DNA from: Planctomycetota bacterium
GTDB lineage: Bacteria > Planctomycetota > Phycisphaerae > Phycisphaerales > SM1A02
Assembly (NCBI GenBank): GCA_902521645.1
Contig: CABYSN010000009.1
Location: 1-36,102 of the forward strand
DNA length: 36,102 bases
Direction of reading: 5' to 3'
Below, piece after piece: positions 1 to 36,102 of this stretch. Within the stretch, counting starts at the first letter, position 1. Each line of letters starts with the position of its first letter. A program made the position numbers and the translations under genes. Under the pieces are notes generated by a model. That model worked only from the letters and a program-made list of their open reading frames with translations. It was not told the DNA's origin and ran no database searches.

Positions 1-25
1 GAGAGCCGACCTGTCGTCGGAGCGA

Positions 26-1057
26 TCAGTTCACGCGATCGATCGTCTGAGCCGTTTCGCTCCAGCTCATCTGGTGACGGATGCCGTCAAGCGACATGTC
101 CTGGAACGTCGTGGTGATCGTCTTGTCGGTGATGACCTGAGTCGCCTGAGTGCTCATGGTCAAGCCACCGAAACGGCTGCCTTCATGAGTGGCGACGATG
201 GTGACGGCACCACCTCGACGGGTGATGGAGTCGACCTGGCCGTGAATCACGGTGCCATGGGCGTCGAGGTAGAGCGTCGCGACGTGGTCATGGGCTGGAT
301 CCCAGTACCAGACGAAAAGACTGTCGCTCTTCCAGTCCCCACCCACGACCTTGAAGAATCGCTCGTACTTCAGGACATGTTCATCCGCGACCCAGGAGAC
401 GACCTGACGCGTCATGCTCCCATCGGGAAGCGTCTTCTCCCAGGTGCCGGCAAGACCGCTGTCGGCGAGCATCGACATGCAGGGATTGGCGCGGGTGGAT
501 TCGCTGACCCAGGGCTTGCCGTCGGAACCCTTGACCTTGACCGAATTCGAGCGGGTGTTCATCCCGGTGTAGGTCATGACGTTCTCGTAGACGGTGGTCT
601 CGCCCTGAGAGTGCTCGGTGTATTCCCAGGTCAATGTGTCGTCGGTCATCCCGAGAAGAACGGACGTCCCGTTGTAGGGCTTGCCCATGTCGAATCCGGA
701 ACCCGAGGAGATGACGGCATTGCGTTCGCCATCCCAGGTCATGATGTTCGAACCCGTCGAGATGACCCGCCCGTCCTCGGTCTCCATGTGATGACTGTTG
801 AAGAGCTGCCCGGAGGCCACGTCGTACCAGGTGTTCTGGGTGGTGGTGACCTTGAGACCGGCGGGGATCCCCACCCACATCGCTTCGGTGACACCGACGT
901 CGGACCAGGTGCCGCAGACGCCATGGTCGAGATTCCAATTGATGAACTCCTCCATGGAACCGGGAACGGATGAGGTCCGCGAGACCTCGGTTTCAGCAGC
1001 GGCACAGGACAAGGCCAGCGCGGCCGTCGCAAGGGTCGTGACAATCATGTTCTTCAT
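26..1057 (-). CDS. Secreted hypothetical protein with two lipocalin-like repeats
   Basis: I do not recognise a named family with certainty. The 343-residue product begins with a hydrophobic export signal (residues 1-21, ending around SCAAAE); a weak lipobox-like ALSC is also present, so lipidation is possible but not clear. The mature part looks like two copies of a beta-rich module of about 130 residues, opening with GVCGTW (about residue 47) and GLAGTW (about residue 204). Both continue with alternating strands rich in W, T and V, as in DUF1579-type or lipocalin-like proteins. ATG at 1057 is preceded by GAAGGAAG at about 5 nt spacing. It is divergent from the cryptochrome gene across a 187-bp gap. 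No catalytic motif is visible; ligand binding in the periplasm is only an inference from the fold type. Confidence 0.75.
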   Translation of the reverse strand: MKNMIVTTLATAALALSCAAAETEVSRTSSVPGSMEEFINWNLDHGVCGTWSDVGVTEAMWVGIPAGLKVTTTQNTWYDVASGQLFNSHHMETEDGRVISTGSNIMTWDGERNAVISSGSGFDMGKPYNGTSVLLGMTDDTLTWEYTEHSQGETTVYENVMTYTGMNTRSNSVKVKGSDGKPWVSESTRANPCMSMLADSGLAGTWEKTLPDGSMTRQVVSWVADEHVLKYERFFKVVGGDWKSDSLFVWYWDPAHDHVATLYLDAHGTVIHGQVDSITRRGGAVTIVATHEGSRFGGLTMSTQATQVITDKTITTTFQDMSLDGIRHQMSWSETAQTIDRVN

Positions 1058-1148
1058 GGGCTTCCTTCTCGTTGAATGGTGTCTGGTCTTTGGATCGCAG
1101 GCGGATGCGGCCTCCTCAGAAGTACGACCATGATGCTACCGATCCGGT

Positions 1149-1161
1149 CGACATCATGTCG
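1149..1161. promoter_or_regulatory. 13-bp palindrome upstream of the DASH cryptochrome
   Basis: CGACATcATGTCG is a perfect inverted repeat with a one-base centre. It lies about 85 bp before the cryptochrome ATG, just after a TACCGAT that could serve as a -10 element. It could be an operator near the transcription start. This is pattern-based only, and a palindrome of this size can arise by chance. Confidence 0.25.
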
Positions 1162-1244
1162 TCCACCCAGAGACTCAATGGGCGAATCGGCACTGAATCG
1201 CACTTTCAGCTCGACTGCACTCTCTGGAGGGGAAATACTTTTGC

Positions 1245-2699
1245 ATGAACGAGAAGGTTGTAAAGAACATGATCTGGTTCCGGCGACAGCTGAGAATCCA
1301 CGACCAACCACTGTTTGAATGCTTCGATTCCGGGACCGAGGGTGTGATCGGTGTCTGGGTGCTCGACCCCAGGGAACATACGGCGCAGGTCGGAGGATTT
1401 ACAAGAACAGGATCCCACCGAATGCGCTTTCTTCTGGAGACGATCGCAGAGCTGCGAGCGGCAATGAGACGAATGGGCTCGGAACTCATCATCAGGATCG
1501 GGAAACCGGAACAGATTCTTCCGGAACTGACCGAAACGCTCGGAATCGATCGATTCCATTTCGTGGAGGAACCAGGCTCGGAAGAACGGTCGATCGAACG
1601 TGCCGTGATTAATCGCATGCAAACGAACGCCACCGGCCTTTCTCCGGAAACCCTGCTTGAGATCGAGGATCCAGGAACATTCGCGCGGGAATTGCCTGAG
1701 GTCTTCAGTTCTTTCCGACGTCACGTGGAAAAGAGACTGGACTACGGACAACCTCGACCTGCACCCGAAAGACTTCGACCGGTGAAGACCCCTGCCGATT
1801 TCGAATCCGGTGAGATTCCGACACTGGACCAACTCGGCCTTTTCGATGAGGTGGCTGACCCGCGAGGCGTCATGCAATTTAGAGGGGGTGAATCCTCCGG
1901 ACTCGAACGTCTGGAACAATGGATGTTCCACGGAGACCATCTTCAACACTACAAGCAGACCAGAAACGAAATGCTGGGACCCGAATACTCCTCGAAATTC
2001 TCTCCCTGGCTTGCGGTGGGCGCACTCTCATCGCGGCAGGTGGCAGCGCGCAGTTTCAGCTACGAAGAGGAAAGAACGAAGAACGAATCGACCTACTGGC
2101 TTCGCTTCGAACTTCTCTGGCGTGAATTCTTCCGGCTTCATCTTTTGAAACATGGGGCATCACTCTTCCATCGCACGGGGCCGATCGATCTTGATCTTGA
2201 GTACCGAAACGACCCGGAGATGTTCGAACACTGGCGAAACGGGACCACTGGCATTCCATTGATCGATGCCAACATGCGGGAACTCAAAGGCACGGGGTTC
2301 ATGTCGAATAGAGGCCGGCAGATCGTGGCGAGCTTTCTCTCCAAGAACATGAACGTCGACTGGCGATGGGGTGCGCGATGGTTTGAACGCTGTCTCATCG
2401 ACTACTGCCCCGCTGCGAACTGGGGAAACTGGTCGTACTCGGCGGGCGTCGGCGCCGATCCACGTGGTTTTCGCGGCTTCGACATCGCTCGCCAGGCGCG
2501 CAGCTACGATCCGCGAGGCGACTACGTCGCGAAGTGGTTGCCGGAGGAGGTCGGGCATCTCGATGGCATGTCGCGACATGCACCATGGGACCATGGTGGT
2601 CCGACACCAGTCGTGGAGACATCACGATCGCTCGATGAAGCCCGGGTTCGCTGGGAAGCTGCCAGCATGATTCATCGCACACGTCTTGAAGGACGGTGA
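1245..2699 (+). CDS. Cryptochrome DASH / photolyase family flavoprotein
   Basis: The 484-residue protein has the usual photolyase layout: an N-terminal alpha/beta antenna domain (MIWFRRQLRIHDQPL near residue 9) and a C-terminal helical FAD domain. The DASH signature is clear in the FAD domain: YWLRFELLWREFFRLHLLKH, then IDANMREL, TGFMSNRGRQIVASFL, and DWRWGARWFE followed by PAANWGNW. Family members bind FAD and methenyl-tetrahydrofolate and repair cyclobutane dimers in single-stranded DNA under blue light, or act as photoreceptors. The length is typical. The start is ATG 1245 with a strong GGAGGGG about 12 nt upstream. It converges on the DUF2256 gene 57 bp away, and its placement beside a proteorhodopsin operon suggests a shared light-response role. 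Confidence 0.95.
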   Translation: MNEKVVKNMIWFRRQLRIHDQPLFECFDSGTEGVIGVWVLDPREHTAQVGGFTRTGSHRMRFLLETIAELRAAMRRMGSELIIRIGKPEQILPELTETLGIDRFHFVEEPGSEERSIERAVINRMQTNATGLSPETLLEIEDPGTFARELPEVFSSFRRHVEKRLDYGQPRPAPERLRPVKTPADFESGEIPTLDQLGLFDEVADPRGVMQFRGGESSGLERLEQWMFHGDHLQHYKQTRNEMLGPEYSSKFSPWLAVGALSSRQVAARSFSYEEERTKNESTYWLRFELLWREFFRLHLLKHGASLFHRTGPIDLDLEYRNDPEMFEHWRNGTTGIPLIDANMRELKGTGFMSNRGRQIVASFLSKNMNVDWRWGARWFERCLIDYCPAANWGNWSYSAGVGADPRGFRGFDIARQARSYDPRGDYVAKWLPEEVGHLDGMSRHAPWDHGGPTPVVETSRSLDEARVRWEAASMIHRTRLEGR

Positions 2700-2756
2700 T
2701 CACATCGCGATGAACCTGATGAGCGACTCTTGCGAAAGCTTGGTTCAGGATCTCTC

Positions 2757-3107
2757 CTAGACCAGAACGAGAGACACCTTGCCGTGCAGATCACGTGGAT
2801 CGATGGTCCGACCGGACTGGATCATCCTGATTCTTCCTGCAATCGCAAGCCGGCGAGCCGCCTGACGCAGGGGTTCAACCTCATCATGATCGGTCGCCAG
2901 TTCGTGCAGAGAAATGCCCGTGCGTGGTGCAAGAGCGAGTGCGGTCATGATCCGCTGCTCGTATGCAAGATCGGCGAGACCGATCTTGTGGCGCCGGCAG
3001 GATGCGGAGCAGTACTTGACATCGGACCAACTGCGAGCCCATTTCTTGCGCCAGGCGAAACGACGGCCGCAGCGAACACAGGTCTTGTCAGGGAATTTGT
3101 TGATCAT
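2757..3107 (-). CDS. DUF2256 + DUF3253 zinc-finger protein
   Basis: This 116-residue protein joins two small domains usually found as separate genes or as fusions. The N-terminal DUF2256 part (residues about 4-36) has the CVRCGRRFAWRKKW and KYCSASCRR motifs, four cysteines that probably bind one zinc. The C-terminal DUF3253 part is a winged-helix-like stretch ending in GRTIDPRDLHGKVSLVLV. Neither domain has a firmly established function known to me; DUF2256 genes often sit beside photolyase and cryptochrome genes. The start at ATG 3107 is chosen because the reading frame continues upstream only by overlapping the preceding gene (stop at 3134) and because MINKFPDKTC is a normal DUF2256 beginning. 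It is the last gene of the opsin operon, 26 bp after its neighbour. Confidence 0.88.
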   Translation of the reverse strand: MINKFPDKTCVRCGRRFAWRKKWARSWSDVKYCSASCRRHKIGLADLAYEQRIMTALALAPRTGISLHELATDHDEVEPLRQAARRLAIAGRIRMIQSGRTIDPRDLHGKVSLVLV

Positions 3108-3133
3108 GGGGATTTCATTATTTTCATGCTCGG

Positions 3134-3529
3134 TCAGGATGTCGCGGAACCGAGGATGAGCCACCAGCTCAGATCGAAGATCAGAAGGAAACCACCCTGA
3201 ACCAGAATTGCAGCGCCAAAACCGCGTGGCAGCTGATCCCGTCGGGTGCAGAGAACCACTCCGGTCGCGAGGTAGAGAAGATCCAGCCCGCCGTTGACTG
3301 CAAGCAGCTTTCGGAACTCGTCGGTTCCCGTGACAGGATCCAACATCGCCCAGACGACGATCACGAGATCGATCGCGATCCAGAAGAGATTCATGGTCCA
3401 GAACCCGGTCCACCACCGGCGACTTTCCTCGCCGTCAGGGCATTTCAAACCGTAAAGAAAACCGATGCCGGCAAGCACGAGCCAGACCGCACACCATGTG
3501 ACGAGAATGGGCAGGAAGAAAGAGGGCAT
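3134..3529 (-). CDS. Small four-helix membrane protein, DUF6992-like
   Basis: The 131-residue product has four predicted membrane helices (about residues 4-25, 42-62, 75-95 and 104-126). The segment NGGLDLLYLATGVVL followed by GFGAAILVQGGFLLIFDL resembles my memory of DUF6992 proteins, a family of unknown function; I could not check this by search. The start is ATG 3529 with GGAG 6 nt upstream; a TTG one codon earlier is too close to that site. It lies 60 bp downstream of blh and 26 bp upstream of the DUF2256/DUF3253 gene, so it is probably co-transcribed with the opsin. A role in the rhodopsin or retinal system is suggested by position only. Confidence 0.8.
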   Translation of the reverse strand: MPSFFLPILVTWCAVWLVLAGIGFLYGLKCPDGEESRRWWTGFWTMNLFWIAIDLVIVVWAMLDPVTGTDEFRKLLAVNGGLDLLYLATGVVLCTRRDQLPRGFGAAILVQGGFLLIFDLSWWLILGSATS

Positions 3530-3589
3530 CAAAGACTCCGCAGTGATCGGATGGGAGACCCGGAAGAAGGCCTCGATGTCGGCATCATC

Positions 3590-4630
3590 TCATGGTCGAT
3601 AGGACGGAAGTCGAAGACCGAGGAGATGATGAGGAAGCGTCGTGATGATGAAGAAACCGATGGTCACCGTCACCAGTGCGGAGGGATCGATCGAACCGAA
3701 CTGGAGGAACGCCCAGAGAGGCAGGATGAGAAACGTTGGAATGAGCAGAGGGAGTGAACACCAATGCATGCGCAGAACCCGGCTCGGGAGAGAGTCTCTC
3801 TCGACTCCGTCACCCAGGAGGGGTCCCGAAGACAGTCGGATGGAATGACGATAGGCATGGGTGCTCAGGAAGAAGAGCCCGATCGCGAAGAGCGGCGAGG
3901 CGAGGCAGGTGAGCAGGAGGATGAGACCAGACTCGAGGAAATCGAGCAAGGCGACTCGCGGACATGAACGCAACGTCAGCAGGATGTGGGACAGTGCCAG
4001 AAGCACTCCGACGAACAGGAGAGTGCCGCTGATCAGGGAGACGACTTCGATCGATGAAGACGATGCCGACCCCATTCCGACGAGGAGCCCGAAAGGCGCC
4101 CAGGCCGCCTGGGTGTGAAAGGCGAAGGCAGGGCCGAGAATCAGGCAGCCACGACCGGCGATGAAGAGGGTGCGCCGAACGACCGACTCATCTCCGTGGC
4201 CGGTGGCAAGCAGATCCGCGGTTCCGAAGTGGACCGTGGTCAGCAGCATGAAGGCCGCCACCGTGAAGACCGGGAAAACGATCAACAGAACCGTGGAAAA
4301 AGCCATCAAGCCGAGATAGGGAAGGAATGCGATGGCCTGTCGAAGGATTCCCTTCGAACCGTCGAGACGGTTCTGAACCACCCAGTCCATCGCGCCATGG
4401 GGCATGCCGAAGATGAAGAGGGACACCAGAAAGGGAAGCCAGGCGAAACTGGACGTCAGACTCGGGTCGATCAGAGCCAGCAGAAGTCCGCCGGAGAGAA
4501 GCGTCCAGGGGAACGCTCTTTGACGGATGAATTCCCGTCCGACGGCTGTCACCCGCAAGCCACGTGAGCTTGCGGGTGACATAGCCTCGGAGAATTCAGA
4601 GGGAAACGCGATTGTGTTTGAACGGCTCAT
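3590..4630 (-). CDS. blh: Beta-carotene 15,15'-dioxygenase, Brp/Blh family
   Basis: Brp/Blh enzymes are integral membrane oxygenases that split beta-carotene into two retinal molecules, the chromophore of proteorhodopsin. The 346-residue protein is highly hydrophobic and has the family's histidine motifs: GMPHGAMD (residues 75-82), VHFGTAD, STHAYRHS and TLPHHLLG, which provide the presumed iron ligands. ATG 4630 is preferred over an in-frame GTG at 4639 because GGAG stands 8 nt before the ATG. It starts 30 bp after the opsin stop, so the two form an operon that makes the opsin and its cofactor together. No carotenoid synthesis genes (crtE, crtB, crtI, crtY) lie in the window, so beta-carotene must be made elsewhere. 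An inverted repeat covers codons 17-28 (separate entry). Confidence 0.93.
   Translation of the reverse strand: MSRSNTIAFPSEFSEAMSPASSRGLRVTAVGREFIRQRAFPWTLLSGGLLLALIDPSLTSSFAWLPFLVSLFIFGMPHGAMDWVVQNRLDGSKGILRQAIAFLPYLGLMAFSTVLLIVFPVFTVAAFMLLTTVHFGTADLLATGHGDESVVRRTLFIAGRGCLILGPAFAFHTQAAWAPFGLLVGMGSASSSSIEVVSLISGTLLFVGVLLALSHILLTLRSCPRVALLDFLESGLILLLTCLASPLFAIGLFFLSTHAYRHSIRLSSGPLLGDGVERDSLPSRVLRMHWCSLPLLIPTFLILPLWAFLQFGSIDPSALVTVTIGFFIITTLPHHLLGLRLPSYRP
4547..4581 (-). promoter_or_regulatory. 14-bp perfect inverted repeat inside the 5' end of blh
   Basis: The arms TGTCACCCGCAAGC (4547-4560) and GCTTGCGGGTGACA (4568-4581) are exact reverse complements separated by 7 nt (CACGTGA). In the opsin-blh transcript this would form a very stable stem about 50 nt after the blh start codon. 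It has no T-run, so it is not a classical terminator. It could pause ribosomes, protect an RNA end, or act as a protein-binding site. The structure is seen directly; the role is inference. Confidence 0.5.
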
Positions 4631-4660
4631 GCGAAACACTCCAAATCGCGACGGGTGTCA

Positions 4661-5476
4661 TCAGTCGGCCGCAGGCAGAGTGCCTGCTTCCTCGTGCTTG
4701 GACAGGATTGTGGCTGCGACGACGCATGCGACGCCGAATCCGACCTTGTTGATCACATCCGCGATGTTGTAGGCGATCTCCCGGGTGCTTTCATTCCCGG
4801 TGAGGGCCAGAAGGAAACCGATCGGGTAGATGATCCAGCCGATGAGGATGAATCCCTTCATCACGCCCAGAGTGCCCTGGAAGTTGGCGGGAAGGAAGGC
4901 CGCTGCCTTCGTCACCTGGGTGAAGAGGATGCCGACCATCGCGATCCAGCAGAAGCATGAGATCACGTAGTTGGTCCACCATGCACCGGTTCCAGGGACG
5001 CTTGTTTCAGCGATCCATGCGAAGACGAGCATCGCGAGAGACACGATTCCAAGGCTCCAGAAAAGTGGGCGCCCCTTCTTGCCGAGATTGAGAAGCAATG
5101 GGAATTCGAGCACCATCAGGGGCACCGTGATCAACCAGTCGATGTAACGGTATGCCGTGGGAAATGCGGCCAGCTTGCCGATTTCCTTCAGGGTGCCGTC
5201 TTCGTTCAGGGTGATCGCATTCGCGAGCGCTTCGACGTAGATGTTCGCCATCCGGAAGTAATGGAAACAGGCCACGGCACAGATGATGCCGGCGACGATG
5301 GCGACCTTCTTGTAGGTCTTGGTCAGGGAGCCTTGCATCATGAACAGATAAAGAGCGCCCGCACCCATTCCGACGATACCCAGCCAGAAGAGGTACATGG
5401 TGATGCCCTCGACGCTGAGACCAGCACTCAAGGCTTTCATGGTGCTGGACATCTCTGCAAGAGGCAGTGAAAACAT
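4661..5476 (-). CDS. Proteorhodopsin, light-driven proton pump, green type
   Basis: A seven-helix microbial rhodopsin of 271 residues. Helix C has RYIDWLITVPLMVLEF, giving Asp113, Thr117 and Glu124, which match the D-T-E acceptor/donor set of proton-pumping proteorhodopsins. His72 (FHYFRM) matches the His that pairs with the proton acceptor. Lys244 in YNIADVINKVGFG is the retinal Schiff-base lysine. Met121 is at the colour-tuning position (105 in the reference protein), where Leu/Met gives green and Gln gives blue absorption. The start at ATG 5476 (MFSLPLAEM) has GGAG 7 nt upstream; the reading frame is open further upstream but lacks sense as protein. It is the first gene of a four-gene operon and is divergent from a Fur-family regulator. 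The role is light-powered proton export for energy. Confidence 0.97.
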   Translation of the reverse strand: MFSLPLAEMSSTMKALSAGLSVEGITMYLFWLGIVGMGAGALYLFMMQGSLTKTYKKVAIVAGIICAVACFHYFRMANIYVEALANAITLNEDGTLKEIGKLAAFPTAYRYIDWLITVPLMVLEFPLLLNLGKKGRPLFWSLGIVSLAMLVFAWIAETSVPGTGAWWTNYVISCFCWIAMVGILFTQVTKAAAFLPANFQGTLGVMKGFILIGWIIYPIGFLLALTGNESTREIAYNIADVINKVGFGVACVVAATILSKHEEAGTLPAAD

Positions 5477-5536
5477 TGTGATTCTCCAAAGTAAACGGGG
5501 GTGGTTTGAGGCGTGCCTTGCGCACGCTGACGAAGA

Positions 5537-5576
5537 GTTATAGGGGGACAAAACGTTCAAAACGTTCATTTTGTCC
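5537..5576 (-). promoter_or_regulatory. Opsin promoter with tandem/inverted repeat operator
   Basis: On the minus strand a TATAAC (5542-5537) is a plausible -10, giving an untranslated leader of about 55 nt before the opsin ATG. Directly upstream lies a dense repeat: GGACAAAA (5546-5553) and TTTTGTCC (5569-5576) are perfect inverted arms 15 nt apart, and the space between holds the tandem 9-mer AAAACGTTC twice (5550-5558 and 5559-5567). A regulator bound there would touch RNA polymerase. A small hairpin (GCGTGC-N5-GCACGC, 5511-5527) lies in the leader. I could not match this to a known operator consensus. Confidence 0.5.
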
Positions 5577-5757
5577 AAAAGAAGTGAAATCGCCCTTGAA
5601 ATGCTTGAAACGCGTCTTTTGAGGCCCTGAAAAACGGCAAAGGTTCCAAAATCCAGGGTGCGAGCAGCCAATCCGAAGCCGGAAAGAAGCGGATTGAAGC
5701 GGCTCTGCGTGGTGTGAACGCTATCCTGTCGGGGCAGTTCAGATGAAAGGATGCACC

Positions 5758-6138
5758 ATGGCGGAACGCCGAAACACCATTCAGCTCGATGCCATCAAAA
5801 GCGCGATCACCACCGCCGGACGTCCCCTGTCCATCGAGGAGATCCTCCTGGAATCATCCAAGAAGGTTTCCACGATCAGCCTGCGAACCGTCTACAGGGT
5901 CATCAGAAAACTGGAGGAGGAAGGCGAGGTCACTGCGGTCACCCTTCCCTCCCAGCCCGATCGCTACGAGCCCTCCGAAGTCGCGGACCGGCACCATCAT
6001 CATTTCCTTTGCACGAGTTGCGACCGACTGTTCGATGTCGATGGATGTCCAGGTCGACTGAAGAGCCTGCTTCCGGATGGATTCGTTCTGACGGAACATG
6101 AACTGACGCTGAAGGGGCTCTGCGCCGCCTGCACCTGA
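5758..6138 (+). CDS. Fur-family metal-dependent transcriptional regulator
   Basis: The 126-residue protein has an N-terminal winged helix (residues about 8-66, with SLRTVYRVIRKLEEEGEV as the recognition region) and a C-terminal dimer/metal domain. Metal ligands visible are Glu71, His79-82 (DRHHHHFLC) and two CxxC pairs, Cys85/Cys88 and Cys122/Cys125, the structural zinc site of the family. The sequence alone does not separate Fur, PerR and Zur. ATG 5758 (MAERRNT) is preferred, with AAGGA 7 nt upstream; an in-frame ATG at 5743 is possible. It is divergent from the opsin operon across about 280 bp and may regulate it. It may equally be the regulator acting at the Fur-box-like sites at 21489 and 26557. 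Confidence 0.92.
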   Translation: MAERRNTIQLDAIKSAITTAGRPLSIEEILLESSKKVSTISLRTVYRVIRKLEEEGEVTAVTLPSQPDRYEPSEVADRHHHHFLCTSCDRLFDVDGCPGRLKSLLPDGFVLTEHELTLKGLCAACT

Positions 6139-6336
6139 TTCTGAACCGGACTAACCGCGTGGGCCACGGGCACCGGAATGAAAACAAAAACAGAGGATCA
6201 TGATCGGCATTGCGTCCGAACCATGAGAGGATCCAGTCCGAGTACGAGGATGCGAACGCGAACGACCGGATTGCTCGCAACCGGCCTTCAATTTCTGAGG
6301 CTGCTCGCGCCGATCGCGCTGTGACCTATGACCTGC

Positions 6337-7839
6337 TCAGGACGAACTCGCCAGGTACTCCTCGGCGACCCGAAGATGGTTCTCCATCTTTTGAGGAGCC
6401 ATCTTTCGAGCCATGGCGCACATCATCGACCAGCGCGGATTCTTCCCGAGCTCCTCGACATGGTTGTGGATCCAGCGCCAGTAGAGGCCGTCCCAGATCC
6501 CCGTCCAATCACCCGGTGGATGATTGCTCATCTTCCTGATGTACGAAGATCCCGAGAAATAAGGCTTGGTGGTGATCAGACCGCCATCAGCATGCTGACT
6601 CATGGCATAGACGTTTGGAACCATCACCCAGTCGTAACTGTCGACGAACATCTCCATGAACCACTTGTAGATCTCATCCGGATCGAACTCGCAGAGAAAC
6701 ATGAAGCCACCGAGCACCATGAGACGCTCGATGTGATGACAGTATCCCGTGGCGAGAACCCGTTGGATCACGTCGTCGATCGGATCGATTCCCGTGGTTC
6801 CATCGTAGAAGCTGCGAGGAATGGAACGGACATGACCCCAGTGATTGGTGGTTCGCATCTCGACACCATGATCGACGTAGGTCGCACGCATGAATTCCCG
6901 CCAACCGATCAGCTGACGGATGAACCCCTCGAGAGCGTTCATCGGAATCTCCATGCGCCCGGCATGATCCAGCGTGGCATCGAGAATCTGTCGCGGAGTC
7001 AGCAGACCGACGTTCAACATCGGCGTGAGGACGCCGTGCCAGAGCCAGTTCTCCCCTTTGAGAATGGCATCTTCATAATCGCCGAACAGAGGAAGCCGCT
7101 CGACGAGAAAGTCCTCCAACCATTGGGAGGCGGAGTCACTGGAGGTCGGGTAGATCAGAGTTTCAAGACTGCCGGGATTCCCGGAATAGCGCTCATGAAC
7201 ATGATCGACCGCGGACCGGTCGATGTCATCCTCCGCATGCCCGGTCAATGCGGGGATGGAACCACGCAATTTGGCAGGCACCTTCTTGCGGTTGTCTTCG
7301 TCGAAGCTCCAACGCCCCCCCACCGGATCACCATCTCCGTCGACGAGGACGTCCATCCTGCGACGTTGGAACTTGTAATACTCGGCCATCTGCCACCGCT
7401 TCCTGGTGGCACGATGCTCCCGGTTCACCTCGGTGGTGTTGAGAAACATGGGAGATTCGAGCACGCGCAGTTCCAGTGAATTCCTTTGACAGAATCTGGC
7501 GAGCCTGCGATCAAGCAGGTAGTCATGCGGGTCGGCGACGGAGACGGATGAACGACCCGCTCGTGCCATCTTCTGCAGACACGCTTCCAGGATGTCGCCA
7601 TCCGGATCGTGCTCCAGGTATTCCACCTCGATCCCCTTCAGAAGGAGGTCCTTTTCGTACCGTTTCATGGTGGCACGGTGGTACCAGAGCTTCTGCTTGT
7701 GAAACGGCCCGAAGAGCCCGGGATCTCCGAAGAACAACCGATCCTCGATCAGAACCACCCGAGACGGTGCGGCGTCGAGACCGGGATGATTCTTGAAGAG
7801 CTGATGTGGAAAGATCAGAAGGGGGTCGTGGTCTGGCAT
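6337..7839 (-). CDS. Photolyase-like protein of the FeS-BCP group, lacking the cluster motif
   Basis: The 500-residue protein follows the bacterial cryptochrome/(6-4) photolyase-related (PhrB/COG3046) layout: an N-terminal antenna domain, GRWSFDEDNRKKVP near residue 175, GFIRQLIGWREFMRA, YCHHIERLMVLGGFM, and DGGLITTKPYFSGSSYIRKMS. In PhrB-type enzymes the next segment carries the clustered cysteines (YCxxC...CPF) of a 4Fe-4S cluster before LYW. Here it is a short PPGDWTGIWDGLYWRWI (residues about 441-457) with no cysteine, so the cluster is probably absent. FAD binding and a light-related role, repair or signalling, remain likely. ATG 7839 follows a purine-rich GAAGAGAAA. It converges with the Fur-family gene and is separated from it by about 200 bp in which I see no gene. 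Confidence 0.9.
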   Translation of the reverse strand: MPDHDPLLIFPHQLFKNHPGLDAAPSRVVLIEDRLFFGDPGLFGPFHKQKLWYHRATMKRYEKDLLLKGIEVEYLEHDPDGDILEACLQKMARAGRSSVSVADPHDYLLDRRLARFCQRNSLELRVLESPMFLNTTEVNREHRATRKRWQMAEYYKFQRRRMDVLVDGDGDPVGGRWSFDEDNRKKVPAKLRGSIPALTGHAEDDIDRSAVDHVHERYSGNPGSLETLIYPTSSDSASQWLEDFLVERLPLFGDYEDAILKGENWLWHGVLTPMLNVGLLTPRQILDATLDHAGRMEIPMNALEGFIRQLIGWREFMRATYVDHGVEMRTTNHWGHVRSIPRSFYDGTTGIDPIDDVIQRVLATGYCHHIERLMVLGGFMFLCEFDPDEIYKWFMEMFVDSYDWVMVPNVYAMSQHADGGLITTKPYFSGSSYIRKMSNHPPGDWTGIWDGLYWRWIHNHVEELGKNPRWSMMCAMARKMAPQKMENHLRVAEEYLASSS

Positions 7840-8020
7840 CGGAATTTCTCTTCGGATTCAGGGTGACAGAGACCGGATGTCTGTCCGATGGTAGGCGCGC
7901 CCGACGGGTTCGAATCCTCCGACATCACTCAAGACGTCTATTTCTCGATGTTTTCACTCTGCAATCGAACCGTCGGCGAGTAACGTCGTATGTTCACGGG
8001 GCAGCGTAACGACGCGATCG

Positions 8021-8053
8021 GAATGATCTGATGAAGATCGATTCAGATCATTC
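8021..8053. promoter_or_regulatory. 11-bp inverted repeat just upstream of the GH16 gene
   Basis: GAATGATCTGA (8021-8031) and TCAGATCATTC (8043-8053) are perfect inverted arms with an 11-nt spacer, ending 17 bp before the GH16 start codon. It could be an operator for a sugar-responsive regulator, or a leader hairpin near the ribosome site. The GH16 gene has no clear Shine-Dalgarno sequence, which makes a leader role worth considering. Confidence 0.45.
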
Positions 8054-8070
8054 GTTCCTGGACCCTCACG

Positions 8071-10239
8071 ATGAAAAAACAAAGATCCGCGCTCCACTGG
8101 AACCGATGCGCCGCCTCAGGCCTGTTCGGGATTCTTCTCGCCTCCACTTCGATCGCCGTCGCCGACAGCGAGAACCTGCTCCGAAACGGGTCGTTCGAAT
8201 CAGGGCTCTCCGACTGGCAGGTCTCCGGTGACGTGCTCGTTCAGGGTGACGCCTGGGAGGGGCAACACTCGGTCCGACTGAACCCTCAACCGAACCTGAC
8301 CGCCGAGCTCTCTCAACGGGTGACCGGACTGGAGGCGCGTGGTCGATACACCATCGCAGCCCGGATACGTACCAGCGACAATCTCGTCCCCCCGATCGTC
8401 GGCATCCGTGATGGCGCTCAGATCGCGAAGGCCTACGGATGGGTGGCGATTGACGACACGGACCGCTGGCTGGAACGTCGATTCGAAGTTCATGTCGATG
8501 CGGATGCCACCGCTTTCGAGGTCTATCTGCAGGGCTGGCAGACGGGACTCGGCGCAACGGTGGAATTCGACTCGGTCCGCCTCTGGAAAGGGAGACAACC
8601 ACCACCGACACCCGATTTCGGTGATCCGCCCTGGGCGGGGGCACCACGGATCGACGTCGCTCCGAACAACGGCGATTCACTGCTGAGAGAGACCGGCTTC
8701 GAGGACGTCGAAGGTGGCGCGTGGGCACTGGGCATCAACGCCGGCATCGTCGACTCGGAGGCTGGAAACGCCATGAGACTTCTCTCCGGACCGGACACGT
8801 CGAGAGCCTCGCAGACGATCGCCGTGACACTGCCACCCGATGAACGATGGACCATCTCCATGGAGGTGAAGACGGATCCCGACGTCGTGGCAAGCGCGTA
8901 CTTCATAGGTTCCGATGAGTTTCTGGTGACACGTTCCTTCGGCAACGAGGAATGGGAGACGATCGAACTTGAGATCGAGACCGCCGATCGATGGGTGCGC
9001 AATGGAAAACTGATCCTCGAGAACTGGAAGAATCAGCCGGGCGCCGCCTGGTATCGGAACCTCTCCTTCACGGCACGAGGCGGGGAGTGGATGGCAACGC
9101 TCGCGTCACCCCCCCGCCGCCAGGAGGATGTCTTCTTCGATGACTTTGCGGATGGGACGCTGGACCCCACGAAATGGCTGGTCTCGAGGAAGGCATGGGG
9201 TGGAGACAATGGCGGCGTCGCCCCGGACAACGTGATGCTGGTCCCAGACATGGATGAGGGCGAACCGATCATCGCACTTCGGCTGGAAGCCCACGGCGAT
9301 CAGTACGATGGAGAACTCGAACACAACGGGCGCCGCACCAGAGTCGGTGCCGCCGTTGCGACCAGGACCTACCACGCTTCCGGGCGATATGAAGTCCGTG
9401 CCCGAGTCGCCCCCGAATACGGCACCTGCACCGCGTTCTGGCCGTTTCATTACATCGATCACCGGATGGGTGAAGCCGCCTACTGGCACGAACCCAACCC
9501 TCGCCGCAACACGGAGATCGACTGGGAATTCCCCACCGATCTCGCCGGCGCCGATACGGGAAACTTCTCCTTCACCAAGGCCAGAACCAATTCATGGGGC
9601 GGGCAGTTCGGAGGTGAAGGCGGTGAACACAAGGGACGAAAGACACTCACCGATGAGAACGGTTCGGTGCTCGACCTCGCACAGGAGGCGATGGACGGTC
9701 GATACCACACCTTCACCATCGAATGGCGCTCTGGAAGTGATCTTGGAGATGAGTCGATCTCGAGAACCGACGTCGGCTCGGTTCGCTGGCTGCTCGATGG
9801 TCGGGTCGTCGACGAGCTCCATGACGTCGAGTTCGGACAAGGAAACGTGCCGTACCGGGCGGCACGCTTCTGGCTTGGCACGTGGTTTCCGTCAGCGGGG
9901 TACGCCGGTGATGTCGGCTGGACGGGGAATCCGGAATTCGACACCACGGCGGCCCACATCGCCTGGGTCAGAATCACCCCGTTCGAGGAAGGCCGCGACA
10001 TCTGGGTCGATGAGACCGTCCCCAATCTGGCCTGGGCCGGACCGGATGAGTACCCGGAATCGATCGATCCGATCGATTCCATCGAGGGTGACCTGAACGG
10101 TGACGGCCAGGTCGACGGCGCCGATCTGGCCAGCCTCCTCGGACACTGGAACACATCCGATCAGGCCGCCGACATCGATGGTTCCGGGATCGTGGATGGT
10201 GCGGACCTGACCAGACTTCTCTCCAATTGGAGCCCGTGA
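8071..10239 (+). CDS. Secreted GH16 glycoside hydrolase with two CBM-like modules and dockerin-like tail
   Basis: The 722-residue protein has an export signal (residues 1-31), then two jelly-roll modules like CBM4/9: [16 protein letters not shown] onward to about 175, and [15 protein letters not shown] onward to about 340. A GH16 catalytic domain follows (about 355-660). Its active-site strand reads NTEIDWEF, giving Glu482 (nucleophile), Asp484 and Glu486 (acid/base). This ExDxE spacing lacks the bulge residue of laminarinase/agarase-type ExDxxE members and is known from lichenase and xyloglucan-active branches, so the substrate is a beta-glucan or galactan that I cannot name. The last 50 residues are two dockerin-like loops ([13 protein letters not shown] and [13 protein letters not shown]), possibly for surface attachment. 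A strong stem-loop follows the gene. Confidence 0.93.
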
Positions 10240-10296
10240 CGAAGGGATCCCGCTTGTGCGCCGAGCGAAAAACCAACAACTGTTTGGAAATCGGCC

Positions 10297-10324
10297 GCTC
10301 CGATCCCGAAGGCGGGATCGGAGC
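10297..10324 (+). terminator. Strong stem-loop after the GH16 gene
   Basis: GCTCCGATCCC (10297-10307) pairs perfectly with GGGATCGGAGC (10314-10324) around a 6-nt loop (GAAGGC). It lies about 60 bp after the GH16 stop and is followed by TTCCTG, only a weak T-run. Termination is likely but not certain. Confidence 0.6.
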
Positions 10325-10427
10325 TTCCTGCCGTTACTGGAAATACCTCAAAAACATGCCCGTGAGACGTCGACCGTAAATTCTGGACGAACTAGTATGT
10401 TGCCCAATCATCCCACGGAGACAGACC

Positions 10428-10970
10428 ATGAAGGCAGCACTCATCTACGGCTCATGCACCGGAAACACCGGCTGCGTCGCGGAACTCTTGATCGAACAAC
10501 TCAAACCGGAAGTCGAACTCGAAACCGTCGATGTGAACACCGTGAGTGCCGAAGATCTCGGGAGCTATGACTTCGCACTCTGCGGCATTCCGACCTGGGA
10601 CATCGGTGAACTGGAATACGGATGGCAGGAGATCTACGACTCGCTCGATGGTGTGGATCTGAGCAATCTCACCGTGGCGATGTTCGGACTCGGCGATCAG
10701 GGAACCTACGACGAAACCTATCAGGACGCCATGGGAATCCTCTACAAGAAGTTCCTCGAATGCGGCGCCACCGGTGGCATCGGTTTCACCAGCACCGAGA
10801 CACATGAGTTCGAAGGTTCGCTGGGCGTGATCGACGGAATGTTCTGCGGGCTTGCGCTCGACGAGGACAGTCAGTCCGAACTCACCGAAGAACGCATTCA
10901 GGAATGGGTCGGATCGATCAAGGAAGCATGGCCAGGCATCGTCGCGGGTGCCGGATCCGCCGCCGAGTGA
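10428..10970 (+). CDS. Long-chain flavodoxin
   Basis: Flavodoxins carry FMN and shuttle single electrons; in iron-poor water they replace ferredoxin. The 180-residue protein has the FMN phosphate loop GSCTGNT (residues 8-14; Cys in place of the usual Thr or Ser), the flavin-stacking Trp in IPTWDIGELEYGW, and the GLGDQGTYDETYQDAMG segment with the second aromatic. The extra loop typical of long-chain flavodoxins follows this segment. GGAG lies about 9 nt before the ATG; TAGTAT about 30 nt further upstream may be a -10. I see no Fur-box-like palindrome here, unlike the iron genes at 21.5 and 26.5 kb. It converges with the next gene with only 9 bp between stops. Confidence 0.93.
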   Translation: MKAALIYGSCTGNTGCVAELLIEQLKPEVELETVDVNTVSAEDLGSYDFALCGIPTWDIGELEYGWQEIYDSLDGVDLSNLTVAMFGLGDQGTYDETYQDAMGILYKKFLECGATGGIGFTSTETHEFEGSLGVIDGMFCGLALDEDSQSELTEERIQEWVGSIKEAWPGIVAGAGSAAE

Positions 10971-10979
10971 GGCGCCGTT

Positions 10980-12746
10980 TCATTCCCGCTCAAGGGCATC
11001 CAGATAACGACGGACCGCGGCACCATCTTCAGTGACGTCGGCGCCATCGTCGAACCCACGTCGTGCTCCGGCACCGGGCTCCGGACAGCCGCCCCAGTCG
11101 TTCAGAAACTCTGCCAGATCCCCGCCGTCGACGATTCCGGTCCCCGTGAGATCGAACTTGTCCTCATCGGTCGATCCCCATGCCCCCAGCAACATCGCGA
11201 GGTCGATCCCGTCGACCAAGAGGTCGTAGTTGAAATCCGCGGGACAGGATGAATCGGCGTTGTTCAACATGAAGCTGAAGACCTGATAGCTGGGTTCCGG
11301 ATACGGTCCGCCATCGACGGTCGGCGCCCCGAGAGGCATGGCGACGGCATGGCAGTCGGTGCAGTTCATGCTGAGAGGCGTCATCTCGTTGCCGTTGCAT
11401 TTGGGCAGGCTGATGAACTGGTAGTACTGCGTGTAGGTCTCCATCGTGACGTTGGTGAGATAGCAGGTGTTGACGGTGTTGTCGGCATTCGGTGGAATGC
11501 AACAGGGACCATCCGGCTCGGGCTGGATGGTGTTCAACAACTGGTAGTACCTCCAGGGCTCCGGCAACTGAGACTGGTACTCCTCATTGATCGCCTGGAC
11601 GTACCCCGGAATCTGCATCTCGGGAATGCGAGACACGTTCACGGCAAGAGCCGGATTGGCATCACAGACATCGGGAAGTTCACCCGACACGGGCGCGTAG
11701 GGCGGGCAATCGGTCGCTCCGGTGGGATCCGAGGGCGTGCACGCCTCGGCATTGCAGCTGTACCCGTCGATGTAGGGCGGCGCACACGTCGAATCGGGAC
11801 CGGGATTGAAGGATGGCACCCCGGTGGGATTCGATGGCACCACCTCCACGTTGTCGATCTGCTCGAAGGTCGACCAGAACCAGGTTGACCCGGTGCTTGC
11901 AGTCAGCTGAAGGACGTGCAGACCGACGAGCCCCACGGTCACGGGACCACAGGGAGGATCCGCGGAACTGATGTTGCTCGCGTAGTAGACGTCCTGCATG
12001 AAGAAGCGATTGCTGTCGATCTCCGCCTGGGAAAGCTGCTTCCAGGAGGCCTTGAGTTCGATAGCACCCTGACGCGCCCAGTCCTCGAGTTCGATCGGAG
12101 GATCGAAGTTGTCGGGTTCTCCGGAGTCGGGGAAGGGCTTGAAATCGATGTCGCCTTGAAAGGCCTGGTACTGATTGACCGCGTCGTAGTAGCCGTTCTG
12201 AGAGAAGTACTCGAACTCGGACTTGTTCAGGAAGATCTGGAACAGAACGTAGCGACCGTTCTGATCGATCAGAGGACGATGACTGAAGGCCTCGTCGAAC
12301 TCATCGACCAGATCGGGATCGGAGGTCTTCGCGAGCGCTCCGAGCAAGGGCAATGTCGGACCCCCATCATCCGGGGTGTAGGTCGGCGTTGCATAGGTCG
12401 GATCGGACCAGGTGCCGGGAGAGGCTCCGCCCTCGAGCAGCAGCTGCGGCTTCTGCATCCACTGAAGAAAGGCCGGCCGACCATCGGGGTCATCACAGAG
12501 CGAAAGACCGGTGTCTGGTTCACCCGGCTGTCCACCCTCGAGCTGCGGCCAGTTCAAGGCGATGAATCCGTCCCAGGCAAAGCGGGCCCAGCTCACGGGG
12601 TCATCGGTGTCCGTCGCCTCGGCAGGATAGATCCACGGCTGCTTGACCGGATCACAAGGAGCGAGCTCGTCACCGGGGAGAGCCATCCCCACGGAACAGA
12701 TCCCGCATGACAGAAGAAGCCCAGACGTCGTGACGGCGCGATTCAT
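10980..12746 (-). CDS. Secreted Cys-rich protein with a CxxCH motif and dockerin-like segment
   Basis: No family is recognised with confidence. The 588-residue product starts with an export signal (about residues 1-25), followed by WARFAWDGFIALNWPQ. It is rich in Cys, Trp and Tyr and carries one c-type haem motif, CTDCH (Cys462, Cys465, His466), with AMPLG after it; Met471 could be a second iron ligand. Residues about 499-556 form two dockerin-like calcium loops (NYDLLVDGIDLAMLL and DLTGTGIVDGGDLAEFL), after which a 35-residue acidic tail remains. ATG 12746 is chosen over a TTG at 12758 because GGAG lies 6 nt upstream. A secreted mono-haem oxidoreductase or electron carrier is a reasonable guess; haem attachment is unproven. 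Confidence 0.8.
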   Translation of the reverse strand: MNRAVTTSGLLLSCGICSVGMALPGDELAPCDPVKQPWIYPAEATDTDDPVSWARFAWDGFIALNWPQLEGGQPGEPDTGLSLCDDPDGRPAFLQWMQKPQLLLEGGASPGTWSDPTYATPTYTPDDGGPTLPLLGALAKTSDPDLVDEFDEAFSHRPLIDQNGRYVLFQIFLNKSEFEYFSQNGYYDAVNQYQAFQGDIDFKPFPDSGEPDNFDPPIELEDWARQGAIELKASWKQLSQAEIDSNRFFMQDVYYASNISSADPPCGPVTVGLVGLHVLQLTASTGSTWFWSTFEQIDNVEVVPSNPTGVPSFNPGPDSTCAPPYIDGYSCNAEACTPSDPTGATDCPPYAPVSGELPDVCDANPALAVNVSRIPEMQIPGYVQAINEEYQSQLPEPWRYYQLLNTIQPEPDGPCCIPPNADNTVNTCYLTNVTMETYTQYYQFISLPKCNGNEMTPLSMNCTDCHAVAMPLGAPTVDGGPYPEPSYQVFSFMLNNADSSCPADFNYDLLVDGIDLAMLLGAWGSTDEDKFDLTGTGIVDGGDLAEFLNDWGGCPEPGAGARRGFDDGADVTEDGAAVRRYLDALERE

Positions 12747-12881
12747 CCTGCTCTCCAAGTGTTTGAAACAGTTGAATCCAGCCTATCAACATGGGGCCAT
12801 GAAACCAATGATCCAGCACGCAGATGGTGCAGAGCACCCTGAAAACAGGCTCCAAATGAGCTGAAGCCCTTGCCGGGGATG

Positions 12882-12909
12882 AAAAAGCCCCGATCCAATG
12901 GATCGGGGC
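12882..12909 (-). terminator. Rho-independent terminator of the YceI gene
   Basis: On the minus strand GCCCCGATCC pairs with GGATCGGGGC across a 3-nt loop, then runs into TTTTT. It starts 27 bp after the YceI stop and matches the classical intrinsic terminator pattern. Confidence 0.9.
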
Positions 12910-12935
12910 GCATGGGCAGGTCTGAAAATCAGGTG

Positions 12936-13613
12936 TTACTTCGCGGCACCGACCTCGAAGGAAGCGGTCACCGTCACCAGGTCTCCCAAAGCACCCTGCT
13001 CGACCCCGTAGTTCACACCGAACTCGGAGCGCTTGATCACGAAGGTCGCTTCGAAACCCGCGGCAAGACCACGCCCCATGTCATTGGCTCCCCAGTAGAG
13101 AACCCGCGCGGTGACGTCCTTCGAGACACCATGCATGCTGAAGGTTCCGGTCACATTCCAGGCCATCTCCGGAGTCTCTTCATGCGTGGCCCCGAAGGTG
13201 ATGGTCGGCGCCGTGACCGGAACCGCCTTCGCGCTCTTGAAGGTGATCATGGGAAATTCCTTGGTATCGAAGAAGTCGGGACTCTTCAGATGCTTGTCGA
13301 GACCCGGATGACCGCTGTCGACGCTGTCGACATCGATCGTGATGTCCATTGCCAATGACTTCGAATCCACGGGATCGAAATCGATGGTTCCGCCGACATC
13401 ATTGAACCGACCCCAGAAGAGTCCGGCACCCATGTGACGAACTCGGAACATCGCACATGAGTGAACCGTGTCGACGTTCCAGGAAGGGACCGTGGATTCG
13501 GAATCCTGATGAGAACGAGTGGAGACGTCGGTGGCCATGGAAATCGCGACGAATCCACAGAGCGCGACGAAGAGGAAGGCGGATCGGCCGAATCGAGCAA
13601 GAGCGTTGTGCAT
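12936..13613 (-). CDS. YceI-family periplasmic protein
   Basis: YceI proteins are lipocalin-like barrels that bind isoprenoid chains such as polyprenyl or ubiquinone-type lipids. The 225-residue product has an export signal (residues about 1-28), then the family's typical VDTVHSCAMFRVRHMGAGLFWGRF start, IDFDPVDSKSLAMDITID, HLKSPDFFDTKEFPMITFKS, VTGTFSMHGVSKDVT and FVIKRSEFGVNYG. ATG 13613 is chosen because AAGGA lies 8 nt upstream and it gives a proper signal peptide; the frame is open further upstream. It is a single gene with its own terminator, divergent from trhO. Links to stress or quinone metabolism are general to the family, not shown here. Confidence 0.95.
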   Translation of the reverse strand: MHNALARFGRSAFLFVALCGFVAISMATDVSTRSHQDSESTVPSWNVDTVHSCAMFRVRHMGAGLFWGRFNDVGGTIDFDPVDSKSLAMDITIDVDSVDSGHPGLDKHLKSPDFFDTKEFPMITFKSAKAVPVTAPTITFGATHEETPEMAWNVTGTFSMHGVSKDVTARVLYWGANDMGRGLAAGFEATFVIKRSEFGVNYGVEQGALGDLVTVTASFEVGAAK

Positions 13614-13815
13614 GAGGGTGTCCTTGATGGGGTGAGTCGTTTGAAAAGCAACCGGCGATGAAGAGACCTTATCGTGATGGGAGGCTGGAGCCAAAGCATG
13701 AAAGGCCGTTTTCAGCGGATATCATCCGTGCGATCTTTGCATAGGATGGATGGACACACACCCCGGGCGCTCGTCGATGAACGAGAATCCGGGACGAGAC
13801 CACTCGGAGGCCTGC

Positions 13816-14757
13816 GTGTCGGAACTTCTCGTCGCAACTTTCTATCGCTTCACGAAGCTTGACGACCATGACGCCATGCAAGCGCCTCTGGAGGCGATCT
13901 GCCGGAAGAACGACGTGCGAGGCATCATCCTGCTGGCATCGGAAGGGATCAACGCGACGATCTCCGGTCCGAGACCGGGTGTCATGAACGTCCTTGATTT
14001 TCTGCGCAGCGACCCGAGACTCGCGGAGCTCGCCTGGAAGGAATCAAACGCGCCGGCACAACCCTTTCGCAAGCTTCGGGTCAGACTGAAGAAGGAGATC
14101 GTGACGATGGGCGTCGAGGGCATCGACCCCGCCCAACTTGCGGGGACGTACGTCTCGGCGGAGGACTGGAACGATCTGATCAGCGATCCAGACGTTCTGG
14201 TGATCGACACCCGAAACGACTACGAAGTCGAGATCGGAACCTTCCAGGGTTCGGTCGACCCCGAGATCTCGACGTTCGGAGAACTTCCGGAATGGATCAA
14301 GGAGAACATCTCGATCGAAGAACAACCGAAGGTCGCGATGTTCTGCACGGGTGGGATTCGCTGCGAGAAATCGACGGCACTCCTCAAACAGGCCGGCGTC
14401 CGGGAGGTCTACCATCTCGAAGGCGGCATCCTCAAATACCTTGAAAAGGTCCCGAAGGATCAAAGCCTTTGGAAGGGGCAGTGCTTCGTGTTCGACGAAC
14501 GGGTCTCGGTCGGACACGGACTCGAGGTGGGCGACTACGAACTCTGCCGGGCGTGCCGGGATCCCCTGAGCAAGGACGAGAAGGACTCCCCCCTCTATCG
14601 CCGGGGCGTCAGCTGTTCGAAGTGCCATGATCGAACCACAGAGGAACAGAAGGAACGTTTCGCGGAGCGACAACGACAACTGGATCTCACGGCGAAAAGA
14701 CAGGCGATGGAAGCGGCTGACATGACGCAGTCGCCATCGAATGAGACCGATCGATGA
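13816..14757 (+). CDS. trhO: tRNA uridine(34) hydroxylase TrhO (rhodanese family)
   Basis: TrhO (formerly YceA) uses oxygen to hydroxylate the wobble uridine of certain tRNAs. The product has an N-terminal acylphosphatase-like domain (ATFYRF, then ILLASEGINATISG), a rhodanese domain with the catalytic loop FCTGGIRCEKS (Cys177; second Cys182), and a Cys-rich C-terminal tail (CRACRDPL, then CSKCHDR). I choose GTG 13816 as the start because GGAGG lies exactly 5 nt upstream and the protein then starts where the family does, giving 313 residues. An in-frame ATG at 13750 would add 22 residues of low-quality sequence. The stop overlaps the next start (ATGA). Confidence 0.93.
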   Translation: MSELLVATFYRFTKLDDHDAMQAPLEAICRKNDVRGIILLASEGINATISGPRPGVMNVLDFLRSDPRLAELAWKESNAPAQPFRKLRVRLKKEIVTMGVEGIDPAQLAGTYVSAEDWNDLISDPDVLVIDTRNDYEVEIGTFQGSVDPEISTFGELPEWIKENISIEEQPKVAMFCTGGIRCEKSTALLKQAGVREVYHLEGGILKYLEKVPKDQSLWKGQCFVFDERVSVGHGLEVGDYELCRACRDPLSKDEKDSPLYRRGVSCSKCHDRTTEEQKERFAERQRQLDLTAKRQAMEAADMTQSPSNETDR

Positions 14758-15071
14758 GGACGCTGATGAGGGGGATTTCAATCGCACTCGAGATCATTCT
14801 CGCCATGGCCGGATTCGGCCTGGTCGTGCTGGCCGTGTTGTGTCTGATGGCGGCAGGTCTCGGCATGCTCGGCATCCTCGCAGACGTCTCCCGGGAGGAG
14901 AACGTCGAGATGGGCATGAAGGCCCTTCAGGTCGGGGTGTTCTCGGGACTCTCGAGCGGTCCCCCGCTGCTGATCCTCTTCATCACCAGAAGACTCCGAA
15001 GACAAAAGCTCGTAGAGACTCGAGACGAGGGGAAGCCTACGACTGCAGGACGACCTGATCCTCCCGCGTAG
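14754..15071 (+). CDS. Small two-helix membrane protein
   Basis: The family is not recognised. The 105-residue protein has two hydrophobic helices (about residues 9-43 as one long Ala/Leu/Gly-rich stretch, and 60-78), then a basic, proline-containing tail. The start ATG overlaps the trhO stop in an ATGA, so its translation is probably coupled to trhO. Its last 35 bp overlap the end of the convergent MFS gene. Confidence 0.7.
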   Translation: MRTLMRGISIALEIILAMAGFGLVVLAVLCLMAAGLGMLGILADVSREENVEMGMKALQVGVFSGLSSGPPLLILFITRRLRRQKLVETRDEGKPTTAGRPDPPA

Positions 15072-16428
15072 CGCGACGCAGAAGCAACACGCTGCAGAAC
15101 AGTCCGAGCACCCCGATCAGGAATGCCCAGCCCGCGGCGGCCTTGATGCCGAGCGCCTCCCCGGCGGCATCATCGGGATGGAGATCGATCACCATCGCCA
15201 TCACCACGAAGGCGGTATTTCCACACATGACCATGATGGTGAGAATCGAACCGCTCGCGAGTCCCGATTTCTCACGCGGCAAGGAACGAATCGCCCCGGC
15301 CTGCGGCAGCGCCCATCCCCAGGAACATCCGAAGCCCGCCAGAAAGAGGCCGATCGAAAGCGAAATCGGATCGTCGACGAAGAAGAGCATGCCCACACCA
15401 ACAGACTGCAGGAGAAGCGCGCAGCGCAGCAGTCGCACCACTTCGAACCGCCGTTCAAGCAACGGGGCGATGAAACTCGCGATCGCGACACTGCCGCTCA
15501 TGAAGAGAAAGAAAAGTCCGGCCGTGAGCACCGTGAAACCCAGCACCTTCTGCAACTGCAGAGTCGCGATCAGGACCAGCGAGCACCAGACGCTGTTCGC
15601 CAGCAGCCCGACCGTGGCGAAGCCGAGGAAGTCACGATTGGCGAAGAGCCTGACATCGATGACCGGAAAGGCGATCAGACTCTCGACCACGGCGAAGAGC
15701 ACCAGGAGGAACACGCCCGCTGCGGTGAGCGACGACCAGGCCCAGGTCTCCCAATGCGGGATGCGATCGATGCCGACGGAGAGCGCGGCCAATCCGAGCG
15801 TGAGGAGGATGATGCCGGCGACGTCCAGCCGTCCCCCCGCTTCGGGATCCTTCGACTCGGAGGCGAAGCAGACGACCATCACGAACGCCAGGGCGCAGAT
15901 CGGGACATTGGAGAAGAAGATCCATCGCCAGTCGAGGTATTCGGTCAGCACGCCCCCGAGCACCGGACCCAGCGCCTGACCGAGGGTCGCCACGCCGGTG
16001 AGAAGTGCGATGTCCCGAGCCAGACGATGCCTCGCACTCGCATGACTGACGACCGCGGTGGCGAGCGGCATCAGCAATCCCCCGCCCAGACCGAGAGCGA
16101 TGCGGGCGATGACGACCTCCGTCGCGCTCTGCCCGAAACCGGTCCAGATCGAGACCGCGGCGAAGATGATGATTCCGAGCAGAAGGAGTTTCTTGCGACC
16201 GTAGCGATCACCCAGCACGCCGGCGATGCAGAGAGTGCTTGCGAAGGCGAGGATGTACCCGGTGATCACCCACTGCAGGTCGATCGCACGAACCCCGAGA
16301 TCCTTCGCCATGGGCGGCAATGCGATCGCGATCGCGAAGTAGTCGGCGCAGACGATGAACTGCGCGAGACCCGCCGCCAGCAGCAGAAGGAAGTTGCCCG
16401 ATTTTCCGTCCGCTGACTCGCTCGACAT
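15037..16428 (-). CDS. MFS transporter, DHA2-type drug/solute exporter
   Basis: A 463-residue major facilitator with about 14 membrane helices, the size and pattern of the DHA2 drug:H+ antiporter branch. Visible family motifs are GDRYGRKKLLLLG between helices 2 and 3 (motif A), ARIALGLGGGLLMPLA, LGQALGPVLGGVLTEYLDWRWIFFSNVP (motif C and the loop following helix 5), and a Cys/Gly/Trp-rich FGCSWGWALPQAG late in the protein. It would export drugs or metabolites using the proton gradient; the substrate cannot be read from sequence. ATG 16428 is chosen over a TTG at 16443 that sits directly on its purine-rich site. The 3' end overlaps the convergent small membrane-protein gene. Confidence 0.93.
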   Translation of the reverse strand: MSSESADGKSGNFLLLLAAGLAQFIVCADYFAIAIALPPMAKDLGVRAIDLQWVITGYILAFASTLCIAGVLGDRYGRKKLLLLGIIIFAAVSIWTGFGQSATEVVIARIALGLGGGLLMPLATAVVSHASARHRLARDIALLTGVATLGQALGPVLGGVLTEYLDWRWIFFSNVPICALAFVMVVCFASESKDPEAGGRLDVAGIILLTLGLAALSVGIDRIPHWETWAWSSLTAAGVFLLVLFAVVESLIAFPVIDVRLFANRDFLGFATVGLLANSVWCSLVLIATLQLQKVLGFTVLTAGLFFLFMSGSVAIASFIAPLLERRFEVVRLLRCALLLQSVGVGMLFFVDDPISLSIGLFLAGFGCSWGWALPQAGAIRSLPREKSGLASGSILTIMVMCGNTAFVVMAMVIDLHPDDAAGEALGIKAAAGWAFLIGVLGLFCSVLLLRRATREDQVVLQS

Positions 16429-16503
16429 CGTGCCTGTTTCCAATTCCTGCGAAACCCATGAGTTCGACCACGTCTTCGACAGGTGAATGCTACAGTCATC
16501 GCC

Positions 16504-17502
16504 ATGACACGTCCCGCCGCATGCCTGCTGACGACGACCATGCTTCTGATCGGCTGCATGAACACCACCGCGGATGACGAACGAACCGATCGGTCATCTT
16601 CGGAGCAGCGTCCGTTCATCGAGATCGAAGTACCCCCGACCTACCACGTGCTTGGCAGTTACGACCCGAAGTGGGAGAGCTACATTCGCGAAGGCATCGA
16701 GATGGCGCGCGCGTACTGGGGCAGCTACGGACCCACGCATGTCTGGATCGGAGGTCGTGAAGACGAACGAGCGATCGATGACGCCACCCGGGAGGCATTC
16801 ATCGAGGAATACTGCCGATGGCGGATCGCCGAGACCGAACGAACCACCGAGGAATGCCGTCCCTATGTGACGGAACGCTTCATCGACGTCATCGAAAGCG
16901 ATCAGCCGGAAGCCTATCTCTCGTGGGTCGATGAGAAGGAACAACCGGAGGCGGAGCTGGTGTTCCTGAACGTCCACGAGTGGTACCACGAAGAGGAGGT
17001 GGTGCCCGATCCAGTGCTGCGCGGCATTCACGAGTACACCCACGTCTTTCAGATGGCATTCGGAACGCAACCCACCTGGATGATGGAAGGTGGCGCGGTC
17101 TTCGCGGAGTCCTGGCTGGTCCACCTGCAGGGCAGACGGCCGCTGGAATTCAATCTCTCACGAATCATGCAGCGCGCGAAGAGCATCAGAGATACCGGAC
17201 TGACGATCGCCGACATGGAGGACATCGACACCGCGCCGGAGAAGGTCGCCGGATACCACATGGAACTGGCCTACGACACGGGAGCCTGGGCGGTGGCCTA
17301 CCTGATACATCGTTCCCCGGGACGAAGCGTGGCGCGCTATCGCGATGAATTCCATCCCATGATCACCGAGATCGGATGGCGCAAGGCATTGGCACGCTAC
17401 CTCGACATCGAGGACGAGCAGGCCTTCTACGTCGCATTCGAGCGCTTCATGGAACGGCCTCGAGAGGAGCAGGTGATGATCCTTTCAGAACTGAAACCCT
17501 GA
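16504..17502 (+). CDS. Putative lipoprotein zinc metallopeptidase (HEYTH)
   Basis: The 332-residue product begins with a lipoprotein signal (LLIGC lipobox, Cys at about residue 19). A zincin motif HEYTH (residues 176-180) is followed by WMMEGGAVFAES, where Glu195 or Glu202 could be the third zinc ligand as in gluzincins. I cannot place it in a named peptidase family. ATG 16504 is favoured; a GTG at 16483 would add 7 residues before the signal. No Shine-Dalgarno sequence precedes the ATG, but TACAGT lies 7 nt upstream, which suggests a leaderless transcript. The esterase gene begins 16 bp downstream, so the two probably share a transcript. Confidence 0.75.
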   Translation: MTRPAACLLTTTMLLIGCMNTTADDERTDRSSSEQRPFIEIEVPPTYHVLGSYDPKWESYIREGIEMARAYWGSYGPTHVWIGGREDERAIDDATREAFIEEYCRWRIAETERTTEECRPYVTERFIDVIESDQPEAYLSWVDEKEQPEAELVFLNVHEWYHEEEVVPDPVLRGIHEYTHVFQMAFGTQPTWMMEGGAVFAESWLVHLQGRRPLEFNLSRIMQRAKSIRDTGLTIADMEDIDTAPEKVAGYHMELAYDTGAWAVAYLIHRSPGRSVARYRDEFHPMITEIGWRKALARYLDIEDEQAFYVAFERFMERPREEQVMILSELKP

Positions 17503-17518
17503 GAACGGAACGAAACCC

Positions 17519-18466
17519 ATGACCCCCTTGATTCTGAGTCTTCTCATGCTGACCGCCCCCGCTTGCGCACAAGGCACCTCCGACGAAGGAGCCCCCACCA
17601 TCAAGGTCTTTCTGCTGGCAGGACAATCCAACATGGAAGGACACGCGGTCGCCGATCTCGACCACCCCGAACACTACAACGGAGGACGAGGCACGCTCAA
17701 ACACGTGCTCCGAGATGAAGCGGTGGCCGCGGACTACGGCCACTGGGTCGATGAGGATGGTGGATGGACGAAGCGGGACGACGTCTTCGTCAGCTATCGA
17801 CCGGAGCGCGGACCGATGAAGCACGGGCCGCTCTCGATCGGCTATGCCGTCCATGAGGGCGCCCATCACTTCGGACCGGAACTCGAATTCGGACGGATCA
17901 TGGGCGATCATTTCGAGGAACCCGTCCTGCTGGTGAAGACCTGCTGGGGCGGCAAGAGTCTGATGGAGGACTTCAGGCCCCCGAGTTCGGGCGGCGAGGT
18001 GGGACCGTTCTATCTGAAGATGATCGAGGACTACCGCGAAGCGATCGCCGAACTTGGCACTCGGTTTCCGAAACTCCGAGGGATGAAGACCGAGCTGGCG
18101 GGGTTCGTCTGGTTTCAGGGATGGAACGACATGTACGTCGACGGGGCCCTGGAAGCCTACGCCGAGAATCTTTCGAATCTCGTGAAGGACCTGCGAGTCG
18201 AATTGAACGCACCCGAGCTTCCCTTCGTCGTCGGACAGACCGGGAATGCCGACAACGAAGCTCTCTGGCAAGGGCAGGAGGACGCGACCCTGCGACCGGA
18301 ATTCAAGGGTCGTGCGATCTACGTGCCCACCCGTTCCTTCCTGCGAGATCCCGAGCGCTCTCCGAACAAGGGACATGCACACCATTGGTTCGGAAATGCG
18401 GAAAGCTATCTACGCGTCGGCGATGGATTGGGCAGAGCCATGGTGACACTTCAGACCCGCGGATGA
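17519..18466 (+). CDS. Secreted SGNH/sialate-O-acetylesterase-like carbohydrate esterase
   Basis: The 315-residue protein has an export signal (residues 1-18) and the SASA/CE6-type esterase pattern: FLLAGQSNMEGHA with the nucleophile Ser (block I), LVKTCWGGKSLMEDF (oxyanion glycine), GFVWFQGWNDMY, and HHWFGNAESYLRVGDGLG near the end supplying the putative catalytic His. Such enzymes remove acetyl groups from polysaccharides such as xylan or from sialic acids. The substrate here is not determined. It follows the putative metallopeptidase gene by 16 bp and may be its operon partner, and it converges with the dockerin-tailed esterase gene. Confidence 0.88.
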   Translation: MTPLILSLLMLTAPACAQGTSDEGAPTIKVFLLAGQSNMEGHAVADLDHPEHYNGGRGTLKHVLRDEAVAADYGHWVDEDGGWTKRDDVFVSYRPERGPMKHGPLSIGYAVHEGAHHFGPELEFGRIMGDHFEEPVLLVKTCWGGKSLMEDFRPPSSGGEVGPFYLKMIEDYREAIAELGTRFPKLRGMKTELAGFVWFQGWNDMYVDGALEAYAENLSNLVKDLRVELNAPELPFVVGQTGNADNEALWQGQEDATLRPEFKGRAIYVPTRSFLRDPERSPNKGHAHHWFGNAESYLRVGDGLGRAMVTLQTRG

Positions 18467-18492
18467 TGACCCGCCTGTCCGGGTGGACGTGA

Positions 18493-19587
18493 TCAGAGCT
18501 CGGGGCACGGTCCCCAGAAACCGAGAATCTGCGCGAGATCCTGGCCGGAGATGATGCCGTCACCGTTCAGATCCACTCCGCTGCCGGGCGGCACGGCGGG
18601 CTCCCCCCACTCGGCCAGCACTCTGGTGAGATCAGAACCGCCCACGATCCCGTCGTCATCGACATCGGAGTCGCAGGCCGGTGCGACCTGGCAGTCTTCG
18701 AGAAAGAACGGGATGAATTGCTCCTCCGTCCCGTTCATGCCGTGACCGGCCGGACCGCGAAGATGAACGACACCACCATCGAGGTAGTCGTACTTGAAGA
18801 CACCTTCACCGATGGGTTCACCCGGACTGGTCAACTGCGGCCCGTCGTACCCCTGAGTCTGTGCGATCAGGAAGGTCGCCAGTGGAGCGCTTATGAAGGT
18901 GGCACCCACACCGGATTCTCCTCCGTCGTAGGGAATCACGAAGTCATTGAAATTACAGATGCTGAGGTATCGGCGACCCGCGATCGGGACCTTGGGCGTG
19001 TCGTATCCGCAAAAGGGCGCATTGGGCGACGTCGTTCCTGAGGGACGATGAAACGAACCGGCGTGATACTGACCCTCGGTGAGCTGCGAGACGACCGCGC
19101 ACACCGCATCAAGACCGGGATTGTCGTTCTCGATGAAGACACGGTTCGCCAGAGCGGATCCGTTTGAGAAACCGAGAATGCGGATTCGATCCGGATCGAC
19201 GTTGCTGAAACCCTGCAGTCGAGTGATCAGTTCACCGACCATGGCGACATCGGGTGCATCACTCTGCTCGGCACAGATGTCCCAGCTCGACTGATAGCCC
19301 GATGGTGCGACGAGGGCATGGCACGGAAGAAGATTCCTGAACTGAGGAATGGTTCCCTGACCGTTTCCGCCGTTGCCATGCAGAAGGATGCAGACCGGGT
19401 GACCTCCGTCAGGAGCGGGCCCGTCAGGGACACTGATCGACATGGGGTAGGTCCAGCCTCCGGGCTCCTGGGACCAGGACTCCGTGATCTCGATCTGGGT
19501 GCCGTTGGTCAAGGACTGAGCCTCAGCCAGCTGGCATGTGCCGAAGGCCAGAGTGGAAAGGAATGTCAGCATTGTGATTGAGCGCAT
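18493..19587 (-). CDS. Secreted alpha/beta-hydrolase esterase with dockerin-like tail
   Basis: A 364-residue protein with an export signal (residues 1-23) and an alpha/beta-hydrolase domain of the LpqC/PHB-depolymerase-like type: CILLHGNGGNGQG (oxyanion region), ILGFSNGSALA with nucleophile Ser141 in GxSxG, and a likely catalytic His in LRGPAGHGMNG. The C-terminal part (about residues 306-362) has two dockerin-like calcium loops (DVDDDGIVGGSDLTRVL and DLNGDGIISGQDLAQIL). It probably cleaves ester bonds on polysaccharides (feruloyl or acetyl) or polyesters; which one is open. ATG 19587 has only a weak ribosome site. It is the third dockerin-tailed protein in the window. Confidence 0.88.
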   Translation of the reverse strand: MRSITMLTFLSTLAFGTCQLAEAQSLTNGTQIEITESWSQEPGGWTYPMSISVPDGPAPDGGHPVCILLHGNGGNGQGTIPQFRNLLPCHALVAPSGYQSSWDICAEQSDAPDVAMVGELITRLQGFSNVDPDRIRILGFSNGSALANRVFIENDNPGLDAVCAVVSQLTEGQYHAGSFHRPSGTTSPNAPFCGYDTPKVPIAGRRYLSICNFNDFVIPYDGGESGVGATFISAPLATFLIAQTQGYDGPQLTSPGEPIGEGVFKYDYLDGGVVHLRGPAGHGMNGTEEQFIPFFLEDCQVAPACDSDVDDDGIVGGSDLTRVLAEWGEPAVPPGSGVDLNGDGIISGQDLAQILGFWGPCPEL

Positions 19588-19674
19588 ATCAAGAGAATAA
19601 AAGATGCCACGAGGCAGTCGACCAAAAGACCTGAAAATTCACCGTTTGAAATGAATTATGAACCAGATCGGAGC

Positions 19675-19809
19675 ATGAATACCAGCCCGGAGGACGCATT
19701 CAGACACGCGATCAGAGCGCCTCGAATCGACCTGCCCGTGAAGGACGGCCGCGAGGTGATGACCTGTCGGGAAGCCTTGGGGCGGGAAAGCCCTACCATG
19801 CGCCAATGA
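19675..19809 (+). CDS. Possible small protein overlapping the next gene (ATGA)
   Basis: An open frame of 44 codons begins at ATG 19675 (52 codons if ATG 19651 is used) and ends in TGA that overlaps the ATG of the next gene. Third positions are about 80 percent G or C, as in the real genes here, and the product (MNTSPEDAFRHAIRAPRI...) looks protein-like. Against it: no well-spaced ribosome site, and no recognised family. It lies in the otherwise empty 218-bp gap between divergent genes. Confidence 0.35.
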   Translation: MNTSPEDAFRHAIRAPRIDLPVKDGREVMTCREALGRESPTMRQ

Positions 19810-20618
19810 TCTCATTTCTCATCATCATCGGATGGATGGTCGCAGCCCTCCTCGCAGGCGCCGGCTTTCTTCACCTTGTTCCGAAGCTGGGCGGCGCCGG
19901 ACGTCGATTCACGGCATGGCTTGCGATCGCACCGGGCCTCGACCTGGTGGTGACCTACTTCACGGCGGCACCGCTCATCGTCGGACCGATCGTCGGTGGA
20001 TGGATCGGACTCGCGGCCGCGGTGTGTGGTCAGGTGCTCTCCGTGATGATCTGGACCTTTCTGCACGGACTCGCGCACCCGACGGCCAGAAAGGGCCCGA
20101 GAATCGTCAAGGTTCTCAATCGGCTGGTCGGCACCTGGCGCAACTTCGCCGCGGTCTGGGTGACCGCCGCAGTGGTGCCGATCTTCTGGTTGATCAGGGT
20201 CGCGGAACTGGTGGTGTGGCCCTTCCTGGTGCACCTCATCCGTTTCCCGAGGTACGACCACGGCGAATGGGTTCGAGTCTCACGGCACAAGTTCGACAAC
20301 CTCGTCGGCCACGATCTCATCTGGTGCCTGTACTGCGACTGGATGACGGGCGTCTGGTCGCTCGGTTCGGAGATGCTTCGCAACGTCGAGAGCTTCTGGT
20401 GTCCGATCCGTTTCGATCTCGACAAGAAATGCGACAACTGCAAGCATGACTTCCCCGACGTCTTCAACGGCTGGGTGAACTCCGATTCCGACATGGCCGA
20501 AGTCACCAGAGTGCTGGAAGAGCAGTACGGCGAGGCCGCCGTCAACAGCTGGTACGGACACCCCGCACGATTGACGGTTGAAGGAAAAACCATGGATCAG
20601 CAGTCGAAACAGGACTGA
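19806..20618 (+). CDS. Membrane protein with a Cys-rich soluble C-terminus
   Basis: The family is not recognised. The 270-residue product has about four membrane helices (residues about 2-24, 45-88 as two, and 113-145), then a soluble part with conserved-looking cysteines: WCLYCDWMTGVW (about residue 177), FWCPIRFDLDKKCDNCKHDF (about 198-217). Two CxxC pairs and a CP suggest metal or redox chemistry on one face of the membrane. The start ATG lies in an ATGA overlap with a small possible ORF; TACCAT 6 nt upstream also looks like a -10 for a leaderless message. It precedes a putative zinc peptidase gene by 47 bp. Confidence 0.75.
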   Translation: MISFLIIIGWMVAALLAGAGFLHLVPKLGGAGRRFTAWLAIAPGLDLVVTYFTAAPLIVGPIVGGWIGLAAAVCGQVLSVMIWTFLHGLAHPTARKGPRIVKVLNRLVGTWRNFAAVWVTAAVVPIFWLIRVAELVVWPFLVHLIRFPRYDHGEWVRVSRHKFDNLVGHDLIWCLYCDWMTGVWSLGSEMLRNVESFWCPIRFDLDKKCDNCKHDFPDVFNGWVNSDSDMAEVTRVLEEQYGEAAVNSWYGHPARLTVEGKTMDQQSKQD

Positions 20619-20665
20619 GTCACGGGAAAGTGGCTCTCAGGCATGAGAGCTGTCACCATGTGGAC

Positions 20666-21463
20666 ATGATCATCCCACTCATCGTCATCTCATCGATCTG
20701 CGCCATGGAGACACCGCCCTGCTGCAACATGACCACACGGATTCAAGACGATCCGAAGGCGCACGTCGAACCACCGCGACCCACCGAGGCGTACGTGGTG
20801 CGAACGATGCGGGGCTGGACGATCAGAATCAATCCCGATGTCGCCGAAGACGACCCGGCGCTGCTCGAGGCGACGCTCGAGGAACTCGACCACCAGCTCT
20901 ATCACATCACCAGAGCCCTTCCGGAAGCGGCGCTGGAACCACTGCGGGCGATCGAGATCTGGGTTGAACTCGCGATGCACAAGACCGCCTGCATGTGCTA
21001 CCACGTCTCGCGCGACTGGCTCATTCCCAATGGATACAACCCAGACAAGGAAGGCACGGTCGAGATCGGAAACGCTCGCGCTTTTCTCGAGTGGACGAAG
21101 ACACAACCCTGGATGGTCCTGCACGAACTCGCCCACGGATACCACGACAAGATGCTCGGGTATGACGATGAGTCGATCATCGAAGGATGGACGCGCATGA
21201 AGGACGCGGGAACCTACGAACGTGTCGGCCACATATCAGGGACACCGAGACGCCACTATGCCCTGACCAATCAGATGGAATGGTTCGCGGAGACGACCGA
21301 AGCCTATTTCGGCACCAACGACTTCCACCCATATGTCCGCAGCGAACTGATGTGGGTGGATCCCGATGGCCACCGACTCATGAAGAGGATCTGGGAAAAC
21401 CCTTCGCAGAGACCACGACAGGCGCCGGAATCAACGCCCCCGGCCCATCCAGGAATCAAGTAG
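20666..21463 (+). CDS. Putative secreted zinc metallopeptidase (HELAHGYH)
   Basis: The product (265 residues from ATG 20666) has a short hydrophobic N-terminus (MIIPLIVISSICAM) consistent with export, and a clear zincin motif VLHELAHGYHD with His153, Glu154 and His157. Further on, MEWFAETTEAYFGTNDFHPYVRSEL gives a likely Glu zinc ligand and a segment I associate with an uncharacterised peptidase family common in planctomycetes and relatives. A GTG at 20630 could add 12 residues. Its position after the Cys-rich membrane protein suggests co-transcription. Substrate unknown. Confidence 0.78.
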   Translation: MIIPLIVISSICAMETPPCCNMTTRIQDDPKAHVEPPRPTEAYVVRTMRGWTIRINPDVAEDDPALLEATLEELDHQLYHITRALPEAALEPLRAIEIWVELAMHKTACMCYHVSRDWLIPNGYNPDKEGTVEIGNARAFLEWTKTQPWMVLHELAHGYHDKMLGYDDESIIEGWTRMKDAGTYERVGHISGTPRRHYALTNQMEWFAETTEAYFGTNDFHPYVRSELMWVDPDGHRLMKRIWENPSQRPRQAPESTPPAHPGIK

Positions 21464-21482
21464 ATCGAGCATTCAGGCGCCT

Positions 21483-21511
21483 TTGCAATTGAGACTCGTT
21501 CTCAATATAAT
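21483..21511 (+). promoter_or_regulatory. Promoter with embedded Fur-box-like palindrome
   Basis: TTGCAA (21483-21488) and TATAAT (21506-21511) form a near-consensus sigma70 promoter with exactly 17 bp between them. That spacer is itself the palindrome TTGAGACTCGTTCTCAA (arms TTGAGA/TCTCAA), resembling the Fur consensus with GAGA/TCTC half-sites. A bound repressor would block polymerase completely. The start of transcription would lie about 30 nt before ATG 21549. Confidence 0.8.
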
Positions 21512-21548
21512 TCAGGTTCTCACCCTCAGCGAGCTTTAAAGGGAACCT

Positions 21549-21851
21549 ATGAGCCAGCAACTGACACGTGATGCCGACCTCATCTACCAATGCATCGGCG
21601 GCGAAGACGACAGCGACACCACGAATTTCGAGCATGGAGTCCCCTCCTTTGCCCAGGTCATTCTGAATGACAAAGTGGCGAAAATGCCGCCCAAACGGTT
21701 CACCGAAGCGGTTCATTTTCTGGTCAGGATGGAGATGGTCCACCTGATCCGGACCGGAGAATGCCCCTGTGGCTCTCCGCGCTATGACGTGATCCCCGTG
21801 GATGAGACACCACCTCCGCCATCGAACTGCACCGACGAGCAGGAAGCCTGA
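21549..21851 (+). CDS. Small unrecognised protein under a Fur-box-like promoter
   Basis: The 100-residue product has no export signal and no membrane helix. It starts with a helical region (SQQLTRDADLIYQCIGGED), has GVPSFAQVILNDKVAKMPPKRFTEAVHFLVRMEMV, then a CPCG motif in RTGECPCGSPRYDVIPV, and an acidic, proline-rich tail. The CPCG pair could bind metal. AAAGGG lies about 6 nt before the ATG, and a strong promoter with the palindrome described at 21483-21511 precedes it. It converges with fbpC of the iron transporter operon. An iron-starvation function is an inference from regulation and neighbourhood. Confidence 0.8.
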   Translation: MSQQLTRDADLIYQCIGGEDDSDTTNFEHGVPSFAQVILNDKVAKMPPKRFTEAVHFLVRMEMVHLIRTGECPCGSPRYDVIPVDETPPPPSNCTDEQEA

Positions 21852-21872
21852 CGACGGAGACCCCGACTCAGA

Positions 21873-22883
21873 TCAAGCGAAGAAAGAGACCGGACCGGTG
21901 ATCGAGATGCGAATCTCATCGCCGGGACTGGGCAGGTCGTCTTCGAACTGCCGCATCGAAAGACGGGTGCCATCCGAGAGGACCAGCTCGGCCAGAGCGT
22001 CATGCCCGAAGTAGGAACTGTCGACGACACGAACGGTGATCGCCCCCGAAGCCGACTGACGAAGATGCTCCGAACGGACGAAGAGCCGACAAGGGCCATC
22101 CTCGAGTCCGGGTGCGGCGAGCCGACCAAGACCGCATTCGACATGTTGATCACGAACCGTGCAGGGAATGACGTTGCCATCGCCCAGCAGCCCCGCCGCA
22201 TCGATCGTGACCGGATGTTCATAGACCTCGCGAGGTGATCCGGCCTGGATGATCCGGCCTGAGGACATGACCATCAGAAGATCGGCGGTGCCGAGCGCCT
22301 CCTCGCGATCATGCGTCACCATGATCACCGTCGTGCCGGCTTGCCTGAGAATCTCCACCAGCTCGCTTCGGACCCTGCCGCGAAGATCGGCATCAAGATT
22401 CGCGAAGGGTTCATCGAGGAGGAGCAGACTTGGCTCGGGAGCGAGCGCCCGTGCCACGGCCACGCGCTGCTGCTCGCCACCGGAGAGCTGGTGGGGCAAG
22501 CGATCATGCAGATCCGTCAGTCGGACCAGGTGAAGAAGCTCCGCGAGACGTGCCTGCCTGCCTGGATGATTTCGGATGCCGAACTCGATGTTCTGCGCGA
22601 CGGTCAGATGCGGAAAGAGTGCGAGATCCTGAAAGACCAGTCCCACTTTTCGCGACTCGGCGGGAACATGATCGCCACCGGGAGCGCAGACCTCCTTGCC
22701 ATCGAGAATGATCCGACCGGAATCAGGCGCCTCGAGGCCCGCGATGATGCGCAGCAGCGTGCTCTTCCCGCAACCGCTTGGTCCGAAGAGGACGCCGAAA
22801 CCACTCTTTGGCATCGAAAGAGAGACGTCCTCCAGCACGGGATGCTCGCCGAATGACTTGTTGAGCTTCTCAAGTTCGAGCAT
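21873..22883 (-). CDS. fbpC: Ferric iron ABC transporter ATP-binding protein
   Basis: The 336-residue ATPase powers the importer formed with the preceding permease and binding protein. Walker A is GPSGCGKST (residues 34-42), the Q-loop is FQD, the signature is LSGGEQQR (133-140), Walker B is LLLLDEP (153-159) and the H-loop is VTHDREEA. The C-terminal about 100 residues form a TOBE-like regulatory domain, as in FbpC. The ATG follows the permease stop directly (TAGATG), so translation is coupled. It is the last gene of the efeO-fbpA-fbpB-fbpC unit. Iron is favoured over other substrates because of the binding protein's tyrosines and the Fur-like site upstream of the unit. Confidence 0.93.
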   Translation of the reverse strand: MLELEKLNKSFGEHPVLEDVSLSMPKSGFGVLFGPSGCGKSTLLRIIAGLEAPDSGRIILDGKEVCAPGGDHVPAESRKVGLVFQDLALFPHLTVAQNIEFGIRNHPGRQARLAELLHLVRLTDLHDRLPHQLSGGEQQRVAVARALAPEPSLLLLDEPFANLDADLRGRVRSELVEILRQAGTTVIMVTHDREEALGTADLLMVMSSGRIIQAGSPREVYEHPVTIDAAGLLGDGNVIPCTVRDQHVECGLGRLAAPGLEDGPCRLFVRSEHLRQSASGAITVRVVDSSYFGHDALAELVLSDGTRLSMRQFEDDLPSPGDEIRISITGPVSFFA

Positions 22884-24497
22884 CTAGGCACTTTCGAAGA
22901 GGTCTTCACGCCAGACGAGCGCACCGACGAGGATTGCGGAGATCAGGATCAGGGCGAGTGCTGGAACCGCCGCTTCGGCATACATGGCCTCATCGGTGTA
23001 CTGCCAGACACGGGTCGCCAGAGTGTGGGTCCCGGCGGGCGAGAGCAACAAGGTACAGGGTAGCTCCTTGGCGGTGCTGATGAAGACCAGCAGGAACGCG
23101 CTGCAGACTCCGGGCAGAAGAAACGGAAGCGTCACCGTCCTGAAACGAACCCAGCGTCCGGCACCAAGGGTTCGAGCGGCATCATCGAACGACCGCGACG
23201 CTCGTTCCAAACCGGCTCGTATGGGCCCTCCTGCAAGCGCGAGAAAGAGAATGCAGTACCCGAGGACCACCACCGACCAGCTCTGGTAGAGGGCGGGGAT
23301 CAGCTTCAACGTCAGGAAGACCAGAGAGAGACCGACCACGATCCCGGGAAAACCGAATCCGATGTGGGTGATGCGCTCGAGCAGGTTCGACAGCGTCGAT
23401 GGATGCCGGGAACACAGCAATGCGATCGGCAGCGCGAGCAGTATCACGGCGATCCCGGCTGACAGTGAGAGCAGCAGCGAGGTTGCGAGCGGTCCCGTCA
23501 GGAGTCCGGAGAAATCGACGGAAAGACTCGTTCGCCCCCACCATGAGATCAGACTGCACACCGGCAGCACCAGACCAAGCGACACCACGAACAGGACCAG
23601 CACGGCACCGGGCCAGCGCCAGGCACCGAGCCGCCATTCGAAGGGACGGTACCCACGTGCCCGGCGTGCCACCGCGTGGGACTTCCTGAATCGAGTGCTC
23701 GCGAGGAGCACGACGCCGACCAGCACCGCCAGAGCCAGACTCGAGAGCGCGGCACCGGTCCGATCGAATGCGGATTCGTACTGGATGTAGATCACTCTGG
23801 TGAAGGTGTTGGTGCGCAGCATTGAAACCGCACCGAACTCACCGAGTGCGTAGAGCGCGACCACCACCCCGCCGGCCACGATCGACGGACGAAGCTGGGG
23901 GAGAACTCCTGCTCGGAACGACCCGAAGCCGGAGCGACCAAGGATTCTGGCGGCGTCGAAGGCGGAACGATCCATCCCGTGAAGGCCGGCCCGGATCGAC
24001 AGGTAGGCAAGCGGATAGACGAAGAGTGTCAGCACGAAGGCCGAGGCCCAGAACCCGCTGAACCAGCCTGGAGAGAGACCGAGCTCGGTGCAGAACGCAC
24101 CCAGGGGACCTCTCGGACTGAAGACTCCGATGAACACCGCGGCGCCCACGTAGCAGGGCACCGCGAGCGGACAGACCACCAGCATGGTGCAGAGACGTCG
24201 GAACGGAAGATCACGAGCCATGGTCACCCAGGCGAGCAGGCATGAGAGCGTGAGCGAACCGATGACCACGACGCATGCCAGTCCGACGCTTCGCGCGGCG
24301 TAGCCGAGGGTCTGCAGACTGACGAAGAAGGAACCAAGTCCCTCCATCCCGCTGCCCTGAAACGCCCGGACCAGCAGATAGACGAGAGGCGACACCACGA
24401 GAAGACCGACCAGCAGACAGACAACGACAAGCGGAGTGGGCGCATGCGCCCTCCTCCGCCTTGTCGAAACATCGTTGATGTCGGAGATCGCGGTCAG
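22884..24497 (-). CDS. fbpB: Ferric iron ABC transporter permease (probable CTG start)
   Basis: A fused double permease with about 12 helices and two binding-protein-dependent transport modules. Each has an ATPase-contact (EAA-like) loop: SAFDAARILGRSGFGSFRAGV in the first half, SFDDAARTLGAGRWVRFRTVTL in the second. The first in-frame ATG/GTG/TTG is GTG 24398, but it would cut the first membrane helix. The open frame continues upstream through STRRRRAHAPTPLVVVCLLVG, a typical basic N-terminus plus helix, up to CTG 24497. That CTG overlaps the fbpA stop (CTGA) and has GGAG 7 nt upstream, so I take it as the start, giving 537 residues, normal for FbpB. Non-standard initiation is inferred; a minimal annotation would use 24398. 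Confidence 0.85.
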   Translation of the reverse strand: MTAISDINDVSTRRRRAHAPTPLVVVCLLVGLLVVSPLVYLLVRAFQGSGMEGLGSFFVSLQTLGYAARSVGLACVVVIGSLTLSCLLAWVTMARDLPFRRLCTMLVVCPLAVPCYVGAAVFIGVFSPRGPLGAFCTELGLSPGWFSGFWASAFVLTLFVYPLAYLSIRAGLHGMDRSAFDAARILGRSGFGSFRAGVLPQLRPSIVAGGVVVALYALGEFGAVSMLRTNTFTRVIYIQYESAFDRTGAALSSLALAVLVGVVLLASTRFRKSHAVARRARGYRPFEWRLGAWRWPGAVLVLFVVSLGLVLPVCSLISWWGRTSLSVDFSGLLTGPLATSLLLSLSAGIAVILLALPIALLCSRHPSTLSNLLERITHIGFGFPGIVVGLSLVFLTLKLIPALYQSWSVVVLGYCILFLALAGGPIRAGLERASRSFDDAARTLGAGRWVRFRTVTLPFLLPGVCSAFLLVFISTAKELPCTLLLSPAGTHTLATRVWQYTDEAMYAEAAVPALALILISAILVGALVWREDLFESA

Positions 24498-25543
24498 GGA
24501 AGTGCTCCAACCTTGCGCAGCATCACCAGAGTCCCCTCGAGATCATCCATGTCGCCGAGATCCATTTCGGGCGTCTCGATGCGGGCGAGCGGGATCAGAT
24601 CCGCGGCGGGAGCGATCCCCTTCGCCAGAGGGTACTCGTAGGTCGACTGGGCGAAGTAGTTCTGAGCTTCTTCGGCGAGCATGAATCGAACCAGTTCCAG
24701 AGCGGCCTCGGCCTTGCGCGCATCCTGATCATCCTGCCGTGGAAGGCAGACGCCTGCGACGTTGACGAGTGCACCGGGATCACCGTTGGGAAGAAAGTGA
24801 TTCTTCACCGGGAACGCGGGATCCTCGGCGAGGAATCGATAGAGGTAGTAGTGATTCACGAAACCGAGATCGACCTCCCCGTCACCGACCGCCTGGACGA
24901 TCGCGGAATTCTTGGGATAGACGACGGCTTCATTGGCGATCATGCCGCGAAGCCAGGCTTCGGTCGCTTCGTCACCGACACGATGTCGCATCGCGCTGAC
25001 GAAAGCCTGGAAGGAACCGTTCCCGGGCGCCCAGCCCACTCGACCCTTCCATCTGGGGTCGGTGAATTCGACGATCGAGGCCGGCATGTCGGAGGCCTTC
25101 ATCTTCGAGGTGTTGTAGGCGACCGAACGAGCTCGTCCGGTGACACCCACCCAGGCGCCTTCGGGCGATCGAAAGCGGGGCTCGACCGAGACCATCACCG
25201 ACTCCGGAAGCCTGTGCAGCCGGCTCTTCTTGGCAAGCGCTCCGAGGGCACCGGCATCCTGCGCGATGAAGACGTCGGCGGGCGTCGCATCACCTTCTTC
25301 AAGAAGAAGCGCGGTCATGCCCGAAGTGGAGCCGTACTTGACCTTGACCGGATTGCCGGTCGCGGCGGTGTACTTGGCGAGAGCGGGGCCGATCAGGGAT
25401 TCCTTGCGGCCGCTGTAGACGACCAGCTCGACGGCTTCCCTGGCGTCGGCGTCCGACTGTGCTTCAACCACGGCGACCGCGGTGAATGAGCCCAGCAGCA
25501 AGGAAGCGACGAGAAAGAACGGTTTGGCATATTCCTGGAACAT
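24494..25543 (-). CDS. fbpA: Ferric iron-binding periplasmic protein
   Basis: A 349-residue periplasmic binding protein with an export signal (about residues 1-29). The mature start ELVVYSGRKESLIGPALAKY is typical for the FbpA/FutA iron-binding group, as is the VDLGFVNHYYLYRFLAE segment, whose paired tyrosines coordinate Fe3+ in this family. It captures ferric iron and passes it to FbpB/FbpC. Its stop overlaps the proposed CTG start of fbpB by 2 nt (CTGA). The ATG has AGGAG 13 nt upstream, a longer spacing than usual. The upstream gene, efeO, ends 56 bp before. Confidence 0.93.
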   Translation of the reverse strand: MFQEYAKPFFLVASLLLGSFTAVAVVEAQSDADAREAVELVVYSGRKESLIGPALAKYTAATGNPVKVKYGSTSGMTALLLEEGDATPADVFIAQDAGALGALAKKSRLHRLPESVMVSVEPRFRSPEGAWVGVTGRARSVAYNTSKMKASDMPASIVEFTDPRWKGRVGWAPGNGSFQAFVSAMRHRVGDEATEAWLRGMIANEAVVYPKNSAIVQAVGDGEVDLGFVNHYYLYRFLAEDPAFPVKNHFLPNGDPGALVNVAGVCLPRQDDQDARKAEAALELVRFMLAEEAQNYFAQSTYEYPLAKGIAPAADLIPLARIETPEMDLGDMDDLEGTLVMLRKVGALP

Positions 25544-25599
25544 GGGAACTGATGATCTCCTGTGTTGATCATGTCTTGGTGGAGCGGGGACTCTTGAAA

Positions 25600-26472
25600 T
25601 CAGCCGGGGATGCCGATTTCATCACGGACCACGATGATCGCATCGCGGTATCGGTTGCTGGCATCCGCCATGGTTCTTCTCTCGCGGATGGAGACCCCGC
25701 TGTAGGGAGCCGCCGCGACCACGCCGGGCTTGAAGTGTGGCACCAGTGTTTCCTGAGCGGCCTTGAAAGCGGCATCGACGGCTTTGACATTGGCGTTGTC
25801 GGCGCCAAGCATGGCTGCGAATGGCGCGAACTGGCTGTACACACCGATCCAGTTGTGCTTGAAGATGAGGAGAGTCTGGTCGGACCAGGTCTCCTCTTCG
25901 CTCGAGACCTTCTTGGCGGCGACTTCATTGGTCAACGCCACCATGCCGCCGAACTGACCTTCCGCGTTGAATCGCTCGGTTTCATCGAGCTCCTTGCGCA
26001 AGGTGACGAAACTGTCGATAAGACGCTTTGAGTACGGACGTGCCGCCTCGAGATCCTCTTCAGCGAAGATCAGATTCTCGATCTTGTGAAAACCACGGAA
26101 TTCAGGGTCCGTCTCACCGCCGTCGAACGAGTAGGGTCGTGCGTCGATGTCCGAATCGGATTCCTCGAATGATCCCGCGATGGTTTCGATCTCTTCATAG
26201 GGAGGGCGTGATTCGATGTAGGCCCGCTGCGCCGCCGCGACGTCGCCACTGGCGATCGCGGCATCAAGCGCCTTCACTGTGGGCATCTGCTGATCGCAAC
26301 GAAGCTTGAAATACGCGACGCCGGAATCGACTGCGGCCTGCAGTTGCTCATTGTCATCCATTCGCACACGTCTGCGCGCAGTGACGATCGATCCCCCCCC
26401 GAAGGCGGGCATGACTGTCGTGGCGCCGACGGTGCCGGCAATGGTCGCTCTCAACATGTTTCTTCGATTCAT
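25600..26472 (-). CDS. efeO: EfeO/imelysin-like iron-uptake protein
   Basis: The 290-residue product belongs to the imelysin/EfeO (M75-type) periplasmic family that takes part in iron uptake. Visible family features are AYIESRPPYEEIETIAG, the GFHKIEN motif (HxxE, a metal site of the family), and a helical C-terminal half with FKHNWIGVYSQFAPF. The N-terminus NRRNMLRATIAGTVGATT has a twin-arginine-like signal, so Tat export is possible. ATG 26472 is chosen because it begins this signal; the open frame upstream is not protein-like. No EfeU or EfeB is present, so it may supply the FbpABC importer that follows it. The Fur-box-like palindrome lies about 85 bp upstream of the start. Confidence 0.9.
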   Translation of the reverse strand: MNRRNMLRATIAGTVGATTVMPAFGGGSIVTARRRVRMDDNEQLQAAVDSGVAYFKLRCDQQMPTVKALDAAIASGDVAAAQRAYIESRPPYEEIETIAGSFEESDSDIDARPYSFDGGETDPEFRGFHKIENLIFAEEDLEAARPYSKRLIDSFVTLRKELDETERFNAEGQFGGMVALTNEVAAKKVSSEEETWSDQTLLIFKHNWIGVYSQFAPFAAMLGADNANVKAVDAAFKAAQETLVPHFKPGVVAAAPYSGVSIRERRTMADASNRYRDAIIVVRDEIGIPG

Positions 26473-26550
26473 TTCTTTCAAACCTTCCTGTACTGTTTCA
26501 GCTGCCGCCACAGATCCTCCCGGCCGCTCAAGCGAACAAATGGCCGGACA

Positions 26551-26580
26551 TTGCAATTGAGAATGGGTCTCAATACTATA
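26551..26580. promoter_or_regulatory. Divergent promoters overlapping a Fur-box-like palindrome
   Basis: On the plus strand TTGCAA (26551-26556), a 17-bp palindromic spacer TTGAGAATGGGTCTCAA (26557-26573) and TACTAT (26574-26579) make a promoter aimed at the kelch gene, built exactly like the one at 21483. On the minus strand TATAGT (26580-26575) could serve as the -10 for efeO-fbpABC, with its start point inside the palindrome. One bound Fur-like dimer could therefore block both directions. Confidence 0.75.
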
Positions 26581-26642
26581 CCTCATCCGCGCTGTCGCAG
26601 CATCGAATCCTTAAAAAGCACTCACATGAAAAGTCCTTCATC

Positions 26643-28676
26643 ATGACCACTGCACGAAACACATGCACACTCGCCGTCCTCATCGGTCTCGCACTCGCCC
26701 AGACGACTCAGGCCCAGCACTTCGCCATGCCTGATGATCCAAGTCTTCAAGATGGCATGCTCGCCGGTGAACCCTGCGGCTCGATTCCGCACGCGACCAC
26801 CAGCTTCGGTTCGGCGACACAGGACGGATGGCTGTACGTCATGGGCGGGTACAGCGGAAGACCGCATGATTACCACCGAGAGGGACAGTCGAGAGACTTC
26901 TACAGAATCAACCTCTTCGATCTCACTCAGGTCGAAAGTCTCAAGAACACGCAGGCGATGCAGAGCTGCCCTCTTGAATCCTGGAACGGAAAGATCATTC
27001 GAACCGGCGGACTGGTCGCCGAGAACGCTCCCGGAGAACCGGCACACCTCGTGTCACTGAAGACGGTCTCGGCATTCGACACCGACACGATGACCTGGAC
27101 GCCCCTTCCGGACATGCCATCCGGTCGATCATCCCACGACACCGCGATCGTCGGTTCGATGCTGTTCGTCTTCGGAGGATGGAACCTCGACGCTGAAACC
27201 GACAGTCGAGACTGGTATTCGGACATCTGGATGCTCGATCTCGCGAATCCTGAAGCCGGCTGGTCCTCGAAGGAAGTCCCGTTCGAAAGACGAGCGCTCG
27301 CATCGGTCTCGATCGACGGCAACATCATGATGATCGGTGGGATGACCTCGAAACGAGGGCCCACCAACGACGTGATGATCTACAACCCCGCGGAAGACGT
27401 CTGGTCGGACGGCCCCGACTTCCCCTCGCAGGCCTTCGGTGTCGCGGGCGACAACGTCCGGGGTGAAGTGGTCGCTTCGGCGGCCGATGGCGCGGTCTAT
27501 GCCTGGACACCCGGCAGCGATGAATGGCGTGAGATCGGAGCGTTCACGTTCCCCCGCTTCTTCCACCAGATGGCCGCCGACCAGAGCGGCGACGTCCTTG
27601 CAATCGGGGGCATCTCCCGCGGCATGCGTCCATCGGCGATCGAACGACTTCCCATTCAGACCGTCGACACCGAAGAGGCGATCGTGAAGCACTGGCAGAT
27701 CCCGACTCCCTCGGATGCCAAGAACAGGCAGGCCTTCTTCATGAGAGACGGCTGGGTCTACATGTTCGGTGGCAACAACAGCACCGGGCAGCACGACTTT
27801 CAAGAGGAGAACTTCCTGGCCGAAGGCTACAAGATGAACCTGGCCACCATGACCTGGCGCAAGTGCAGCGAATATCCGATGCCGCGTCAGTCGATCCAGA
27901 CGTTGCTTTCGGAGGACATGTCGACGGGATTCGCACTCGGCGGCTTCGGCTACGGTGAGGATGCGGCACACACCCACGTCGAAGGCTGCACCTACGACTT
28001 CAAGACCAACAGCTGGGAGGTCTCCGGACCGCACCTTCCCGTCTCCCGGAGCCAGTTCGGACTGGCTCAGCACGGCGACGAATACTGGGTGTTCGGGGGA
28101 CTCGACTACGACCCCAGACGCGAGGATGGCGATCAGTTCCGCCACCTCGAAGAGGTCATGATGGCCGACACCGGCGAAGGTCACGACACCTTCATGGACT
28201 CAGGCATCAAGCTTCCAAACACACGAAGAGCGTTCGGCGGAGTGACCGTCGGTGACAAGTACTACATGATCGGCGGCATGACCGACGACTTCGAGCTGGT
28301 GCCACCGTGCGACGTCTTCGATTTCAACACCCGGACCTGGTCCGAGATCACACCGCCCGAACGCACCCGACTCTCACCGGAGGCGGTCGTGATCGACGGC
28401 AACATCTTCATCGCCGGCGGCATGTCCCAGAAGGCCGACGGATCGGGCATCGAACCGAACAAGTCCCTCGAGATGTACGACACCGAAACCGGTGAGTGGA
28501 GCATGGTCGTGGAAGAACTGCCCTTCGCACTTCGGCACATCACGATGATGACCTACCGCGGACAGCTTCTGGTCTTCAGCAGCCATGAGTCACCATCCAA
28601 CATGGCCCATGTCGTCCTGATCAATCCGTTCAAGGTGATGCCGGACAGAATGCGCCTCAGTCAGAGTGACATCTGA
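26643..28676 (+). CDS. Secreted kelch-repeat beta-propeller protein
   Basis: The 677-residue protein has an export signal (residues 1-24) followed by about 11-12 kelch motifs, each marked by a strand ending in a Gly pair (VMGGYS, VFGGWN, MIGGMT, AIGGIS, MFGGNN, ALGGFG, VFGGLD, MIGGMT, IAGGMS) and a downstream Trp (TMTWTPLPDMP, EDVWSDGPDFP, SDEWREIG, MTWRKCSEYP, TNSWEVSG, TRTWSEITPP, TGEWSMVVE). This suits two six-bladed propellers. Function is not recognised; kelch propellers bind proteins or sugars and sometimes hold a copper oxidase site, but no such site is evident. It is under the Fur-box-like promoter shared with the iron-uptake operon, so it may be made under iron limitation. A 6-codon ORF (26626-26646) overlaps its start in an ATGA. 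Confidence 0.88.
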   Translation: MTTARNTCTLAVLIGLALAQTTQAQHFAMPDDPSLQDGMLAGEPCGSIPHATTSFGSATQDGWLYVMGGYSGRPHDYHREGQSRDFYRINLFDLTQVESLKNTQAMQSCPLESWNGKIIRTGGLVAENAPGEPAHLVSLKTVSAFDTDTMTWTPLPDMPSGRSSHDTAIVGSMLFVFGGWNLDAETDSRDWYSDIWMLDLANPEAGWSSKEVPFERRALASVSIDGNIMMIGGMTSKRGPTNDVMIYNPAEDVWSDGPDFPSQAFGVAGDNVRGEVVASAADGAVYAWTPGSDEWREIGAFTFPRFFHQMAADQSGDVLAIGGISRGMRPSAIERLPIQTVDTEEAIVKHWQIPTPSDAKNRQAFFMRDGWVYMFGGNNSTGQHDFQEENFLAEGYKMNLATMTWRKCSEYPMPRQSIQTLLSEDMSTGFALGGFGYGEDAAHTHVEGCTYDFKTNSWEVSGPHLPVSRSQFGLAQHGDEYWVFGGLDYDPRREDGDQFRHLEEVMMADTGEGHDTFMDSGIKLPNTRRAFGGVTVGDKYYMIGGMTDDFELVPPCDVFDFNTRTWSEITPPERTRLSPEAVVIDGNIFIAGGMSQKADGSGIEPNKSLEMYDTETGEWSMVVEELPFALRHITMMTYRGQLLVFSSHESPSNMAHVVLINPFKVMPDRMRLSQSDI

Positions 28677-28735
28677 GCGTCCACTTGACGTCACTCAGCT
28701 CGCGCCTTGACTTACGGTTCAAATCCATCACGCCC

Positions 28736-29749
28736 TCAGGTCTCGTCATCCGTGATGCAGACCTTCGGGTTCTGGCGGGCATGACGCGCGAACGCCGCGG
28801 CGATCAACTGACGCGTGAATCCTTCGTGGCCGGCCGGGTCGAGTGACAGACAGATGTCGGCGCTGCCGTAATCGGCGGGGGGATAGTAGATCCCGCAGTT
28901 CGCGTTGATCTCGAGCATGTAGGGCGTGCCCGTCTCGTCGACGCGCAGATCGCATCGTCCGAAACTCGCCGCCTTGAGCTGGACGAAGAAACGGCCGCAC
29001 TCGTCACGCAACCGATCGGAAAGCACCGGATCCTCGACCGGGAATGAGGACAGGCCCTCGTAGTCCACCCATTTCAGATCCGAATGCTTGAAGGACTCGC
29101 CCTTGGGGAATCGATATTGAGCCGGGATGTAGGTGATGGGCTTTTCGGGGTCGTCGGGATTCTCCGCGACCAGCACCGTGCATTCGATGCCCTCGATGTA
29201 CTCCTCGATCAACGCGGCTCCGTGGCGACTCATGATCTTCTTCGCCTGGATGCGCAGACCTTCGGGGGTCCTGACGCGCGATCTCCGGCTGAGGTCGACG
29301 CTGGCGTAGCTGCTGTAGTGCTTGACGAAAAGCGGAAAGCGCAGCGTCTCTGCAGCACGCTCGACATCCGCTTCGTTCTCGGCGACCACGTAAGCGGGCG
29401 TCGCGATGCCAAGCGCCTTGCAGGCCTCCTTCATCTCGACCCTGGTGGGTTCGTAGCATTCCGAACTGGCACCTGCGAACGGGACACCATGCTCCTCCAT
29501 CTTCTGGATCACTTCGATGCCGGGGATGTCCTGATCGGCGGCACCGTCACAGAGATTGAAGAAGAGATCGAATTCATTCGAGGCGATCAACTTCTCGACC
29601 TGACCGACCGAGTCCACCTTGCCGACCAGAGTCTCGACATGCCACTCAGCATCCGTGAAGAAGGGACGTGGATCACACGGCCAATCATCCTCGGGAAAGG
29701 GATCGGCATCGAGATCCTGAGTGGTGAGCAGGCAGATTCGAAGACTGAT
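28736..29749 (-). CDS. ATP-grasp ligase, D-Ala-D-Ala ligase-like (probable ATC start)
   Basis: The protein has the ATP-grasp layout: an N-terminal alpha/beta domain (LFFNLCDGAADQDIPGIEVIQ, then GVPFAGASSECYEPTRVEMKEA), the ATP-binding part (FPLFVKHYSSYASVDLSRRSRV, ALIEEYIEGIECTVLV), and the metal-binding end CDLRVDETGTPYMLEINANCGIYYP. The final motif differs from the NTxPG of true D-alanine ligases, so the substrate may differ. Standard starts give only GTG 29617 (293 residues), which removes the first strand. The frame is open upstream through SLRICLLTTQDLDADPFPED, a natural first strand, to ATC 29749, with GGAG 7 nt before it; that gives 337 residues. An upstream ATG is out of frame. A sequencing frameshift is the alternative explanation. 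Confidence 0.82.
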   Translation of the reverse strand: MSLRICLLTTQDLDADPFPEDDWPCDPRPFFTDAEWHVETLVGKVDSVGQVEKLIASNEFDLFFNLCDGAADQDIPGIEVIQKMEEHGVPFAGASSECYEPTRVEMKEACKALGIATPAYVVAENEADVERAAETLRFPLFVKHYSSYASVDLSRRSRVRTPEGLRIQAKKIMSRHGAALIEEYIEGIECTVLVAENPDDPEKPITYIPAQYRFPKGESFKHSDLKWVDYEGLSSFPVEDPVLSDRLRDECGRFFVQLKAASFGRCDLRVDETGTPYMLEINANCGIYYPPADYGSADICLSLDPAGHEGFTRQLIAAAFARHARQNPKVCITDDET

Positions 29750-30106
29750 GACATGACTCCGGTGTGCGATCGTTTCGACAGGCTGAAGTGTATCAGCACG
29801 CTGTTCAGAGATGAAATGACGTGGATGTCGCTCTCATCACCTCGAAGACGTGACTGATGCAGATCAGTGAAGAAAACCACGAGCGTGTCCGGAGATCTTC
29901 TCCGCCATGATCGAGACGCCGTGCACCGCCGTTCGATCCATGACGGTGCGGCTCGAGGGCTGATCGCATCACCAGGGCGGGTGCGGCATGACGAGTCTTG
30001 AGTTGACGAAAACCTTCGTGTAGATTGGCCTGACCCCGGGACCGCCGGCGCCGAAGAACAGGAAAGGCAGTCGAAGCACATGAAAAACGATTCGAGGAAC
30101 GTTCTG
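29750..30106. other. Non-coding gap between divergent genes
   Basis: About 350 bp between the ATP-grasp ligase and the helical secreted protein. I see no convincing gene. It holds the ribosome site for the proposed ATC start (29757-29760), an operator-like element at 30003-30022, and TTGAGT (29998-30003) / TAGATT (30021-30026), a 17-bp spaced promoter candidate for the plus-strand gene. Confidence 0.6.
30003..30022 (+). promoter_or_regulatory. Operator-like element shared with the BlaI-type gene (copy 1)
   Basis: TTGACGAA (30003-30010), spacer AACC, TTCGTGTA (30015-30022). The inner ACGAA/TTCGT arms are a perfect inverted repeat. The same element with spacer AGCA occurs before the BlaI/MecI-type gene at 32124-32143. 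It overlaps the likely promoter, which fits repression. Confidence 0.6.
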
Positions 30107-32047
30107 ATGAGATACCTGACCACGATGATGATTGTCGCATTGGCCTCGACGCATGCGACGTTCGCACAGAAATCGGAGTCATCAGCTGAGGGAGATCTCA
30201 CGGGTCAACTCGAAGAGACACTCAGACCGGCGATGGCGACCGGTGTGATCGACGAGTCGATGATCGAGGCACTCATGCTCGCAGCCTACGTCGCGTCCGG
30301 CTCACCGATCGAGTCGGGCGACGACAACCAGAAACCGGGCCAGGAGGATCGTGCATTCTTCGGCGAGCTCTATCAGCAGCTTGCGGAAGCGGTCAAGACC
30401 GGCCAGATGACCGAAGCGGAGAGCGAGCAGATCTGGGAAGAGGCGCTTTCCGACGTCAAGAGTTACTACGAGGAATACGATCGACGAGGGGAAGAACCCG
30501 AACGATCATGGGCGACCGGATCGATGCGTGCAGGCGCCATGAGCTTCGCACGCCTGAGCCTTCCCGATCCAGGCGACCTCGACACTCTGACACGACCGGA
30601 GTTCCTGAAGCGGGACGCTTCCACCATCAGACGACGACTCGGACTGGATGAGTTGAACGCCACGATCGTCGCTTCGCTCATCGAGGACTACGTGGACGAC
30701 TACCTCGCAAAGGTGCAGGCGCTTCGGGAGGAGATGAGCATCGGCTTTCGAGCGATGAACGCGCGCGAGACCGAGGGCCATCTCCGCACCATCGAGCAGA
30801 TCACGATCGATCGACAGGCGGTGCGCGAGGTCGCGGAATCCTGGGGCAAGGGTGAAGGAGCCGTGACGTGGGCGGAAGATGGCATCGACCGTTTCGAAGC
30901 GACCATCGGATTGATCCGTTCCGGCCTGATGGAGGAGCGAAGATTTCTGGCGGAGAGCGGTTTCTCGAATGGAACCAATGACGCGTTTCAGATCGTCAAC
31001 CGGATCCGGCAGTTCGCTCAGACCAGGCGCCCCGCCCGCACGAGACTTCTGAACGAGCTTCGGACGGTGCTGCCGGAGGCCTCACTCGAGGAGTTCGAGA
31101 TCGTGGTCGATGAAATTCTCCTTGAGAACGCCAGACAGGACGCGATCCTCGGAGGCACCAGAATCGATCTCATGGAAGCGCTTGAGGAGACCGCGGGCAT
31201 CGCACCCGGAATTCTTGCCGACACGCGCCCCGCGGTCATCGAGGAGAACACCACTCTGGTCGCGATCGCCGATCAATGGATGGACGCACGCATCGAGCGC
31301 GAGATCAGCGGATTCAGTCTTGCGGGTGCCATGTTCGACAACGGCGGCATCAAGAAGATGAGCGATGGTCTTGAACGAGAGGATTCAGGGCCGGAGATCG
31401 ACGTCTTCATCAGAAATGTGCGTGACGAACTCGAGTCAGCGGTCAGATTCAGGGATGCCACCCTGAGTGGAGTCGAGACGATCACCGACACCCTGCGTGA
31501 CCGTCCCGAAGACGTCGCGGAGACCTTCAGGCGACGAACACTTGTTCAGGGTTTCTCCGAACAGATGCGGGTCCGGTGGTGCGAGCGCGCATCGGATTGC
31601 GCCATGGATCGTGCCGAGGACGACCCCGAACTTCTTGAGAGCCTGCTCGAGATCCAGGAGAGCATCGAGCAGAGACTGCCCGCGCTTCGCACCCGCGCGA
31701 TCATGGATCGAATCGAATCGGAACCCCGACTGGCCCGTGCGAAGATCCGCTCCTTCACCGAAGGGGCCGCGGACATGAACACGGATGCGAGACTGCTCCT
31801 GAAGGAACCAGGATTCGATGCGTTCGACGATCTCGATGATCAGATCGACACCCTGCTGACCGGACTGATGAGTGCGGAACTGATGGAGCGCTGCCCACGC
31901 AAGCCCGGAACACCGCTTGGCAAAGGCATGGAAAAAGCCGACTCCGAGAAGGAAAACAGCGGCAAGGCCAAGGCAAAATCAGGCAAGGCAGAGGGTAAAG
32001 GGGCTCGTGGCGGCAAGGGCCGGGGCTCCACCCAGGGCAAGAAGTGA
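30107..32047 (+). CDS. Large secreted helical protein with basic Lys/Gly tail
   Basis: The family is not recognised. From ATG 30107 (GAGGA 8 nt upstream, MRYLTTMMIVALASTHATFAQ as export signal) the product is 646 residues; an ATG at 30080 would add 9. It is almost entirely charged helix, rich in Glu, Arg and Leu, with only two Cys close together (WCERASDCAMD) and one near the end. The final about 45 residues are a low-complexity basic tail of Gly, Lys and Ala (for example GKAKAKSGKAEGKGARGGKG) that could bind nucleic acid or an acidic surface polymer. An operator-like element matching that of the BlaI-type gene lies upstream, so it is a candidate regulon member. Confidence 0.8.
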   Translation: MRYLTTMMIVALASTHATFAQKSESSAEGDLTGQLEETLRPAMATGVIDESMIEALMLAAYVASGSPIESGDDNQKPGQEDRAFFGELYQQLAEAVKTGQMTEAESEQIWEEALSDVKSYYEEYDRRGEEPERSWATGSMRAGAMSFARLSLPDPGDLDTLTRPEFLKRDASTIRRRLGLDELNATIVASLIEDYVDDYLAKVQALREEMSIGFRAMNARETEGHLRTIEQITIDRQAVREVAESWGKGEGAVTWAEDGIDRFEATIGLIRSGLMEERRFLAESGFSNGTNDAFQIVNRIRQFAQTRRPARTRLLNELRTVLPEASLEEFEIVVDEILLENARQDAILGGTRIDLMEALEETAGIAPGILADTRPAVIEENTTLVAIADQWMDARIEREISGFSLAGAMFDNGGIKKMSDGLEREDSGPEIDVFIRNVRDELESAVRFRDATLSGVETITDTLRDRPEDVAETFRRRTLVQGFSEQMRVRWCERASDCAMDRAEDDPELLESLLEIQESIEQRLPALRTRAIMDRIESEPRLARAKIRSFTEGAADMNTDARLLLKEPGFDAFDDLDDQIDTLLTGLMSAELMERCPRKPGTPLGKGMEKADSEKENSGKAKAKSGKAEGKGARGGKGRGSTQGKK

Positions 32048-32123
32048 TCACCCAGGGGACATCAGAGCCCCCTGCCCCCGCGACACGGGGAAATACTTGG
32101 CGTTTTCGAGGACCAAAGGCCTT

Positions 32124-32143
32124 TTGACGAAAGCATTCGTGTA
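32124..32143 (+). promoter_or_regulatory. Operator-like element before the BlaI-type gene (copy 2)
   Basis: TTGACGAA (32124-32131), spacer AGCA, TTCGTGTA (32136-32143), then TTTTTGG. It matches copy 1 at all 16 arm positions. The half-site TTCGTGTA and its partner TTGACGAA are reverse complements at 6 of 8 bases. Position 24 bp before the repressor start fits self-control. Confidence 0.6.
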
Positions 32144-32166
32144 TTTTTGGTTCCCTCTGGAAGGCG

Positions 32167-32559
32167 ATGATGCGAAGACCGAAGCACCCCAAACCCACCG
32201 ATTCCGAATGTCTCATTCTCAATGTCCTCTGGCATAAGAAGAGTGCGACCGTTCGCGAAGTCTTCGAGCATCTCGAGCAATCCGGCGAGGGCATGGGCTA
32301 CACCACCGTGCTGAAGTTCATGCAGATCATGACCCGAAAGGGGCTGCTCGAACGGGATTCCGACGTCAGACCCCAGGTCTATCGTGCGCATGAAACCAAG
32401 CAGAAGACCCAGCGCACGCTCATCGGTGATCTGCTCGACCGGGCATTCAACGGCTCGGCCGGAAACCTCGCCTTGCAGGCGCTTGCCATTCGCACATCGA
32501 CGCCCGAGGAACTGTCAGAGATTCGCAAGATGGTCGACAAACTCGAGGAGGCGGTGTGA
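32167..32559 (+). CDS. BlaI/MecI/CopY-family transcriptional repressor
   Basis: The 130-residue protein is a typical BlaI-type winged helix: PTDSECLILNVLWHKKSATVREVFEHL, then the recognition region MGYTTVLKFMQIMTRKGLLERD, and a helical dimer tail with LIGDLLDRAFNGSAGNLALQAL. Such repressors normally pair with a BlaR1/MecR1 membrane peptidase that cuts them after a signal; no M56 peptidase is present here. ATG 32170, one codon on, is better spaced from GGAAGG, so either may be used. The gene is followed by the repeat protein gene, and an operator-like element just upstream suggests autoregulation. Confidence 0.92.
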   Translation: MMRRPKHPKPTDSECLILNVLWHKKSATVREVFEHLEQSGEGMGYTTVLKFMQIMTRKGLLERDSDVRPQVYRAHETKQKTQRTLIGDLLDRAFNGSAGNLALQALAIRTSTPEELSEIRKMVDKLEEAV

Positions 32560-32730
32560 AAGACAGGAACAACGTCTTCGATCGAATCATTCTCGGCTCG
32601 CCGATCTCACCATTCAAACCATGAACCAGACTCGTCTCTTCGCCCGGTACTCTTCAAACTTGAAACGCACCGGCTCGAACACACCAAATCACCATTGAAC
32701 ACGGCAGACCATGCCACAGGAGGCCCCTTG

Positions 32731-34122
32731 ATGTCCAGACTCACCAGAATGCTCGAATCACAGAACCAGACCCGAACCGCGAAAGCGGCCTGGAAGGCTC
32801 CGCTCACGGTGGCCCTCGCGACAGGACTGACCGCAGTCTGCCTGACGACCTCGATGAACACGGTCGACGCCGCGGAAGCGGTCGTTTCGAAGCAGGACCG
32901 GGGACAGAAGGACGACATGACGTTCCCGAGCGCGGAAGCGATGCGGGCCATGGTCGGCGAGAAGGTCAGAGACGGAAGCATCTCCCGTGAACAGGCCGGT
33001 CAGATGATGCAGTTGCATCGCCGACTGATGATGGGCATCGAAGAGGGAACGATGAGCGCTCGCGAGGCTCAGGCGATGATGAATGAACGAGGCATGGCGA
33101 TCTTCGAAGCAGGCGAGGAACACGACAGCAGGGATCGAGATGATCGGGGCGATTCGAAGCAGGGCATGATCGACCGCATGATCGACATGGTCAACGCCGG
33201 AGAGATGACCCGCGAACAGATGCAGCAACGACTTGACCGCATGAACATGCGGGGCGAGCAGCGTTCGGGTGATGAACTCGACCGCACGATCGCCCAGGTC
33301 GAGGAGATGCTCGAAGCGGGCGTGATGACGCGCGCGCAACTCGTCGAAGGTCTGCGAAAGATGATGTCGGAATTCAAGACTCCGGCGTTCACCCGGGCCG
33401 ACTACGCGGAAGCTTCCCGCAAGATGAGCGCCATGGTCGACGCCGGCGAGATCACCCGCGAACAGATGCAGCAGCGTCTCGATCGCATGCGAATGGCGAT
33501 GGGCGGAGCGAAGAGCGATGTTCCGAACAAGGTCGACTACATGGAAGCCGAAAGAAAGATGACCGCCATGGTCGAAGCCGGCGAGATCACCCGCGAGCAG
33601 ATGAAGCAGCGTCTCGACCGCATGCGAATGGCGATGAGCGGTGAGAACAGAAAGGCCAAGGCACCTGGCAGAGTCGAATACATGGAAGCTGAAAAGAAGA
33701 TGACCGAGATGGTCAGGTCCGGCGAGATCACCCGCGAGCAGATGAAGCAGCGTCTCGATCGCATGAAGATCGAGATCGAGCGTTCCATGTCGAAGGACTC
33801 GGACTCCAAGGGATTCTCCCGAGGCGACTACAAGGAAGCCCACGGCAAGATGATGCGGATGGTCGAAGCCGGCGAGATCACCGAAGAGCAGATGCAGCAG
33901 CGACTCGATCGCATGAAGGCAGGCATGTCGAAGGACAAGACCGCGAACGCCTCGAAGAACAAACGCTCGATCCCCACTCCGCCCGAAGGACTCTCCCGCG
34001 AGGAAATTCGGGAGTGGTTCGGCCGCATGAAGGAACGGCTCGACATGGCGGTCGAGTCCGGTCGGATGACCCCGGAGGAAGCCCGTGAGATGATGATGAA
34101 GATCCGCTCGAACATGCGCTGA
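32731..34122 (+). CDS. Repeat-rich protein with an N-terminal membrane helix
   Basis: The 463-residue product starts at ATG 32731, with AGGAGG 7 nt upstream. It begins MSRLTRMLESQ, then a hydrophobic helix (about residues 24-42) that is either an anchor or an export signal. The rest is charged helix with repeats of 45-50 residues centred on GEITREQMKQRLDRM: five good copies and about four degenerate ones (for example DGSISREQAGQMM and SGRMTPEEAREMM). Each copy resembles the helix-turn-helix of SHOCT-type modules. The start region resembles the stretch that follows the last helix of BlaR1-type proteins, so this may be the tail of a sensor that lost its peptidase part. A strong terminator follows. 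Confidence 0.8.
   Translation: MSRLTRMLESQNQTRTAKAAWKAPLTVALATGLTAVCLTTSMNTVDAAEAVVSKQDRGQKDDMTFPSAEAMRAMVGEKVRDGSISREQAGQMMQLHRRLMMGIEEGTMSAREAQAMMNERGMAIFEAGEEHDSRDRDDRGDSKQGMIDRMIDMVNAGEMTREQMQQRLDRMNMRGEQRSGDELDRTIAQVEEMLEAGVMTRAQLVEGLRKMMSEFKTPAFTRADYAEASRKMSAMVDAGEITREQMQQRLDRMRMAMGGAKSDVPNKVDYMEAERKMTAMVEAGEITREQMKQRLDRMRMAMSGENRKAKAPGRVEYMEAEKKMTEMVRSGEITREQMKQRLDRMKIEIERSMSKDSDSKGFSRGDYKEAHGKMMRMVEAGEITEEQMQQRLDRMKAGMSKDKTANASKNKRSIPTPPEGLSREEIREWFGRMKERLDMAVESGRMTPEEAREMMMKIRSNMR
33400..33930 (+). repeat. Coding tandem repeats, four near-identical units
   Basis: The GGCGAGATCACC core recurs at 33445, 33580, 33721 and 33871 (steps of 135, 141 and 150 bp) with highly similar flanks, for example CAGCGTCTCGA(C/T)CGCATG. 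Linkers vary more than cores. The similarity at DNA level suggests fairly recent duplication or gene conversion within the gene. Confidence 0.8.
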
Positions 34123-34149
34123 TCCTTTCATCAGGAGACAGAGACCACG

Positions 34150-34187
34150 GACCCCCGCTTCATCGCACGATGAGGCGGGGGTCGTTT
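34150..34187 (+). terminator. Terminator after the repeat-protein gene
   Basis: GACCCCCGCTTCATCG (34150-34165) pairs with CGATGAGGCGGGGGTC (34168-34183) with one U-G wobble; the tip opens to a small loop. GTTTC follows. It lies 28 bp after the stop and separates the repeat-protein gene from the tricorn-like gene. Confidence 0.75.
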
Positions 34188-34283
34188 CATGTCACGGTGG
34201 TCGGAGGCGAAATACCGTAAGCTCGAACGACGGAAACACGACCACCGGACGCGGCTTTCAAACCAGTGATGGAGTACCGACCG

Positions 34284-36102
34284 ATGAAGAAGACCATTCT
34301 CACTTGCAGCGCACTTTTGACGACCATGGTCTCAAGCGCCGATGGCCGGACCACGAATGCCGGATGGGCCACGGAACCCACGCTGCACGGCAATCGACTC
34401 GTGTTCGTATGTGAAGGGGATCTCTTCGGTGCGGACCTCGGGGACGGCACGGCACATCGACTCACCTCGCATGAAGGCGGCGAATCACGACCATCGCTGT
34501 CACCGGACGGACGATGGCTCGCCTTCACCGCGGAATACGGTGGCAACCCCGATGTCTTCATCATGCCGGCACGAGGAGGCTCCCCCAGACAACTCACATT
34601 CCACCCGGACATGGACGAGGTCGTCGGCTGGGCGGCGGATGGAAACTCCGTTCTCTTCCGCTCGGGAAGAACGCATCCCCATGGCCGAGATGAACTGTGG
34701 AGGGTCCCGGTGGAAGGCGGGATGCCGGAGAATTTCGGGTTGGGAGACTGCTCGATGGCCTCATTCGCAGGGGATGATGCGCGGATGGCGTTCTGCCGCT
34801 GGTCCAATGAACGGGACCACTGGAAGAACTACCGAGGTGGCACCGCGCCTGAGATCTGGATCGGAGATCCCGGAAACGGTTTCTTCGAGAACCTCACCAG
34901 GAACGATGCCAATGACATGTTTCCGGTGTGGATTGACTCGGATGACGGAGAACGGATCTGCTTCCTCTCGGACCGTGACAGGACACCGAACGTCTGGTCG
35001 ATGAACACGGATGGTTCATCGCCGACACGAATCACTGCCTTCGATGGAACGGGTGACGCACCATCGAACTTCGACATACGGTCACTCGCCGGTGATGCCG
35101 AACCGGGATCCAGTCGACTGGTCTTCGAGCAGGGAGGCGAAATCGGCATTCTCGATCTTCGCAACGGAACCGTGACCAGGCCCCGGATACATCTTTCGAG
35201 CGACAGACCTCAACGAAGAAACCGCCACGTCTCTCCGCAGGACCATATGGAATCGGGCGCACTCTCATGGGATGGCCGGATGATGGCCTTCACCGCTCGC
35301 GGCGAGATCTACGTGATCGACTTCGAGTCCGACGAGCTCATGCGGGTCACCGACCAGAGCGGCGCGCGCAACAGGAGCGCCACGTTCCTGGACGAGGAGA
35401 CCCTGGTGGTGATCACCGACGAGGGCGGTGAACAACAGCTCGCCCTGAGATACATCGGCGGCCCTCCGGAGCAGGAGATTCTGACGGCAGAGGAAGACGC
35501 ATGGTTCTTCCCGCCGATCGTCTCCGACGATGGACGATGGGTGGTCGTCGCCAACGCACGCGGAGAACTCATCTCCTTCGATCTCGAGAACGGAGACCGC
35601 AGACTGATCACCCGATGCCTGCATGGAGAGATTAGCGACTACCGGATGTCACCTGACAGTCGATGGATCGCCTGGGCGATGCCGAATGCCAACGAGCTCT
35701 CGGAGATCACCCTCGCGCGACTTGATGATCCAGCGATGACACCGATCACGATTGGTGATGGGATGTATTCGGACACTCAGCCCAGATGGGATCCGGCTGG
35801 TGCCTTTCTGTGGTTCGTGAGCGACCGATCGATGAACGCACGACTGGGAAGCACCGAATTCAGACACACCTTCACGGAAAGCGCGCGGGTCTACGCACTG
35901 GCACTCGAGAAGTCGATGCCTCCCCCCGACCCCGCGATCATGACCTCGCTGGGAATCGATTTGGAGCTCTGGTCGACGCCCCCCCTGCCTGAATCGTGGG
36001 AGGAGATCGAGGGTGCCGCGGAAGAGGACGAAACGATGTCGTCACCCGATGAGGTGGAAGGGATCACCATCGACCTCGACGGACTGAATGATCGGATTCA
36101 TC
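34284..36102 (+). CDS. Tricorn-like protease, N-terminal propeller part (cut by window end)
   Basis: The frame is open from ATG 34284 (GGAG 9 nt upstream) to the window edge with no stop, giving 606 residues of a longer protein. After an export signal (about residues 1-20) comes the usual start of tricorn-type S41 proteases: WATEPTLHGNRLVFVCEGDLF, HRLTSHEGGESRPSLSPDGRWLAFTAEYGG, PDVFIMPARGGSPRQLTFHPD and VLFRSGRTHPHGRDELWRVP. These are WD40/TolB-like propeller blades, and more follow (ICFLSDRDRTPNVWSMNTDG, MMAFTARGEIYVIDFES, SPDSRWIAWAMPNANELSEI). The region near the edge (ESWEEIEGAAEEDETM) looks like the linker before the PDZ and serine-peptidase domains, which would lie outside. Family members degrade peptides in the periplasm. 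Confidence 0.88.
   Translation, partial: MKKTILTCSALLTTMVSSADGRTTNAGWATEPTLHGNRLVFVCEGDLFGADLGDGTAHRLTSHEGGESRPSLSPDGRWLAFTAEYGGNPDVFIMPARGGSPRQLTFHPDMDEVVGWAADGNSVLFRSGRTHPHGRDELWRVPVEGGMPENFGLGDCSMASFAGDDARMAFCRWSNERDHWKNYRGGTAPEIWIGDPGNGFFENLTRNDANDMFPVWIDSDDGERICFLSDRDRTPNVWSMNTDGSSPTRITAFDGTGDAPSNFDIRSLAGDAEPGSSRLVFEQGGEIGILDLRNGTVTRPRIHLSSDRPQRRNRHVSPQDHMESGALSWDGRMMAFTARGEIYVIDFESDELMRVTDQSGARNRSATFLDEETLVVITDEGGEQQLALRYIGGPPEQEILTAEEDAWFFPPIVSDDGRWVVVANARGELISFDLENGDRRLITRCLHGEISDYRMSPDSRWIAWAMPNANELSEITLARLDDPAMTPITIGDGMYSDTQPRWDPAGAFLWFVSDRSMNARLGSTEFRHTFTESARVYALALEKSMPPPDPAIMTSLGIDLELWSTPPLPESWEEIEGAAEEDETMSSPDEVEGITIDLDGLNDRIH

Follow-up and report, generated by a model that had tools for sequence, protein, structure and literature searches.

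A candidate BlaI operator shared by a repressor gene and a gene for a secreted helical protein in a Phycisphaerae bacterium

In Staphylococcus aureus the sensor protease BlaR1 is reported to cut the repressor BlaI directly (PMC9834060). For CopY, a copper repressor of the same superfamily, a 16-bp operator, RNYKACANNTGTMRNY, is given in PMC7253601, and the DAP-seq results in PMC8457756 describe small self-regulating regulons for BlaI_0696 and BlaI_1845 of Clostridium thermocellum. A search of the open-access literature returned no study of BlaI operators in Planctomycetota or Acidobacteriota; subscription papers lay mostly outside its scope, and absence from the literature as a whole is therefore unproven. 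Here we describe a locus of this kind in a stretch of 36,102 nucleotides from a Planctomycetota bacterium (contig CABYSN010000009.1, assembly GCA_902521645.1), referred to as the window. All features given below lie on its forward strand.

The window encodes a BlaI/MecI-type repressor of 130 aa (blaI, 32167-32559), which belongs to the Penicillinase_R family by its profile (PF03965, E 7.9e-20, 71.8 bits with a cut-off of 22.6) and matched MecI (1okr, E 4.3e-05) and 2g9w, a mycobacterial BlaI (E 3.2e-4), in the PDB. With the curated NCBIfam BlaI/MecI models the scores stayed below cut-off (BlaI_of_BCL, 35.8 against 180 bits; MecI, 20.9 against 250 bits). It was the sole BlaI-family protein found in the 54%-complete genome bin, and its gene showed a dN/dS of 0.06-0.12. 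The translation contains a single Cys and is devoid of the C-terminal CXC metal motif, which speaks against the copper link raised in the first-pass annotation. With the CopY/TcrY model TIGR02698 also far below its cut-off (31.3 against 121.95 bits), a function as copper regulator was rejected.

The element TTGACGAA-N4-TTCGTGTA is present twice in the window, as operator 1 (30003-30022, TTGACGAAAACCTTCGTGTA) upstream of a gene for a secreted helical protein, hereafter the target, and as operator 2 (32124-32143, TTGACGAAAGCATTCGTGTA) upstream of blaI. The positions were as first annotated: all 16 arm bases are the same in both sites, and the 4-bp spacers differ (AACC at 30003, AGCA at 32124). 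Its description as a palindrome is correct for the core ACGAA-N4-TTCGT (30006-30019 and 32127-32140), which is symmetric, but not for the ends, where TTG stands against GTA. The element is also, as had been stated, unlike the TACA-N2-TGTA sites, being of the type TACGAA-N4-TTCGTA, yet by eye its dyad has the register of CopY sites. From the end of operator 2 it is 23 bp to the blaI ATG at 32167; from operator 1 it is 57 bp to the ATG at 30080 and 84 bp to that at 30107, the likelier start of the target because the proteins of relatives begin there.

Even when up to three mismatches were allowed, the window held only these two matches and no third, and two or more matches occurred in none of 100 dinucleotide shuffles (mean 0.22). 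The whole Phycisphaerae bin, 1,390,351 bp long and 54% complete, contains two perfect matches to the 17-bp form ACGAANNNNTTCGTGTA, both of them the window sites, and three further places at one mismatch. The shorter palindrome ACGAANNNNTTCGT, the symmetric core, was found in nine copies, the other seven of which lie within coding-looking open frames. A genome scan had been proposed as a check on the element; on present evidence the two sites do not belong to a large set of chance occurrences in the genome.

Using six peptide patterns, we collected 52 related BlaI loci from genome contigs; one pattern lay in the recognition helix (VLKFMQIM), so that the invariance of this helix is partly built in. 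The core occurred 67 times in the 10,078 bp lying up to 200 bp upstream of the BlaI matches as against four times in the other 526,604 bp of these loci, where the target sites of L040 and L041 account for two of the four. Eight scrambled palindromes of the same make-up gave no match upstream and one elsewhere. Upstream sequence of 60 bp or more was available for 51 loci, and 38 of these, in several phyla, have the core; it was often doubled within one blaI promoter, with the copies about 20-50 bp apart, and once tripled. Twelve of the 13 core-negative loci (the exception is L090) matched, with no more than one mismatch, either TACGAA-N4-TTACTA or TAGTAA-N4-TTCGTA, a variant derived from the very loci on which it was scored; such sites are often tandem (TACGAA-N4-TTACTAGTAA-N4-TTCGTA). 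A TACGAA-like half-site is therefore common to nearly the whole locus set. In the recognition helix, 36 of the 38 core loci but 2 of the 13 loci without core have T as the middle residue of the YTT triplet (L052 excluded), a covariation confounded by kinship since 12 of the 13 no-core loci belong to one acidobacterial clade (clade support was computed without L091 and MecI).

Per genome, 1-10 core sites were present in the nine genomes counted. The 37 other core sites (G000-G004, G039, G043; L109-L128, L166-L182) lie mostly in coding-looking frames, with coding status not clear for those in L124, L128, L169 and L172; two lie just upstream of starts (L125 in G004, L173 in G043) and are candidates only. 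A reversed control pattern was found 0 times in G000, G001 and G004, once per strand in G002, and 8, 7 and 3 times in G003, G039 and G010, and the background thus varies by genome. As judged from these comparisons, the ACGAA-N4-TTCGT palindrome is tied to the BlaI subfamily across phyla, and because the same element precedes the related repressor gene in most relatives examined, it is very probably the binding site of the BlaI-type repressor.

Both window sites overlap at their right ends with a -10-like hexamer, TAGATT (30021-30026) in operator 1 and TATTTT (32142-32147) in operator 2. For comparison, the site nearest to the gene was taken from 27 Phycisphaerae-type cases, comprising 20 blaI promoters (L040-L063), the two window sites and five target sites. 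The promoter comparison, which extended to 14 other loci, left out L052, L056, L060, L062 and L091. The start of TANNNT lies one base behind the core in 17 of the 27, both window sites among them, and on the last core base in six more. At the +1 position it was seen in 0 of the 37 other genomic core sites on either strand (Fisher p 6e-9, uncorrected for relatedness). In several Acidobacteriota loci, the operator takes up the spacer that separates the -35 from the -10 element.

The product of the target gene (30080-32047, with the likely start at 30107) has the look of a secreted protein, is all-helical and carries a tail rich in Lys and Gly. Its orthologues are 72-76% identical and its dN/dS is 0.17-0.18. 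It has no Pfam family: Pfam and NCBIfam searches gave nothing over cut-off, and the sequence had no match in the PDB (best E 0.21). The AlphaFold2 model was all-helical (pLDDT 68.9), and Foldseek returned no match to it at E 0.001. Two stretches of the model superposed over nearly the full length of the periplasmic metal sensor CnrX, residues 172-351 (Z 5.5, rmsd 3.8, 109 aligned) and 361-497 (Z 4.5-4.7, rmsd 2.8-3.1, 105-109 aligned), with Z values that are weak for an all-helical model. The target was not among the matches listed, up to E 10, for the LTXXQ (PF07813) and Metal_resist (PF13801) profiles. A tandem CnrX/Spy-like fold, with the hooked four-helix form of CnrX, is thus a lead suggested by the model, not a finding.

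Target matches at E 0.001 were obtained in 18 of 61 genomes searched, and the comparison of upstream sites was restricted to the 12 genomes with a match at E <1e-6, each counted once (G002, G003, G004 and G010 are the same records as L040, L042, L041 and L043). A strict core precedes the target gene in six of them (G000, G002, G003, G004, G010, G011). Among the seven with the same BlaI subfamily (at least 59% identity) five have such a target core, the exceptions being G023 and G036, with a BlaI identity of 63% and 59%, respectively; in G036 a one-mismatch site lies 116 bp upstream of the target homologue. Among the five genomes without this subfamily one has it, G011, where a good site precedes the homologue and no BlaI or M56 match was obtained. 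The target homologues of G001, G006, G008 and G024 are without strict core; G001, of the same genus and 96% complete, has no BlaI and only two core sites genome-wide. The core of operator 1 is kept upstream of the orthologues L040 and L041 and the homologues L133, L134 and L136. Target and blaI are linked in G002/L040 and G004/L041, and unlinked in G003/L133 and G010/L134, where blaI is on another contig and the proteins are 28-34% identical. In G010 a second homologue without a site of its own follows the first (L147). The earlier proposal of a shared operator defining a small BlaI-type regulon is therefore strongly supported by the comparison, since the element follows BlaI across phyla and precedes an unlinked target in two genomes.

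In L040 and L041 the gene behind blaI overlaps the blaI stop (ATGA) and encodes an M56 protease with the motif HELNHIRR, 778 aa long in L040 and 725 aa in L041. Both partners are membrane proteins with an HExxH-containing M56 domain (Peptidase_M56, PF05569, E 2e-32 and 1.8e-36), and the model of the L040 partner had S. aureus BlaR1 (8exs) as best Foldseek match, E 1.1e-5. Of all 52 loci, 42 have HExxH in the frame that comes next to blaI, the two frames usually overlapping by 4 bp, and one M56 match over cut-off lies beside blaI in each of G002, G003, G004, G010 and G036. M56 homology is out of the following frame or in pieces in L082 and L087, and the partner region is cut off by the contig end in L049, L056 and L091. 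No match to the catalytic part of L040 was found at E 1e-3 in L047, L060, L061, L062 (which has an N-terminal piece) and L090; as L090 is distant, its miss says little. Most of 11 aligned Phycisphaerae-type partners carry helical hairpins (KMxxMVxxGEITREQMQQRLDRM) beyond the last membrane helix, and in L040 and L041 such repeats form the C-terminal half. The partners of these two relatives gave no Pfam hit at E 0.01 for a penicillin-binding (transpeptidase-like) domain. For this reason a beta-lactamase reading was rejected, in agreement with the first-pass view that the system is not an obvious beta-lactamase one, and the window regulon is on present evidence not a beta-lactamase regulon.

In the window only a remnant of the M56 N-terminus was found by alignment with L040 and L041 (32556-32598); it overlaps the blaI stop (GTGA), and its frame runs for 22 codons to a stop. 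The loss starts right after the 14th codon, at a junction (32598-32599) where a net of about 712 bp is missing relative to L040, and with it the transmembrane/HExxH part. A second lesion follows about 47 bp on (32645-32646, where one base pair of L040 and L041 is missing), and the reading frames are unconnected. The C-terminal part remains open as a frame of 463 aa (32731-34122), whose ATG is preceded by AGGAGG and which encodes one hydrophobic segment and tandem helical hairpin repeats. This repeat protein downstream of blaI is the tail of the broken M56 gene, the partner gene missed in the first-pass annotation. Without a stop in 463 codons, the frame showed a dN/dS of 0.22-0.28 relative to two relatives, with synonymous to non-synonymous codon changes of 22:21 on the window branch and 38:47 on the L040 branch. 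Such values would fit either a recent break or a product that is still used. A PF05569 match was absent anywhere in the 54%-complete bin. In the window genome, the protease expected to inactivate the repressor thus seems to be broken.

Several other readings of these data were considered. As both window sites contain TTGAC, a sequence that in 9 of the 27 Phycisphaerae-type sites begins 3 bp ahead of the core, the element might be a promoter element of an alternative σ factor, with TTGAC as -35 box, and not a repressor site. In these sites only 12 bp separate TTGACG from the conserved TANNNT, and for this reason TTGACG is doubtful as a -35 box in Phycisphaerae. Of the 14 other loci, 12 have a TTGAC box that starts 6-10 bp before the core, and TANNNT follows within two bases of the core end in 11. 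Together with the free 4-bp centre of the palindrome, its frequent duplication (and one triplication) within a promoter and its tracking of BlaI, this makes the σ factor reading very improbable. Alternatively, the operator may be real and its link to the helical protein gene incidental: the main circuit would be blaI-M56 autoregulation, the target having been captured only within this genus and a small number of relatives. Nearly all core sites of the other loci collected are upstream of blaI, as is the only one in G046 (one 3.6 Mb contig), and G023 and G036 possess BlaI and a target homologue with no strict site before the latter. However, the linked orthologues keep the core, and the unlinked homologues in G003 and G010 carry it although it is rare (1-10 per genome), and we therefore regard an incidental link as unlikely.

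The broken M56 gene could be an artefact of assembly or binning, the organism itself having an intact BlaI-M56 pair. The deletion is read from one metagenome-assembled contig of a draft genome that is 54% complete, the nearest kin of the window (L041, L040, L042) all have the M56 gene, and the leftover repeat frame is without stops. On the other hand, there are two separate lesions, and by eye no more than about 3 bp are common to both ends of the deletion, by reasoning too short for a k-mer misjoin. Furthermore, a separate clade, L047 and L060-L062 (support 99/98), is M56-less as well; two of its members, L047 and L062, retain a repeat frame. An artefact is thus a serious possibility, if not the one we favour. 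If the assemblies are right, M56 was lost at least twice, since the nearest kin of the window have it and a separate clade does not. As the BlaI loci L047, L060, L061 and L062 also lack the catalytic part, the protease is not indispensable.

Altogether, we consider it highly likely that the BlaI encoded at 32167-32559 has this element as its operator, within an autoregulated BlaI/M56 circuit that includes a secreted target and whose protease appears to be broken here. The candidate operator marks two predicted transcription units, blaI with its partner gene and the single secreted helical protein, and the system would be an autoregulated one without sign of beta-lactam sensing. A BlaI dimer would bind the 16-bp dyad and block RNA polymerase, since the right arm of the operator runs straight into the -10-like element; likewise, a dimer bound where the operator fills the promoter spacer, as in several loci, would exclude the polymerase. 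BlaI would also repress its own gene. In the relatives, the M56 protease presumably senses a signal outside the membrane via its hairpin-repeat domain and, once activated, may cleave BlaI, as assumed from its family resemblance to BlaR1, so that blaI-M56 and the secreted protein would be turned on. In the window genome, where the protease gene is without its catalytic part, both promoters would, assuming a correct assembly, either remain repressed or escape repression in another way, and the repeat domain may persist as a separate membrane-anchored protein.

A short likeness between sensor and target was observed with a profile of 102 sensor hairpins, chosen by a pattern of our own and searched against 687 frames. 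The list was headed by M56 frames, sensors or repeats, together with one unrelated frame (L049, E 0.00027), followed by targets (L040, E 0.006; window, 0.01; L041, 0.012; L136, 0.018) and then by an M56 frame (L075, 0.051), an unrelated one (L166, 0.087) and a further target homologue (L134, 0.088). The match in the window target covers one hairpin at residues ~98-121; the best single hairpin gave E 0.064. Reversed frames reached E 1.4 at best, and the best of 500 shuffles of the window target 5.7 bits versus 11.2 for the real sequence. The homologue L133 was absent among the matches listed (E to about 5), and L132 was perhaps lost through the longest-frame rule. This weak likeness, no more than suggestive, points to a common ligand or direct contact: sharing a short helical hairpin with the M56 sensor repeats, the target might attach to the sensor or be in competition with it for the ligand. 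It is a rather doubtful extension that a large non-beta-lactam BlaI/M56 branch forms an envelope-sensing circuit, in which a hairpin-bearing secreted target feeds back on the sensor and which some protease-less lineages have rewired. On this reading, the protease would have been lost in some lineages including that of the window, leaving the repeat domain as a free membrane protein.

The element provides a concrete candidate operator for the BlaI/M56 branch of Planctomycetota and Acidobacteriota. With it in hand, regulons may be read directly from genomes, and the signals of BlaR1-like proteases that have no penicillin-binding domain become approachable via the targets. The kind of circuit is known, as other operators and small regulons under self-control have been described for BlaI proteins; operator class, sensor type and target are new. 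With BlaI/BlaR1 and MecI/MecR1 of Staphylococcus and Bacillus licheniformis the locus has in common a BlaI-family repressor, an M56 gene adjacent to it in relatives, signs of autoregulation and an operator over the promoter. Unlike in those systems, the L040 and L041 partners are without penicillin-binding sensor domain hit, no beta-lactamase or PBP was seen among the operator-bearing genes, the arms are ACGAA/TTCGT instead of TACA/TGTA, and the partner gene of the window is broken. The CopY/CopR copper repressors belong to the same superfamily and use a 16-bp dyad that is by eye of the same register; compared by eye with the CopY operator as given in PMC7253601, the element keeps the middle arm bases but not the inner CA/TG, and the window BlaI differs further by the missing CXC motif and by units to which no copper function is assigned. 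The CnrX and Spy/CpxP periplasmic proteins resemble the target in so far as two stretches of its model superpose on CnrX, and differ in that the Z values, for an all-helical model, remain below 6 and no LTXXQ or Metal_resist profile match was listed. BlaI_0696 and BlaI_1845 of C. thermocellum, as described in PMC8457756, share with the present system self-regulation, paired inverted-repeat sites and a hypothetical protein as target, whereas their motif is GTCTAT/GACTAT and BlaR1 genes lie within the operons there.

The core palindrome ACGAA-N4-TTCGT was also found before genes outside the window. In genome G011, a consensus-like site (L136:1395-1414) lies upstream of a homologue of the target, the secreted-looking all-helical protein; a search of this 96%-complete genome for BlaI and M56 found neither. 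The site is either a relic, or its repressor is encoded in the missing part of the genome. In genome G043, a core site (L173:1525-1538) is located 16 bp upstream of the start of a gene whose TPR-like product looks secreted and has a basic end; this is possibly a second kind of target.

In six loci (L073, L076, L081, L083, L086 and L088) tandem composite operators of the form TACGAA-N4-TTACTAGTAA-N4-TTCGTA, preceded by TTGACA, were present upstream of blaI. The clade with these operators mostly carries YST, not YTT, as the residue triplet in the BlaI recognition helix.

In a separate clade of BlaI loci (L047, L060, L061 and L062) the M56 protease is gone or, in L062, reduced to an N-terminal piece; in L047 and L062, blaI is followed by a repeat-only frame. 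In the window (32718-32733), AGGAGG lies seven bases upstream of the ATG at 32731, where the repeat frame starts. Because the same motif is also present within the intact protease gene of the close relative L040, a separate repeat product from an internal start is conceivable.

Divergent from the target gene, an ATP-grasp protein gene is located on the minus strand (28736-29752); its product is related to D-Ala-D-Ala ligases (E 1e-12), and a 93% identical counterpart also adjoins the target gene in the nearest relatives, L040 and L041. Further genes on the minus strand encode, in a row (22884-26586), an imelysin-type protein, a solute-binding protein and an ABC permease, which we take to be the composition of an iron uptake cluster.
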